A stretch of 64,000 bases of DNA from Pelodictyon luteolum (GTDB taxonomy: Bacteria > Bacteroidota > Chlorobiia > Chlorobiales > Chlorobiaceae). Shown here one piece after another: positions 1 to 64,000 of the stretch. The notes under the pieces were generated by a model. The model did no database searches. It saw only the letters and a program-made list of their open reading frames with translations, and had not been told where the DNA came from. The stretch's first letter is position 1. Each line of letters opens with the position of its first letter. The position numbers were made by a program, and so were the translations under genes. The stretch lies in NCBI GenBank assembly GCA_020721225.1, contig DYNE01000006.1:1-64000 (forward strand), given 5' to 3'.

Positions 1-4
1 TCGA

Positions 5-48
5 TGTACACTATACTCCGAAATCCGGTGTACACTTTGCTCCGAAAT
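5..48. repeat. Two IS-end-like 20-bp direct repeats
   Basis: Two copies of TGTACACTNTNCTCCGAAAT lie at 5-24 and 29-48, matching at 18 of 20 positions with a 24-bp period. Short tandem repeats starting with TGTACAC are reminiscent of the multiple terminal repeats of IS21-family elements, but no transposase is visible because the window begins here. They lie directly upstream of a kinase that lacks a sensor region, so an insertion-sequence end is a reasonable inference. A regulatory repeat is the alternative. Confidence 0.4.
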
Positions 49-109
49 ATTCATTGGAGGCATTGTTGCCAACCACAGGAAACAGATTGCCCACCAGACA
101 AAAATATCA

Positions 110-2104
110 ATGCTCCAAAGTCTGAGTGGAAGTATCGCTCATGAAATGAGAAACCCTCTCAGTTCCATAACCAATGCCTTGAGCTCGCTCCAGACGATAT
201 TGCCCAATAAACCGATCGGAAAAGAGGAAAATGGTAAGGTAGACCTCAGCAATTCCGGCCTGATAAGCATTCATGATGTCATTGAAGAAAGCTCTGCAAC
301 AATCAAAAGAGGCAATAAAATAATTGACTCCATTCTTGCAAGTCTTCAGGGAGGCAGCGTTGACATCAATAATTTCAAACGCTTATCGGCAAAAAAAATC
401 ATCCATACAGCAATCAACAGCTACGGATACAACGATCTTGCAGAAAAAAAAATGCTCATTGACAAGACCACGGTCACCTTCGATTTTCTCGGAGACAAAG
501 ATCTTTTTATTTACGTGCTCTTCAATTTGATAAAAAATGCCCTCCACTACAAAAACACACCTGACTTCAAAATAGAACTAACATCAGAAACAGGCAACGG
601 ATTCAATATCATTACGGTAAAAGATTATGGACCGGGAGTTCCTGCATCTAAAAGAGAAAAAATTTTCGATCGCTTCTATACCTATGGAAAAAGCGGAGGA
701 AATGGTCTTGGGCTCTCGTTCTGCAGAAGAGTCATAGAGTCGTTCGGTGGAGAAATAACCTGCAATTCCAAAGAAGATGACTGGACAGAGTTCCTGATTA
801 AACTCCCTGCCTATGATTCAAAATCCGTAAAGGACATAAAAAAAGAGATTCTAAAAAACAAGCGCATCCTGATCGTCGATGATCAGCTCAGCAACCGCAT
901 CCTGCTTGCAAAGTATATTTCAGAATGGAACTGTTCATCCGATCAGGCAGAAAACGGCGAACAGGCTCTTGAGATGCTCTCAAGCAACCGTTATGACCTG
1001 ATTTTCATGGATTTCGAAATGCCTTCACTCAATGGCGACTGTACCGTACAACAGCTCAGATCGACCCATAATTTCGATCCGTCGCTCGCACTGCATTATC
1101 TTCAGGCTCCGGTTATCGGCATAACTGCTCTACCGCATCCCGAAGCTCTGACTCGCGCCGACAAATGCGGAATGAATGATGTACTCTCCAAGCCGGTACT
1201 GAGACCGGACATCATAAAAATATTCGAGCGATACTTTTTTTCAGAAGTATCGTCTGCGAAATCGGATCAGGAAGAACTGCTCTCCGGCAGCAGGATACTT
1301 CTTGTGGATGACAATAAAACCAGCCTGAATTTTATGCGCCTGATTCTGGAGCATTACGGATGCTCGATCGGTCAGGCTGAAAACGGACAGATTGCAATCG
1401 AGAAGCTTGAGCATGAGGACTATGACCTTATTCTGATGGATATGGAAATGCCGGTACTGAACGGCTTGCAGACTGCCGAAGCCATTCGGAAGGGAGAGTA
1501 TTTCCGACGGTTCAGAAACTATGAAAGCATACCTATCATCGCGCTGACCGGTAATACCGACGAAAATAGCATACTCAGGGTAAAACAAGCCGGAATGAAC
1601 CACCACCTCGGAAAACCGATTTTCAAGAATGATCTCATCGTAGCCATAGCCGTGTGGCTTAATAAAAGCCTGATGCTTAAAAAAGAAAGTCCTGCATTAC
1701 CGATACAGAGTAACGGAAATAACAAGGATAACTTCTGGAACAGCATCGACCACGAAAAAATGCTTGATCGTTCTATCATCAGCAGCCTCAAGGAGATCGG
1801 TGGTCGGGAGATGGTCGACAGCATTTTTACCGTTTTTATCAGCGACACGAAAAAAATCATCACCGATCTGGCAAAAGCTGCAGCTGAGCGCGACCTGAAG
1901 GTTTACGATCAGCTTATCCATACACTGAAAGGCTCGTCCGGAAGTTGCGGAGCCAACAGACTTTACGTTCTTTCCCGATATATCAATGAGTTCTCAAACA
2001 AGGGAAAATGGCCTGACAACGAGTCGTGGATTGAAATTCTGGAAAAAACATTCGCAGAAACAACTGTTGCAATAAACGAGATGCCTGCCGATGATAAAAC
2101 GTGA
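110..2104 (+). CDS. Hybrid histidine kinase, sensor-less (probably 5'-truncated): HisKA-HATPase-REC-REC-HPt
   Basis: Phosphorelay kinase of 664 aa from the first ATG. The H-box SIAHEMRNPL puts the phospho-acceptor His at residue 11. The ATPase domain shows an N-box (NLIKNALHY, N139), a G1 box (DYGPGVP, D172) and a glycine-rich lid (GGNGLGLSF). Two receiver domains follow, with phospho-acceptors D301 (IFMDFEM) and D444 (ILMDMEM), then a C-terminal HPt domain with H604 (IHTLKGSSG). All catalytic residues needed for an internal His-Asp-His relay are present. No sensor or membrane segment precedes the H-box. The frame stays open to the window edge through repeats that look like an IS end, so the N-terminus was probably lost or displaced. 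The H-box style recalls CqsS/LqsS-like kinases, but this is only a resemblance. The next gene starts 29 bp downstream. Confidence 0.85.
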   Translation: MLQSLSGSIAHEMRNPLSSITNALSSLQTILPNKPIGKEENGKVDLSNSGLISIHDVIEESSATIKRGNKIIDSILASLQGGSVDINNFKRLSAKKIIHTAINSYGYNDLAEKKMLIDKTTVTFDFLGDKDLFIYVLFNLIKNALHYKNTPDFKIELTSETGNGFNIITVKDYGPGVPASKREKIFDRFYTYGKSGGNGLGLSFCRRVIESFGGEITCNSKEDDWTEFLIKLPAYDSKSVKDIKKEILKNKRILIVDDQLSNRILLAKYISEWNCSSDQAENGEQALEMLSSNRYDLIFMDFEMPSLNGDCTVQQLRSTHNFDPSLALHYLQAPVIGITALPHPEALTRADKCGMNDVLSKPVLRPDIIKIFERYFFSEVSSAKSDQEELLSGSRILLVDDNKTSLNFMRLILEHYGCSIGQAENGQIAIEKLEHEDYDLILMDMEMPVLNGLQTAEAIRKGEYFRRFRNYESIPIIALTGNTDENSILRVKQAGMNHHLGKPIFKNDLIVAIAVWLNKSLMLKKESPALPIQSNGNNKDNFWNSIDHEKMLDRSIISSLKEIGGREMVDSIFTVFISDTKKIITDLAKAAAERDLKVYDQLIHTLKGSSGSCGANRLYVLSRYINEFSNKGKWPDNESWIEILEKTFAETTVAINEMPADDKT

Positions 2105-2133
2105 GATACAACCGTATCATCAAGAATAACGAG

Positions 2134-2847
2134 ATGACAAAAAAAATACTGATTGTAAAAAACATTACGCATGAAGGCCCCGGGCTGCTCGATACGATTC
2201 TTGAACGATACGCGATCGATTCGGAAACGGTTGACCTTTCCAGCGGAGAAATATTGCCTGATCCCCTGCACTATGATGCTCTCGTCATCCTTGGCGGACC
2301 TCAGAGTGCAAACGATAAAACAGAGAGCATGCAACGGGAAATCGAACTGGCAAGCAAGGCAATGAAAGCTGGACTTCCGTGTCTTGGAATCTGCCTTGGA
2401 CTGCAGGTACTGGTAAAAGCGGGTGGCGGTTCAGTTATCAGAAACCCTCTGAAGGAGACCGGTTTTTTCGATCACGAAGGAGAGCCATACATGGTTGAGC
2501 TCACTGAAACGGGAAAAAAGGATCCGCTGTTCCGGAATATGAGCGATACATTCCGGGTTTTTCAGCTTCACGGGGAAACAGTTGAGATTACCGATACCAT
2601 GCAACTGCTTGCCGAAGGCGTACATTGCAGAAATCAGGCCGTACGAATCGGAACGAATGCTTACGGACTGCAGTGTCATTTCGAACTGACACCGGAAATG
2701 CTGACCGAGTTGGTAAAAGTTGACCGGGATCTGCAGATGATGCACGAAGAGGATCTCTCCATGCAGTTTCATGCCATACAGAAAGAGTACACCATTACCG
2801 GACTGTCCCTTATGAACAACTTTCTCCGGATTGCCGGTATCGCGTGA
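2134..2847 (+). CDS. Class I glutamine amidotransferase, GMP-synthase-like
   Basis: Protein of 237 aa with the class I (Cys-His-Glu) glutamine amidotransferase fold. The nucleophile elbow GICLGLQ places Cys at residue 87, and QCHFELT supplies H182 and E184. It resembles free-standing GMP-synthase-like amidotransferases, which usually have no attached synthetase domain, so the amide acceptor is unknown. The ATG at 2134 (MTKKILIV) is preferred over an upstream GTG at 2101 that overlaps the kinase stop, because homologous proteins start directly with the first beta strand. It probably shares a transcript with the kinase. No downstream partner gene exists on this strand. Confidence 0.8.
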   Translation: MTKKILIVKNITHEGPGLLDTILERYAIDSETVDLSSGEILPDPLHYDALVILGGPQSANDKTESMQREIELASKAMKAGLPCLGICLGLQVLVKAGGGSVIRNPLKETGFFDHEGEPYMVELTETGKKDPLFRNMSDTFRVFQLHGETVEITDTMQLLAEGVHCRNQAVRIGTNAYGLQCHFELTPEMLTELVKVDRDLQMMHEEDLSMQFHAIQKEYTITGLSLMNNFLRIAGIA

Positions 2848-2878
2848 AGCAAGGCCGACAACCCGGAAAAGTCACAAT

Positions 2879-5254
2879 CTACTCGATAACGAGATCGATA
2901 GTACGTCTCTGCATATCCACCATATGCACCTTGACCTTGACCCGCTGACCTATCTGCAGCCTTCTCTTTCGGCGTTTACCGATCAGAGAATAGGTTGCCT
3001 CATCGTATTCGTAATAATCATCGGTAAGGTTCCGCATATGCACAAGGCCCTCTATGGCAAAATCAACCATTCTCACATAGATGCCATACTCGGTTGCACC
3101 TGAAATTATCCCCTGATACACATTGCCGAGATGACCAGCCATATACTCGACCTGCTTGAGCTTGATAGACTCCCGTTCAGCCTCGACCGCACTTTTCTCC
3201 CGCTCGTTTGAAATACGGCTCGTCACTTTTATCTTCTCCTGCAGCTCGGCAAGTCGTTTGTCGGTTATCTTTTTCTTCTTGAGGCGAAGGTTTTCATATT
3301 CGAAAAGCAGCCGGTGTACGATAAGATCAGGATAGCGGCGGATTGGAGAAGTGAAATGGGTATAATGTTCAAATCCAAGCCCATAATGACCGGTGTTCTC
3401 ATCGGTATAAATCGCTTTGGACATACAGCGAAGCACAAGCTCGTTTATGAGAAATTCAACGTTCGAGCCATGAACCTGCTGCAGAAGCTGACGAAGCGAT
3501 TTTGCGGACACGATCGGGCCTGTCTTCTCCCTGTTGATTTTAAGGGTATAGCCGATCTTTCTGACAAAATTTGCAAGCACAAGCACCCTCTCCTGCTGAG
3601 GCGAGTCATGAACCCGATAGATGACCGGCTGCGGATTTTTTTTACGTTCACGAAAGGTTTTTGTAAGGTACTCGGCGACCTTCCGGTTTGCAAGCAGCAT
3701 AAACTCCTCGATAAGCCGATGGCTTGAAAGACGCTCCTTCTTGATGACTTCGACAGGTTCACCCTTGCTGCCAAGCCTGAAGCGAACCTCCTCGGTTTCA
3801 AAATCGAGTCCGCCGTGGCGGAAACGCTCCTCCCGCAACTGAACGCTGATCCTTTCAAGAAGCTGCAGCTCTGCAGCGTTATCCCCCTCGCCCTTCAGCA
3901 AAATCTCCTGAACATCCTCATAGGTATAGCGACGCTTTGAATGAATAACCGTTTTATGAAACGTATGTTCCCGTACCTCTCCGCTCTCCGTCATGGTTAA
4001 AAACACACTGAAAGCCATTCTGTCCACACCCGGGTTGAGACTGCAGACCTGTTCCGACAAGCGCGAAGGAAGCATGGGAATAACACGATCGACAAGATAG
4101 ACAGACGTTGCCCGCTTCATTGCTTCCCGGTCAAGCGGCGAATTTTCCGGTACATAGTGAGAAACATCGGCAATATGCACCCCGATACGATAGAGATTGT
4201 CATCCAGCGTCTCGATTGAAAGAGCGTCATCAAAGTCTTTCGCATCGACAGGGTCGATGGTAAAGACATTTTTATCGCGAATATCCAGCCTGTTCTTCAG
4301 ATCATCATCGGTAATGCCATCCTGAATGGCTCCCGCAAAGTTGATCAACTCTTCGTCAAAGGTTTCATCGATACCGTGATTACGGGCAATCGCGCTTACC
4401 TCGACCCGTGAGTCGCCTGCCGAACCCAGAATTTCAAGCACACGCGCCTGGATAATACCTGGTTTCCGAAAATCGAGATCACCCACGAGCACTTTCTCGC
4501 CGTCTTTTGCGCCTGCGGCCTGTTTGATCGGAACAATTATTTCAGGAAGCAGTTTCCGGTCATCCGCCTTGAGAATGAACTTCCGGTTTTCGCGACTGAG
4601 CGTACCAACAATGGTAGAAATTTTCCGGGTCACGACATTGACCACAATACCTTCACACCGCTGATGAGGAGTGGATTTTGCCGAATATGTTTCAGGGACT
4701 TTTGTTACGACGACCTCGATATCGTCACCATGGATCGCCGAATTAAGATCGCCGGCCTTGACAAAAATATCGTCGTCAAAACCCTCTACATCGACAAAAC
4801 CATAACCGTTCGGATGGGTTATCAGTCGTCCGGCATAGGTTTGATCCACCTTGAACTGTTCCTTTCCCGGTAACGGAAACTGCCTTGTATGCTCAAGAAC
4901 CTCTTCATAGGTTGCCGGCTCCATGCCCTGCATCCCGTACGCACGGTTTGAATCCTTGTCAACGGTACCGTCCTCCTGCAATTTGTGAAGCACATACCAG
5001 AATCCCGGCAATTGTACGGATTCCGTATAACCCATCTTTTTTGCAAGCTCAACCGATCTGAACCGTTCTCCTTCGTGATCGGTTAAAAAGCTTACGATTT
5101 CAGCAGCGAGTGAACTCTCCCCTCGCCTGAAAAGAAACTCATTGATAAGAATATGATCATTGGGCCTGACCCTCTCACCGTTCTGAACGGCTGACGGCCT
5201 GCTGTTTTTTTTTCCGGAACTTCCGGGTTTGCGATTATAACGCTGTCTTGCCAC
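2879..5254 (-). CDS. rnr: Ribonuclease R
   Basis: 3'-5' exoribonuclease of 791 aa, the usual length for the RNase II/R family. In order: a basic, Ser/Lys-rich N-terminal tail, a winged-helix RNase R N-terminal domain (about 30-110), cold-shock/OB domains (about 140-300), the RNB catalytic domain with the Asp cluster [15 protein letters not shown] (about 330-660), and a C-terminal S1 domain starting near [18 protein letters not shown]. The ordered aspartates that bind the two metal ions are all present, so the enzyme should be active in degrading structured RNA. It runs convergent with the amidotransferase gene and has no operon partner. Confidence 0.95.
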
Positions 5255-5353
5255 CTTGGATAGTATTTATAGTGAATCCAGCTGCTCATGTAACTTTCCC
5301 GGAACGGAAACATCCTCCAGCCCCGAAGCCTCATGATGTCTGAAACTGAGCCC

Positions 5354-5449
5354 TCAGATCAAGCGCTCCACCTCAGCCTCCATATCAGCTGCAAGCCGAA
5401 AAAGACCAAGTCCGTAACGCTTCTGAAACCATCAAAAAGCCGTTTGCAT
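5354..5449 (-). pseudogene. Possible remnant of a short gene, interrupted by one TGA
   Basis: On the minus strand an ATG at 5449 opens MQTAF, is stopped by a TGA at 5432-5434, and continues in the same frame as WFQKRYGLGLFRLAADMEAE to a second stop at 5354. The downstream part has the composition of a real protein C-terminus, which suggests a decayed or mis-sequenced small gene upstream of rnr. Evidence is weak and no family is recognised. Confidence 0.15.
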
Positions 5450-5534
5450 TATATGTATATTAATGAGAAAAAATTATTCTGCTTACTTTTGCAAACAAGC
5501 TTTCTTTCATCAACATTTCAGACACTTTAACATA

Positions 5535-6200
5535 ATGAAAAGAAGCCACAAATTAACTCAAGCTGCGAGGCTTTTCCTTGTTCTTGCCACACTATTACCG
5601 TGTTTATCAGTTAGTGCGGCTGATAAAACAACGGTCACGCATACTAAAAGCATTACCATCGGCCCACAGATATGGATGGCCGAAAACCTTGAGGTAAGCC
5701 GATACAAAAACGGCGATGAAATTCCGCAGGTGCAGGACGCCGTCGAATGGAACCGCCTCACTACAGGGGCCTGGTGCTATTACGAAAACAACAGCGCAAA
5801 TGGCGTTACCTATGGAAAACTGTATAACTGGTATGCGGTCAATGACCCAAGGGGGCTGGCTCCGGAAGGGTGGCACGTTCCGTCTGACTATGAATGGCAA
5901 ATGCTCGTTGAAACAACCGGTGGCGAAAAAGCTTCAGGAACGAAACTGAAATCAACCCTGCTCTGGAGAGAACCTCTTGTCGGCGCCGACAACAGCACAG
6001 GATTTACCGCAATCCCGGCAGGATACCGAAGCAGTAACGGCACATTCGCTCTTCTTGGGACGAACAGCAGCTTCTGGACATCTTCGGAAAACAACAGCTA
6101 CTCCTCATGGTTTCGTCAGATGTTCAATACGTATTCTGCCATATACCGCGTCAGCAGCTCTAAAACACAGGGCCTTTCGGTTCGCTGTATCAAAAACTGA
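5535..6200 (+). CDS. Secreted FISUMP-domain protein
   Basis: Protein of 221 aa with an N-terminal signal peptide (basic KRSHK, hydrophobic LFLVLATLLPCL, cleavage near SVSA) followed by one complete FISUMP domain (Fibrobacter succinogenes major paralogous domain). Hallmarks seen are GPQIWMAENLEVSRY, YGKLYNWYAV, APEGWHVPSDYEW, the FWTSSE motif and the C-terminal SVRCIKN. The function of the domain is unknown; it is common in surface proteins of Bacteroidota, Fibrobacterota and Chlorobiota. The start at 5535 is chosen because it places the signal peptide at the N-terminus; an upstream ATG at 5463 would bury it. A lipoprotein paralogue is encoded at 26110-26763. Confidence 0.85.
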   Translation: MKRSHKLTQAARLFLVLATLLPCLSVSAADKTTVTHTKSITIGPQIWMAENLEVSRYKNGDEIPQVQDAVEWNRLTTGAWCYYENNSANGVTYGKLYNWYAVNDPRGLAPEGWHVPSDYEWQMLVETTGGEKASGTKLKSTLLWREPLVGADNSTGFTAIPAGYRSSNGTFALLGTNSSFWTSSENNSYSSWFRQMFNTYSAIYRVSSSKTQGLSVRCIKN

Positions 6201-6220
6201 AATATCCGAATCGCTCATCT

Positions 6221-6273
6221 CCTGAAAGGCCGCAAAGATAACCATCAGCACTCTTCAGGAACGGCCTTTCAGG
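6221..6273. other. 12-bp perfect inverted repeat between convergent genes
   Basis: CCTGAAAGGCCG at 6221-6232 is perfectly repeated in inverse orientation at 6262-6273, around a 29-base loop. It spans the gap between the FISUMP gene and the end of the PerR-like gene, overlapping the latter's stop codon. The position suits a bidirectional terminator, but neither arm is followed by a T-run. Confidence 0.45.
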
Positions 6274-6790
6274 TTCCTGCAGACGTATGTTTTTCCGATA
6301 CCGGCTCAACGCTCAATCCCTTTTTTATGCAGTCCGGACAAATCACATGAAGCACAACGCGTTTACCCACCAGGGAAAATTTCTCCGTTAAAGAGTCCGG
6401 AACGGCAATGCAATCGTAATCGCCATGCTGAAAATCAAAAATCCTTCCGCACTTTACACAATGGATATGGTGGTGGCTATCCATATCCGGATCGAACCTC
6501 CGGACACCCGAGGTCGACTCAACAATGGCAATCAACCCTATCTCTGCAAAGGTCAGAAGACTTCTGTTCACAGTCTCGAAAGAAATATTCGGAAAATCAC
6601 TCCTTATGATCCGAAAAACATAATCCGCTGAAGGATGATCGGAGCAACCCATCAATATCCTGTATATAGCCACCCGTTGAGGAGTGATTTTGAGATTGTG
6701 GCGCCGGCAGACCTCTGTAAAATAATCCAGCTCACCGGCTACTCCGCTTTTATGTACCATAACAAATTCCTGTTGTTCGAACAGTTCCAT
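6269..6790 (-). CDS. Fur/PerR-family transcriptional regulator
   Basis: Metal-dependent repressor of 173 aa. A winged helix occupies about residues 25-100 (LKITPQRVAIYRIL, then NISFETVNRSLLTFAEIGLI). The dimerisation/metal domain shows the sensing cluster RFDPDMDSHHHIHC and two structural Cys pairs, CVKC and CPDC, that should hold Zn. The His/Asp-rich sensing site and the divergent peroxiredoxin gene favour a peroxide-sensing PerR-like role rather than iron-sensing Fur; this is inference from context. A second Met (MVHKSG, residue 11) is an alternative start. Confidence 0.85.
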   Translation of the reverse strand: MELFEQQEFVMVHKSGVAGELDYFTEVCRRHNLKITPQRVAIYRILMGCSDHPSADYVFRIIRSDFPNISFETVNRSLLTFAEIGLIAIVESTSGVRRFDPDMDSHHHIHCVKCGRIFDFQHGDYDCIAVPDSLTEKFSLVGKRVVLHVICPDCIKKGLSVEPVSEKHTSAGT

Positions 6791-7014
6791 GCCCCAGTCC
6801 TGTTCCGGATAAATAACAGTGTCGAATAAAACAGGACTTATATAATCTTACTTACAATATAAAGAGAATAACCGGCATAACCCAAGAGAACCCTTCTGAA
6901 TAATTTTACAAAAAAGATTTGCTCTTATTTGAGAATATATCTATTTTAGCTGAGCAGAACAACTGATCGTAATACAAAAAGCAAAAAACAAACCCGCAAA
7001 AGGAGAAAGAGATC

Positions 7015-7686
7015 ATGTCGGAACATTTTGAAGACCAGTTTTATTACAACGAAGCGAACATGCCGCTTCTTGGTGATGAGTTTCCGGAAATGAAGGTGCA
7101 GACTACACACGGGCCGATGAATATTCCCGGGGATCTCAAGGGATCGTGGTTCGTCCTTTTCAGCCATCCGGCAGACTATACCCCTGTCTGCACGACAGAG
7201 TTCCATGCATTCCAGGAACGTATGGCGGATTTTGACAAGCTCGGATGCAAGCTTGTCGGCATGTCGGTCGATCAGGTTTTTTCCCATATCAAATGGGTAG
7301 AATGGATAAAGGATAATCTCGATACCGAGATCACCTTCCCGATCGTGGCCGCAAATGACCGAATTGCCATGCAGCTTGGCATGCTTCATCCGGGAAAAGG
7401 ATCGAATACCGTTCGCGCCGTATTCGTAGGCGATCCAGATGGGAAAGTGCGCCTTATTCTCTACTACCCTCAGGAAATCGGAAGAAATATCGACGAGATT
7501 GTTCGTGCTGTTAAAGCCCTGCAGGTTTCCGACGCCAACAAGGTAGCCATACCTGCAAACTGGCCGATCAACACCCTGCTGAATGACCGGGTAATCATTC
7601 CACCGGCAACCAATATCGAGGATGCCAAAAAACGTCCTTCTCAATACGACTGTTACGACTGGTGGTTCTGCCACAAAGCGCTCTGA
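7015..7686 (+). CDS. Peroxiredoxin, Prx6-type with C-terminal resolving cysteines
   Basis: Thiol peroxidase of 223 aa that reduces H2O2 or organic peroxides in the cytoplasm. The peroxidatic Cys lies in the motif PVCTTEF (C59). Two further cysteines near the end (C213 and C219, in CYDWWFC) match the archaeal-type subgroup of Prx6-like enzymes, which use C-terminal cysteines for resolution. A good ribosome site (AAAGGAGAAAG) precedes the ATG. The gene is divergent from the PerR-like regulator and is the obvious candidate for its regulon. A strong terminator follows. Confidence 0.92.
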
Positions 7687-7702
7687 AAGTAAAACAGCAC
7701 CA

Positions 7703-7752
7703 AAACGAAAAATCCGGCAATGCACCATCTCGCATTGCCGGATTTTTCGTTT
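7703..7752. terminator. Strong bidirectional terminator
   Basis: Perfect 21-bp inverted repeat: arm 7703-7723 and arm 7732-7752 around an 8-base loop, with a GC-rich core TCCGGCAATGC flanked by A- and T-runs. It sits between the convergent peroxiredoxin and TPR genes and should stop transcription from both sides. Confidence 0.92.
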
Positions 7753-7777
7753 GTACCATTTTTTTCTGTCAACAAGG

Positions 7778-8809
7778 CTATCGCTTGTCCATTTCTTTTT
7801 TCAGCAGCTTCTTTGCCGGATCATAGCCTGCATCTGCAGAAAAACGCAAATCGGCAAGCATCCCCTCGCGGTTTCCAAGTTCACTCCGGATAATCCCCCT
7901 GAGAAAAAAAGCTTCGGCATATACCTTGTTCCGTTCGAGAGCGAGTGAACAATCAATTTCGGCTCCCGGAAAATCGGACAACTTGACCTTGACCAGCGCC
8001 CGATTATAATACAGTTCCGGATTATCAGACTGCAGACCGATCACCTTGTCATAATCGTCGAGAGCCCCGCGATAATCACGGCTTCTGATCTTTGCAAGCG
8101 CTCTGCCAGCAAAAGCTTCAGGATAGGAAGGAGAAATGGCAATCGCTTTGGTATAATCCACGAGAGCACCCTTGTGATCTCCCATCGCAGAACGGGAAAC
8201 AGCAGAGTAGAAATAGGGTTCAGCATATCCCGATCCGAAAGAAATGACCTGTTGAAAATCACGAAGAGCTTCCCGGTGTTCGGCTAACTTCTGCCTGGCA
8301 CACCCCCTGTTTAAAAGCGCTTCGGGATAATAGGGCTTAAGGGCAAGAGCCGTATTGAAATCATCAAGTGCTCCTGATTGATCTCCCAATGCGCTTCTGG
8401 CCAATCCGAGATTGTTGTACACTTCAGGCAGAACGGCATTGATCCGGAGAGCCTGATTATAATCGAGTATCGCTTCATGATAGTTCCCGGTTTTTGCCAT
8501 CGCAATGCCCCTGTTATTACAGGCCGCCACCATGGACGGATCAAGTTTAAGGGCTTCGGAATAGTCTGAAACAGCTCCTGCAAAATCGCCTGAAGCCGCT
8601 TTACAAAGCCCTCGATTATTAAAGGCTTCTGCAGAACGCGGGTTACCTCTCAGCACGGCACTATAAAGTGCCGATGCGCCCTGAAAATCGTCTTTCCGAT
8701 ATTTAATTCCTGCTTGCAGAAAAAGAGCATCCAAATCGTCTGCGGCAGAAACGACGGGAAAAACGAATACAAAAAAGAAGAATAAAAGGGGTAAAAAACG
8801 AGTTTTCAT
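7778..8809 (-). CDS. Exported tetratricopeptide-repeat protein
   Basis: Protein of 343 aa with a signal peptide (MKTRFLPLLFFFFVFVFPVV, cleavage near SAA). About nine consecutive TPR units of 34 residues fill the rest (recurring A..NRG.AK...GDY.GA..DY..A...P). It is probably a periplasmic scaffold mediating protein-protein contacts. Nothing visible defines its partner. The neighbouring pgsA is on the same strand 37 bp upstream but is functionally unrelated. Confidence 0.85.
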   Translation of the reverse strand: MKTRFLPLLFFFFVFVFPVVSAADDLDALFLQAGIKYRKDDFQGASALYSAVLRGNPRSAEAFNNRGLCKAASGDFAGAVSDYSEALKLDPSMVAACNNRGIAMAKTGNYHEAILDYNQALRINAVLPEVYNNLGLARSALGDQSGALDDFNTALALKPYYPEALLNRGCARQKLAEHREALRDFQQVISFGSGYAEPYFYSAVSRSAMGDHKGALVDYTKAIAISPSYPEAFAGRALAKIRSRDYRGALDDYDKVIGLQSDNPELYYNRALVKVKLSDFPGAEIDCSLALERNKVYAEAFFLRGIIRSELGNREGMLADLRFSADAGYDPAKKLLKKEMDKR

Positions 8810-8846
8810 CGGAGGAGATATTTGCTCATAAAAATATGAATCACCA

Positions 8847-9392
8847 TTAACCCGCCCCTTTCTGTATCCGGTAAAACCTCACCCCATACTCTATAAACGA
8901 ATAGGAGAGCATGAGCACGGATAGGTACATGAAAAATTCCTTGAGGGGGTACAATTCGAAAACAGGATGAGGCCATACCATGGTAACAAACATCATCGAC
9001 ACAAACCCTACGGCCCATTTTCCGGGCCAGAGTGACGTTGTAAGCACACCGTGCCGGTAACGGATATAAGCCGCACCGGAAAAAATCAGGAGATCTCGCA
9101 GAACGACAAACGACACAAACCAGAGCGGAAGCTCCCCTATCCATAGAAAGTAAAGGGCCACACTGGCAAGGCAGAGCTTATCGGCCAGCGGATCGAGAAT
9201 TTTGCCCATTTCGGAAACCTCATTGGTCCAGCGTGCCGCACGACCGTCGAACCAGTCGCTCAACACCGCAACAACCATAAGCGTAATGGCTACCGTAAGA
9301 TTTCCCGAATGATAGTAATAGAGAAACCACGGAATCAACAGGATTCTCAAAACGCTGAGAAAATTCGGTAGATTGAAAATATGCCCTTCCAC
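8847..9392 (-). CDS. pgsA: CDP-diacylglycerol-glycerol-3-phosphate 3-phosphatidyltransferase
   Basis: Integral membrane enzyme of 181 aa. It makes phosphatidylglycerol phosphate from CDP-diacylglycerol and glycerol-3-phosphate, the committed step to phosphatidylglycerol. The CDP-alcohol phosphotransferase signature D-G-x2-A-R-x8-G-x3-D-x3-D is exact (DGRAAR...G...D...D, residues about 49-71). Four or more hydrophobic segments are visible. The N-terminal NLPNFLSVLRIL is typical of PgsA. Other CDP-alcohol transferases are possible, but length and N-terminus favour PgsA. Confidence 0.85.
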   Translation of the reverse strand: MEGHIFNLPNFLSVLRILLIPWFLYYYHSGNLTVAITLMVVAVLSDWFDGRAARWTNEVSEMGKILDPLADKLCLASVALYFLWIGELPLWFVSFVVLRDLLIFSGAAYIRYRHGVLTTSLWPGKWAVGFVSMMFVTMVWPHPVFELYPLKEFFMYLSVLMLSYSFIEYGVRFYRIQKGAG

Positions 9393-9460
9393 AACTTGTA
9401 TTGTTATTGTTCACATGAGCACCGAAACCGGAATCACTCTTTTTTTCTGCAACACCCCAT

Positions 9461-10033
9461 TCAGCGAACAACCATACCGGGATTGGACTGAACAAATTGC
9501 GCCCAGTTTTTTTTTCCGGCAGAACCTGAAGAAAAAGCCGGCTGCGGAACAGCCGCACTCCCCACTCCCGTTTTCAGAAGATCACACAGTGCTATACCAA
9601 GAGCATCGGTAACATCGTGCGTAGCAGGATTTCCGGTAATTTGCAACATACGCGTTACCATAAAAGCAACCTGCTGTTTACTTGCCGCACCTCTTCCCGT
9701 AACGGCGGCCTTGACCTCGCGGGGAGCATACTCGCTCAGTTCAAGCCTGTGATTCATCGCCAATGCGATAACGGCACCCCGTACCTGACCCAGCTTCAGG
9801 GCCGATTGAACATTCTTGTTTAAAAAAACGGTTTCAAGTACCAGACGTACTGGCTCATAACCCTCGATCACCGACTCAAGCTCCCGGTAAATCTCCCCGA
9901 TACGTTCGAAATAACTCTTTCGGCGATGAAGACGAATTACTCCGCAACCAAGAAGGTGAAAAACGGCACCGTCATACCTGATAACCCCATATCCGGTATG
10001 CAGGCTACCGGGATCAACGCCAAGCACAACCAT
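9461..10033 (-). CDS. ruvC: Holliday junction resolvase RuvC
   Basis: Endonuclease of 190 aa that cleaves Holliday junctions in the RuvABC pathway. It begins [17 protein letters not shown] with the first catalytic Asp, and contains LVLETVF (catalytic Glu), a basic DNA-binding helix ([14 protein letters not shown]) and [11 protein letters not shown] with the terminal acidic pair. The ATG at 10033 is preferred over a GTG at 10039 because the family starts MVVLGVDPG. yebC ends five bases upstream, an arrangement (yebC-ruvC) that is widespread in bacteria. Confidence 0.95.
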
Positions 10034-10038
10034 GCACA

Positions 10039-10791
10039 CTATCCGTTTAAACTGTCCATCGCCTTTTCACTGATTTCCATATTAGTGTATACCACCTGAA
10101 CATCATCATTACTTTCCAGTGCATCGATCAACCTGATCACCTTTTCGGCATCGTCTGCCTCAAGCTCGATATAGTTTTCCGGAATAAGGTCGATTTTTGC
10201 ATTTTCATACGCGACACCCGCTTCATCAAGGGCTTTTTTCGCGTTTTCAAGATCCCTTATATCGGTTACAACGGTATAGTATACCTCATCATCGCAGTCG
10301 AGGTCTTCCAGACCGGCATCGAGAAGCAGCTCCATCAAGGCCTCTTCCTGCATGGCGCTTTTCGGTACATCAAGAGACCCTTTACGCTGAAACATCCAGC
10401 TCACGCTGCCGCTCTCACCAAGCGAACCGTTATTCCGGCTCATGATATGGCGGATATCGGCAACGGTTCTGTTCCTGTTATCAGTAGCAGTTTCGATGAT
10501 CAGGGCAATACCTGCCGGACCGTAACCCTCATAGGTGATCTCATCGTAAGTGGCTCCATCAAGCTCGCCTGTACCTTTTTTTATAGCCCTCTGGATATTA
10601 TCCATCGGCATGGAGTTCGCTCGTGCTGTATCGACAGCAAGACGCAGCCTGGGATTTCCGGAGGGATCACCACCCCCCATTTTGGCAGAAATGGTTATCT
10701 CCTTGACCAGTTTGGTGAACAGATTACCTCTTTTCTGATCGGTTGCTGCTTTTTTTCTTTTAATGGTTGCCCATTTACTGTGTCCTGACAT
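10039..10791 (-). CDS. yebC: YebC/PmpR-family protein (TACO1-like)
   Basis: Protein of 250 aa of the YebC/PmpR family. The N-terminus [18 protein letters not shown] is diagnostic, followed by [18 protein letters not shown] and [12 protein letters not shown]. The family has been described as transcription regulators and as translation factors that relieve ribosome stalling, so the molecular role here is left open. It is co-directional with ruvC. Upstream lies a 119-bp divergent intergenic region shared with pheA. Confidence 0.93.
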
Positions 10792-10910
10792 GATTGAAAA
10801 ATCACTGATTTAAAATTCCCGGAATATCACCGTTATGGATAATAGACTTATATTCTTTAAAGAAAGAGAAATCCTACGGCTTTGCCGCAAGTTAACTACA
10901 AGAATAAAGA

Positions 10911-11750
10911 ATGACAAACTGGATGATTGCCTATCAGGGCGAACCCGGGGCATATAGTGAAATTGCCGCACTCCGGCTTGGCGAACCCAAACCCTGTGAA
11001 ACTTTCGATGAGGTTTTCTCCGCTGTTGAAAACAGGGAAGCAGACTTCGCAGTCATCCCCATAGAAAACTCTCTCGGCGGAAGCATCCACCACAATTACG
11101 ACCTTCTTCTCCAGCATCCGGTTGTCATCGTGGCCGAAACTTTTGTCAAGGTGGAACACTGCCTTCTTGGGCTTCACGGCTCATCGACGGAAAAAGCTGA
11201 AAGAGCGCTCTCCCACCCCCAGGCTCTTGCGCAGTGCAGAAATTTTTTCAGTACCCATAAACACATCAAGGCGGAAGTAGCCTACGACACCGCAGGAAGC
11301 GCCAAAATCGTAGCCGCCGACGGTAACCCTTCAAAGCTCGCCATCGCCTCAAAACGTGCCGGCGAGCTCTACGGACTTGAAATTCTTCAGGAAAATCTTG
11401 CCGATGAAGAGTGGAATATCACGAGATTTTTCTGTATCGCCCATAAGGATCATACCGATACCTCGAACATGAAACTGCAGCCTGATGTCGCCCAACAGAA
11501 AACATCGATAGCTTTCACTCTGCCCAACGAGCAGGGCTCTCTCTTCAAGGCACTCGCCACACTTGCTCTCCGGGATATCGATCTTACCAAAATCGAATCG
11601 CGCCCATTCAGAAAAAAAGCCTTCGAATACCTCTTCTATGTCGATTTCATAGGACATCGAGAGGAAAAGAATGTCGAAAACGCTCTCCGGCATCTCGGAG
11701 AGTTTGCTACCATGGTCAACGTACTCGGAAGCTATGGAGTTATTGCATGA
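10911..11750 (+). CDS. pheA: Prephenate dehydratase
   Basis: Monofunctional enzyme of 279 aa that converts prephenate to phenylpyruvate in phenylalanine synthesis. The periplasmic-binding-like catalytic region (about 1-180) contains IPIENSLGGSIHHNYDLL and a DTAGSAK motif. A C-terminal ACT domain (about 195-279, SIAFTLPNEQGSLFKALATL, with IESRP) implies feedback inhibition by phenylalanine. There is no chorismate mutase domain. Its stop overlaps the polA start by four bases (ATGA), so the two are probably translationally coupled. Confidence 0.95.
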   Translation: MTNWMIAYQGEPGAYSEIAALRLGEPKPCETFDEVFSAVENREADFAVIPIENSLGGSIHHNYDLLLQHPVVIVAETFVKVEHCLLGLHGSSTEKAERALSHPQALAQCRNFFSTHKHIKAEVAYDTAGSAKIVAADGNPSKLAIASKRAGELYGLEILQENLADEEWNITRFFCIAHKDHTDTSNMKLQPDVAQQKTSIAFTLPNEQGSLFKALATLALRDIDLTKIESRPFRKKAFEYLFYVDFIGHREEKNVENALRHLGEFATMVNVLGSYGVIA

Positions 11751-14578
11751 CAAACGAACGGCAATTCGATTTTTTCAGCCCGCAGAAGACTCTGATAAAA
11801 CCGGAGATCCCTTCTGCAGCACCAGAGAAACCAGGCCTCTTTCTTATCGACGGTATGGCCCTGGTTTACCGTTCCTACTATGCGTTGCAACAGGCCGGAA
11901 TGAAAACCCGCGACGGCATACCGACCGGAGCCCTGCACGGTTTCGCCTCCGCACTTCTGAAAATTTTCGAGGTGTGGCATCCCGAGTATCTTGCCGTAAC
12001 GTTCGACAGCAGGGAGAAAACTTTTCGGCATAATCTCTACGAACCCTACAAGGCAAACCGTCCCGCCCCTCCGGAAGATCTTGTCCTGCAGATCGAGGCA
12101 ATCATCGAGCTGATAGATGCGTTCTCCATTCCGCTCATCAAACTCCCCGGTTACGAAGCTGACGATCTTATCGGATCGGCCGTCAAACGATTCGAGCAGC
12201 AGTGCAATATCTATATCGTTACTCCCGACAAGGATCTTGCCCAGCTGGTTCACGAGGGGGTAATCATGCTGAAACCCTCAAAAAAACAGAACGAGCTCGA
12301 GCCCTTCGGACCATCGGAGATTATGGCACAGTTCGGAGTCGAACCGGAACGCTTTATCGATCTTCTTACCCTTACCGGCGATACATCCGACAATATCCCC
12401 GGCGCAAAAGGCATAGGCCCGAAAACCGCAGCTGCCCTGCTTCTTAAATTCGGGACACTGGATAACATATACCGCAACATCGGCGAACTGACCCCGAAAA
12501 CACGTGCAAGCCTTGAAGCCTTCAAACCGCAACTTGATCTCATACGGCAGCTCGTGACCATCCATTCCGATATCGATCTCGGGCTGAATCTCGAAACGCT
12601 TGCCTGCAAGGCTCCTGAACAAAGCAAAATCATGCCCTTCCTGAAAAAATACGAGCTGAGAGCAGTCGCCGTTCGCCTGCCATCCGTATTTCCCGGCATG
12701 CTTTCAAACGGAACCCCTGCAGAAGAAGTGCGCGACGAAAAGGAAGACGACAATGCTCCGTCACTCGATTCGCCGTTAACCGGCTCGGACTATGCCATCA
12801 TCGATACTCCTGAAGGAGTGGAACAGCTTGTCCGGCAAATCGAACAAGCAGACGCGTTTGCCATTGACACCGAAACGACAAGCCTAGACACCTTTCAGGC
12901 TGAACTGGCCGGCATCTCTTTTTCTCTCAAACCCAAAGAAGCCCGATTTATCTATTTCGGAAAAGGCGGCCTCGACATAGGCAACACGCTCGAACGGCTC
13001 AAGCCTGTTCTTGAAAATCCCGATATCCGCAAAACCGGTCAGAACCTCAAATATGATCTGCTCGTTCTGAAAAACTACGGCATAACCCTCACTCCGGTTG
13101 CATTCGATACCATGCTGGCAAGCTACGTGCTCGATCCGGAGGGAAAACACAACCTCGACGATCTCGCGGCCCGCCACCTCTCTGTCAGAACGACAACCTT
13201 TGACGAACTGACCGCCGGTGAAGGGAAAAAACGAACCCATATTCTCGACGTTCCATCAGCTCAGCTTTCCGACTATGGCTGTCAGGATGCCGATATCGCT
13301 CTGCGCCTTCAGGAGGTATTCGAAGCAAAGCTTCTCGAAGACCAGAGGCTGCTGCACCTCTGCAGAACCATAGAATTTCCTCTGGTGGAAGTGCTCGTCG
13401 ACATGGAATATCAGGGTATCGCCATCGATACGGCGCATCTTGAAAAAACAGCGGATCTCGTCAATACGCAGATAGCCGATCTCACCGGAAAAATTCACGC
13501 GGCAGCAGGCACGGCGTTCAATCTTGACTCGCCCAAACAACTTGCCCATATTCTCTTCGACACTCTTGGACTACCCACGAAAAAAACCACCAAAACAGGC
13601 TTTTCAACCAATGTCGAGGTACTTGAAGAACTTGCTCCGCTGAACCCTATAGTCGGCGACCTGCTCGATTACCGAAGCCTCCAGAAGCTCAAAACCACCT
13701 ATATAGACGCCCTGCCGAAAATGATCAATCCGGGAACGGGAAGACTGCACACCTCGTTCAACCAGCATATCACCGCAACCGGCAGGCTTTCGTCATCCAA
13801 TCCGAACCTGCAGAACATTCCGGTGCGGACTACTGCCGGAAAAGAGATCAGAAGAGCCTTCATACCCTCAAATCCCGATAATCTGATCCTCTCCGCAGAT
13901 TATTCACAGATCGAACTCCGGATCGCCGCCGAAATTTCAGGTGACGAAAAACTCATCGAAGCATTCCGTAACCGGGAAGATATACACAGCGCCACGGCAA
14001 AAGTTATCTTCAATACCGACCAGATCACTTCCGATATGCGCCGCAAGGCAAAAGAAGTAAACTTCGGCGTACTCTACGGCATTCAGCCATACGGTTTGTC
14101 GAAACGGCTGAACATTCCCCAATCGGAAGCAAAAGCAATTATCGAAACCTATACCACAAAATATCCCGGCCTGTTCCACGCATTGCTGGAGATCATCGAA
14201 GAAGGAAAACGAAAAGGATATGTAACGACCCTCCTCGGAAGACGACGCTACATTCCGGACCTGAACAGCCGTAACGGAAACCTTCAGAAAGCTGCCGGCC
14301 GGGCGGCCATGAACACTCCGATTCAGGGCACAGCGGCCGACATCATCAAATGCGCAATGAATCTCTGCAGCCGGCAGATAAAAGAGAACAGCATGAACTC
14401 GGTTATGCTGCTGCAGGTTCACGACGAACTGCTCTTTGAAACAACCATCGAAGAAAAAGATCGGCTCTCGTCACTCGTTGAGAGCGCAATGATCGAAGCT
14501 GCGGTTTATTGCGGTCTTAAAAACGTACCTGTCGAAGTCGATACAGGCACAGGAAAAAACTGGCTCGAGGCTCATTAG
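11747..14578 (+). CDS. polA: DNA polymerase I
   Basis: Full-length Pol I of 943 aa for Okazaki-fragment processing and repair. An N-terminal flap nuclease (about 28-310, with GYEADDLIGS and GDTSDNIPGAKGIGPKTA) is followed by a 3'-5' proofreading domain and a family A polymerase domain. The proofreading domain keeps its acidic residues (AIDTETTSLDT, LKYDLL, YGCQDADIA), so it should be active. The polymerase carries motif A (DYSQIELRIAAEISGD), motif B (RRKAKEVNFGVLYG) and motif C (QVHDELLFE). It overlaps pheA by four bases. A weak AT-rich hairpin lies beyond the stop. Confidence 0.97.
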   Translation: MTNERQFDFFSPQKTLIKPEIPSAAPEKPGLFLIDGMALVYRSYYALQQAGMKTRDGIPTGALHGFASALLKIFEVWHPEYLAVTFDSREKTFRHNLYEPYKANRPAPPEDLVLQIEAIIELIDAFSIPLIKLPGYEADDLIGSAVKRFEQQCNIYIVTPDKDLAQLVHEGVIMLKPSKKQNELEPFGPSEIMAQFGVEPERFIDLLTLTGDTSDNIPGAKGIGPKTAAALLLKFGTLDNIYRNIGELTPKTRASLEAFKPQLDLIRQLVTIHSDIDLGLNLETLACKAPEQSKIMPFLKKYELRAVAVRLPSVFPGMLSNGTPAEEVRDEKEDDNAPSLDSPLTGSDYAIIDTPEGVEQLVRQIEQADAFAIDTETTSLDTFQAELAGISFSLKPKEARFIYFGKGGLDIGNTLERLKPVLENPDIRKTGQNLKYDLLVLKNYGITLTPVAFDTMLASYVLDPEGKHNLDDLAARHLSVRTTTFDELTAGEGKKRTHILDVPSAQLSDYGCQDADIALRLQEVFEAKLLEDQRLLHLCRTIEFPLVEVLVDMEYQGIAIDTAHLEKTADLVNTQIADLTGKIHAAAGTAFNLDSPKQLAHILFDTLGLPTKKTTKTGFSTNVEVLEELAPLNPIVGDLLDYRSLQKLKTTYIDALPKMINPGTGRLHTSFNQHITATGRLSSSNPNLQNIPVRTTAGKEIRRAFIPSNPDNLILSADYSQIELRIAAEISGDEKLIEAFRNREDIHSATAKVIFNTDQITSDMRRKAKEVNFGVLYGIQPYGLSKRLNIPQSEAKAIIETYTTKYPGLFHALLEIIEEGKRKGYVTTLLGRRRYIPDLNSRNGNLQKAAGRAAMNTPIQGTAADIIKCAMNLCSRQIKENSMNSVMLLQVHDELLFETTIEEKDRLSSLVESAMIEAAVYCGLKNVPVEVDTGTGKNWLEAH

Positions 14579-14756
14579 CCAGTTGATTTATCAAAAAAAG
14601 TTTTTATATATTATTCAATTATAAAAAGAGTTCCTGTCCACTCGACAATCAATCCGGCACCGCATGATACCAGCAAAACTGTTTCCAGGCCGGCCTTGCG
14701 ACGGCGCGAAAAAGCTGAAAGCCGCAGGAAAAGCCGTTCCAGCATGGACTCTGTCG

Positions 14757-15428
14757 ATGAAAGCATCGGGTATTCTGGTTTTTCTCCTGACGCTTTGTTT
14801 CATACAGCCACTACATGCAGAAGAACAACCAACTCCCTCAGCAGGCTCTGCCGAAGGTCTTCTCGCAAGTACCGAGCAGATGATCGAACATCTTATCCTT
14901 CAGATAGACCGTCAGAAAAACAACCATCCGGAAATCAACCAGCCTGCGGAAAGCAACCGTCCGTTTTTATCATCCGTTCCCAATATCAAACCGATAAACG
15001 GTTCAATCACAAGCAGCTACGGCATGCGTCTGCACCCGATCTACAAGGTCATAAAATTTCATGAGGGAACGGATTTTTCCGCTCCGGAAGGGACGAGAGT
15101 GCACGCCACCGGTGACGGAATCGTTACCTTTTCAGGTTATGACAGGGGATACGGACAGCAGATAACCGTAAAACACGGTTATGGCTTCAAAACCCTTTAC
15201 GCGCATCTCTCAAAGTCACTTGTCCGTCAGGGACAACGGGTCAGCCGCGGAGAGATCATTGCGCTTTCAGGAAATACCGGCATCTCAACCGGACCGCACC
15301 TCCACTACGAAGTGCAGAAAGACAACATCAAAGTCAACCCTGCCGCATACTTCTTCGATGACAGCAACCCTGACAAATTCATCACGATCCAGAAACCTTC
15401 TCCCGAAGAGAACGGCAGCAACTCTTAA
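14757..15428 (+). CDS. Exported M23-family (LytM) peptidase
   Basis: Protein of 223 aa. A signal peptide (MKASGILVFLLTLCFIQPLH, cleavage near AEE) leads to a short linker and a C-terminal LytM/M23 domain. The zinc ligands are visible as HEGTDFSAPEGTRV and HLHYEV. Such enzymes cut peptide cross-links in peptidoglycan or act as amidase activators. The ATG at 14757 is chosen because it starts the signal peptide; an upstream in-frame ATG at 14664 would add a polar extension. All catalytic residues seem present, so it is probably a true hydrolase rather than a degenerate activator. Confidence 0.9.
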   Translation: MKASGILVFLLTLCFIQPLHAEEQPTPSAGSAEGLLASTEQMIEHLILQIDRQKNNHPEINQPAESNRPFLSSVPNIKPINGSITSSYGMRLHPIYKVIKFHEGTDFSAPEGTRVHATGDGIVTFSGYDRGYGQQITVKHGYGFKTLYAHLSKSLVRQGQRVSRGEIIALSGNTGISTGPHLHYEVQKDNIKVNPAAYFFDDSNPDKFITIQKPSPEENGSNS

Positions 15429-15452
15429 ACCGATTAATTCAAGCGCTTTATT

Positions 15453-15680
15453 ATGTACTGGAATCTCGACCTTGCCCGTTATATAGCAGATGCCCCATGG
15501 CCGGTCACAAAAGATGAGCTACTTGATTACGCAAACAGAACAGGAGCTCCCCATCAGGTGATCGAAAACCTGAACGATCTTCCAGAATGTGATGAAATAT
15601 ACGAAAGCCTCGATGAAGTATGGCCCGATTATCCTACCGATGAGGATTTCGGTTATGGAGATGAAGAGATGTTAAACTGA
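15453..15680 (+). CDS. DUF2795 small protein
   Basis: Small acidic protein of 75 aa. The stretch ARYIADAPWPVTKDELLDYA followed by GAPHQVIENLNDLPE matches the DUF2795 pattern of short proteins of unknown function. The C-terminal tail is very acidic (WPDYPTDEDFGYGDEEM). It lies 24 bp after the LytM gene and 60 bp before the barrel gene, so may be part of the same transcript. Confidence 0.75.
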   Translation: MYWNLDLARYIADAPWPVTKDELLDYANRTGAPHQVIENLNDLPECDEIYESLDEVWPDYPTDEDFGYGDEEMLN

Positions 15681-15740
15681 GTAAAAATATACTCCCGTGT
15701 TTTTTTTTTAAAAATTCTGCTCAGGGCAATCACCGCACTT

Positions 15741-17933
15741 ATGGTCATTGCCCTTTTTTTTACCGATCTTCCTGCTGCAACAGCGGAAGAAACGCCAGAA
15801 AATGAGAAAAGCTCCTCCGACGCAGTTGAAGCGTATGTTAACGCCATACGCTTCAGGGGAAATACTGCCGTACCGGACGAAGAGCTCCGACAGATAATCA
15901 ATACCGCAGAATCTTCATCATTCCTCGGGCTCGGCCTGTTCGGGAAATCCGATAAACTGTTCAACCCGGAAGATTTCCAGCGTGATCTGGCCATCATAAA
16001 AAAGCTCTACATCTATAAAGGTTACTTTTTTGCCGATATCCGTTCAGCAATGCGCTTTCGTGACAACGGGAAAAAAATCGATCTCGACATATCGATAACC
16101 GAAAACAAACCAGCAACAATAGACTCCCTGGCTTACGAAGGTATCGATTCCATCGATGACCAGCTCAGAAAACAGTACTTCGCTAAAGCGTCGATGACAA
16201 CCGGAGAGAACTTTTCCGTTGAAAAACTCATCGCTGAACGCGATCGTACCATGCTGTTTTTTCGTGAAGAAGGGTATGCTTTCATGCATGAAGACAGCAT
16301 CCGTATCAAGGTCGATACCGCAGGAAGCAATGCCGGAATACAGTATCTAATCAAGCTTCCTGACAAACTGGTTTACGGCCCGGTCAATGCCGTAGTACAC
16401 AATCCCGTCAGAAAGGATGCGAAAAGCCTCGAAAAACGGTTTGAGGACGACAAAATACAGGGCGTCATTTTCGGAAAACAGAACATCGTGCCCGCTCTCA
16501 TTACCAGTTCGGTCGCGTTTCGTCCCGGACAGGTGACAAAAGGGAGTCTTGAGCAAAAAACGCTTCAGAATTTCGGAAAAACCAACGTATTCTCCTCTAT
16601 AGGCATTCGTCCGGACTCGGTTCGAGACGGAAAACTTTACACAACCATCCACCTTGAACCGGCGCCGAAACACCAGATCGAGCCGAAAATACTGGTTGAC
16701 AACAGGTACGGCGCTCTTTTCTTCGGTGCATCTATCGCCTACGAAAACAGGAACCTGTTCGGAGGAGCCGAGCAGTTCAAAACAGCGGCCGAATTCGGCA
16801 CACAGACCATCTACAGCAATAATCTGCTCGGCAACCTCGAAGAGAATGAGTATGAGAAAAGCATACCTTACGAGCTCAGCCTGAAAAGCAGCCTTGTCAT
16901 GCCCGTTCTGAGAAAACCTGACAATGTATACTCTGCCTATCTTGAGTATTCACAATCAAAACTGCCCATCCTGCTCTCAAGCCTTAACGGGCTGATCAGA
17001 GGCTCTTACAGCACGAAACCAAGCCCTTCATCGAGAGTGAGTTTCGATTTTTTCGAATTCGAGTGGGTACAGAAGGACTCCCTCAAAGGGTTCAGCAAGC
17101 TCTTCAGAACAGATCTTGCCGAAAATATCGGTATAGACCCCGATGATGACGCCGCTGTTCAGGCAGGTATCGACAGCCTGCTTGAAACCCATGTCAACCA
17201 GACATTCAGGCTTCGCTACAACTACACGAACCTGAACGGTGCAACCCCGGCAAAAAACATCTGGAATCTCGACCTGCTCCTCGAAGAGTCGGGCAGTCTT
17301 GCCTGGCTGATCGACGAGCTGATCGATACAAAATCATACTCGGGATTCAGTGACGATGAAGCTCAGATATTCGGAACCGCATACTCCCAATATGTCAAAG
17401 TGGAAACGAAACTCGCGTTTGCCAGAGATCTGTCGCCGGGCAAGCAATTTGCCGGTCGAATGCATCTCGGGTGGATGATGCCCTATGGAAAAGCCGAAAC
17501 CACACCGGAAGAACGGCGCTTCTTTGCCGGAGGAGCCAACAGCATGCGCGGCTGGCTCTTCAATACTCTTGGACCCGGCAGCAGCGAAAGCGAAGCCGCT
17601 TCAAACTTCGGTGCCGATATCAAGCTTGAACTCGGCCTCGAATACCGCTGGAAATTCTTTACAATGTTTGGCCAGCCGTCTGGTGTAACCTTTTTTACCG
17701 ATATCGGAAACATCTGGGACAGAAGCGGCCCTTACGGGTTCAGCTTCAACTCCCTTCTGAACGATTTCGCATGGGATTTCGGAGTCGGTTTGCGTATCGG
17801 ATCGCCAATCGGACCGTTCCGCTTTGATTTCGCATGGAAAATCCATGATCCGGCAGAAGAAGAGGCGTGGCGCATCCTCAAATGGGACCCGCTCGACTAC
17901 ACCTTCAACTTTGGAATTGGAGAAGCTTTTTAA
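15741..17933 (+). CDS. BamA/TamA-like outer-membrane protein (surface antigen D15 family)
   Basis: Protein of 730 aa with POTRA-like repeats in the N-terminal half (IRFRGNTAVPDEELRQIIN; IDSLAYEGIDSIDDQLRKQY) and a C-terminal 16-strand-type barrel containing FFAGGANSMRGW and a terminal Phe (NFGIGEAF), as expected for a Bam substrate. Probable role: outer-membrane protein insertion or translocation. The signal peptide from the first ATG lacks the basic n-region. Upstream codons in frame would supply one (LKILLRAITAL) but have no start codon, and a run of ten T (15700-15709) lies there. One extra T would connect a GTG at 15697, so the start is uncertain. Confidence 0.85.
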   Translation: MVIALFFTDLPAATAEETPENEKSSSDAVEAYVNAIRFRGNTAVPDEELRQIINTAESSSFLGLGLFGKSDKLFNPEDFQRDLAIIKKLYIYKGYFFADIRSAMRFRDNGKKIDLDISITENKPATIDSLAYEGIDSIDDQLRKQYFAKASMTTGENFSVEKLIAERDRTMLFFREEGYAFMHEDSIRIKVDTAGSNAGIQYLIKLPDKLVYGPVNAVVHNPVRKDAKSLEKRFEDDKIQGVIFGKQNIVPALITSSVAFRPGQVTKGSLEQKTLQNFGKTNVFSSIGIRPDSVRDGKLYTTIHLEPAPKHQIEPKILVDNRYGALFFGASIAYENRNLFGGAEQFKTAAEFGTQTIYSNNLLGNLEENEYEKSIPYELSLKSSLVMPVLRKPDNVYSAYLEYSQSKLPILLSSLNGLIRGSYSTKPSPSSRVSFDFFEFEWVQKDSLKGFSKLFRTDLAENIGIDPDDDAAVQAGIDSLLETHVNQTFRLRYNYTNLNGATPAKNIWNLDLLLEESGSLAWLIDELIDTKSYSGFSDDEAQIFGTAYSQYVKVETKLAFARDLSPGKQFAGRMHLGWMMPYGKAETTPEERRFFAGGANSMRGWLFNTLGPGSSESEAASNFGADIKLELGLEYRWKFFTMFGQPSGVTFFTDIGNIWDRSGPYGFSFNSLLNDFAWDFGVGLRIGSPIGPFRFDFAWKIHDPAEEEAWRILKWDPLDYTFNFGIGEAF

Positions 17934-17990
17934 TATTTAGCCTTTCGTTTGGATTCTTTTAATTCGCTCACTTAAAAGTACTACACTGTA

Positions 17991-18656
17991 ATGCCCGAAA
18001 CATCAACCCTTCTTGCACCGTCCATCTTATCTGCAGATTTCACCGAACTGCGATCTTCGATAGCCCTTGCGGAAAAAGCCGGCGCCGACTGGATGCACTG
18101 TGACGTCATGGATGGTGTCTTTGTACCCAATATATCCTTCGGGCCGTTCATCGTACAGGCTGTAGCCGCATGCACAGATACGATCATCGATACCCATCTG
18201 ATGATTACCGATCCCGACCGGTTCATTGCCGATTTCATAAAAGCCGGATCACACCAGATTACCGTTCATCAGGAAGCATGCCCGCACCTGCACAGAACCA
18301 TACAGTACATTAAAAGCCTTGGCGCCAAAGCAGGAGTCTCGATCAACCCCGCAACGCCGGTCTCGGTGCTCGAATCCATTCTTCCCGATCTTGACCTCGT
18401 GCTTCTGATGTCGGTAAACCCCGGGTTCGGCGGCCAGAAGTTCATACCATCGTCTCTCGAAAAGGTCGCAAAGCTGCACGCCATGCGTCAGGAGATGAAC
18501 CCATGCATGGTGATAGCAGTAGATGGCGGTGTAACGGAAGAAAATGCTGAAGCCCTGGTCAAGGCGGGTGCCGATTCTCTCATTGCCGGAACGGCGTTTT
18601 TCAAGGCTGCCGACCCGGTAGCGACAGCCGCTAAAATCAAGGCTTTTGCCAGGTAA
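17991..18656 (+). CDS. rpe: Ribulose-phosphate 3-epimerase
   Basis: TIM-barrel enzyme of 221 aa that interconverts ribulose-5-phosphate and xylulose-5-phosphate. Family motifs are [43 protein letters not shown] and AVDGGV, including the metal-binding His/Asp residues. In an rTCA-cycle autotroph it serves pentose synthesis. The last 20 bp overlap the end of trpC on the opposite strand. Confidence 0.96.
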
Positions 18657-19413
18657 CGGTATGCAGTTCAGGGCTGACATGCAGCCCTTCGCCGATCAGC
18701 ACGGCGTCGAATGATGCCTGGCCGATACGCAGAATATCATCCGCGCTCTTCAGGCCGCTTTCTGCGACGGCGATAACGCCCTCAGGAAAATGCGGTCTGA
18801 GATCGATGGCAGTATCGAGGCTGACGCTGAAATCCTTCAGGTTTCGGTTGTTGACTCCGATGATCATGGCTCCGGCTTCCGCAGCGGTATCGAGCTCCTG
18901 CCGGTCGTGCACCTCGACGAGGACGGCAAGGCCGATTTCAGCGGCAAGCTGCAGGTAATCGCGAAGCTGCGAAGCATCCAGCGCAGCCACGATCAGGAGG
19001 ATAGCGTCGGCGCCGATCAGGCGCGACTCGAAGATCTGGCGTTCGTCGATGATGAAATCCTTGCGAAGCACAGGAAGGTGAAACTGCAGTTTCACCGTTT
19101 CGAGAAAATCGATGGATCCCTGAAAGAAAAGCCTGTCGGTCAGTACGGAAAATGCCGATGCGCCAAGCCCGAGATAGCGCCGCCCCATTTCAACGGGATC
19201 GAAATCATGGACGATGACCCCGCGGGAGGGTGAGGCTTTCTTGATTTCGGCAATGAGCCTCAGGTTCTCTCCCGTCCGTTTCAGGTTTCCGGCAAAATCA
19301 CGGCATGGGAAAAGATCGTTTTTCCGTTCTTCATAGCGCTGTTGCGGACGCTGTTTTTTCAGTTCGGCAACTTCATTGCGTTTCTCGTCGAGTATCTTTG
19401 CAAGGTAGGTCAT
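18637..19413 (-). CDS. trpC: Indole-3-glycerol phosphate synthase
   Basis: Monofunctional enzyme of 258 aa that closes the indole ring in tryptophan synthesis. Motifs: [13 protein letters not shown] (catalytic Lys and Ser), [35 protein letters not shown] and VAESGL, ending with LIGEGLH. Its start overlaps the carB stop by four bases, making it the last gene of a purD-JAMM-carB-trpC operon. No other trp genes are in the window. Confidence 0.96.
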
Positions 19414-20897
19414 ACCGCAGTTTCGGCAGCTGCCAGCTCCCGGAGCTCCGCCTCAAACTCGACAATCTGGCGGATATTATCAAGAAACCACGGATCGATT
19501 TTCGTGGACTGATGCACTTCATCAACGGTTGCGCCGGCCTGAAAAGCGTAGCGCAGATAGAACATTCTGTCAGCTTTAGGTATTTTGATTTTCTCGAGAA
19601 TGTCCTCCTTGGCAAACATTTTCTGCTGCTGGGTCATATCCACGACGTTCATGATATCCTTCCCGTCAGCACCAAGCCCGGCCCGACCGATTTCAAGACC
19701 GCGAAGCGACTTCTGCAAAGCTTCCCGGAAGTTCCGCCCGAAAGCCATCACTTCACCAACCGACTTCATCTGAACGCCGAGGCGTGCATCGACATTTTTG
19801 AACTTCTCGAAATCCCAGCGGGGAATCTTCACCACGCAGTAGTCGATAACCGGCTCGAAGCTGGCTGGCGTCGATTTGGTAATATCGTTGAGAATCTCGT
19901 CGAGCGTATACCCCACTGCAAGCTTTGCTGCGACCTTGGCGATAGGAAAACCCGTCGCCTTCGACGCCAGGGCAGAACTGCGCGAAACGCGAGGGTTCAT
20001 CTCAATAACTACGATGCGTCCGTTTTCGGGGTTTATAGCGAACTGAATGTTGCTGCCGCCGGTCTCGACGCCGATCTCTCTGATAATGCGAATGGAGGCG
20101 TCCCTGAGAACCTGGTACTGACGATCGGTCAGCGTCTGCGCCGGAGCAACGGTAATGCTGTCGCCGGTATGCACCCCCATCGGATCGACGTTTTCGATCG
20201 AACAGACAATAATCACGTTGTCGGCAAGATCGCGGATAACCTCGAGTTCGAACTCTTTCCAGCCAACCAGACACTCTTCGACAAGCACCTCGCTGATCGG
20301 ACTTTCGGCAAGTCCCCTGCGCACTGCCTCATAATAATCCGACTTGGTTTCAGCAAAACCGCCGCCGGTGCCTCCCAGCGTAAACGATGGTCTGATAACG
20401 ATCGGAAGTCCGATCTCCTCAAGTGCTTCCCTCGCCTCCTTCTCATTGCGCACAAAGAACCCCTTGGCCATTTCAAGCCCGATTTTCTTCATGGCGTCAC
20501 TGAAAAACTCGCGGTTCTCCGCTTTTCTGATAGCCCTCAGTTTTGCTCCGATCAACTCGACGCCATTGCGTTCGAGAATACCTGATTCCGCAAGAGTGAC
20601 CGCAGTATTGAGTGCCGTCTGTCCACCCATGGTGGGCAGCAGGGCATCGGGTTTCTCTTTCTCGATAATTTTACGGACATATTCAGGCGTAATCGGTTCG
20701 ATATAGGTGGCATCAGCCATCTCGATATCGGTCATGATGGTCGCCGGGTTGCTGTTGACCAGAATGACCCTGTAGCCGTCTTCTTTCAGGGCACGGCAAG
20801 CCTGCGTTCCCGAATAGTCGAACTCGCAGGCCTGACCGATTACGATAGGTCCGGCCCCGATCACTAAAATTGACTGTATATCTTCCCTTTTTGGCAC
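19410..20897 (-). CDS. carB: Carbamoyl-phosphate synthase large chain, N-terminal half only
   Basis: Protein of 495 aa covering only the carboxyphosphate (first ATP-grasp) half and the oligomerisation domain of CarB, which is about 1,070 aa in most bacteria. Visible: [41 protein letters not shown], and [20 protein letters not shown]. The C-terminal ATP-grasp and allosteric domains are absent, and the next gene (trpC) starts at its stop codon, so the other half must be encoded elsewhere. Split large subunits are known in Aquifex and some methanogens. The GTG at 20897 is chosen because the family starts MPKR.DI; a GTG at 20975 would add 26 residues. Confidence 0.9.
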
Positions 20898-20990
20898 TTT
20901 TTTCCCAGGTGTTAATGACTTGGCAAGCTTTTTTCGAACGTAATGTACAAAATATTCAGGAGAGTTTCCGTTCACTTTGCGGAACGGAAA

Positions 20991-21422
20991 TCACTCGATA
21001 ATTCTGATCGGCTCCTGATGAAACCCCCCGGAATCCCTTCTCAGCCATGCGGTAACCTCCTTCGGAATCCCATTGATAAGCGAGATAATGAGCATGGTAT
21101 GACCGGGCCGGGCAAAATCGACATCGTTCCTTGAAGGTATCGCCGGCGAATTGATATGGGAGTGATAGGAACCCACGATCTCATAACCGAGAGCGCGGGC
21201 CTCCCGCTCGACATCGGCATACTCGCCGGAGGATATTTCGAAACCGTTCTCCCTGCCGAAATAGAGACAGTTCCTGCAGGGAGCGATTTCATAAACCACA
21301 TTGTCGATATTGCCCCTGTGATCGACATATTTCTTTCCGGCAAGCAGCCCGCAGCACTCGTACGGCTTCTCCCGAAAAGCATGCTCCTGAATAATCTCGA
21401 ATTTACGCCGGGATAACTTCAT
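20991..21422 (-). CDS. JAMM/MPN+ metalloprotease (M67 family)
   Basis: Protein of 143 aa with a complete JAMM zinc site: E22 in PYECCG, H87 and H89 in YHSHINSP, S97, and D100, giving exactly H-x-H-x7-S-x2-D. Bacterial members remove amino acids or tails from ubiquitin-like sulfur carriers (as Mec+ does with CysO). No sulfur-carrier gene is adjacent, so the substrate is unknown. The ATG at 21422 fits the family N-terminus. It lies 29 bp after purD and upstream of carB in one operon. Confidence 0.87.
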   Translation of the reverse strand: MKLSRRKFEIIQEHAFREKPYECCGLLAGKKYVDHRGNIDNVVYEIAPCRNCLYFGRENGFEISSGEYADVEREARALGYEIVGSYHSHINSPAIPSRNDVDFARPGHTMLIISLINGIPKEVTAWLRRDSGGFHQEPIRIIE

Positions 21423-21451
21423 ACTGCAAAAGTTGAATGGAGTATAAAAAT

Positions 21452-22735
21452 TTACAACGCCTTGGCCCCGATGTCCCTGCGATAATAAGCCCCATCGAAG
21501 CTTACTTTTCGAACAGCCTGATACGCGCAATCGACACTCTCCTTCAGGGTGGCGCCAAGAGCCGTAACCGAGAGAACCCGACCTCCTGAAGTTTCGAGAT
21601 TTCCGTCATTCAGAACGGTTCCTGCATGAAAAATCATCACGCCATCCGTCGTTTCGGCTCCGGCATCGATGGCAACTGTTTTACCGGTTTCAAATGCATC
21701 GGGATACCCCCCCGAAGCGACAACCACCGTAGCGGCCGACTTCTCGTACATCTCGAAAGGCACCTCGGAGAGGCCACCCTCTACACTTGCAAGAAGCGCA
21801 TCGAACAGATCGCTTTTCAGAAGCGGCAGAACCACCTGCGTTTCCGGATCACCAAGACGGGCATTGAACTCAACCACCGAGGGTTCACCCCGATCGATCA
21901 TGAGCCCGACATATAGAAATCCCGTATAGGGAGAACCGTCGGCAATCATCCCCCTGAGCGTCGGCAGGATAACGCGCTCCTCAACCTTCTTCAGCACCTC
22001 TGCGGTAACGATCGGCGCAGGAGCATAGGCACCCATGCCTCCGGTGTTCTTGCCTGTATCGCCCTCGCCGATACGCTTGTGATCCTGTGCGGAAAGAAAC
22101 ATCCGGTATACGCTCCCATCCGTCAGCACGAACACGCTTGCCTCTTCGCCCCTGAGAAATTCTTCGATCACCACCTCGTCAGCCGCGCTGCCGAAAATAC
22201 GATCCTCAAAAATTTCTTTCAACGCCAAAAGCGCCTCTTCCCTCTCTGCGGCAACGATCACCCCTTTTCCGGCGCAGAGACCGCTTGCCTTGATCACCTG
22301 GGGAAACCGGTCGGAAGAGAGATCCTGAATGTACGCAAGCGCCTCATCCTTACTGTTGAAAACATGATACCCTGCTGTGGGAATATCATGACGCCGCATG
22401 AACTCCTTGGCAAACACCTTGCTTGACTCCAGCCGCGCCGCCGCCTGTACGGGGCCGACGACCTTCAGCCCGGCTTCGCGGAACCGGTCAACTATACCCT
22501 GTTCAAGCGGCTGCTCAGGACCTACAACCGTAAGAGCGATATGGTGTTCCTCCGCAAAATCGAGCAGTTCCGATATATCTGCCGCCTTTAAGGAGATATT
22601 GGCAACCTTTCCGCCCATCATCGCGGTACCCCCGTTACCCGGAGCCACAAAAACCCGCTCTACCCGATCACTCTTTGCAATGGACCACGCAAAAGCATGT
22701 TCACGCGCTCCGCTTCCGATTATCAAAACGTTCAT
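21452..22735 (-). CDS. purD: Phosphoribosylamine-glycine ligase (GAR synthetase)
   Basis: ATP-grasp enzyme of 427 aa for the second step of purine synthesis. Motifs: MNVLIIGSGAREHAFAW, VGPEQPLEQGIVDRF, IKASGLCAGKGV, EEFLRGEEASVF, GGMGAYAPAP and FNARLGDPETQ. Length and order are standard. It is the first gene of the minus-strand group ending in trpC, and is divergent from the DUF374/lpxK pair. Confidence 0.97.
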   Translation of the reverse strand: MNVLIIGSGAREHAFAWSIAKSDRVERVFVAPGNGGTAMMGGKVANISLKAADISELLDFAEEHHIALTVVGPEQPLEQGIVDRFREAGLKVVGPVQAAARLESSKVFAKEFMRRHDIPTAGYHVFNSKDEALAYIQDLSSDRFPQVIKASGLCAGKGVIVAAEREEALLALKEIFEDRIFGSAADEVVIEEFLRGEEASVFVLTDGSVYRMFLSAQDHKRIGEGDTGKNTGGMGAYAPAPIVTAEVLKKVEERVILPTLRGMIADGSPYTGFLYVGLMIDRGEPSVVEFNARLGDPETQVVLPLLKSDLFDALLASVEGGLSEVPFEMYEKSAATVVVASGGYPDAFETGKTVAIDAGAETTDGVMIFHAGTVLNDGNLETSGGRVLSVTALGATLKESVDCAYQAVRKVSFDGAYYRRDIGAKAL

Positions 22736-22820
22736 GGATGTATTCTATGCAATGGCCATAACCGGCCATACGGTTTATCAATCCCGGATTATTAAATTAC
22801 CATCGGCTTTCCTGCTGAGA

Positions 22821-23537
22821 ATGATGTATATAAAACAGGATGTTCAGAAAAAACAATTAAAAAAATTTTCCCGAAAACAGAAGAATGCAAGAAAAAAACA
22901 CTTTCGGCAACCGCTATCGATGATCGCTCTTACTGCCATCTCCCGCCGGCTGCTGCCTGTTGCGCTCCCTCTGCTTTTCAGAAGCCTGAGAATCACGATC
23001 GCCTCCAGCCCGGAGAACTCCTCCCTGCCTGAACAAGACGCGCTGTTCACGTTCTGGCACGGTAAAATGATCACCGGCTGGCTGCTTGCCCGCAAACTCT
23101 TTCCCGGACGTACCGTTCATGCCGTGGTAAGCCTTTCCGAAGACGGAAGCCTGCTTTCCGACGCACTTGCCGCTCTCGGTTATTCGCTGATCAGGGGATC
23201 GAGTTCGAACAAGAGCGAAAAAGTCCGCGACGACGTCACCTCGGTCCTGCAGCAGGGCGGCCTTGTCGCCATAACTCCTGACGGACCGAGAGGTCCGTTA
23301 CATCAGTTCAAATACGGCTCCCTGCGCATCGCATCCCGACAGCGCACACCACTGCTCTTCGCCTCTATCCGTTACAGCAGCGCCTGGAAACTGAAAAGCT
23401 GGGACCGTTTCGAAATACCGAAGCCGTTCAGCAGGGTAAACGTCATCCTGCACCGCATCGATCTGCCGCAGTTCGGGAGCGAAGACGAACTCCGGCATTA
23501 CGGCATGCAACTCTCTGAAACGCTCGGCAATGAGTAA
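22821..23537 (+). CDS. DUF374 lysophospholipid/lipid A acyltransferase-like protein
   Basis: Protein of about 238 aa with the DUF374 (PF04028) pattern, related to the LPLAT acyltransferases: FTFWHGKMITGWLL, SLSEDGSLLSDAL, RGSSSNKSEKVRDD and ITPDGPRGPLHQFKYG. Its stop overlaps the lpxK start by eight bases, suggesting a role in lipid A or another envelope glycolipid. Start at 22821 (ATGATG) gives a very basic N-terminal tail; a later ATG at 22920 would start directly before the hydrophobic helix and is also possible. Confidence 0.8.
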   Translation: MMYIKQDVQKKQLKKFSRKQKNARKKHFRQPLSMIALTAISRRLLPVALPLLFRSLRITIASSPENSSLPEQDALFTFWHGKMITGWLLARKLFPGRTVHAVVSLSEDGSLLSDALAALGYSLIRGSSSNKSEKVRDDVTSVLQQGGLVAITPDGPRGPLHQFKYGSLRIASRQRTPLLFASIRYSSAWKLKSWDRFEIPKPFSRVNVILHRIDLPQFGSEDELRHYGMQLSETLGNE

Positions 23538-24582
23538 CCCTGTGAACCCGCTGCTTAAACCGGCGGCATTGCTCTACCGGACAGTTATCCGGATGAGAAA
23601 TCTCGGCTTTGAAAAAAAGCTCTTCAAAACATGGACGGCTCCCCTGCCGGTTCTCTCTATCGGCAATATCACTGCAGGCGGCACGGGAAAAACCCCGCTT
23701 GCCGACTGGATCATCAACTACTGCCTCTCCATTGGCTGTGAACCGGCCCTGCTCTCGCGAGGATACGGACGCACGACAAAAGGAGTGCAACTGGTCTCTG
23801 ACGGTCAGAGAATACTGCTCGACAGCCGTGAAGCAGGCGACGAAACCGCCATGCTGGCAGCAAGAAATCCTGGCATCATTGTCGTTGTCGCAGAAAAACG
23901 AAAAGAGGGCGTGAAGTTCATCATGAAACGGTTCAGCACAAGAATGCCCTCGCTCATCATTCTCGACGACGCCTTTCAGCATCGCCAGCTCGCAAGGGAT
24001 CTCGACATTGTGGTCATCAACGCAGCCGAACCCTATTTCAATGCACGAATGCTGCCCGAAGGGCGACTACGCGAGCCGCTCGGGAACATCCGGAGAGCCG
24101 GACTGATTGTCCTGAATAAAATCACCGACAAAAGCACCGCAGACGCAATAGCCTGCGATCTGAGAAAAACAGGCATCCCGGTTGTACTGGCAAAAACAGA
24201 GGCGGGCGAACTGGTTCCATTCGGCGAAGAGGCAGGCGAACGGAACATAAACAGGATCCGGGCGTTTGCCTTTGCCGGAATCGGTTCTCCCGAAGGATTT
24301 CTCGGCAGCCTCAGAGAAAAGGGAATCCAGGTGGAAGCCTACCGGTTTTTCAAAGACCACGAACCCTACACCAGCGACAAACTGCTCCCCATCCTTCTGG
24401 AAGCCGAAAAAAAAGGACTCAGCCTGGTCACAACGGAAAAAGATTACTTCAGGCTGCTCGGCGAACACGAACTGACCGCAACACTCTCCGTACTACCCTG
24501 TTACTATCTGAAAATCTCCACCCGGTTCATCGAAGGAGAGGAGATTCTCGCATCCATGCTTAACAAAGTTATTTCCTCCTGA
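23530..24582 (+). CDS. lpxK: Tetraacyldisaccharide 4'-kinase
   Basis: Inner-membrane-associated kinase of 350 aa that phosphorylates the lipid A precursor at the 4' position. The Walker A is in IGNITAGGTGKTPLADW, followed by SRGYGR, DEAL-type motif GDETAMLA, and IILDDAFQHRQL (catalytic Asp/His region). It confirms that the organism makes lipopolysaccharide. Repeat A begins within about 30 bp of its stop. Confidence 0.95.
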   Translation: MSNPVNPLLKPAALLYRTVIRMRNLGFEKKLFKTWTAPLPVLSIGNITAGGTGKTPLADWIINYCLSIGCEPALLSRGYGRTTKGVQLVSDGQRILLDSREAGDETAMLAARNPGIIVVVAEKRKEGVKFIMKRFSTRMPSLIILDDAFQHRQLARDLDIVVINAAEPYFNARMLPEGRLREPLGNIRRAGLIVLNKITDKSTADAIACDLRKTGIPVVLAKTEAGELVPFGEEAGERNINRIRAFAFAGIGSPEGFLGSLREKGIQVEAYRFFKDHEPYTSDKLLPILLEAEKKGLSLVTTEKDYFRLLGEHELTATLSVLPCYYLKISTRFIEGEEILASMLNKVISS

Positions 24583-24610
24583 AACCAGGGCAACCCCACT
24601 TTCAGAAGTA

Positions 24611-24860
24611 TCGGATACTCCTCTCCCCCGCTTCTCCCGCGAAGCGATACTCCAGCAATGCGAAGCGAGCTATACTCCGCGATGCGACAGCGAGCATACT
24701 CCCGTTCGCCCCGCGAACGATACTCCTCTCCCCCGCTTCTAAACACCTACTCCCCCTCTTCTCCCGCGAAGCGATACTCCAGCAATGCGAAGCGAGCTAT
24801 ACTCCGCGATGCGACAGCGAGCATACTCCCGTTCGCCCCGCGAACGATACTCCTCTCCCC
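24611..24860. repeat. Repeat A: hairpin/ATACTCC array with 103-bp perfect duplication
   Basis: Array-only member of the repeat family. Nine copies of ATACTCC occur (for example 24615-24621, 24647-24653, 24672-24678, 24696-24702, 24720-24726 and four more to 24853), each preceded by a small GC-rich hairpin-like unit. The block beginning at 24631 is repeated without mismatch from 24758 (period 127 bp, about 103 bp identical). A clear hairpin is GTTCGC-CCC-GCGAAC at 24704-24718. It fills most of the gap between convergent lpxK and the isochorismatase-like gene. It matches the right-hand array of repeats D and E and lacks their central part. Confidence 0.9.
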
Positions 24861-24916
24861 GATTCATCGTCACATGGCCCTGGATTTACGAGTGCCTGAA
24901 CGAATCAGACCTGGAA

Positions 24917-25459
24917 TTACTCCTTGATGATTTTCGATATAGCCTTGAAACGCTCCCCTTCGGCAATGCGCAACAGTTCGAAAATCGACATTTCCGTACT
25001 GGTAGGAATACCACCGGCCTTCTCGATACAGCGGATGCCGAGAGCCCGGTTATTCTCGCTTCTCGAAGTAACCGCATCGGTCACGAGGTGCACATTGTAA
25101 CCGAACTCAATCAGCTCCAGCGAGGTCTGGTAAACACAGACATGCGTCTCCATGCCGGCCACAAGAATATCGTTCCGCTTGAACGAACGAAGACGCTGCA
25201 TGAACGTATCCGTTCCGCAGCAGCTGAAGGTTATTTTTTCGACAGGTTCGAGATCGCCGAGCAGCTCTTTAAGCGGTGCTACCGTCGTTCCGAGACCTTT
25301 GGGATACTGTTCGGTGTAAAGTATGGGCACATCGAGAATCCTGCAGGCCCTGATGAGTTTTTTTATATTTTGTTCAACCAGATCGGCCTGATACACACTT
25401 TGAGCAAGTCTGCCCTGTATGTCGATAAGGAGAAGCAGGGTCTCTTTCGGAGAAATCAT
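24917..25459 (-). CDS. Isochorismatase-family cysteine hydrolase
   Basis: Protein of 180 aa of the isochorismatase/nicotinamidase fold. The catalytic triad is visible: D13 (LLLIDIQG), K75 (EPVEKITF) and C108 (GMETHVCVY). The cis-peptide region ILVAGMETHVC is typical. It resembles the small YcaC/nicotinamidase-related hydrolases of unknown substrate; true nicotinamidases have additional metal ligands that are not evident. The gene is convergent with lpxK across repeat A. Confidence 0.85.
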   Translation of the reverse strand: MISPKETLLLLIDIQGRLAQSVYQADLVEQNIKKLIRACRILDVPILYTEQYPKGLGTTVAPLKELLGDLEPVEKITFSCCGTDTFMQRLRSFKRNDILVAGMETHVCVYQTSLELIEFGYNVHLVTDAVTSRSENNRALGIRCIEKAGGIPTSTEMSIFELLRIAEGERFKAISKIIKE

Positions 25460-25573
25460 GGTACAAGTTCAAATGAAAGCGTTGACAGTAATGAAAGAAA
25501 AAAGCGATGTCCGGTTAAAACCATAAAAATTATTGAAAAGTAATTATTAAACCCAATTTTTTCCGGTCGAACA

Positions 25574-26080
25574 ATGACCCCCGATAAACCAATACAGAAC
25601 CGGCAGCCACCTGGAAAGCGAGGAGAATACCTTGTGGTGATGCAATTCCTTCTGATGGCCGCATTTATCCTGACCCCGGTACTGCCTGATCAGAGCGCAA
25701 CCGGGCTCTTCGCCAATACCCTTCTGCTCCGGTGGGCCGTGCTGATCATCTGCTGGAGCGCGGCAATCCTGCTGGGCGGACTCGGGTCACACCACATCAA
25801 GGAGTTTCTTACCCCCCTTCCCTATCCGGTAGATCACAACCGGCTGGTGACAACAGGCGTTTACGGTATGGTGCGCCATCCGCTTTACAGCAGCCAGCTC
25901 TTCGCTGCATTCGGATGGTCTGTTTTCAGCATAAGCCTTTCACACCTGCTGCTGCTCGTCGTCGCCTTTCTTTTTTTCAGCTACAAAGCCTCCAAAGAGG
26001 AGCGGTGGCTGACCCAGATGCATCCGGAATACGCCGACTACGCAAAAAAGGTAAAGAAGTTTATCCCGTGGATCTACTGA
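25574..26080 (+). CDS. Isoprenylcysteine carboxyl methyltransferase-like membrane protein
   Basis: Membrane protein of 168 aa with about four hydrophobic segments and the ICMT/PEMT-type C-terminus: LVTTGVYGMVRHPLYSSQ, then KEERWLTQMHPEYADYAKKV and a final IPWIY. The RHP and EE residues form the S-adenosylmethionine/active-site region in this family. The bacterial substrate is not known. The gene has no clear operon partner. Confidence 0.8.
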   Translation: MTPDKPIQNRQPPGKRGEYLVVMQFLLMAAFILTPVLPDQSATGLFANTLLLRWAVLIICWSAAILLGGLGSHHIKEFLTPLPYPVDHNRLVTTGVYGMVRHPLYSSQLFAAFGWSVFSISLSHLLLLVVAFLFFSYKASKEERWLTQMHPEYADYAKKVKKFIPWIY

Positions 26081-26109
26081 AGATCACCTCTATGCAGCGA
26101 CGGTAACGC

Positions 26110-26763
26110 TCAATCCTTCACGCAGCGAACGGAAAACCCTATGCTTTTGTTGACGCCGATCCGCCGCACGCCGTCATTCCGGCTGCTGATCTCCCTGTTC
26201 CAAGCCTCGAATTCGCCGGAAGGGGTCGCCGACCAGAAAAAGGCGTCGCGTCCGAAGGCGAAAAATCCCCCCAGACAGTTCCTGCTGCCTCCAGGCAAGG
26301 CATCGAAGCCGCTGCTCGGTGAGGCGCCCGTCGAAGCTCCCCAGCCCTCAGCGCTTTTCAATGCGCGACCCGCTTCCGTTTCGCCGCCAAGCGCATCGAC
26401 AAGCTGCCTCCACTCGCCGTCAGAAGGGATATGCCATCGTGACGGTGCGAGACCTCTCGGATCGACGAGGGCATACCAGTTATAGAGTTTCCCGTACGCC
26501 CGACCGTTTTCGATCTTCTCTTCATAGTAACACCAGGCGCCCTCCTCTTTCGACGCTGCATCGTGCCATTCAGCCTCGCTCGCGGCATGACGGACAGGAT
26601 CGCCGTTCCGGTAATGATCGATATCGAGATTCCGACTCATCCAGATCTGCCGCCCGATCGTGATTTCTTCGCTATCGCGATGCGACGAACAACCTGAAAC
26701 CCAAATTACAGCCAGAACGGCAAAAAAAACCATCAGAGCGCGACCTGCTCGCTTTTGATACAT
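26110..26763 (-). CDS. FISUMP-domain lipoprotein
   Basis: Protein of 217 aa with a lipoprotein signal (hydrophobic LMVFFAVLAVIWV, lipobox VSGC). The mature part is one FISUMP domain: TIGRQIWMSRNLDIDHYRNG, YGKLYNWYAL, APSRWHIPSDGEW, FFWSATPSGEFEAW and the terminal SVRCVKD. It is a clear paralogue of the secreted protein at 5535-6200, but anchored by lipid. It is convergent with the methyltransferase gene. Function unknown. Confidence 0.87.
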   Translation of the reverse strand: MYQKRAGRALMVFFAVLAVIWVSGCSSHRDSEEITIGRQIWMSRNLDIDHYRNGDPVRHAASEAEWHDAASKEEGAWCYYEEKIENGRAYGKLYNWYALVDPRGLAPSRWHIPSDGEWRQLVDALGGETEAGRALKSAEGWGASTGASPSSGFDALPGGSRNCLGGFFAFGRDAFFWSATPSGEFEAWNREISSRNDGVRRIGVNKSIGFSVRCVKD

Positions 26764-26895
26764 GGGGAAATATCGTTAACGTTTACACTATGCGGCAAGC
26801 TCAACCATATTGGTTTTTCAGCTGCCTCTCTTTACCTTTACTTTTACGAAAACTATTCAATCTTATATCGCCAACAGTATAACATCGTGCAGACC

Positions 26896-27552
26896 ATGAA
26901 AAAAATAGGAGTCATCCTCTCCGGATGCGGATTCCTCGACGGAGCTGAAATACAGGAAGCCGTACTGACGCTGCTGGCCATTGACCGGGCAGGCGCGGAA
27001 GCGGTCTGCCTTGCTCCCGACATACCGCAACACCATGTCGTCAACCATCTGACCGGCGAAATCATGGCCGGAGAGAGCCGCAACGTACTTGCAGAATCGG
27101 CCCGCATTACACGGGGCGTCATTACCGCACTCAACGGCATCGACCTGCCCGAGGTCGATGCGCTTGTGCTCCCCGGAGGATACGGCGCTGCAAAAAACCT
27201 CAGCGATTTTGCCTTCAAGGGTGCCGACTGCCGGATCAACCCCGATGTATCGTCCGCCGTGCAGGCTTGCTACGATGCCGGCAAACCGCTTGGATTCATC
27301 TGTATCGCGCCGGTCATAGCCGCAAAAGTGCTGGGAAAGGAATCGATCGAACTCACCATCGGCAACGACCCGGAAACTGCAGAAGCGCTTGAAGCAATGG
27401 GAGCAAAACATATCGACTGCCCGGTATGGAACACCGTAGTCAGCTCCGGTGGCGCTGTGGTCAGCACCCCAGCCTACATGCTCGGCCCGACAATCGGTGA
27501 AGTCGCAAAAGGTATTGAAAAACTGATCGGTGATATCGTCCGCCTAATCTGA
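26896..27552 (+). CDS. elbB: ElbB-like DJ-1/PfpI superfamily protein
   Basis: Protein of 218 aa matching ElbB (isoprenoid biosynthesis protein with amidotransferase-like domain; the E. coli protein is also reported as a glyoxalase). Motifs: MKKIGVILSGCGFLDGAEI, VNHLTGE, ESARITRG, ALVLPGGYGAAKNLSDFA and a KPLGFICIAP nucleophile elbow whose central residue is Cys. The ATG at 26896 matches the family start. The last nine bases overlap the permease gene tail-to-tail. Confidence 0.9.
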   Translation: MKKIGVILSGCGFLDGAEIQEAVLTLLAIDRAGAEAVCLAPDIPQHHVVNHLTGEIMAGESRNVLAESARITRGVITALNGIDLPEVDALVLPGGYGAAKNLSDFAFKGADCRINPDVSSAVQACYDAGKPLGFICIAPVIAAKVLGKESIELTIGNDPETAEALEAMGAKHIDCPVWNTVVSSGGAVVSTPAYMLGPTIGEVAKGIEKLIGDIVRLI

Positions 27553-28434
27553 ACGGCGGCTCTTCACATAGGGCACCCCAACCTCCCGGGGCGCAACGGC
27601 CTTGCCGACAAACCCCGCAAGCACAAACAGGGTGATAACATACGGCAGCGACTGCACCAGCTGCGTCGGCAGAAATCCGCTCTGCAGCCACATCTCGGCA
27701 GCTTCGGCGAAAGCGAACATAAGACTTGCAAGTGCGGCGCCCACCGGATTCCACTTGCCGATAATCATGGCAGCCAGGGCAATATAACCTCGACCTGCCG
27801 TCATCCCGTCGGTAAAAGAGTGCTGCTGAAACACCAGAAACGCACCGGCAAGCGCTGCAAGCGCCCCTGAAAACAGAACCCCGCTGTACCGCATCGCGCC
27901 CACCCTGATGCCGGCGGCATCCGCGGTTTCGGCGCTTTCACCGGTCGCTCGCAGACGCAAGCCGTAGGGCGTCCCGAAAAGCACGAACTGTCCTGCAATA
28001 ACAGAAAAAAGAGCTGCGAGAAAAAGAGGATCGGCAAAAACCGACGGTACCTCGATCCCCTCGATTCTTGCGGAATTCATGGTACTGCCGAAAAGGACGC
28101 TCAAACCGAAACGGGTTGCACCCATCACCAGAATATTGATGGCGATACCCGACACAATCTGGTCGGCCTTCATGGTAACCGTCACAAAAGCATGCAGAAA
28201 GGCCACAGCAAGACCCGAAGCGAGCGCAAAAAAAATCCCTGCCGCAGCCGAACCGGTATAGTGTTGTCCTGCGGCGGCGCCGAACGCGCCGGCAAGCATC
28301 ATCCCTTCAAGCGCAAGATTCACCACCCCGCCCCGTTCCGAAAACGACGCTCCGACCGAAGTCAGCACATAGGGCACGGCAATGCGCAGAATCTGCTGAA
28401 AAAACAGAAAAAACTCTATGCCCATAGACAGCAC
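27544..28434 (-). CDS. ABC transporter permease, BmpA-associated nucleoside/sugar type
   Basis: Polytopic membrane protein of 296 aa (eight to ten hydrophobic segments) of the BPD_transp_2 family: [40 protein letters not shown] and [19 protein letters not shown]. It resembles the second permease of BmpA/YufO-P-Q type uptake systems for nucleosides. The ATPase, the first permease and the binding lipoprotein that normally accompany it are not adjacent: upstream is divergent ppdK and downstream is convergent elbB. Confidence 0.87.
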
Positions 28435-28581
28435 TCCTTGCGCGATATAAAAATATATGCCGTTTTATTATATTTAAGGTCAAACAATAATAACCATTGC
28501 AGGCTTTTCTTTCCCTGCTCGCGAACTCTTTATTGTAGTTTAATTTCATCTTTAATAAAACAAATTAACAACCAGAAATCC

Positions 28582-31332
28582 ATGCCTGAACCCGACTTTG
28601 CCAAGGCAACAAGCGACGCGAAACAGTACCTCTACAGTTTTGCCGGCGGTTCCGCCGAAGGTGACGCATCCATGAAAAATCTGCTTGGCGGCAAGGGCGC
28701 CAACCTCGCGGAAATGGCCAACATCGGCCTGCCGGTTCCTCCCGGCTTCACCATTTCGACCGAAGTCTGCACGTACTATTACGACCATCAGAAAACCTAT
28801 CCTGAAAATCTCTTCGAACAGGATATTCCCGCTTCGCTCCGCAAGGTTGAACAGGAACTCGGCAAAAAATTCGGTGACCCGGAAAATCCGCTTCTTGTTT
28901 CGGTCCGTTCAGGCTCAAGAGCCTCGATGCCGGGCATGATGGATACCATTCTGAACCTCGGGCTCAACTCTGAAACCGTTGAAGGCCTTGCCCGTAAATC
29001 AGGCAATGCCCGTTTCGCCTGGGACTGCTACCGCCGTTTTGTACAGATGTACGGCGATGTGGTGCTCGACTTGAAACCGACCGACAAAAAACAGATCGAT
29101 CCGTTCGAAGCCATTCTCGAAGCAAAAAAACACGAGCTCGGCATAGCCCTCGATACCGATTTTTCCGTTGACGACCTGAAAGAGATCGTTGCGAAATACA
29201 AGGCTGCAATTCTTGAAAAAACCGGAAAAACCTTCCCCGAAAATCCATACGAACAGCTCAGGGGCGCCATCGGCGCGGTCTTCAACAGCTGGAACAACGA
29301 ACGAGCCGTCGTTTACCGCAAGCTGAACCATATTCCAGGCTACTGGGGCACCGCCTGCAACGTGCAGGCCATGGTGTTCGGCAACATGGGCCTCGACTGC
29401 GGAACCGGCGTCGCCTTTACCCGCGACGCTGCTACCGGCGACAACATCTTCTACGGCGAATTCCTCATGAACGCACAGGGCGAGGATGTGGTTGCGGGAA
29501 CCAGAACCCCGCTGAAAATCGAACAGCTCAAGGCGGAAAACCCGGAAATTTACAACCAGCTCGAAGATATCCGATCGATTCTCGAAAAGCACTACCGCGA
29601 CATGATGGACATCGAGTTCACCATTGAAAGCAACAAGCTCTTCATGCTGCAATGCCGGGTCGGCAAACGAACGGGAGTCGCAGCCATAAAAATCGCCGTG
29701 GACATGTTCAACGAAAAACTGATCAGCGAAAAAGAGGCGATCCTGCGCATCGAGCCCGAACAGCTCAACCAGCTGCTCCGTCCGGTGTTCGACCTTACAG
29801 CGAAAAAGCAGGCCATCGAGGACGGCCGCCTTCTTGCAACCGGCCTCAATGCCGGACCGGGCGCGGCTACCGGAAAGATATACTTCAATGCCGCCGATGC
29901 TGCCGATGCCTGCAAACGGAACGAACCGGTCATTCTGGTGCGTATCGAAACCTCCCCTGAAGATATCAAGGGTATGGCGGTTTCCGAAGGGATCCTGACC
30001 GAACGCGGCGGCATGACCTCTCACGCAGCGCTGGTTGCCCGGCAGATGGGCAAAGTATGCGTAGCCGGCTGCGGTGCACTCGCCATCGACTATCAGAAAG
30101 GGGAAATGCGCGTGAACGGCAGCGACATCGTGCTCCGCGAAGGCGACTACCTCTCCATCGACGGCAGCACCGGAGAGGTTATCGCCGGAGAGGTACCGAC
30201 CAAAAACTCCGAAATCATCGAGGTGCTGATCGACAAAACGCTCAAACCCGAAGATGCTCCCACCTTTGCCATATACAACCAGCTCATGGAGTGGGCCGAC
30301 CGGTACCGCAAACTCAATATCCGCACCAACGCCGACCAACCCGACCAGGCTGAAACAGCTATCACCTTCGGAGCTGAAGGCATCGGGCTCTGCCGCACCG
30401 AACACATGTTCTTCGGCGGCGAGCGGATCGATGCCATGCGCGAGATGATTCTGGCCGACGACATCGAGGGCCGCAAAACGGCACTCGACAAACTGCTTCC
30501 CTACCAGCGCGACGACTTCTACGGTCTCTTCAAGGCCATGGGATCCAGACCCGTCACCATCAGGCTCCTCGATCCGCCGCTCCACGAGTTCCTGCCCCAC
30601 ACCGAGAGCGAAATCGCAGACCTGGCCACAAAAATCGGCAAGAGCGTAGAAACCATCAGGGAGCGCATTTCCGATCTGCATGAGTTCAACCCGATGCTCG
30701 GCCTGCGCGGCTGCCGACTCGGTATCCTGCACCCCGAAATTCCCGTCATGCAGGTACGCGCCATCATCGAAGCCGCCTGCCGTCTGAAAAAAGAGGGACA
30801 CGAAGTGGTGCCCGAAATCATGGTACCGCTGGTCTCGACAGTCAAGGAACTTGAAATCACCGCTGAAATCATCCATAAAACCGCACGAAGCGTCATTGCA
30901 GAACAGGGTATCGGAATCAGATACCTGGTCGGCACCATGATCGAAGTGCCGAGAGCGGCCATAACCTCCGACCAGATCGCCCGTGCCGCGGACTTCTTCA
31001 GCTACGGCACCAACGATCTCACCCAGATGGGTCTCGGCATGAGCCGCGATGACTCCGGCCAGTTCCTGCCGACCTACCAGCAGCAGGATATTTTTGCCCG
31101 TAACCCGTTCGAATCCATCGACATCGACGGCGTCGGACGGCTCATGAGCATATCGGCAAAAGAGGGCCGTTCGGTCAAGCCCGATCTGAAACTCGGCATC
31201 TGCGGCGAACACGGCGGCGACCCGACAACGGTTGAGTTCTGTCACAAAAACGGCCTGAACTACGTCTCCTGCAGCCCATACCGCGTGCCCATCGCACGCC
31301 TTGCCGCAGCGAGAGCGGCGCTGCAGAGCTGA
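28582..31332 (+). CDS. ppdK: Pyruvate, phosphate dikinase
   Basis: Enzyme of 916 aa that converts pyruvate, ATP and phosphate to phosphoenolpyruvate; in rTCA autotrophs it feeds gluconeogenesis. An N-terminal ATP-grasp domain ([33 protein letters not shown]) precedes the swivelling phosphohistidine domain ([19 protein letters not shown], catalytic His) and the PEP-binding barrel with [16 protein letters not shown] and the catalytic Cys in ICGEHGGDP. Start at 28582 ([10 protein letters not shown]) is the first sensible ATG. A strong terminator follows. A long open frame on the opposite strand is a codon-bias shadow. Confidence 0.96.
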
Positions 31333-31356
31333 AACAAGGTCAATCCTGAAAAATAA

Positions 31357-31397
31357 AAAAGCAAAAGGCGGCCTATTGAAGGCCGCCTTTTGCTTTT
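31357..31397. terminator. Rho-independent terminator after ppdK
   Basis: Perfect 18-bp inverted repeat: AAAAGCAAAAGGCGGCCT at 31357-31374 and its complement at 31380-31397 around the loop ATTGA. A GC core GGCGGCCT and T-rich ends make it effective on either strand, serving ppdK and the small convergent gene. Confidence 0.93.
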
Positions 31398-31430
31398 ACA
31401 ACGAACGGAATTACGAATTTTCAACATCCC

Positions 31431-31595
31431 TTACTGCTGCTCTTCTTTTGGTTTAAAGAACATGCATCCGCCCTCGGCAAGCACATCCTTGCCGTTGCAG
31501 TGTCCTTCGGTAACATTGTCCGGTTTTACGGTAAAGCCCTGGCACTCCTGACACTGTTTGCCTTTTTCTGCCTGCTTCTGATATATGAAGTCCAT
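31431..31595 (-). CDS. Small four-cysteine protein
   Basis: Protein of 54 aa, start ATG at 31595 preceded by a plausible ribosome site (ACAGGAAT). It reads MDFIYQKQAEKGKQ, then CQECQGF, GHCNGKDV and EGGCMFFKPK. Four cysteines in a C-x2-C ... C ... C arrangement suggest a metal or Fe-S site, and the spacing vaguely recalls the small HiPIP-like subunits of glycyl-radical enzymes. No family is firmly recognised. It lies alone between the ppdK terminator and divergent uvrA. Confidence 0.65.
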   Translation of the reverse strand: MDFIYQKQAEKGKQCQECQGFTVKPDNVTEGHCNGKDVLAEGGCMFFKPKEEQQ

Positions 31596-31842
31596 GGTTA
31601 TTCCTGTCTTCAGGTTATATGTTCGTAGGATTTGCGTTGTTAACGCCGGTTAACACCGGCTGGCGGGAATATAGATATCGGGCCCTGTTTTCCAAAATTC
31701 CCGCCGATGGAGAACCCGTCTCCGCTTTTCGGCAGTCAGAAGCCGCAACCTGGGAAACTTGGACTTCCCGAACAGGTAATTAGCCGCCAAATCACTATAA
31801 TGAGGTACACTCATTTTTTTTCCGTTAGACGCGCCTTACACC

Positions 31843-34698
31843 ATGCAATTCAGCCATATCAGTATCAGAGGAGCCCGAGTCCACAACCTGAAGAATATAT
31901 CTCTCGATATCCCGCGCAACCGGTTTGTCGTCATTACCGGCATATCCGGATCGGGAAAATCGAGCCTCGCGTTCGACACCATCTTCGCCGAAGGGCAGCG
32001 ACGCTTTATGGAAACCCTCTCTCCTTACGCGCGACAGTATATCGGCAACATCGAGCGACCCGACGTGGACTTCATCGAAGGACTCTCTCCGGTGATCGCT
32101 ATCGACCAGAAAAGCACCAACCGTTCACCCCGTTCGACGGTGGGTACCATAACGGAAATTCACGACTTCATCCGGCTGCTCTATGCAAAAGCCGGACGCC
32201 GGTACGATCCCGTAACGGGGCATATGCTGCAGAAACAGTCGCCCGAAAGCATTGTCGAAGCAATTCTTTCGCTACCCGAAGGCACCAAAGTCAGGATTCT
32301 TTCTCCGCTCGTCACCGGACGCAAGGGGCACTACCGCGAGCTCTTCGAACGATTGCTGCTCAAGGGATTCGTTCGGGTCCGCATCGACGGCGAGGAGCAG
32401 GAGATGGAAAAAAACATGCAGATCGAGCGGTACAAAACCCATACCATCGAACTGGTCGTTGACCGCCTTGTTGTCGGCACCGAAAGCACCGATCGGATGA
32501 AACAGGCCGTCGAGATGGCAATCGGCATGTCGGAGCACCGCTCCTCGGTGATCTGCGCGCCTCTCGATGCCGACATGAAAGAGCTGTTTTTCAGCACCCA
32601 GTACGCCTATTCCGACGGCTCCGTGCCGATCGACACCCTCGCGCCTAACCAGTTCAGCTTCAATTCGCCCTACGGAGCCTGCCCCGAATGCAACGGCCTC
32701 GGGGAACTCATGCAGCTCTCCGGTGATCTCATGATTCCCGACCCTTCGCTTTCGCTCAATCAGGGCGCCATAGAACCATTCGGAAAACCAGGCAAGCGCA
32801 ACATCTGGCAGATCATCAAAGCCATTGCAAAGCAGTTCAAATTCACGCTTGACACTCCGATCTCGGAAATTCCTCCAAAAGCGCTCGACACCCTGCTGCA
32901 CGGCTCAGGCAGTCGCACGTTCGACGTGATCTATGCATACGCCGGAAAAGAACACAGTTATCCCCAGATCTTTCAGGGAGCCATTCCTTACGTTGACGAA
33001 ATGCTGCGCAACAGCAGTTCGTCCAAAATGCGTGAATGGACCGAAAGCTTTATGGTACACCAGCCCTGTCCGCTCTGCAAGGGTGCCCGACTGAGGCAGG
33101 AGAGCCTCGCAGTCAAGATCAACGGACTGAATATCGCCGAGGCCGAGTCGCTCCCGCTCCCCGAAGCGCTCGAGTTCTTCAGGGGACTGCCGCCGGTGCT
33201 TACAGGCCGCGAACAGCTTGTCGCAACTCCCGTGCTGCATGAAATCACCAAACGGCTCGAGTTCCTGCTCGATGTCGGGCTCAGCTACCTCTCCCTTGCC
33301 CGCAACGCACGAACACTTTCCGGAGGCGAGGCACAGCGGATCCGCCTTGCCTCGCAACTTGGATCACAACTGAGCGGCGTGCTCTATGTGCTCGACGAAC
33401 CAAGCATCGGTCTGCACCAGCGCGACAACCACAAACTCATCGCCTCGCTGCAGCACCTGCGCGACATCGGCAACACCGTACTCGTCGTCGAGCATGATAA
33501 AGACACCATGCTCATGGCCGACGAAATTATCGACCTCGGTCCCGGCGCAGGCGAATACGGCGGAGAGATCGTAGCCAAAGGCCCTGCGTCACAGCTCGGC
33601 CCCGACTCCCTGACGGCAGCCTACCTCACCGGCCGTAAAACCGTTTTTTTCGAACCCGATGCAAAAGAGAAAACCGGGGAACAGCAGTACATCACCATCA
33701 AGGGATGCCGCGGCAACAACCTCCGAAACATTGACGTACGATTTCCTCTCGGCTCGCTCATCAGCATTACCGGAGTCAGCGGTTCGGGCAAATCCACCCT
33801 TATCAACGAAACCCTCCACCCGGTTCTTGCCCGTCACTTCTATCGCTCCAAGCTGATCAGCCAGCCATATTCCGTCATTCAGGGCATCGACCTGATCGAC
33901 AAGGTGGTCAACGTCGATCAGACGCCAATCGGCCGCACCCCGCGCTCCAATCCGGCGACCTATACGGGAGCGTTCACCTTCATCCGCGACTTCTTCACCC
34001 GCCTGCCCGAAGCGCAGATCCGTGGCTACAAGGCCGGACGCTTCAGCTTCAACGTCAAGGGTGGACGATGCGAAGTGTGTCAGGGTGCCGGAACCATGAA
34101 AATAGAGATGAACTTTCTGCCGGATGTTTACGTACCGTGTGAAAACTGCAAGGGACAGCGATACAACCGCGAAACCCTGCAGGTGAAATACAAAGGGAAA
34201 TCCATTGCCGATGTGCTTGAAATGCCTATCGAAGAGGCATCGGGCTTTTTTGAGGAGTTTCCGCGAATCCGCAGAATCCTCTCCACCATGGAAAGCGTCG
34301 GTCTCGGCTATCTCAAACTCGGCCAGCCATCTCCCCTGCTCTCGGGAGGCGAAGCGCAGAGGATCAAGCTTTCGGCCGAACTTGCAAAAATCCAGACCGG
34401 CAATACCCTCTACATTCTCGACGAACCCACAACCGGCCTGCACTTCCAGGACATCCAGCACCTGCTCGAAGTTCTGCGAAAACTCGTTGACAAAGGCAAT
34501 ACGGTCATCATCATCGAGCACAACCTCGACATCATCAAAAACAGCGACTGGGTCATCGATCTCGGCCCCGAGGGTGGCAGCGGCGGCGGTCAGCTCATCG
34601 CCGAAGGAACCCCGACGGAAATTGCCGCGCTGGCACACTCCTATACCGGTAACTTCCTGAAAATCGAGATGGAAAGCCATGAAAACAGCAGCAACTGA
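31843..34698 (+). CDS. uvrA: Excinuclease ABC subunit A
   Basis: DNA damage recognition ATPase of 951 aa. Two ABC cassettes are present: Walker A motifs [10 protein letters not shown] (about 31-40) and [10 protein letters not shown] (about 645-654), each with its signature ([24 protein letters not shown]) and Walker B ([22 protein letters not shown]). Zinc modules show CPECNGLGE with CPLCKGARL, and [10 protein letters not shown] with CENCKGQRY. The length is standard. The stop overlaps the DUF1003 gene by 20 bp. uvrB/uvrC are not in the window. Confidence 0.97.
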
Positions 34699-35398
34699 GC
34701 CTTCTCATCCGGCACCTGCCGCATCGTGCCAGATCTGCGGAACCATGCAGCACCCGAGGCTTCGCAGGGCCATCACCGTAAGACCGGCCATCTCCGAACT
34801 GATCCGCAGGGAAACCGGCTCATGGGACGAAAACGGATGGATATGCCTTGACGATCTGCAGCTCTACCAGCACCGGTACATCCAGCTGCTGCTCGAAACC
34901 GAAAAAGGCGAACTCTCCCGTCTCGATCACGATGTGCTCAAGGCAATGAAAGAGCAGGAACTGCTCTCGAAAAATCCCGATATCGATTTCGATGCCGAAC
35001 TCACCTTCGGCCAGCGCCTGGCCGACAGAATCGCCACATTCGGCGGAAGCTGGTACTTCATCATCATCTTCGGGCTCTTCCTTTTCCTCTGGATGGGCCT
35101 GAACTCATGGCTGCTCGTCGCCCGGCCTTTCGATCCCTACCCCTTCATCCTGCTCAACCTCGTACTCTCCTCTCTGGCCGCCATTCAGGCGCCACTCATC
35201 ATGATGAGCCAGAACAGGCAGGAAGCCCGTGACCGAGCCAGAGCAATCCACGACTACCAGGTAAACCTGAAGGCCGAGCTTGAAATCCGTCAGCTTCACC
35301 AGAAAATAGACCACCTGCTCTCCCGCCAGTGGGAACGGCTGGTCGAAATTCAGGAGATACAGATGGAGCTTATCAACGACATACGGAACCGGAAATAG
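34679..35398 (+). CDS. DUF1003 membrane protein
   Basis: Protein of 239 aa. An N-terminal CQICG pair and a basic region precede [18 protein letters not shown], two closely spaced membrane helices (about 122-142 and 156-174), and a long amphipathic C-terminal helix ([20 protein letters not shown]). This matches DUF1003 cytoplasmic-membrane proteins of unknown function. It overlaps uvrA by 20 bp and is probably co-translated. Repeat B follows. Confidence 0.85.
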
Positions 35399-35413
35399 CC
35401 AGGTCAAACCGTT

Positions 35414-35797
35414 ATTTCAATTCTATACAGCTGGTTGGCGGAGATGAGATGTATCGTTCGCGGTAGAAGATTGGGGAATTGGTTCTGAGTTCTGAGTGGA
35501 GATCGGATGAACGTGCTGAGTGTTACGGGTTAAGGTTGAAAAGGCAGGATGGCTTGTCAGCTTATTGGCAGGAAAAGATTTTGGCTGTTTTGTTGTCTCG
35601 CCATCCAGCCAGAAGTTGAAAAGAACATAATTTTATGCAGCGCAGCGCGCGATACTCCCAATGGCGGAGCGAATGATACTCCCGGGCGTACCCGACCGAT
35701 ACTCCCGCGAAGCGATACTCCTTTTTCACTGGATAATATGAAGGAATTTCAGGATTGTCGCGGGCATATAACAGCATAGTTGTATTGGAAATGGAAT
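35414..35797. repeat. Repeat B: full-length modular element with terminal inverted repeats
   Basis: Element of 384 bp. The left end ATTTCAATTCTATACA (35414-35429) matches, imperfectly, the inverse of the right end TGTATTGGAAATGGAAT (35781-35797). Inside are the conserved heptamer region GGTTCTGAGTTCTGAGT (35481-35497), a 60-bp nested mini-element, and an array of four ATACTCC units separated by hairpins (35652-35720). The right terminus supplies the TAA stop of the HD-domain gene. It fills the whole gap between convergent DUF1003 and HD genes. Confidence 0.88.
35547..35606. mobile_element. Nested 60-bp mini-element in repeat B
   Basis: Segment bounded by GGATGGC (35547-35553) and GCCATCC (35600-35606), with internal TTTTGGCTGTTTTG. 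The same segment is present in inverse orientation in repeat F (63937-64000) but absent from repeats C, D and E at the equivalent place, so it is an insertion within the larger element or was lost from the others. Confidence 0.6.
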
Positions 35798-36372
35798 TAC
35801 AGCTTCACCATGGGCAACGGATTGAACGGATGCGATTTAAACCGCTCAAAGGAAAGCGCAAGCAGCTTTTTATGGAACCCGGCATTCGGATAAGCCTCAA
35901 AAACCTCCGCCACAAAATCGTCCGGCAACCGGAATTTGATCAACCCTATCGAGATATCGATCAAGTCCGCTCTTCTGAACGGCTCCGCCAGCCATAACGG
36001 GTTACGTTTGACGGGAGTGAGTTTGTGATGCTCACCGATCATGGAGGCTATCTCCTCCTGCCACTCCGATTTACCGAGGCTTTCAAGGTAATCCCGGGCA
36101 TGCTCCTGTGATGGAGCCAGGTAATCGAAGGTCGCTGCGGTCCAGATGCCGAGATCGTGAAAAACCGCCGCAACAGCGATCTTCTCCTCCAGTTCCGGCC
36201 TGCTCCCGACAAGCGCAAAACAGAAATTGAACACCCTGCGGCAGTGGTTAAGATAGGCTTCATAATCCCCACCGAGCACCTCCCGCCATGAAGCCATCAA
36301 CCCGTCGAGCAGCCGGGATTCGAAAACGGATGCCGGGGCAATCCTTCCGGACCTGACATGCCTGTTTCTCAT
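35797..36372 (-). CDS. HD-domain protein
   Basis: Protein of 191 aa with the HD phosphohydrolase pattern: HCRRVFNFC (first His), AAVFHDLGIW (HD pair) and a downstream EHHKL / RADLIDISIG (final Asp). Members hydrolyse nucleotides or phosphate esters; the substrate here is unknown. It lies 34 bp after pfkA on the same strand. Its TAA stop is formed by the terminal TAATTCC of repeat B, so the original end of the gene may have been altered. Confidence 0.83.
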   Translation of the reverse strand: MRNRHVRSGRIAPASVFESRLLDGLMASWREVLGGDYEAYLNHCRRVFNFCFALVGSRPELEEKIAVAAVFHDLGIWTAATFDYLAPSQEHARDYLESLGKSEWQEEIASMIGEHHKLTPVKRNPLWLAEPFRRADLIDISIGLIKFRLPDDFVAEVFEAYPNAGFHKKLLALSFERFKSHPFNPLPMVKL

Positions 36373-36406
36373 GAACGATCAATTACGGTTACGGAAACTC
36401 AAGCCG

Positions 36407-37426
36407 CTAAATGCTGAGGATCTTCTGTATATCGAGCAGATCGGTATCGATGCAGTGGTTCAGTTTCACAGCTTTATTGAAGGGCACCTGTACGATTTTT
36501 CCATTATCAAGCCCTATCATGACACTCTTCTGATCGTCGAGCAATGCATCGACTGCCGCTATGCCCATCCTCGTTGCGTTTATCCGGTCGTTGGCCGTTG
36601 GACTCCCCCCTCGCTGTATATGGCCAAGAATGGAAACCCGCACATCAAGGTCGGGATGATCCCTGCCGACCGCTTCGGCTATTTTCAGCGCACCTCCGGG
36701 CTCATCCCCTTCGGCGACAATAATAATCCCGCTTCTCTCCTTGTTTTTATACCCCTTATCGAGAAACCGCTTCAATTCGTCGTGCTGTTCCTTCGATTCA
36801 GGAATCAGAATCACCTCTGCCCCGCAGGCGATCCCGCTGTTCAGAGCAAGCAGACCGGCTTCGCGGCCCATGACCTCGACCAGAAAAATCCTGCCGTGCG
36901 ATACCGCCGTATCCCTTATTTTATCGACGGCGCATACGACGGTATTCAATGCCGTTTCATAACCGATGGTATAATCCGTACCGTACATATCGTTATCGAT
37001 AGTACCCGGAATGCCTACAAACGAAATGTTGTACTCCTGCGACATTGTCAGCGCTCCGGTAAACGAACCGTCGCCTCCGATCACCACAACCGCATCGATG
37101 TCGGCTTTCTGCAACTGCAGCCAGGCTTTTTCACGGCCTTCGGGGGTTCTGAACTCGGCGCTGCGTGCCGTTTTAAGAATCGTCCCGCCCAACTGGATAA
37201 TGCCGCTGACATCAGCCGACTTCAGCGGAATGAAATCTCCCTCTATCATCCCCTGATACCCGCGGCGGATGCCAACCACTTTCAGTTTGTTCGCAATAGC
37301 CGCACGGGTCACCGCCCGGATGGCAGCGTTCATGCCCGGAGCATCCCCACCGGAAGTAAACACACCGATCTTGCGTAACTTCACTCTCTTCGAAAAAGAA
37401 TCCCGTACGTTGTATGTATCTGTCAT
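36407..37426 (-). CDS. pfkA: ATP-dependent 6-phosphofructokinase
   Basis: Glycolytic enzyme of 339 aa. GVFTSGGDAPGMNAAIR, GTILKTARS, VIGGDGSFTGA (Gly after the Asp favours ATP rather than pyrophosphate as donor), GTIDNDMYGTDYTIG (catalytic Asp), EVMGREAG and GHIQRGGSPTANDR are all present. Start at 37426 is preferred over 37477 because the upstream stretch lies in a GC hairpin leader (37453-37470). HD gene follows. Confidence 0.95.
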   Translation of the reverse strand: MTDTYNVRDSFSKRVKLRKIGVFTSGGDAPGMNAAIRAVTRAAIANKLKVVGIRRGYQGMIEGDFIPLKSADVSGIIQLGGTILKTARSAEFRTPEGREKAWLQLQKADIDAVVVIGGDGSFTGALTMSQEYNISFVGIPGTIDNDMYGTDYTIGYETALNTVVCAVDKIRDTAVSHGRIFLVEVMGREAGLLALNSGIACGAEVILIPESKEQHDELKRFLDKGYKNKERSGIIIVAEGDEPGGALKIAEAVGRDHPDLDVRVSILGHIQRGGSPTANDRINATRMGIAAVDALLDDQKSVMIGLDNGKIVQVPFNKAVKLNHCIDTDLLDIQKILSI

Positions 37427-37743
37427 ATGATCAGTATAGTTGCTTGTTGAGTGGAGCGCAATCCCGCTCCGCTGCATGATGTTACGAAAATAGTAACCAC
37501 CCGGCCAATTTCTTTACCTGCTTTTTTCTGACTCGCTCACCACCTGACAGCACAACTGGCCATTGATATACAGGTTATTATTGATCTTTTCATATTTCAT
37601 GAAAAATTTTTCATAACAGTCACAATTGTTTTTACATCAATCACTTATCATCTTCCAGCACACACCGGAGCCCCAACATTTGATGGAAATCCGGATTTCC
37701 GGCATACAATGACTGTTTCCTCATCCATCGTTTTCAATGTATA
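37427..37743. promoter_or_regulatory. Divergent intergenic region with hairpin and 16-bp palindrome
   Basis: About 317 bp between divergent pfkA and the kinase-like gene, with no convincing gene. It holds GGAGCG-CAATCC-CGCTCC at 37453-37470, a hairpin that would form in the pfkA leader, and a perfect palindrome ATGAAAAATTTTTCAT at 37599-37614 in an AT-rich stretch that resembles an operator or promoter region. Confidence 0.45.
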
Positions 37744-38475
37744 TTGGCGCAGAAAACTGATCATAACAAGATTGAACGGCACGTGACCGAAACACCTGAC
37801 AGGAAAACCGGCAACGGAAAAAACAGACCCGACAATCTCGGCATCCGGCACGAACTCGCCCGCAAGGCAATTCATCTTTCATCGATCACCATTCCCCTGA
37901 TCTACTGCCATATCACCCGTGATCTCGCACTGATGCTGCTTGTTCCGCTTTTTATGGGATTCCTGCTTGTGGATCTGCTGAAAAATGTTTCAAAACCGGT
38001 ATCGACATGGTACCGCCGTAATTTCGGAGCCATGCTCAGAGAGCATGAATTATCGGAAAAAAGCCTGCAGCTCAACGGAGCAACCTGCATAACCCTTTCA
38101 GCCTTGCTGCTGGTACTGCTCTTTCCTAAAATTCTTGCCATAACGGCTTTTTCAATGGTTGCCGTTTCGGATACTGTTGCCGCACTTGCAGGAAAAGTTT
38201 TCGGCAGGCACCGTTTCGGACATAAAAGTCTTGAAGGAAGCGCAGCTTTTTTTATATCCTCACTGCTTATTGTCTCAATCGTACCTGGCCTCAACCTCCC
38301 TGTCGGTATAGTTATGGCCATTACGGCGACCCTGACGGAGGCCTTCGTCTTCCGTATCGGAGAATTCAGGATCGACGACAATCTCACCATTCCCCTTATC
38401 AGCGCGGGAACGGGCTTGCTCTGCTACACCATCTTCCTGCCAGAGCAGATCACGTCGCTCTTTTTCTGCAGGTAG
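37744..38475 (+). CDS. Dolichol kinase/phytol kinase-like membrane CTP transferase
   Basis: Integral membrane protein of about 243 aa with six or seven hydrophobic helices. The region DTVAALAGKVFGRHRFGHKS, together with LEGSAAFF, is characteristic of the SEC59/DGK1/VTE5 family (CTP-dependent lipid or prenol kinases, also annotated as phosphatidate cytidylyltransferase). RHELARKAIHLSS matches the family N-terminus. In a green sulfur bacterium, recycling of phytol or farnesol from chlorophylls is an attractive but unproven role. The start is uncertain: TTG at 37744 or GTG at 37783. Confidence 0.75.
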   Translation: MAQKTDHNKIERHVTETPDRKTGNGKNRPDNLGIRHELARKAIHLSSITIPLIYCHITRDLALMLLVPLFMGFLLVDLLKNVSKPVSTWYRRNFGAMLREHELSEKSLQLNGATCITLSALLLVLLFPKILAITAFSMVAVSDTVAALAGKVFGRHRFGHKSLEGSAAFFISSLLIVSIVPGLNLPVGIVMAITATLTEAFVFRIGEFRIDDNLTIPLISAGTGLLCYTIFLPEQITSLFFCR

Positions 38476-38498
38476 TCACCAATCAGAATCTCCAAGAA

Positions 38499-39455
38499 AT
38501 GCAGACTGTCATCACCGATTCTCCGGAAGAAGCCGCTCACTACCTGAATGAGGGCGGTATTGTGGCATTTCCTACAGAAACCGTCTACGGCCTCGGAGCA
38601 GCAATCTGTCATCCTGAAGCCATCGAGCGGATTTTTACGGCAAAGGGACGACCTGGCGATAACCCGCTGATCGTGCATATCGCCGATCCCGGTGATCTGA
38701 TGAAGGTCGCGTCGCATATCAGCAGTGATGCCAAAAAGCTTGTCCTGCATTTTTTTCCGGGACCGTTGACGCTTGTTCTGAAAAAAAACAGTTCCGTGCC
38801 TGATTCCGTAACTGCAGGTCTCGATACCGTTGGCGTCCGCTGTCCGTCAAACAGTGATGCAAATGCATTTCTGAAGCTCTGCCGATGCCCTGTTGCAGCG
38901 CCTTCGGCAAATCGTTCTGGCCGGCCAAGTTCAACAAAGTGGAGCGCTGTACTGGAAGATCTTGAAGGAAAAGTAGACTGCATTTTAAGAGGAAAACCAA
39001 GCGACATCGGGCTCGAATCGACCATTGTCGACTGTTCGGGTGAAACACCCCTTCTCCTCAGAACCGGAGCGGTCACCATAGAAAAACTTCAGGCCGTTGT
39101 CCCTTCGATCAGAACTGCTGACTCCCTGCGGCAGCATGAACCTCCGAGATGTCCCGGACTGAAATACCCTCATTATGCCCCCGACGCCAGGGTCGTGCTT
39201 CTCGATACCGGTGAACGCATCGACCCTGTTACGGAACGGAACTCGGCCTATATCGGCCTCTCCCTCCCTGCAGCAGAGAGACTGGCACTTGTAAAGCAAT
39301 GCCACAATGTTGATGAGTACGCCAGAGTGTTATTCGATTTTTTCCGGCTCTGCGATTCCCGCAATATCAGCATCATCTACTGTCAACTGCCTCCTGCAGA
39401 AGGCCTCGGAAGAGCTATTTGTGACCGACTGACCCGAGCGGCATCGGGCCACTGA
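38499..39455 (+). CDS. sua5: Threonylcarbamoyl-AMP synthase (Sua5 type)
   Basis: Enzyme of 318 aa for the first step of t6A tRNA modification. The YrdC domain (about 1-200) shows IVAFPTETVYGLGA, KGRPGDNPLIVH, FFPGPLTLVLKK and APSANRSGRPSST. The extra C-terminal Sua5 domain (about 240-318) begins after the linker CPGLKYPHYAPDA. It starts 24 bp after the membrane kinase gene. Confidence 0.93.
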   Translation: MQTVITDSPEEAAHYLNEGGIVAFPTETVYGLGAAICHPEAIERIFTAKGRPGDNPLIVHIADPGDLMKVASHISSDAKKLVLHFFPGPLTLVLKKNSSVPDSVTAGLDTVGVRCPSNSDANAFLKLCRCPVAAPSANRSGRPSSTKWSAVLEDLEGKVDCILRGKPSDIGLESTIVDCSGETPLLLRTGAVTIEKLQAVVPSIRTADSLRQHEPPRCPGLKYPHYAPDARVVLLDTGERIDPVTERNSAYIGLSLPAAERLALVKQCHNVDEYARVLFDFFRLCDSRNISIIYCQLPPAEGLGRAICDRLTRAASGH

Positions 39456-39472
39456 AGAAAAACATTTTGGTA

Positions 39473-41506
39473 TCAGAACTTCAGGGAACATCCAAAATGG
39501 AATGTTCCCGGTGCATTGGTATTGCGTTGGTCGTCACCGCTGCTGTACACCTTTCTGTCATCATACCAGGTGGTTTCGAATTTGCCGGCAAGCTGCAGGT
39601 TTTTCGTTATGTCCCAGGTTCCCAGAATGAAGAACGCTTTTCCCCTTCCGTTGAAACCCGTCGAATTGAACACCAGAGGCAAATCGTCCTCATAGACATA
39701 AATGGATGCATCGTAATCATCGGTATTGAAAATCGTAAAGCGGCTTTTCAGCCCGAATCTTCCGGTTTTATAGTTCGCCTGCTGATAAATCAACCAACCG
39801 TAATAGGCTTCATCACCTGCGAGAAAGTCCTCAACAACCCTTTTCACCTCTCCGCGGGTTCTCAGATGAACCTTTCTCGAAACATCGATGTCGCAATCAA
39901 GGCGTACCCGATCGGTGACCTTCGGCAAGGGCGCATATGCTTTTTCCTTCTCCTTGCATAAACCTGCTCCGCCTGGACACTGCTTCAGGACATCCTCCTT
40001 TTCCTTATGCTGAAACTGCAGGTTCCAGGCCACCGCTGAAGAGTGTTTCCAGAAAACGAAAAGCCTGGTATCGTAGCCGGAGGACTCGAACGGATAGGAT
40101 GAGCCCAGTTCCTGAAAGCGGAAACGGTCATAATATGCCCCGACGGAAACTTTTTTACTCAGCGCAGCATCGATTCCAACATAATATCCCTGTTCATTTG
40201 ACCCATTACCCCGCTCAGCGAAAGCTCCGGCAAAGGGGGAATAATAGCCCGGCGCATAATCCCTGACGGAAAAAAGCAGGTTAACCTTCGAAAACAACCG
40301 ATACTCGGCACCGGCAATCCATGAAATCTCCCCTCCAGGATTTTGCGACCATGCCGCCTCACCAAAAAGACCAAGCCTGCCTATCGCCAGATCAGTCTCA
40401 AATCCGCCAAGCGCGGATGAGTTCTCATTACCTCCAAGTGCTGCAAGGGGATCATCATACTCATAGCGAAGCCATGTCCCTCCCACATTTCCCGATACCG
40501 CTCCCGAAGCGTACCGATAAAGCAGGCTGGCGCCATATACCTTCTCCGTAACATTATCCTTCCGGTTACGTTCCGTCATGGTACGGTGGTATCCTGCCTC
40601 ATCAAAACTTGTTATCGGACCTTTTGTGTTTCGGGCATCGACAAGATTTGATGAGTAGAATGCCGTGACTTCAAATGGCTTGAGATCAAGCGTTGCCGCA
40701 GCGCCCTGGAAAAACCCGTACTCGGAACTCGATGCGAAGGGTGAAATCTGTTTTGAAGAGAGCCTGACACTGTTCGAAGGTTCCGAACCTTTAGAGAGAA
40801 AACGACTCTGTCCGGCAAGCAGACCCTGACCGAAATTCAGCTTATAATTCCCGAGTACTCCTGTTTTCAGTATTCCAAGGTCGGAAGCACTGATACTCAA
40901 GGAGGTAAAATCCGCAAAATCCGGCTCTCCTATATCCTTATCATGCACAAGTGAAAACCTGAAGTTTGCATAATCAAGTTGAAGACGATTGTACAGCTTA
41001 TACTCGTCTCCCGAATAACGGCCATTGGAAAGTCCAGTTCTCGGTGTGGTATCCCATAAAATCCTGCTTCTGAAGCTCCCCGTAACAGACTCATCTTTTA
41101 TTTGAAGTTTTCGTGAAGGGAGCTCATCGGAAATCGTCAGATATGGATTGATCTTCCCGGCTTTTTCGCTGCCGATGATCTCCTGTAACTGCTGCAGCGA
41201 CACAATAAGAGCTTTGGCTCGTCGATATTCAAGAATGGCAAGAATATCGACGCTGTTCAGCCAGGGAAGCTGACGCAGTTCATCGGCATCGGCTTCGTTG
41301 ATTTGTATCTTTCTGATTTTCAGTTCGTCGAGAATCTGCTGCATTTGGTCGATATCGCCCGAAAGCTGTTCGCTCTCGAACAGTTCCTCGACTCCGTTTT
41401 CAGCATAGCCGGTTACGGGATGAAAACATATGATCGTAAAAAAAAGAAAAAACGCCGGAACCGGCAGCAGGTTGTGACCTGTCAGAAGAAATGAGAAGGG
41501 ATGCAT
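39473..41506 (-). CDS. Helix-hairpin-helix protein with C-terminal outer-membrane beta-barrel
   Basis: Protein of 677 aa. A signal peptide (hydrophobic PAFFLFFTIICF, cleavage near GYA) is followed by a ComEA-like helix-hairpin-helix segment (residues about 69-97: INEADADELRQLPWL, DILAILEYRR). The remaining 500 residues consist of alternating aromatic/polar strands (FRFSLVHDKDI, YYVGIDAALSKKVSVGAYYD, WNLQFQHKEKED) and end in Phe (FHFGCSLKF), the usual outer-membrane signal. No named family is certain. The start at 41506 begins the signal peptide. It is downstream of rluB, same strand. Confidence 0.75.
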   Translation of the reverse strand: MHPFSFLLTGHNLLPVPAFFLFFTIICFHPVTGYAENGVEELFESEQLSGDIDQMQQILDELKIRKIQINEADADELRQLPWLNSVDILAILEYRRAKALIVSLQQLQEIIGSEKAGKINPYLTISDELPSRKLQIKDESVTGSFRSRILWDTTPRTGLSNGRYSGDEYKLYNRLQLDYANFRFSLVHDKDIGEPDFADFTSLSISASDLGILKTGVLGNYKLNFGQGLLAGQSRFLSKGSEPSNSVRLSSKQISPFASSSEYGFFQGAAATLDLKPFEVTAFYSSNLVDARNTKGPITSFDEAGYHRTMTERNRKDNVTEKVYGASLLYRYASGAVSGNVGGTWLRYEYDDPLAALGGNENSSALGGFETDLAIGRLGLFGEAAWSQNPGGEISWIAGAEYRLFSKVNLLFSVRDYAPGYYSPFAGAFAERGNGSNEQGYYVGIDAALSKKVSVGAYYDRFRFQELGSSYPFESSGYDTRLFVFWKHSSAVAWNLQFQHKEKEDVLKQCPGGAGLCKEKEKAYAPLPKVTDRVRLDCDIDVSRKVHLRTRGEVKRVVEDFLAGDEAYYGWLIYQQANYKTGRFGLKSRFTIFNTDDYDASIYVYEDDLPLVFNSTGFNGRGKAFFILGTWDITKNLQLAGKFETTWYDDRKVYSSGDDQRNTNAPGTFHFGCSLKF

Positions 41507-41540
41507 AGTACGCGGTTTGTTTAATGTGACCGCACACCGT

Positions 41541-42317
41541 TCAGACGCCGCCTCCTGCCTGCTGAAAAAGCAGCTGAATCTCTTTACGGTCGAGGGCCCT
41601 CCACTCACCTCTCCGGAGATCACCTGCTTTCAGGCCTGCATAGGCCACGCGCTCAAGCCTGTCGACTTCGAAACCGAGGGTTTCGAACATTCTTCTGACC
41701 TGGTGGTTTTTTCCCTCGTGAATACTCAGCCAAATCTGAAAACCCTCATCCAGTATTCTTGCCTGGCACGGGCTCACCTTTTCGCCGGTATCTTTCAGGC
41801 GCATACCTCCCGTCAGCTGAAGCAAAAGCGTATGCGGAAATTTTTTATCTAACACCGCAATATACTCCTTTTTCACATTTGAAGAAGGATGCATTAATTT
41901 ATGTGCAAGATTTCCATCATTTGTGAGTAATAAAACCCCGGTTGTTTTCCGGTCAAGTCGCCCGACCGGATAAATCCGTTCTTTGACACTGATGTAGTTC
42001 AGTATAGTATCCCGGTTTTTTTCGTCGCTGTTCGTCGTAATGACATTTTTAGGCTTATTGAAAAGGATATAGACCTTTTTCCCTTCAGGCAGAGCCAGCA
42101 TACGGCCATCAACGATCACTTCATCAACCGAAGGATCCACTTTCAGACCGGGCTCCATAATGATACTGCCGTTTATCATTACCCGTCCGGCCTCGACAAG
42201 CTGATCGGAAGCCCGTCTGGATGCGACGCCGCACATTGCCAGATACCTGTTGATTCTTACAAGACGTTCCTCTCTATTCTCTGCAGTTCGTTTTTTCATG
42301 AAACCCTTACTCGTCAT
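41541..42317 (-). CDS. rluB: 23S rRNA pseudouridine synthase, RluB/RsuA type
   Basis: Enzyme of 258 aa. An S4 RNA-binding domain (VRINRYLAMCGVASRRASDQ) precedes the RsuA-type catalytic domain with PVGRLDRKTTGVLLLTND (catalytic Asp), LMHPSSNVKKEYIAVL and EGKNHQVRRMFE. RluB (23S) is the best guess from the scpB neighbour; RsuA or RluE cannot be excluded by eye. The gene overlaps scpB by 11 bp; an alternative ATG at 42299 would remove the overlap. Confidence 0.9.
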   Translation of the reverse strand: MTSKGFMKKRTAENREERLVRINRYLAMCGVASRRASDQLVEAGRVMINGSIIMEPGLKVDPSVDEVIVDGRMLALPEGKKVYILFNKPKNVITTNSDEKNRDTILNYISVKERIYPVGRLDRKTTGVLLLTNDGNLAHKLMHPSSNVKKEYIAVLDKKFPHTLLLQLTGGMRLKDTGEKVSPCQARILDEGFQIWLSIHEGKNHQVRRMFETLGFEVDRLERVAYAGLKAGDLRRGEWRALDRKEIQLLFQQAGGGV

Positions 42318-42972
42318 TGTTTATGGAATCCCGACAATCGTTATCGGCTCTTCCGGCAAGATATTCCTGTTCTTCGTGTTCCTGCAGAATCTCCCTGATC
42401 TCCCTCACTTTCGGAAGATCCCTGAGTGAATGCAGGCCGAACAGATCGAGAAAATCATCTGTCGTTCCGTACTGAAGCGGACGTCCGGGAGAATCTGCCC
42501 GTCCATGTACGGTAATAAAACCTCTTTCAAGCAGACGATCCACGGCATAATCGGGAGCCGTACCCCGAAGCTGCTGAATTTCACCCTTGGTAACAGGCTG
42601 TTTGTAGGCGATAACCGAAAGCACCTCGAGTATCGAATTCGAAAGTTTTCTGCGAACTTTCGGCGCCTGTATTCTTTTTAGAAGCTCACTGAACCGGGGT
42701 TCGGTGAAAAACCGGTACCCGCCTGCAATGCGGCGGATACGGAAAGTCAGCCCTGCAGCATCATATCCGTCGTTCAGGGCAGTAATCAGCAGATCAAGCT
42801 GAGAGAGCGAAATCTCCGCTCCCGTAACCTGCCTGATCAAAGAGAGCGTTACGGCTTCCTCGGAAGCGAAAATCACAGCTTCAATCTGTTGCTGCAATGG
42901 CAATTCAGGTTCATGCACCGCTTCTTGTCCCGTAGCGTTTGAATGGCGAGCCGGAAGAGGTGCCCGCAGCAC
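42307..42972 (-). CDS. scpB: Segregation and condensation protein B
   Basis: Protein of 221 aa, the winged-helix partner of the SMC-ScpA condensin. Motifs: IEAVIFASEEAVTLS, YRFFTEPRFSELL, SILEVLSVIAYKQPVTKGEI, LRGTAPDYAVDRLLERGFI and GRPLQYGTTDDFLDLFGL. It starts with GTG two bases after the hisA stop. scpA is not adjacent. The scpB-rluB order is common across bacteria. Confidence 0.95.
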   Translation of the reverse strand: MLRAPLPARHSNATGQEAVHEPELPLQQQIEAVIFASEEAVTLSLIRQVTGAEISLSQLDLLITALNDGYDAAGLTFRIRRIAGGYRFFTEPRFSELLKRIQAPKVRRKLSNSILEVLSVIAYKQPVTKGEIQQLRGTAPDYAVDRLLERGFITVHGRADSPGRPLQYGTTDDFLDLFGLHSLRDLPKVREIREILQEHEEQEYLAGRADNDCRDSINNDE

Positions 42973-42974
42973 CG

Positions 42975-43745
42975 TTACCGTTTTCTTGCAGTCGAAAAAT
43001 TATGGTCGAGGCAGATCCCGCCTTCATAATTGTACCACATCTCCTGACATGGAAAATTACACTCGTAGAGCGCTTTACCGATAATAACCGAGTCTACTCC
43101 GAATTTCTGGAGCTGCCCCAGTCTTTTCAGGTCTTCCGAACTGGTAACTCCTCCTGACGCGGTAATTTTCATCCCTGCCTTCTCGGCAAAAAGTCTGGTG
43201 GTCTCATAACCGAATCCCTGCATCATGCCGTCACGGCTGATATCGGTGTAGATAATTCGCTCGATACCCATTTTCTTCATTTGCAGGGCGAGCTCGTAGT
43301 CCTTCATCCCGCTGCTCTCCGTCCATCCCTTGATTTTCGGAATACCGTTTTCGGCATCGATGCCGACCACGATACGCGACGGACGATACGTTTTAAGAAG
43401 CTCCCCGATAAGCTCGGGATTGGTAACTGCCGCAGACCCGATGACCACACGGCTCACCCCGATATCGAGATATCGTTTTACAGCTTCAAGAGAGCGGATG
43501 CCGCCGCCAACCTGAATTGGTATATCAAGTTCTTCAACAATCTCTTTTATTCTCCCGAAATTGACCATCTCTCCGGTCAAAGCAGCATCGAGATCGACAA
43601 TATGGAGCATCTTGGCGTTTTGCTTGCGCCAGATAATAGCCATATCGCGGGGGTTGTCGAGGTAAATTTTCTGCTGGTTGAAATCGCCTCTGGTAAGGCG
43701 AACACATTTACCGTCTTTTATATCGATAGCAGGAATAATCAGCAT
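42975..43745 (-). CDS. hisA: ProFAR isomerase (HisA)
   Basis: TIM-barrel enzyme of 256 aa in histidine synthesis. Catalytic Asp residues are in IPAIDIKDGKCVRL and YTDISRDGM. Phosphate-binding motifs are VGGGIRS and SGGVTS. ATG at 43745 begins the first beta strand. It lies downstream of hisH and is not followed by hisF, so the his genes here form only a partial cluster; hisI is at 56078. Confidence 0.95.
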   Translation of the reverse strand: MLIIPAIDIKDGKCVRLTRGDFNQQKIYLDNPRDMAIIWRKQNAKMLHIVDLDAALTGEMVNFGRIKEIVEELDIPIQVGGGIRSLEAVKRYLDIGVSRVVIGSAAVTNPELIGELLKTYRPSRIVVGIDAENGIPKIKGWTESSGMKDYELALQMKKMGIERIIYTDISRDGMMQGFGYETTRLFAEKAGMKITASGGVTSSEDLKRLGQLQKFGVDSVIIGKALYECNFPCQEMWYNYEGGICLDHNFSTARKR

Positions 43746-43779
43746 AACAAAAAACATGAAGTCAATAACAGAAAGACTC

Positions 43780-44385
43780 TTAACATCCGGCAAAATTTTT
43801 CAGAACCTGAAGTCCGGCTTCAGAGCTTTTTTCCGGATGAAACTGTACAGCGAAAATACCATTTTTTTCAATGGCCGAACAGAAATTTTTTCCTGCAAAC
43901 CAAGTCGTTGCCGCTATATCCCCTGGATTCGCCGGTTCGCAGTAATATGAGTGCACAAAATAAAAAAAGGAGTGATCGTCGATTCCTTTGAACAACACGC
44001 ACTCTTTCTTCAGATCGACGGAATTCCAGCCGATCTGGGGAATTTTATCGGTTTCGCTTCTGAATCGAAGGACTTTCCCCGGAACGAGATCGATCCCCTT
44101 ATGAACGCCCATCTCTTCACTTTCACCCAGAAGCAACTGCATGCCAAGACATATGCCGAGCAATTGCCCCCCCTTGTCGAGATGTTCGAGAACAGCTTCG
44201 GTAAATCCGGAAGCGTTCAGTGAATCAATGGCCTGACCGAAAGCCCCTACTCCGGGAAGAAGCACTTTACGGTGTCCCGCCAGTTTCCGCGGATCGCTGC
44301 TGACCATGGCTTTGATGCCCAGATAATCAAAAGCTTTCTTGACTGAGTGGAGGTTTCCCGCCCCGTAATCGGCAATAAAAATCAT
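43780..44385 (-). CDS. hisH: Imidazole glycerol phosphate synthase subunit HisH
   Basis: Glutaminase subunit of 201 aa supplying ammonia to HisF. IADYGAGNLHSVKKA at the N-terminus, the nucleophile elbow GICLGMQLLL and the His/Glu pair in VQFHPEKSS are present. ATG at 44385 fits the family start. It leads the minus-strand group hisH-hisA-scpB-rluB. Confidence 0.95.
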   Translation of the reverse strand: MIFIADYGAGNLHSVKKAFDYLGIKAMVSSDPRKLAGHRKVLLPGVGAFGQAIDSLNASGFTEAVLEHLDKGGQLLGICLGMQLLLGESEEMGVHKGIDLVPGKVLRFRSETDKIPQIGWNSVDLKKECVLFKGIDDHSFFYFVHSYYCEPANPGDIAATTWFAGKNFCSAIEKNGIFAVQFHPEKSSEAGLQVLKNFAGC

Positions 44386-44559
44386 ATCGGCACCATTTCG
44401 GTTAATAAGCAAGCAGTATAGAAACCCGAAAACACTGCCGGAAACTCTTTATCCTGAAGGTCATTTTTTAATTCGATAATTATTGTTTATAATACCTATC
44501 TTTTGACCTTACCGAAAAAATTAGCACTTCTCCTTAACCATACAGCGATCGAAGAACAA

Positions 44560-45405
44560 ATGTACAACATTGTTTCTGCTATTTTTTTAGCTGAAAATAT
44601 CAAAAAAATTGAAATACAAGCTCCCCGCATAGCTAAAAAAAGAAAAGCAGGGCAGTTTGTCATGATCAGGACAGGAGAACACGGAGAGAGGATCCCGCTT
44701 ACCATTGCCGGTTCAGATCCTGAACAGGGTACCATAACCATCATTGTCCAGGGCATGGGCAAATCAACCCGTGAGCTGAACCTGAAAGAAACCGGTGATA
44801 CCATTCACGATATAGTCGGCCCTCTCGGCACTCCGTCGCACATTGAAAATTTCGGAACCGCCGTCAGCATCGGAGGAGGAGTAGGCTCGGCGATAGCCTA
44901 TCCTACAGCCGTTGCACTTAAAGAGGCCGGGAACTACGTGATCACCATCAACGGCGCACGCACCAGGGATCTTGTCATTCTCGAAGATGAAATGAAGGCG
45001 GTCAGCGATGAAGCGTACATAACCACGGATGACGGTTCATACGGGTTTCATGGCTTTGTCACCCAGAAGTTGCAGGAGCTGATCGATTCAGGAAAAACCA
45101 TCGATTACGTTCTCGCCATCGGTCCGATACCCATGATGAAGGCAGTTGCGGAAGTTACCCGTCCATACGGCATCCATACTGTTGTGAGCCTGAATCCGGT
45201 AATGGTTGACGGAACCGGCATGTGCGGAGGCTGCCGGGTCACCGTTGACAATGAGACCCGGTTTGCCTGTGTTGACGGGCCTGAATTCGATGCACATAAA
45301 GTCGATTTCAAAAACCTCTCCGACAGAAACAGAATGTACCTGCCGGAAGAGAAACAGTCTGTCGAAGCGTTTTCGCACAAGTGCCACCTCGGCCAGCAAC
45401 ACTAA
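44560..45405 (+). CDS. nfnA: NfnA-type ferredoxin:NADP oxidoreductase small subunit
   Basis: Flavoprotein of 281 aa of the sulfide dehydrogenase/NfnA/dihydroorotate dehydrogenase electron-transfer group. FAD domain: AGQFVMIRTGEHGERIPLTI. NAD(P) domain: SIGGGVGSAIAYPTAVALKE. The Cys-rich loop GMCGGCRVTVDNETRFACVDGPEF binds a 2Fe-2S cluster. The large subunit follows after about 108 bp. In Nfn this subunit docks NADH/ferredoxin flavin chemistry; in Chlorobiota it probably links reduced ferredoxin to NADPH. The ATG at 44560 is preferred to a TTG at 44503. Confidence 0.9.
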   Translation: MYNIVSAIFLAENIKKIEIQAPRIAKKRKAGQFVMIRTGEHGERIPLTIAGSDPEQGTITIIVQGMGKSTRELNLKETGDTIHDIVGPLGTPSHIENFGTAVSIGGGVGSAIAYPTAVALKEAGNYVITINGARTRDLVILEDEMKAVSDEAYITTDDGSYGFHGFVTQKLQELIDSGKTIDYVLAIGPIPMMKAVAEVTRPYGIHTVVSLNPVMVDGTGMCGGCRVTVDNETRFACVDGPEFDAHKVDFKNLSDRNRMYLPEEKQSVEAFSHKCHLGQQH

Positions 45406-45513
45406 GCTTCCCTTTCTTTTCAATATCCATCCTGCCTGCCGGCTTTTTGCCTGGCAGTCAGTATGGATTTTCAGTCACTCTTAAACAGAAGAACCTTTTT
45501 CAGAGGGAGTACT

Positions 45514-46962
45514 ATGGACTTAAAACCTATGACGACCAAAGAGCGCCTTGCCATACCGCGCCAGACCATGCCTGCACAGGATCCTGCCAAACGGGTTCAG
45601 AACTTCAACGAGGTAAACCTCGGTTACACGCCCGAGATGGCACAGAAAGAGGCCATGCGCTGCATTCAGTGCAAGGACCCCATATGCATCAAGGGTTGTC
45701 CTGTAAATATCAAAATAGACAAGTTCATCAAACTGATCGCCGAGGGAAATTTTCTCGGAGCTGCAAAAAAAATCAAGGAGGACAACATTCTGCCGGCAAT
45801 CTGCGGCAGGGTATGCCCCCAGGAAGATCAGTGCGAAAAAGTATGCGTTCTGACAAAAAAATATACTCCGGTGGCTATTGGAAACCTTGAGCGCTTTGCC
45901 GCCGATTACGAACGTGAACATGGACATATCGAGCTGCCTGAAGTAAAACCGGCAACCGGAAAAAAAGTTGCCGTTATCGGAAGTGGCCCCGCAGGACTGA
46001 GCTGTGCGAACGATCTGGCCCGTCTCGGCCACTCCGTTACGGTGTTCGAGGCACTGCATGAACTCGGAGGCGTTCTGATGTACGGTATTCCGGAATTCCG
46101 GCTTCCGAAGGATATTGTGAAAATCGAAATCGAAGGTCTGAAAAAAATCGGGGTGGAGTTTGTCGCCAATACCGTTGTCGGACGCTCGGTTACCATCGAC
46201 GAACTGCTGAAAGATGAGCATTTCGATGCGGTCTTTATCGGAGTGGGAGCCGGTCTGCCCTGGTTTATGGGCATCCCCGGTGAAAACCTCCTCGGAGTTT
46301 ATGCCGCTAACGAGTTTCTCACGAGAGTAAACCTTATGCAGTCCTATACCTTCCCTGAAAACGACACCCCGGTTTTCAATTGCAAAGGGAAAAATATAGC
46401 CATTTTCGGTGGCGGCAATACCGCTATGGATGCCGTTCGAACCGCCAAACGGCTTGGAGCGGAACATGCCTATATCGTCTATCGTCGTTCTGAAGCCGAA
46501 ATGCCCGCCCGCGCCGAAGAGATCCATAATGCCAAAGAAGAAGGCATTGAATTTCTGCTGCTGATGAACCCGGTCGAGTTTATCGGTAACGAGCAGCAGT
46601 GGCTGACCGGAGTGAAGTGCATCCGTATGGAGCTTGGAGAGCCGGACGATTCCGGCCGTCGTAAACCGGTTCCGGTAAAAGGGTCGGAATTCGTGCTGCC
46701 TGTCGATATGGCGGTAGTCTCCATCGGAAACGGTTCGAATCCGCTCATCAAGCAGACAACGCCCGAAATCGAAGTCAGCAAACGGGATACCATCGTTGTC
46801 GATATCAACACTATGGCGACTTCCAAGGATAACGTCTATGCAGGAGGCGATATCGTCACCGGCGGTGCAACCGTCATTCTGGCCATGGGAGCCGGACGTA
46901 CGGCAGCAAAAGCGATTCATGAAAAGCTTATGGGGCTGGCTTCGGATTTTCAGGAATGGTAA
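45514..46962 (+). CDS. nfnB: NfnB-type large subunit (glutamate synthase small-chain-like)
   Basis: Protein of 482 aa. The N-terminal ferredoxin-like domain holds two 4Fe-4S motifs (CIQCKDPICIKGCPVNIKI and CGRVCPQEDQCEKVCV). FAD- and NADPH-binding folds follow (VAVIGSGPAGLSCANDLARL; IAIFGGGNTAMDAVRTAKRL), ending GGDIVTGGATVILAMGAGR. Adjacent NfnA argues for an NfnAB complex rather than a GltD subunit. Start at 45514 has a strong ribosome site (AGAGGGAG). A terminator follows. Confidence 0.92.
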   Translation: MDLKPMTTKERLAIPRQTMPAQDPAKRVQNFNEVNLGYTPEMAQKEAMRCIQCKDPICIKGCPVNIKIDKFIKLIAEGNFLGAAKKIKEDNILPAICGRVCPQEDQCEKVCVLTKKYTPVAIGNLERFAADYEREHGHIELPEVKPATGKKVAVIGSGPAGLSCANDLARLGHSVTVFEALHELGGVLMYGIPEFRLPKDIVKIEIEGLKKIGVEFVANTVVGRSVTIDELLKDEHFDAVFIGVGAGLPWFMGIPGENLLGVYAANEFLTRVNLMQSYTFPENDTPVFNCKGKNIAIFGGGNTAMDAVRTAKRLGAEHAYIVYRRSEAEMPARAEEIHNAKEEGIEFLLLMNPVEFIGNEQQWLTGVKCIRMELGEPDDSGRRKPVPVKGSEFVLPVDMAVVSIGNGSNPLIKQTTPEIEVSKRDTIVVDINTMATSKDNVYAGGDIVTGGATVILAMGAGRTAAKAIHEKLMGLASDFQEW

Positions 46963-46977
46963 CCAAACCTACAGAGG

Positions 46978-47002
46978 GTCGGCCATAAGGCCGACTCTTT
47001 TT
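46978..47002 (+). terminator. Terminator after nfnB
   Basis: Stem GTCGGCC (46978-46984), loop ATAA, stem GGCCGAC (46989-46995), followed by TCTTTTT. It separates nfnAB from nikR, whose start is 22 bp further on. Confidence 0.88.
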
Positions 47003-47023
47003 ACTCAGCAAGATAGTCCTTCC

Positions 47024-47428
47024 ATGAGCGAACTCTACCGATTCGGAGTATCCCTTGAAAAAACACTGATCGATGCCTTTGACCGCCATATCAGTGAACA
47101 GCACTATAAAAGCCGTTCCGAAGCGCTCCGTGATCTCATCCGCGAAGAGCTGCTGAAAAAGCAGTGGCGTGAAGGTGGTCAGGTCGCCGGCGCTATCGTC
47201 ATGACCTACGATCACCACAAAAGGGAACTGCTCAACCAGCTGCTCGACATCCAGCATGATTTTCAGGAGACGATAATTTCCACACAGCACGTTCATCTCG
47301 ACCATCACCACTGCCTTGAAATCGTCGCCGTCAGGGGAACCGCCGATCAAGTGGAAAAACTCGCAACACAGCTCAAGGTACAGGCGGGCGTCAAACATCT
47401 CAGTCTCAGCATTTCTACTGCAGGGTAA
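47024..47428 (+). CDS. nikR: Nickel-responsive regulator NikR
   Basis: Ribbon-helix-helix repressor of 134 aa. The DNA-binding part (residues 1-45: RFGVSLEKTLIDAFD, KSRSEALRDLIREEL) precedes an ACT-like nickel domain. The four square-planar Ni ligands align exactly in spacing with E. coli NikR: H78, H89, H91 and C97 (E. coli 76, 87, 89, 95). It sits at the head of a nickel uptake block and a candidate operator lies just downstream of its stop, so it should repress those genes when nickel is plentiful. Confidence 0.95.
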   Translation: MSELYRFGVSLEKTLIDAFDRHISEQHYKSRSEALRDLIREELLKKQWREGGQVAGAIVMTYDHHKRELLNQLLDIQHDFQETIISTQHVHLDHHHCLEIVAVRGTADQVEKLATQLKVQAGVKHLSLSISTAG

Positions 47429-47468
47429 ATCCGGGATCCTGGTCATTAACAATTGTTGTTGCCAATTC

Positions 47469-47495
47469 GTATCACAAATCGTATTTTTGTGCTAC
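47469..47495. promoter_or_regulatory. Candidate NikR operator
   Basis: Inverted repeat GTATCACAAA (47469-47478) / TTTGTGCTAC (47486-47495), 9 of 10 positions complementary with a 7-base spacer. The outer hexamers GTATCA and TGCTAC span 27 bp, close to the 28-bp layout of the E. coli NikR site GTATGA-N16-TCATAC. It lies 27 bp before the start of the outer-membrane gene that opens the uptake block. Confidence 0.65.
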
Positions 47496-47522
47496 TGCAA
47501 ACAACCATAACCGGAAACGCCC

Positions 47523-48323
47523 ATGCTGAAAAAAATCTGTCTCGTTACGGCATCCACAGCTTCGCTGCTCTCTGCAACTCCCGTTTTTGGCGCTCATCCC
47601 CTCATTACCGACGATACCGGAACCCAGGGAAAGGGAAAAATCCAGATCGAGCTGAACAGTGAATTCGCATGGAACAGAACGGATGCCGACGGTATGGAGT
47701 TGAAGGAGAATGCCGGGGAAACCGCTTTGGCCCTCTCGTACGGACTTACCGAAACTATCGACATTGTTACAGGCATTCCCTTCGGATGGTACACCCTTGA
47801 AGAAAACGGCACAACGCTGGGCGATGAGAGCGGAATCGGCGATATGAGCGTGGAAATCAAGTGGCGGGTTTATGAAAATGAAGAGAATGGACTCAGCTTT
47901 GCCGTTAAACCGGGCATGTCGATTCCAACCGGTAATGAACGGAAAGGATTCGGAAGTGGAGAGCTCTCCCCCGGCCTGACGCTGATCGCAACCCATGAAG
48001 GCGATTTCGGCTCGCTGCACGCCAATGTCGGATACTCCCGCAATAATTACAAAAACGAGGACGACGATGCTGCATCCCGGAATGATCTCTGGCATGCATC
48101 GTTTGCCGCAGAGCTGAACGTGACCGATAACCTTCGTTCGGTCGCCAATATCGGGATTGAAACCAACGAGGATATAACCAGCGACACCCATCCGCTCTTT
48201 CTCATCGGAGGGCTCATCTGCAGCATTTCCGAAGATCTTGATCTCGATATCGGCCTGAAGTGCGGTCTTAACGAGGCCGAAACCGATACCGCTCTTCTGG
48301 CCGGCATGGCTGCGAGATTCTGA
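47523..48323 (+). CDS. Outer-membrane beta-barrel protein of the nickel uptake block
   Basis: Protein of 266 aa with a signal peptide (MLKKICLVTASTASLLSATP, cleavage near VFGA). The mature part has alternating strands typical of a small barrel (IQIELNSEFAWNR, TETIDIVTGIPFGWY, GLSFAVKPGMSIPTG) and ends in Phe (AGMAARF). It resembles the MetA-pathway/transporter group PF13557. Position directly behind a candidate NikR site and before NikMN suggests a channel for nickel across the outer membrane; this is inference. Confidence 0.78.
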   Translation: MLKKICLVTASTASLLSATPVFGAHPLITDDTGTQGKGKIQIELNSEFAWNRTDADGMELKENAGETALALSYGLTETIDIVTGIPFGWYTLEENGTTLGDESGIGDMSVEIKWRVYENEENGLSFAVKPGMSIPTGNERKGFGSGELSPGLTLIATHEGDFGSLHANVGYSRNNYKNEDDDAASRNDLWHASFAAELNVTDNLRSVANIGIETNEDITSDTHPLFLIGGLICSISEDLDLDIGLKCGLNEAETDTALLAGMAARF

Positions 48324-48402
48324 CGAAAGCCGATTACCAGAAAAAGCCTTGCACACGAACCTGAAGAGATCAATCAAAAAAACAAGTGGAGTGCCGGACG
48401 CC

Positions 48403-48422
48403 CTCCCCTTAAACCAAGGGAG
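48403..48422 (+). promoter_or_regulatory. Hairpin that could hide the nikM ribosome site
   Basis: CTCCCCTT (48403-48410) can pair with AAGGGAG (48416-48422) around AAACC, with one bulged C. AAGGGAG is the Shine-Dalgarno sequence of the NikMN gene (ATG at 48431), so the fold would block translation initiation when formed. Confidence 0.45.
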
Positions 48423-48430
48423 TTCAAACC

Positions 48431-49462
48431 ATGCATATGTCTGACGCACTGCTCTCGCCCGCAGTCGGAGGAGCATTCTGGGCGGCAAGCGCAGCCCTCA
48501 TCGCATACAGCGCAAAAAAAATCGCCGGTGAACAGGATGGCATGAAAACCCCGCTGATGGGTGTTCTCGGAGCCTTCGTCTTTGCCGCCCAGATGATCAA
48601 CTTCACGATTCCCGGCACCGGATCGAGCGGCCATCTCGGAGGCGGACTGCTTCTGACGGTGCTTCTCGGCCCTTATCGCGCATTGCTCACCCTCGCTTCC
48701 GTGCTGGTGGTGCAATCGCTGTTCTTTGCCGACGGAGGGTTGCTCGCCCTGGGATGCAATATTTTCAACCTTGCATTTTTTCCTGCTTTCATCGCCTATC
48801 CGTTTCTCTACCGGGTCATTGCCGGTCAATCCCTCTCCACAGGAAGAGTCGCTGCGGCAAGTATTACCGCCGCAGCAGCAGGCCTCCTGATGGGTGCGTT
48901 TTCCGTCGTCCTCCAGACAACCCTCTCGGGCATCAGCGAACTGCCTTTCGGAACCTTCGTGCTCTTTATGCTCCCGATCCATCTTGCCATCGGCATAGTC
49001 GAAGGTCTTGTCACCATGGCGGTTCTGGTGTTCGTAGCAAAAACCGAACCATCAATGCTCTCACTGCAGCCGAAACCGACCGGCAAACCCTCATTCATAC
49101 TCGGTTCCTTCATCATTGCGGCCCTTGCTGTCGGAGGAGTACTCTCATGGTTCGCGTCGTCACGGCCTGACGGTCTTGAATGGTCGATGGCAAAAGTATC
49201 GGGACAGGAGGAACTTGAGGGCAAGGAAGCCCCGATTCACGAAACGCTCCGTTCGATACAGGAAAAAATAGCCTTTCTCCCCGATTACGGATTCAGAACA
49301 GCCGCCGAACCAGCTGCAGAAGTGATGAATTCCAAAGAATCGCCGGTCAATGCAGGCACGACGGTATCGGGCATTGCCGGAAGTTTTCTGGTACTGCTTC
49401 TTTCCGGTGCAGCCGGGATGCTGTTCCGCAAAAAAATACCGGCAACAAAGAACGGTCAATGA
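48431..49462 (+). CDS. nikMN: Nickel ECF transporter substrate-binding component NikMN (CbiM-CbiN-like)
   Basis: Membrane protein of 343 aa. The N-terminal MHMSDALLSP carries the free amino-terminus and His2 that bind the metal in CbiM/NikM proteins, followed by a conserved TIPGTGSSGHLGGGLLL loop and six to seven helices. The C-terminal third (about 215-335) is a fused NikN/CbiN-like PDGLE domain (SSRPDGLEW) with two flanking helices. Nickel rather than cobalt is inferred from adjacent nikR. It overlaps nikQ by four bases. Confidence 0.92.
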   Translation: MHMSDALLSPAVGGAFWAASAALIAYSAKKIAGEQDGMKTPLMGVLGAFVFAAQMINFTIPGTGSSGHLGGGLLLTVLLGPYRALLTLASVLVVQSLFFADGGLLALGCNIFNLAFFPAFIAYPFLYRVIAGQSLSTGRVAAASITAAAAGLLMGAFSVVLQTTLSGISELPFGTFVLFMLPIHLAIGIVEGLVTMAVLVFVAKTEPSMLSLQPKPTGKPSFILGSFIIAALAVGGVLSWFASSRPDGLEWSMAKVSGQEELEGKEAPIHETLRSIQEKIAFLPDYGFRTAAEPAAEVMNSKESPVNAGTTVSGIAGSFLVLLLSGAAGMLFRKKIPATKNGQ

Positions 49463-50214
49463 GTATCGAACCGTTAACAGCACAGGTTCGGAAAGAGCCC
49501 CACTGCGTTTTGCCGGCAGGAGACCGGTCATCCCTTGCCGTCCTTGTGCTGTTCATCCTTTTCGTGGTCTCGGTCCCCAAAAACAATCTGCCGGCGGTAA
49601 TCGTCTACGGCTCGTTTCCCCTTTTCTTCATCATCTCAGGCGGACTGCCGTTGCGTCCCATCATGAAACGGATGATGCTGATCTCCCCGTTTCTGCTGTT
49701 CATGGCGGCAGGAAACATCTATTTCGACAGGCTTCCTGTTTTTACGGCCGGAAGTCTCCCCATAACCGGAGGGATGATTTCCGGCAGCGTGATTGTAGCC
49801 AAAGCTCTTGTCACCCTTGCCGCCGTGCTTGTATTCTCCATCTGCGTTCCGTTTCACCGGTTTGGAAACGCATTGAGGGGTTTCGGTGTTCCTGAAGTTT
49901 TCATCACCCAGTTGCAGCTGGTCTACCGGTACAGTTTTCTTCTCGCCCCTGAAGCCCGATCACTGCAGAAAGCGCGCGATCTCCGATCATTCGGCAACAG
50001 GGGAAAAGATCTTTTTACGACAGCGCAACTGATCGGCTCGCTGCTTGTAAGAACAACGGCAAGAGCCGAAAGAATCTACATGGCCATGACTGCCCGGGGA
50101 TTCAGGAACAACCTGTCGGCAGAGGATAACAGCCCGTTTACAGCAAAGGACGGTGCAGTAGTCGCGACTGCCCTCTTCTGCCTTACCGCAGTCTGGTTGC
50201 TGTTCCGGGTATAA
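49459..50214 (+). CDS. nikQ: Nickel ECF transporter T component NikQ (CbiQ-like)
   Basis: Transmembrane coupling protein of 251 aa. Hydrophobic N-terminal segments and the two ARG coupling signatures are visible (PEARSLQKARDLRSFG; RAERIYMAMTARGF). It starts four bases inside nikMN. Its stop codon TAA is formed by the first bases of repeat C (TAATTCC), which separates it from the ATPase gene. Confidence 0.92.
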   Translation: MSIEPLTAQVRKEPHCVLPAGDRSSLAVLVLFILFVVSVPKNNLPAVIVYGSFPLFFIISGGLPLRPIMKRMMLISPFLLFMAAGNIYFDRLPVFTAGSLPITGGMISGSVIVAKALVTLAAVLVFSICVPFHRFGNALRGFGVPEVFITQLQLVYRYSFLLAPEARSLQKARDLRSFGNRGKDLFTTAQLIGSLLVRTTARAERIYMAMTARGFRNNLSAEDNSPFTAKDGAVVATALFCLTAVWLLFRV

Positions 50215-50519
50215 TTCCAATTCTGTTGTATCGTTCGCGGGGCGAACGGGAGGTGGCTGAGTTCTGAGTTCTGAGTTCTGAGTGGAGATCGGAAGAACGA
50301 GCTGAGTGTTACGGGTCAGGTTGAAGAGGCTGAAGTTGAAAAAAAACATAATTTTATGCCGCGCGGCGCGCGATACTCCCATTCGCGGAGCGAATGATAC
50401 GCCCGGGCGTACCCGACCGATACTCCCGCGAAGCGATACTCCTTTTCCACCGGGTAATAGGAAGGAATTTCCGGATTGTCGCCGGCTGTATAACTGCATA
50501 TTTGTATTGGAAATGGAAT
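50214..50519. repeat. Repeat C: 306-bp modular element inside the nickel operon
   Basis: Left end ATTCCAATTC (50214-50223), right end TGTATTGGAAATGGAAT (50503-50519); the two ends are imperfect inverted repeats. Inside: one hairpin GTTCGC-GGG-GCGAAC next to the left end, three tandem GAGTTCT heptamers (50259-50279), the conserved middle with TAATTTTATGCC-like sequence, then an array of ATACTCC-type units with the hairpin ATTCGC-GGA-GCGAAT (50381-50395). Orientation as in B, inverse of D, E and F. Confidence 0.9.
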
Positions 50520-50538
50520 AAGGCAAAAGAGCGCGCAA

Positions 50539-51258
50539 ATGATTACAGTCGAACGGGTAAGTTTTTCCTATCCTGACGGAACCAGGGCTCTTCACGATCT
50601 CTCTCTGACGGTCATGACGGGCGAATCAACCGGAATTGTCGGGGCGAACGGAGCCGGAAAATCAACACTGGTCAACCATCTGAACGGGTGGTACCTGCCT
50701 CAGACGGGAAAAATCACCATCAACGGTGTTGTACTCCTTAAAAAGAACCGGGAGCTCATCAGAAAACAGGCAGGGTTGGTCTTTCAGAACCCGGATGACC
50801 AGCTTTTCATGTCGAGGCTTTACGACGATATCGTCTTCGGTCCGGAAAATCTCGGCATGAACAAACAGAAAACCGCAGAAGAGGCGGAACGGATCCTCAG
50901 AGATTTCGATCTCTGGGAACTGCGCGACAAACCGCCCTCCAGGCTTTCGCAGGGGCAAAAGCGGTTTGCAGCTTTTGCCGCCGTTCTGATGATGCACCCT
51001 TCGGTACTGGTAATGGACGAACCCACTTCGGACCTCGATCCGCGCAACCGGAAACGCCTCATCTCGCTCGTCAACGCACTTCCGGCAACAAGAGTAACGG
51101 TTTCACACGATCTTGATTTTATCTGGGATACCTGCAGCGAGGTGTGCATCATGTCGAAAGGCCGCATAGCCGCAAAGGGAGCCGCAAAAGAGATTCTTCG
51201 GAACCGTGACCTGCTCGAGGCAAACGGCCTTGAGCTGCCGCTCAGACTGCAGGAGTGA
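50539..51258 (+). CDS. nikO: Nickel ECF transporter ATPase NikO (CbiO-like)
   Basis: ABC ATPase of 239 aa. Walker A GANGAGKSTLVNHL, Q-loop FQNPDDQLF, signature LSQGQKRFAAFAAVLM, Walker B VLVMDEPTSDLD and switch His (TVSHDLDF). It completes the NikMN-NikQ-NikO transporter. It is 325 bp from nikQ because of repeat C, so co-transcription requires reading through the element unless the element carries a promoter. Confidence 0.94.
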   Translation: MITVERVSFSYPDGTRALHDLSLTVMTGESTGIVGANGAGKSTLVNHLNGWYLPQTGKITINGVVLLKKNRELIRKQAGLVFQNPDDQLFMSRLYDDIVFGPENLGMNKQKTAEEAERILRDFDLWELRDKPPSRLSQGQKRFAAFAAVLMMHPSVLVMDEPTSDLDPRNRKRLISLVNALPATRVTVSHDLDFIWDTCSEVCIMSKGRIAAKGAAKEILRNRDLLEANGLELPLRLQE

Positions 51259-51319
51259 AAAGAGATTCCCTTGAATGAGTCCTGGGGCAGAAAAGAGGGG
51301 AAAACAGCTTCATATCCTT

Positions 51320-52153
51320 TCAGGATAGAGCCCTTACTCTTCTTTCGAGCTCTTCCGACATGTGACGATCCGAAAGCTTGACGGTTATCTGGGGCACATC
51401 ATGGGAGGTGTCGACAGCAAAAACCGCAACGTCAAAAAGATCACCCATTCTGACAATGGAAGCAAGATCGGCAATACGTTCAGTCACCCCGAGAAAACTC
51501 AACGGAAGAAGACATTTTACGTGATAGGGATTGACCAGAAATATCCCATAGGACTTTACGGAAAGCACTGAACCGGTAAACCGCTCGCCGGGTTCAGGAA
51601 GCCTTGCGTTGAGGTAGTCCAGATCGGCACCGCTGCCTCCCGATTGCGACTGGCTCATTTCCTCGGCCATCTGGGAGATATCATGAAAATCTATATCGGA
51701 TCCGCTGTACAGTTCGCGGGCGCTTATTCCCCTTGTCGAAAAAACGGAAACAGTTTTTCCTTTCATCTGCATCGCCATGATCAGAGGCAGAAAATCGCTG
51801 TCGCCGCTGAACAGGACAAACACCTCGAACTGATGTTCAGTCAGCATGGCATCTACGGCAAGCTCGATATCGAGATTTCCTTTCATTATTATCTCGCCGG
51901 TATCCCTGTTGACGATCTTTTTTACCGGTTTCGATATGATCTCGAACCCGTGCGTTATGAGTACCCTGTTGAAAGCCACCTGATCTTCAGAGGGCGGATC
52001 AGGTGAAGGAACGTAATAACGCGCTGATACTACCGTATAACGGTTTGAAAAATACAACATAAGACGGGAAAAATCTATCTGCCACCCCAGATGGCGCTGT
52101 GTATAAAACAGATTGGCTCCGTCAATGAAAAGTGCGGCTTTCTGTATACTCAT
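51320..52153 (-). CDS. NYN-domain (LabA/DUF88) ribonuclease-like protein with C-terminal S1 domain
   Basis: Protein of 277 aa. The NYN/PIN-like domain (about 1-165) keeps the acidic residues FIDGANLFYTQ, KGNLDIELAVDAML and LFSGDSDFLPLI that coordinate metal in this nuclease fold. A C-terminal S1 OB-fold follows (about 190-265: GERFTGSVLSVKSYGIFLVN, KCLLPLSFLG). The combination suggests RNA cleavage with RNA binding. The ATG at 52153 fits the family start; an upstream start at 52234 would add a hydrophobic stretch. It is convergent with nikO. Confidence 0.85.
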   Translation of the reverse strand: MSIQKAALFIDGANLFYTQRHLGWQIDFSRLMLYFSNRYTVVSARYYVPSPDPPSEDQVAFNRVLITHGFEIISKPVKKIVNRDTGEIIMKGNLDIELAVDAMLTEHQFEVFVLFSGDSDFLPLIMAMQMKGKTVSVFSTRGISARELYSGSDIDFHDISQMAEEMSQSQSGGSGADLDYLNARLPEPGERFTGSVLSVKSYGIFLVNPYHVKCLLPLSFLGVTERIADLASIVRMGDLFDVAVFAVDTSHDVPQITVKLSDRHMSEELERRVRALS

Positions 52154-52280
52154 TCTTCTTCGAATCCCGGTTGTATCAACATTCTCCTGTACATTATCGC
52201 ACACAAAAAGCAACAACAAAAGTGCACTAACCATTTCAACCCGATCATTCCCGAAAAAACCGCAGATTCATAGAGAATCG

Positions 52281-53204
52281 TTACCATGCCCCGAGCAGAA
52301 ACCACCAGAGGGCAAGCGTAAAAAACGAAGCCATAATACCGACAGCAACCATCAGCGAAGCAAGAGGGGGATTGATATGGTGCTCTGAAGCGATAATCCC
52401 GGCCGTGATCATGGGCGGCATGGCCGCTTCGAAAAGCGTTATCCGAACCGGCAGACCCTGCATACCGAAAAAGCCGAGATAGAGCAGAGAGAGCAGCAGC
52501 GGAGCTATCAGCAGTTTGAATGAAAGCCCAAGCGCAAGATTACGGGTATTGCCGGAAAGATGACCCAGGCTGAGTTGATAGCCTACCGAAAAAAGGGCAA
52601 GAGGAGCAAGGGTATCACCGAGTCTTCCGAGCAGGAGAGCAAACCATTCCGGATAGTCGAAGGGCATCAGGAAAATTGCTGCCGTTAATGCGATAAAAGG
52701 AGGAAATGACGTAACCCTCCGAAGTATCGCTTCTGCGGAAAGCTTCCCGTCCGAGTAGATACCGGCTGTGAGGATTCCCAGGGTCGAAAGTACCATGAAC
52801 GATCCGAGCTGATCGACGATGATTCCGTGAACAAGCCCCTCCTTGCCGTAATAGGCGTCAATCATAGGCAATCCGACGAACGAGGTGTTGCCGAGACCTC
52901 CGGTCAGAATCAATGCCCCTACCGTCATACGGGGCAGCTTAAAGAGTTTTCCGGCCAACAGAAAAAAACCTGCCGCGAGACCGAAATGCAGCCAGGGCAT
53001 CGCAGCCATTGCAAATACCCCGGGCGAAAGATCAAGGTCGTGAAAGTAGAGCAGGGTGAGTGCCGGCAGGGAGATATGAATGATAAAACCGTTCAGTACG
53101 GCAGGAGTCTCCTTCGGAAGTCTGTTCAGCCGCCTCAGGAGTATTCCTGCAAGAAAACAGACAAAGAGTAGAATAAGATTCTGCACGGAAGGCAAACTAT
53201 TCAA
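52281..53204 (-). CDS. Auxin-efflux-carrier (AEC) family permease
   Basis: Polytopic membrane protein of about 307 aa with roughly ten helices: LILLFVCFLAGILLRRLN, PAVLNGFIIHISLPALTLLY, LTGGLGNTSFVGLPMIDAYYG and a C-terminal repeat ending WWFLLGAW. AEC proteins export organic anions; the substrate is unknown. No ATG is available near the N-terminus. TTG at 53204 is chosen; GTG at 53186 or TTG at 53264 (inside repeat D) are alternatives. An ATG with a nearby GGCGG lies one base out of frame before a T5 run, so a frameshift is possible. Confidence 0.8.
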   Translation of the reverse strand: MNSLPSVQNLILLFVCFLAGILLRRLNRLPKETPAVLNGFIIHISLPALTLLYFHDLDLSPGVFAMAAMPWLHFGLAAGFFLLAGKLFKLPRMTVGALILTGGLGNTSFVGLPMIDAYYGKEGLVHGIIVDQLGSFMVLSTLGILTAGIYSDGKLSAEAILRRVTSFPPFIALTAAIFLMPFDYPEWFALLLGRLGDTLAPLALFSVGYQLSLGHLSGNTRNLALGLSFKLLIAPLLLSLLYLGFFGMQGLPVRITLFEAAMPPMITAGIIASEHHINPPLASLMVAVGIMASFFTLALWWFLLGAW

Positions 53205-53238
53205 TTGTAAAAATCCATCCGCCTTAAGAGCAGCTGTG

Positions 53239-53611
53239 ATTCCATTTCCAATACAAATATGCAATTATATTGCTCGCGACAACCCTGAAATTCCTTCCCA
53301 TTAACCAGAGGAAAAGGAGTATCGCTTCGCGGGAGTATCGGTCGGGTACGACCGGGAGTATCATTCGCTCCGCGAATGGGAGTATTGCGCGCCGCGCGGC
53401 ATAAAATTATGTTCTTTTTTCAACTCCAGCCTCTTCAACCTGACCCGTAACACTCAGCTCGTTCTTCCGATCTCCACTCAGAACTCAGAACCAGGAACTA
53501 ATTCCCCCATCTTCTACCGCGAAGCGATACTCCTGCGAAGCGAAGCGAGCTATACTCCGCGATGCGACAGCGAGCATACTCCCGAGCACGAAGTGCTCGA
53601 TACTCCCCTGC
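53239..53611. repeat. Repeat D: modular element with both arrays
   Basis: Left end ATTCCATTTCCAATACA (53239-53255), then a left array with four GGAGTAT units (about 53316-53385), a conserved middle, and a right array with four ATACTCC units (about 53527-53606), so the two arrays face each other. Hairpins include CGGTCG-GGTA-CGACCG in the left array and GAGCAC-GAA-GTGCTC at 53584-53598. The right end lacks the terminal inverted repeat seen in B and C. From here to 53765 no gene is seen; TGGCCCTGGATT near 53680 recurs after repeat A. Confidence 0.9.
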
Positions 53612-53765
53612 CCCTCTGTAACACGTAGAACTTAACCCCTAACACGATCTTCATCTTCCCATTCCCTCATCGCCTGGCCCTGGATTATAAACGCATTATT
53701 GAAACAGAATAGGAATGACTTATCCCGATAAATGGAGAAACAGCGATGATCCGGATAACGTGAAC

Positions 53766-54773
53766 TTATGGAAACGGAGTGCGCGTGATCTGCGATACTG
53801 CGCCGGCAACTCTTCCATACAGATACCCGGAAAATGCCGGTGACGCATTCAGGCACGGAATGGTGGTGATCGTACAGGCCGGCAGCAAGCGCCTTAACTC
53901 CTGCTCCCGATAAACCGTTTCGTTTCCATCGGCAAAATACCCGGCAGCAAAGAGCGCGACATTCGAAACACCTGAATCTGCGAGCAGGGCCGCCGTCTCC
54001 TCGAAAGAAGGCCTGGTCCACTCGCCTCCGACATCGTGGTTGAGATAAGCGGTCATGATGCGCCCGTAAGGGTGCCGGATGTCGCTGCCGAGCAACTCCG
54101 TCAGACGCGCCGCAAAAGTCACGGTTTCATCAAGACCGGTATGGAACGCCGGTGGCTCTCCGCTGCTATTCGTTACAAGAGTTCCGTGAAAAAGCAGAAG
54201 AAGCGCATGCCTCTCGCTTCTATCGAGCTGAGTATCGGCACTGGCGGCAACAACATGCGCGGCACAAAGCCGGTGAAAGGAGGCATCACACCAGAACCGG
54301 CTGATCACTTTTACTTTGCTCAAATCATCCGGACGGCGGGTCCGGGCAAGATACCGGCAAAGCTGACCGCAGGTCAGGTCATTATCGACCGGCGACATGG
54401 AGAGAAGAATCTGGCCATCATGATGTTTTGTTGCCTCGATAGCCTCTTCAAAAGAAGGGTCGGATGCTGAAAATGCCGCATGTACATCAAAAACGATCCT
54501 GCCGTTCCCCGGATGCTTTCCGAGATAGTTCTGCAGCTCGCACGCCTGTTCTCTGGCAATCCGGTTATGAGGAGAACCCTTCCTTTCGGGATTGAACTTT
54601 TTTTTCAGGGCGGAAAAGAGTGAAATTCCCACCTGCAGAACAGGAGGTACTCCCATGACTGCGGCCGCGTGTTCGAGCGTTCGCCGACTTACCCGGTAGT
54701 TCTCAATAAATCGGGAGGTTTCGGCCTCTCCATGTGCCGCGAGGATGATCGCTATCTTTTTGTTGTCCGACAT
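53766..54773 (-). CDS. hemH: Ferrochelatase-family protein
   Basis: Protein of 335 aa resembling class I chelatases. It lacks the usual N-terminal VLLVNLGTP, reading IAIILAAHGEAETSRF instead, but keeps later features: LLLLFHGTLV (likely metal-binding His), GLDETVTFAARL and WTRPSFEETAALLADSGVSN, with AAGYFADGNETVY supplying the conserved Glu. It would insert Fe into protoporphyrin for cytochromes. Sirohydrochlorin chelatase is a less likely reading given the length. It follows the adaptor gene by 21 bp. Confidence 0.72.
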   Translation of the reverse strand: MSDNKKIAIILAAHGEAETSRFIENYRVSRRTLEHAAAVMGVPPVLQVGISLFSALKKKFNPERKGSPHNRIAREQACELQNYLGKHPGNGRIVFDVHAAFSASDPSFEEAIEATKHHDGQILLSMSPVDNDLTCGQLCRYLARTRRPDDLSKVKVISRFWCDASFHRLCAAHVVAASADTQLDRSERHALLLLFHGTLVTNSSGEPPAFHTGLDETVTFAARLTELLGSDIRHPYGRIMTAYLNHDVGGEWTRPSFEETAALLADSGVSNVALFAAGYFADGNETVYREQELRRLLPACTITTIPCLNASPAFSGYLYGRVAGAVSQITRTPFP

Positions 54774-54794
54774 GTATATATATGCACTTTACTG

Positions 54795-55880
54795 TCACTT
54801 CCTGACATTTTTTTCTTTGATTTTCACATCCATCCCTTCCCGGAACCTCTCCTGTGGAACCGGTATGACCCGGTCGCCTTTTCTGAGGCCATCGAGAACT
54901 TCTACAAAAGCCAGGTCTCCTGCGCCGGTTTTCAATGCCTGTTTTTTCAGCTTGCCCTTCTCGATTTTCCAGACATGACTGATATGGTTCTCATCGAATA
55001 CCGAGCTTTTTCTCACCAGCAGAGCGCGGGTTCTGGTGTTGTAGATAATGTTTGCCGTTGCCGTCATCCCCGCCTGTATCGCCTGAATGGGAGCGGTAAA
55101 CTGCAGATAGACTTTCGATGTCTTCGTAACGGTATCGGTCTGGGGAACAATACGGGAAACAACGGCATCGAAACGTTTTTCGGGCATGGCGTCAAACGCG
55201 ATCACCGCTTTCTGACCGGAACGGATTCGGGGAACGTCAAGTTCATCAATTTCAACGTTGACGACATAGCCTGAGGTATCGATTACCCTTGCGACAAGCG
55301 TATTGGCCGTTACATAATCGCCGGTCTTGAGACTCTGCAACGCAAGAATGCCGTCGAACGGAGCCGTTACGGTGAGCTTCTTCAGCTCGTCTTCCTGAAT
55401 TTTCAGACGAAGCCGCTTCTGTTCGAGCAACTCTTCCGCCTGCTTCCGATTTTTTTCGGCATCGTCAAGATCCTGTCGCGAGACGGCTCCTTCACCGAAC
55501 AGATTTCGGGTTCTTGTACATTTCAGCTTTGTCCCGGCAACCAGAGCAAGCTGCTCATCATAAGCCGCCCGGGCTTCGCGCACGGCAAGTTCCGGCTGGA
55601 GCGAGTCGAACGTGATGATCGTCTGGCCGGCAGACACCCGTTCCCCTTCGAGGGCGCCAACCCTTCTGACAGTGCCTGACAGCTCGGCGCTCAGATTGGC
55701 AACGGCATCCGCTTCAACGAATCCCGTCGCATAGACAGCCTGCACCAGTTCGGCATACGTCACCTCCTCCGCTTCGACATCGACCGTATTCCCCCTGGTT
55801 ACGAGATAGGTAACGGTAGCAAGAAACACAATGGCAAGAGCGATGGTATATTTCGGAAGGAGTTTCTGTAACGTCTGCAT
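54795..55880 (-). CDS. HlyD/MFP-type periplasmic adaptor
   Basis: Protein of 361 aa. A signal-anchor (IALAIVFLATVTYLV) is followed by split lipoyl halves (ANLSAELSGTVRRVGALEGE and LTVTAPFDGILALQSLKTGD), an intervening coiled coil (about 100-170) and a beta-barrel with DTSGYVVNVEIDELDVPRI. Such adaptors join inner-membrane ABC (MacB) or RND pumps to an outer-membrane channel. No pump gene is next to it; the LolD/MacB-like ATPase at 62251 is about 6 kb away. Upstream of ferrochelatase-like gene in the same operon. Confidence 0.88.
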   Translation of the reverse strand: MQTLQKLLPKYTIALAIVFLATVTYLVTRGNTVDVEAEEVTYAELVQAVYATGFVEADAVANLSAELSGTVRRVGALEGERVSAGQTIITFDSLQPELAVREARAAYDEQLALVAGTKLKCTRTRNLFGEGAVSRQDLDDAEKNRKQAEELLEQKRLRLKIQEDELKKLTVTAPFDGILALQSLKTGDYVTANTLVARVIDTSGYVVNVEIDELDVPRIRSGQKAVIAFDAMPEKRFDAVVSRIVPQTDTVTKTSKVYLQFTAPIQAIQAGMTATANIIYNTRTRALLVRKSSVFDENHISHVWKIEKGKLKKQALKTGAGDLAFVEVLDGLRKGDRVIPVPQERFREGMDVKIKEKNVRK

Positions 55881-56077
55881 AAGTTGTTGGCATTAGGATA
55901 CCTCTTTCAGTGAGATACCCGTTTTTGGATTCGGGTCATGGAAGTTACACGTTTTGAACTTTTTCTCTATTCCGACCTTGTTTTTTCCATTATTTTATGA
56001 ATCTTTAAAAACGTTTTTCCTGAATAGTCCGGATTTACGGACGATTCGATAAAAAAATATTTAAATGATACAAGCTG

Positions 56078-56491
56078 ATGAGTGATAATCAAGACCTGCA
56101 GAAAAGCTTTCTTGAGACCGTCAAATTCGATGAAAAAGGGCTGGTTCCGGCAATTGTTCAGGATCACGAAACCGGAAAAGTGCTGATGATGGCCTGGATG
56201 AACCGGGAAAGCCTGGAAATGACCCTGGAGAGAAAGCAGGCCTGTTACTGGAGCCGAAGCCGCAAGAAACTCTGGCTGAAAGGGGAGTCGTCCGGAAACA
56301 TGCAGGATGTTCACGATATCCTTATCGACTGCGACGGAGATACCATTCTGCTGAAAGTTTCCCAGAAAGGCGGGGCTTGCCATGTCGGGTATCACTCCTG
56401 TTTCTACAGAAAAGCGAAAGATGACCTGTCAATGGAAATCTGCGACACGCTTATGTTCGATCCTGAAGAAGTTTACGGCAAAAAAAGCTGA
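56078..56491 (+). CDS. hisI: Phosphoribosyl-AMP cyclohydrolase
   Basis: Monofunctional enzyme of 137 aa in histidine synthesis. [48 protein letters not shown] and [12 protein letters not shown] give the Zn and Mg ligands (Asp cluster and Cys residues). It lacks the HisE domain found fused in enterobacteria. ubiE starts 11 bp downstream. Confidence 0.95.
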
Positions 56492-56502
56492 ACCGGGTAG
56501 CA

Positions 56503-57228
56503 ATGAGTCAACCGAGAGAAACCGCAAAATCGCTGAACAAAACAAAATCGCGATCTTCGATCCGTACCATGTTCGACGAGGTTGCCCCGACATACGATTT
56601 TCTCAACCACCTGCTCAGTCTGGGAATCGACAACTACTGGAGAGCGGCGGCAACCGGCCGGGCAAAAAAACTGCTTGGCGGCAACCCTGCGCCGCGGATT
56701 CTCGACGTCGCAACCGGAACCGGAGACCTGGCTGCCTCGATGGCAAAAATTCCCGGAGCTGAAGTCACCGCTCTCGATCTCTCGCCGGAAATGCTTGTCA
56801 TCGCCAGAAAAAAATATCCCGGCATAATCTTCCACGAAGGGTATGCCGAAAAGCTCCCTTTCGATACGGCAAGTTTCGACGTAGTCAGCGCAGGTTTCGG
56901 TGTGAGAAATTTCGAAAATCTCGAACAGGGCATGAGCGAGTTCCACAGGGTGCTCAAACCCGGCGGTCATGCGCTCATCATCGAACCGATGATTCCCCGA
57001 AATCCCCTTGTAAAAAAGCTGTACCTGATTTACTTCAAGAAGGTGCTTCCGAAAATTGCGGCACTGTTCAGCAAATCAACCTTCGCCTACGACTATCTGC
57101 CCCACTCGGTCGAACAGTTTCCCCAGACAGAAGCGTTCACCGCTGTCCTGAAAAAAAACGGTTTTCGCAGCGCAGAGTACTTCCCCATGACGTTCGAGAC
57201 CTCGATTCTCTACGTAGCCACAAAATAA
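56503..57228 (+). CDS. ubiE: Demethylmenaquinone methyltransferase (UbiE/MenG)
   Basis: S-adenosylmethionine-dependent C-methyltransferase of 241 aa. [35 protein letters not shown] (SAM site), [22 protein letters not shown] and [12 protein letters not shown], ending with [12 protein letters not shown], match the UbiE/COQ5 family. In Chlorobiota the product would be menaquinone-7 (and chlorobiumquinone by further steps). It follows hisI by 11 bp. Repeat E starts 18 bp beyond its stop. Confidence 0.94.
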
Positions 57229-57246
57229 CCCCCCTCCGGCAGAGTA

Positions 57247-57606
57247 ATTCCATTTCCAATAAAAATATGCAGTTATATTGCCCGCGACAATCCTGAAATT
57301 CCTTCCCATCAACCAGCACAAAAGGAGTATCGCTTCGCGGGAGTATCGGCCGGGTACGACCGGAAGTATCATTAGCTCCGCGAATGGGAGTATAGCGCTC
57401 CGCGCGGCATAAAATTATGTTTTTTTTCAACTCCAGCCTCTTCAACCTGACCCGTAACACCCAGCTCGTTCTTCCGATCTCCACTCAGAACTAATTCCCC
57501 AATCTTCTACCGCGAAGCGATACTCCTGCGAAGCGAAGCGAGCTATACTCCGCGATGCGACAGCGAGCATACTCCCGTTCGCCCCGCGAACGATACTCCT
57601 CTCCCC
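57247..57606. repeat. Repeat E: modular element with both arrays
   Basis: Left end ATTCCATTTCCAATA (57247-57261), left array of GGAGTAT units (one degenerated to GAAGTAT), conserved middle, and a right array of four ATACTCC units ending with GTTCGC-CCC-GCGAAC and ATACTCCTCTCCCC at 57606. Same orientation and organisation as repeat D. It fills the gap between convergent ubiE and the VanZ gene, ending four bases before the VanZ stop codon. Confidence 0.9.
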
Positions 57607-57609
57607 AAG

Positions 57610-57990
57610 TCACGCGGACCAGCGTTCACGAATGAACGGAATACGTTTCAGCAGCGGCACACTCAGCAGATAGACCGCAATACCGGCCGCATCCGCGCCG
57701 ATATCGGCAAAGGAACAGCTCCGATAGGGGAAAAACGACTGCGCGATCTCTATGGCGATGCCGTACCCAAGCAGAAAAAAAATCTTCAGGGCGTTGAACG
57801 AAGTTTTCGGAAAAGCAAAATCCACGAGCAGGGAAAGCAGATAAAATGCCAGAAAATGCAGCAGCTTATCGGAAATTCCCTCGGACAGATTCGGGGACAA
57901 AGGCAGAAGAGCGAGCCTGCTGATCATTACGATACAGATGAAGAGCAACAACCTGCCTTCGATTTTCAGAAACCGTTTTATGTTTTTCAC
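57610..57990 (-). CDS. VanZ-family membrane protein
   Basis: Small membrane protein of 126 aa with about four hydrophobic segments. SPNLSEGISDKLLHFLAFYL, GYGIAIEIAQSFFPYRSCSF and DIGADAAGIAVYLL match VanZ-like proteins (also called VanZL), which have been linked to glycopeptide resistance or are of unknown function. It is the last gene of the lolD-like to vanZ group on this strand, 24 bp after the LOG gene. Confidence 0.85.
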   Translation of the reverse strand: MKNIKRFLKIEGRLLLFICIVMISRLALLPLSPNLSEGISDKLLHFLAFYLLSLLVDFAFPKTSFNALKIFFLLGYGIAIEIAQSFFPYRSCSFADIGADAAGIAVYLLSVPLLKRIPFIRERWSA

Positions 57991-58014
57991 TGGGGGGACA
58001 TTGTGGATTCAGGG

Positions 58015-58632
58015 CTATGAGTGCAACTCGACTCTGTATTTAGAAAAATTCTTGCAGGCATGCGTCTCTTTGAGCTGGTCTTCGTGTACTTTTTTGACCA
58101 GATCCACCACCTGACCGGGATCCGTCACATGAAAAATCATGTGCATATCATGCCTGTTGAAAAGCCCCCTCGGCAACACCTCGGTTTCAAGCCAGAGCAA
58201 CAGATTTGTCCATATTTCGCCGTAAAGGATTATCGGGGTATCGCAGATATGCTCTACCTGAACAAGCTGCCAGGCGTAGAACAGTTCCAGCAGGGTGCCG
58301 ATTCCTCCGGGAGCGACAACAACCGCATCCGAAAGAGACATAAAGGTATCGAGGCGACTGCTGAAACGGGGAAACTCCTGCTTGATGTCGAGAAAAGCGT
58401 TCGGCCCCTGCTCTCTCGGCAGCGTTATATTCAGACCGATCGAATGGGTTTCCGATTGTGCTGATTGTGAACCTGCATTGGCGGCCTGCATGAGACCGGG
58501 TCCGCCGCCGGTCACAATGTCGAACCCGGCTTCGGCAAGGCCTTTTGCGATCAGGAACACATCCTGATAGTCCCGATCACCCTCCTGAATCCGCGCAGAT
58601 CCGAAAACAGCCACCTTGTAGTGAAGATCCAT
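58015..58632 (-). CDS. LOG-family nucleotide phosphoribohydrolase-like protein
   Basis: Rossmann-fold protein of 205 aa of the TIGR00730/LOG group, often mislabelled lysine decarboxylase. The motif [11 protein letters not shown] and the [15 protein letters not shown] version of PGGxGTxxE are present. Family members release free cytokinin bases or hydrolyse nucleoside 5'-monophosphates. It begins nine bases after the ligA stop. Confidence 0.87.
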
Positions 58633-58641
58633 ATCCGATAA

Positions 58642-60678
<2,037 letters not shown>

Positions 60679-62220
60679 TTACTTCGTGTTTGAGAACGCC
60701 CATCCGGCAAGGTTTTTCAGAAAACCGACCGAACCCGGCAACCCAAGCTTTTCCCATGTTGCGTAAAGAATTTTCGGGTAGCGCCAGGCAAGCTTCAGCA
60801 TAACCGTCACCAGCTCTTCCAGTTTCAATTCATCACGAAACATGGCTTCGCGATAACGGGAGGGAAGCTGATCGAGCACAATCATCACCTCGTTCATCAT
60901 GTCGTTGACAAAATTGGGCTCATCTGTCTTCGCATTGTAACACATGTACTTCATCAGATTCGCCATCGAGGCAACATTCGGTTCATAGGCGCTGACGGCA
61001 GCAAGATACTCTTTTGTCAGGGTATCGTCCCTCAATGCCCGATCGAGTCCTTCGGTAAGCCGATGCAGATTACGCACCATTGAACCGAATCCGCAGAAGG
61101 TAAGAGGCGAGCCGAGCGATGCCGCATCACCGAAAAGCACAATGCGGTCGTCGGCAATAACCCTTGACAACGTGAAGCCGTCATGAACGTATGCCGGAAT
61201 GATCCCGTAAACCGGACGGTGAATCACGAAATCCATGCCCGGCTGCTTGTATTGGGGAAGCAGGCGAAAATAGGTTTCAAAGAGACCAAGCAGCGTTTTG
61301 TCATTTTCCGAGTCAACCTCGTCGTAAAAAAACAGATAGGTGATGTAGTTCCTGCCTTCGGCGGGAAACCCCTCCCATATCAGCTGACGTCCGGTGCCCG
61401 GACCGATTTCGGCGGGAGCCGTACTGGCAAGAATCTCGCCGGTATCGAAATCGGCATGATCAAAGCCGCTGGCTATGGTACCCACAGTTGGACAGACATG
61501 CGTCTGCGGTCTCCCCCGGTTGAGCTGACGGGCGATGGGAGAGAGAATACCCATCACATCCACCAGCACCTTTGCCCTGTAGTAAAACAGCTCTCCTTTG
61601 CGATCGGCAACCTCGACAACGATATGATCGGGAAAACGGTAACAGGCCATAAAGGTGGTACCGTCAAGCAGGCGGTTCCGCGGTTCCGAAAGAACCCTCT
61701 CCTTCGCCAGCCCGAGCAAACGGTCTGCATCGACCGCGCAATCGAGCACATTCTGCATATAAAGACGTTTCTGGCTGCCGTCCTGCTTGTAAAACTCCAC
61801 CCACCCGGTTTTATAACGTCGAACGATGACGGAATCAACCTCTGCTGCGCTGAACACGCCGGTATCGGCAAGCCGGTGCAGCTCTTCACGTGAAATGTTC
61901 CAGTCCCTTGTCGACTTCGCCGGAAGATAACGGTCGAAGACCAGCACGCTCCGGTTATAGCGCTTCGCCATAACGGCAGCATGCAGAAAACTCAGGGTTC
62001 CTCCCGCATAGATCAGGTCGAATGTCCCGCACGGAACCGCATTGACCGGCAGCTCCGAACCAGGCCGGATAACGGGAAACGACGTTTCGGAAGAAGCGTC
62101 CCAGTAACGGTCGAATTCGAGGATGCGCTGCAGATGGCGTTCACCGTCCGGAATGACGCTGAATGCCTTGTAAACGAGCGGATGGGAGTGTTCTATCTGC
62201 CGGAGTGCTGAGAAGGACAT
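60679..62220 (-). CDS. CruA/CruB-type lycopene cyclase family flavoprotein
   Basis: Protein of 513 aa. A Rossmann-like N-terminal site (DLIYAGGTLSFLHAAVMAKR) is followed by STRDWNISREELHRL, a segment typical of the CruA/CruB/CruP lycopene cyclases, and later by IVLFGDAASLGSPLTFCGFG, the FAD-binding DG-type motif. CruA makes gamma-carotene (to chlorobactene) and CruB makes beta-carotene (to isorenieratene) in green and brown Chlorobiota respectively; I cannot tell by eye which this is. It lies between a LolD-like ATPase gene and ligA on one strand. Confidence 0.78.
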   Translation of the reverse strand: MSFSALRQIEHSHPLVYKAFSVIPDGERHLQRILEFDRYWDASSETSFPVIRPGSELPVNAVPCGTFDLIYAGGTLSFLHAAVMAKRYNRSVLVFDRYLPAKSTRDWNISREELHRLADTGVFSAAEVDSVIVRRYKTGWVEFYKQDGSQKRLYMQNVLDCAVDADRLLGLAKERVLSEPRNRLLDGTTFMACYRFPDHIVVEVADRKGELFYYRAKVLVDVMGILSPIARQLNRGRPQTHVCPTVGTIASGFDHADFDTGEILASTAPAEIGPGTGRQLIWEGFPAEGRNYITYLFFYDEVDSENDKTLLGLFETYFRLLPQYKQPGMDFVIHRPVYGIIPAYVHDGFTLSRVIADDRIVLFGDAASLGSPLTFCGFGSMVRNLHRLTEGLDRALRDDTLTKEYLAAVSAYEPNVASMANLMKYMCYNAKTDEPNFVNDMMNEVMIVLDQLPSRYREAMFRDELKLEELVTVMLKLAWRYPKILYATWEKLGLPGSVGFLKNLAGWAFSNTK

Positions 62221-62250
62221 AGAGGAAAAAATGTTTTGGTTACAGCCGCA

Positions 62251-62967
62251 TTATACGGAAAGTGCCGCGCTCTTCGGCACGCTATCGCTCTCGATCATGC
62301 CATCAACAAGATGGATCCTTCGTCCTGCCCTGTTGGCGAACTCCTCGTCGTGCGTCACCACAATCACCGTCTGGTTCAGCTCACGGTTAAGACGATCGAA
62401 AAGCTCATAGACGTTGCGAGCGGATTTCGAATCGAGGTTCCCGGTCGGCTCATCGCCGAGCAGAACCTTCGGGTCATTGGCAAGCGCCCTTGCAATGGCA
62501 ACCCGCTGCTGCTGACCGCCGGAAAGCTGACTCGGCTTGTTGGTATATTTGTTATCGAGACCGACGGTATCGAGCAGCTTCATCGCCCTCTCCCTGATCT
62601 CTTTCCTGCTGAACCGTCCGCCGATCATCATCGGCATGCTGACATTTTCAACGGCGTTAAACTCCGGCAGCAGAAAATGAAACTGGTAGATAAACCCTAT
62701 TTTTTCGTTACGGATACGGGTCATGGCCGTTTCATCCTTTTCGGTGATCTCCTCCCCATCCAGCCAGACCTTGCCGTATGTCGGTTTGTCGAGACCTCCC
62801 ATGATGTAAAGCAGCGTGGACTTTCCCGATCCGGACGGTCCGGTAATGGCAACGAACTCCCCCGCCATGATTTCCATTGAAAGGTTGGGAATAATGGTCT
62901 GCCGCACATCGCGCGACAACTCAAGCTCCCTGCGAATACCTTCAAGCCTGAGAATTTCGGTGGCCAT
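62251..62967 (-). CDS. LolD/MacB-type ABC transporter ATPase
   Basis: ABC ATPase of 238 aa. Walker A is in [21 protein letters not shown]-loop in [16 protein letters not shown], signature [15 protein letters not shown], Walker [12 protein letters not shown] and switch His in [11 protein letters not shown]. It matches the LolD/MacB/FtsE group, which drives lipoprotein release or export. The permease partner is not adjacent. It starts the minus-strand group that continues with the cyclase, ligA, LOG and vanZ genes. Confidence 0.92.
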
Positions 62968-63182
62968 CGGAATGTTATCTGATAAAGTTTCCTGCTATCC
63001 GGTCAGCTTGTGCAAACTCCATATACTGCACGAAGTATCCGTTTATCATAATAACAAAAAAGCCCTGAAAGACGGAGGATTAATCTGCCGTAAAGCTGCA
63101 CGAATGGATGATGCATGTATCAAAAAGGGAAAAAACAACGTACCTTTATGCTGTACAACAATCATGACCCTGTCTATTCAAG

Positions 63183-63857
63183 ATGACGAAACCCGCCATA
63201 CCAATACCGGTAACCCGTAAGGGGCTCGATCGCAGCGCGCCTTTCGGTTTTACCTGCAAACGCTGTCTGCAGTGCTGCAGGAACAAGAAGATACAGGTAA
63301 ACCCGTATGAGATAGCCCGACTCGCGCACCATCTCGGCATATCGACGACAGAGTTCATCGAACGCTGCACCGTTGAAAACGGCTCATTCCTGAAATGCAA
63401 CGAGGACGGGTCATGCATGTTCCTCGGATCCGACGGGTGCGCGGTGCACTCCGACCGACCGCTGGTCTGCCGCCTCTACCCGCTTGCCCGCCATATGAAT
63501 CATATCGGCGATGAATGGTTTTCGGAACTGCAGGCCGCTTCCGCATGCAGTGGAAAATATGAAGAACACGGAACTATTCAGAGCCATATCGAGGAACAGC
63601 ATGCCCCTGCATACCTGCGTGCCGCGAACATCTACCTGAACCTTCTCTGGGAGATGATGACCGTTCTGGAAAATCAGCCGGATGACGAACGCGACGCCGA
63701 TCCTCCCGAAGGCAGCTCCGCTATACACAACTGGATGGATATGGATGAAGCCGTCACGAACTACTGCCAACTCCATCAACTGGACTGCCCCACGGATACA
63801 GACGAAAAAATGCATCTGCACATCGAGGCTTTGCAATGCTGGATAAAACCAGCATGA
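63183..63857 (+). CDS. YkgJ-family cysteine-cluster protein
   Basis: Protein of 224 aa. The N-terminal CKRCLQCCRNKKIQVNPYEI and later CNEDGSCMFLGSDGCAVHSD with RPLVCRLYPLA match the Fe-S/zinc binding CxxCxxCC pattern of the YkgJ (PF03692) family, whose function is unknown. An acidic C-terminal region (about 160-224) is not conserved-looking. Repeat F starts at the base following the stop codon. Confidence 0.87.
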   Translation: MTKPAIPIPVTRKGLDRSAPFGFTCKRCLQCCRNKKIQVNPYEIARLAHHLGISTTEFIERCTVENGSFLKCNEDGSCMFLGSDGCAVHSDRPLVCRLYPLARHMNHIGDEWFSELQAASACSGKYEEHGTIQSHIEEQHAPAYLRAANIYLNLLWEMMTVLENQPDDERDADPPEGSSAIHNWMDMDEAVTNYCQLHQLDCPTDTDEKMHLHIEALQCWIKPA

Positions 63858-64000
63858 AAAGGAGTATCGCTTCGCGGGAGTATCATTCGCTCCGCGGCAT
63901 AAAATTATGTTCTTTTTTCAAATTCTGGCTGGATAGCTGGATGGCGAGACAGCAAAACAGCCAAAATCTTTTTCTGCTGATCAGCTGACAAGCCATCCAG
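63858..64000. repeat. Repeat F: truncated modular element running off the window
   Basis: Starts AAAGGAGTATCGC immediately after the YkgJ stop, lacking the ATTCCATTTCC end. Two GGAGTAT units remain, with the hairpin CGC-TTC-GCG and ATTCGC-derived stem shortened to CTCCGCGGCAT, then the conserved ATAAAATTATGTTC region and the nested mini-element. The element continues beyond the window. Compared with repeat E it has lost two modules. Confidence 0.85.
63937..64000. mobile_element. Nested mini-element in repeat F
   Basis: Segment bounded by CTGGATGGC (63937-63945) and GCCATCCAG (63992-64000), a perfect 9-bp inverted repeat. The inside matches the inverse of the 60-bp segment in repeat B. It ends exactly at the window edge, so the outer boundary needs the neighbouring sequence. 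Confidence 0.55.

Follow-up and report, generated by a model that had tools for sequence, protein, structure and literature searches.

Tag-hairpin arrays of Pelodictyon luteolum and the miniature transposons that very probably carry them

The window examined here is the whole 64,000-nucleotide stretch of Pelodictyon luteolum DNA (positions 1 to 64,000 of contig DYNE01000006.1, assembly GCA_020721225.1, a draft of 144 contigs). Within it the cobalt transport genes cbiQ and cbiO are separated by 324 bp from stop to start, compared with 9-20 bp in 28 orthologous loci of congeners, none of which contains an element between the two genes in this species-level comparison. The gap is occupied by a 304-bp copy of a miniature transposon (MITE), flanked on each side by TAA; the element and one target duplication together make up 307 bp, and their removal leaves 17 bp between cbiQ and cbiO. 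Positions 50260-50519 match the complete copy of the window at 93%. The insertion would have hit the cbiQ stop codon, within the cobalt-transport operon. The features of this copy and of its relatives in the window are collected in the Table.

Table. Coordinates of the element at the cbiQ-cbiO junction, its flanks and the other copies in the window (TSD, target duplication; array A, hairpin-ATACTCC; array B, GGAGTAT-hairpin)
Feature	Positions	Strand	Basis or remark
Left TSD copy TAA, also cbiQ stop codon	50212-50214	+	Sequence; matches 50519-50521
MITE copy, 304 bp, internally shortened relative to 53240-53715	50215-50518	-	Ends, flanks
Right terminal inverted repeat remnant TTCCAATTCTGTTG	50215-50228	+	Sequence
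Last remaining A-array unit, hairpin CGTTCGCGGGGCGAACG	50232-50248	-	Sequence
B array	50358-50442	+	Sequence, unit census
B-array hairpins	50358-50372, 50380-50396, 50404-50419 (imperfect), 50427-50435	+	
B-array tags	50373-50379, 50397-50403 (ATACGCC), 50420-50426, 50436-50442	+	
Left terminal inverted repeat TTCCATTTCCAATACAAATATGCAGTTATA, exact	50489-50518	-	End comparison
Right TSD copy TAA	50519-50521	+	Sequence
cbiQ, cobalt transport permease, flanking	49459-50214	+	Pfam CbiQ 1.3e-25
cbiO, cobalt transport ATPase, flanking	50539-51258	+	Pfam ABC_tran; name inferred from place beside cbiQ
Complete MITE, both arrays	53240-53715	+	TSD TGA at 53237-53239 and 53716-53718
B array of complete copy, GGAGTAT-hairpin on + strand	53316-53400	-	
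A array of complete copy, hairpin-ATACTCC	53518-53606	+	
MITE, left end (TAA flank) and both arrays, without right end	57248-57606	+	
MITE, B array and left end (35796), without other end, extra spacer insert	35451-35796	-	
Truncated copy; 127-bp A array twice in tandem; before TTA a right end that has diverged (tentative)	24615-24916	+	
Copy start, shortened B array	63856-64000	+	Runs on to about contig position 64212

The heptamer ATACTCC was counted 43 times in the window, where 4.3 +/- 2.1 would be expected and shuffled sequence gave 10 at most, and 199 pairs of the form ATACTCC-(8-30)-ATACTCC were counted genome-wide, with none in the reversed control. The spacers between these tags are mostly hairpins whose stems vary by type yet remain paired. 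The unit census, which combines 100 of the 199 pair positions with array positions added from the element search, comprises at least 237 units and covers most arrays, perhaps not all. Unit lengths of 9, 15, 16, 17, 18 and 19 nt were seen. The commonest unit in the census is the 3-bp mini-hairpin CGCGAAGCG (at least 26 copies), followed by the bulged GCGATGCGACAGCGAGC (at least 23 copies). Perfect 7-bp stems with 3-nt loops begin CATTCGC, CGTTCGC, CGAGCAC, CGGATGC, CGGGCAC or CGGGCGG; the other types are a 16-nt unit (CGGTCG...), bulged 17- to 19-mers and the 9-mer. The latter includes GCGAAGC, an extraordinarily stable DNA mini-hairpin, and this stability may have a functional role in the CGCGAAGCG units.

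The initial annotation of this DNA had drawn attention to four hairpins of fixed geometry, with 6-bp stems and a constant heptamer behind each. All four were found where it had placed them, the one near 53339 with its tag on the minus strand, so that the plus strand reads GGAGTAT and then the hairpin. The quoted 17-nt units have stems of 7 bp rather than 6 (C-GTTCGC-CCC-GCGAAC-G). The geometry is fixed only in part, since the unit length runs from 9 to 19 nt and bulged and mini-hairpin types are the commonest, and the heptamer is nearly but not fully constant: it follows exactly in 208 of the 237 collected units, and variants such as ATACGCC (50397-50403, inside the B array at the cbiQ-cbiO junction) exist. 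A CRISPR-like array was rejected because the variable parts pair with themselves and just 7 nt are constant.

Most arrays sit inside miniature transposons of about 300-800 bp, a larger mobile element that the initial annotation had missed. A search of the genome with the copy at 53236-53620 as query gave 64 matches, and left-end matches numbered 40. The element starts with a left end TTCCATTTCCAATACAAATATGC... and four GGAGTAT-hairpin units, which make up the B array. A spacer with GCATAAAATTATGTT...CAACTCC comes next, and behind it the A array of four hairpin-ATACTCC units and a right end ...CATTATTGAAATAGAATTGGAA. The two arrays are inverted and face each other across the spacer in a BIME-like manner. 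The terminal inverted repeats are imperfect, and both ends begin with TTCCA and have TNA outside. Both ends were recognised in 23 copies, which measure 187-809 bp end to end; the copy at the cbiQ stop codon was left out of these because it is internally shortened and its right terminal repeat is reduced to 14 bp. An exact 3-bp TNA target duplication, whose second base is T, A or G (TGA/TGA among them), flanks 20 of the 23, and one of the three exceptions (L207) is due to an alignment slip, its sequence showing TTA at either end. The elements are short, non-coding and present in many copies, and those in the window are intergenic.

The same ends also enclose cores without hairpins (L257, L261, L263, L208 and L243), and for about a third of the collected units a MITE end could not be recognised within 650 bp, in some cases because the contig stops there. 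Arrays of this kind include one that two other genomes (G004 and G063) have at the same locus. Carrier and hairpin array can therefore be separated as modules, and cores can be exchanged. Further variation was observed in the spacers. A segment with inverted ends, GGATGGCTTGTCAGC...GCTGGATGGC, is present in some copies (35530-35625; L184, L226) and missing in others. Heptamer-like CTGAGTT repeats lie at 50257-50283, and the spacers and flanks of many arrays are filled by such short runs, GGCTACC- and GCCCACC-like in other copies.

A left-end match in a congener (G018) led into a transposase gene, the N-terminal part of which is present in 15 of 65 congeners. The sister-species insertion sequence (IS) is about 1.12 kb long with two reading frames, and can be assigned to the IS630 type because of its HTH_23/HTH_33 and DDE_3 domains. 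Both ends of the MITE are homologous to those of this IS: at the right end 33 of 40 positions agree, with a score of 26 where 2000 random segments reached 11 at most, and the left end scores 19 against 13 in random segments. The six IS copies with both ends likewise have TNA flanks, identical in four and unequal in two. Unlike the MITE, the IS encodes a two-frame transposase and lacks hairpin arrays, and a probe made from the N-terminal part of its transposase gave no match in the draft assembly of the present genome. None of the three DDE_3 genes of this genome has MITE ends. An autonomous copy was also sought among the left-end copies without arrays, and those that were read turned out to carry other cores between MITE ends and no transposase. 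Since the genome yielded no intact transposase flanked by such ends, mobilisation in this host can only be inferred, by an enzyme that would now be absent or unassembled. IS630 elements typically duplicate TA. The 2-bp TA duplication expected of an IS630-derived element was not found here, the duplication being TNA, and the link to IS630 would be limited to the homology of the ends. Two related observations were made in other genomes. In one of them (G052) six short sequences behind the IS left end (L280, L285, L289, L291, L292 and L293) match the initial 28 codons of its transposase and perhaps represent a further MITE family that goes back to this IS. One IS630-type copy (L271, in G023) is about 95 bp longer and has hairpin-like inserts (CGACCTCGAAGCAGAGCTTCGAGG) within the transposase frame.

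Among the 198 genomes searched, the triple-tag pattern was found 63 times in the present genome, five times in each of G004 and G063, and in no other; by this test arrays occur in three of 65 congeners and are missing from 62. Matches of the pattern scan in named genomes were mostly due to chance: the spacer test left only one locus with long stems (L129, Chlorobiota), another (L089) having passed solely through 8-nt direct-repeat spacers. A Chlorobiaceae locus (L055) represents the second array-bearing relative beside L129. No description of such repeats in Chlorobium was found in the open-access literature; CGTC-tagged REPs have been reported from Chlorobi, but their tag differs (PMC3733652).

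The comparison of stems showed that 66% of the positions are paired in distinct units, against 28% after shuffling and 46% when halves were swapped between units. The covariation score of 27 hand-picked units was 0.65, against 0.23 for shuffled and at most 0.19 for slid sequences, and all 55 distinct 17-mers, taken unselected, gave 79% paired against 57% and 81 double changes against 23. Compensation on both sides of the stem, as claimed initially, holds between stem types, where 84% of cells are paired (60% shuffled) and 46 cells are changed on both sides (14 shuffled), but not within a type, where 39 broken and 16 wobble one-sided changes stand against double changes of which four are paired and five unpaired. 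One-sided changes thus dominate within a type: it is the stem types that are paired, and the individual copies show no visible restoration of pairing. Within-type mutations are rarely compensated, which gives no evidence of folding selection on each copy. When folded as RNA the complete core is far more stable than its shuffles (z = -4.3), mostly through pairing of the B array with the A array, whereas the 71-nt array of the copy beside cbiQ, folded as single-stranded DNA, gave a modest value (z = -2.1) and a best fold other than four separate hairpins.

Selection on folding, as proposed initially, could act through some function of the RNA or single-stranded DNA. The strong covariation between stem types agrees with this, as do the loops, which vary about three times as much per base as the stems (the 16-nt type with its frequent T/G polymorphism left out), and a pair of arrays that two species have at one shared locus, in which the stems are kept and changes fall mainly in loops and unpaired positions. 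The argument is weakened, however, by the 55 one-sided changes against four paired double changes within types, and because template switching can create and repair stems in a single event, yielding paired double changes without selection (PMC8794818). Maintenance of the stems by folding selection is possible but less likely than not; the pairing can stem from selection on folding in active source copies or from template-switch correction, which is a live rival. Simple tandem duplication, the other origin considered at the outset, was rejected: arrays do occur in tandem, as at 24623-24860 and in a triple array of contig C99, but such copies only replicate existing hairpins and give no different paired stems.

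The likeness to REP sequences suggested by the initial annotation concerns layout and not membership. As in REP/BIME elements and RAYT-linked REPtrons (PMC3733652, PMC8266576), short palindromes with perfect or bulged stems stand beside a short unpaired tag in inverted pairing, at high copy number and in intergenic regions; the tag, however, is GGAGTAT where it precedes the stem, and not GTAG or CGTC at the stem foot, and in place of one palindrome per family at least six different perfect 7-bp stems share it, so that the stem varies from unit to unit. The CGTC-tagged REPs, whose hosts include the same phylum (Chlorobi), are also tagged stem-loops, but with near-constant stems of 8-9 bp and usually as inverted dimers (PMC3733652). 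A TnpA(REP) gene had been named as one to look for in the genome. RAYT homologues occur in 25 of 65 congeners, including all three array-bearing genomes, but no tagged hairpins flank the Y1_Tnp genes checked in the present genome (G000) or the best RAYT loci of G004 and G063, and 22 congeners with RAYT matches have no array by the triple-tag test. REP membership fails because the tag, palindrome and REPtron tests are all negative. That the units are nevertheless of REP/REPIN type, spread by an IS200-like HUH transposase (TnpA(REP)/RAYT) reading GGAG and the stem and in part trapped in MITEs, would agree with the GGAG-type tag, the inverted arrays and the arrays without MITE ends, and is quite unlikely. 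Still further from the data is the idea of RNA platforms binding CsrA or ribosomes, or acting as ribosome decoys, for which the place of GGAG might speak, since one of the two strands of every array has it between stable stems. Because a complete element holds both orientations, any transcript has GGAG in one of its arrays and the complementary motif in the second, and GGAGUAU pairs with AUACUCC in the fold; GGAG lies between the hairpins and not in an apical loop (though the CATTCGC units do have GGA as their loop when read on the ATACTCC strand), copies are truncated and duplicated, and 62 of the 65 sampled genomes of the genus have no arrays. Such a role is most improbable.

The Y1_Tnp genes offered an observation of a different kind. 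At one locus (L043, G000:C40:7406-10633) a minus-strand reading frame of 983 amino acids within the locus, in an open frame of 1332, encodes a type I restriction HsdR protein with an IS200-like Y1_Tnp domain in frame in its interior; HSDR_N (62-218) lies ahead of that domain and SWI2_SNF2 (597-814) behind it. The fusion may be common to several congeners, as RAYT matches in G004, G006, G010 and G046 also lie in long open frames (1082-1218 amino acids).

The tagged hairpins at the cbiQ-cbiO junction are very probably the inner part of a MITE with TTCCA-type ends and TNA duplication, which would have been moved by a transposase and carries a BIME-like tag-hairpin array as cargo; its ends, duplications, copy number, sister-species empty site and end homology to an IS630-type IS were directly observed. 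Like Chunjie of Geobacter uraniireducens and QMITE2 of Coxiella (PMC10969869), it is short, non-coding, intergenic and repeated in many copies, with terminal inverted repeats, a target duplication, a structured transcript and truncated copies resembling REPs; it differs from them in its core, an inverted pair of tagged-hairpin arrays whose stems change and which is swappable. The rows of tagged hairpins look new, while the miniature transposon that carries them is of an ordinary kind.

In the mechanism that we consider, an IS630-type transposase would have moved the elements by cut-and-paste, together with two inverted tag-hairpin arrays (GGAGTAT-hairpin and hairpin-ATACTCC) forming a BIME-like module that is also found without transposon ends. 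The hairpins would fold in RNA or when the DNA is single-stranded; source copies may give rise to new stem types that stay paired by template-switch correction, by selection on folding or by both, while individual inserted copies would decay freely. At their insertion sites the arrays are presumably structured and largely neutral intergenic inserts in the main, which may alter the local mRNA. It is tempting, if unlikely to be right, to regard the tag-hairpin array as a class of structure-recognised mobile DNA of its own, hitch-hiking in MITEs by which it is dispersed. If this were true, a constant 7-nt guide with freely changing stems would be read by shape and not by sequence, the reader could be one of the HUH transposases of the genome, and the covariation of the stems would mean selection for single-stranded folding.

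With its many independent inserted copies, its pairing between types and its little compensation within them, the array family offers a natural test case in which paired stem changes due to folding selection can be set against one-step repair by template switching. The large and apparently undescribed repeat load of this green sulfur bacterium is explained as a MITE family with swappable hairpin cargo, and the likely parent IS of that family can be named.
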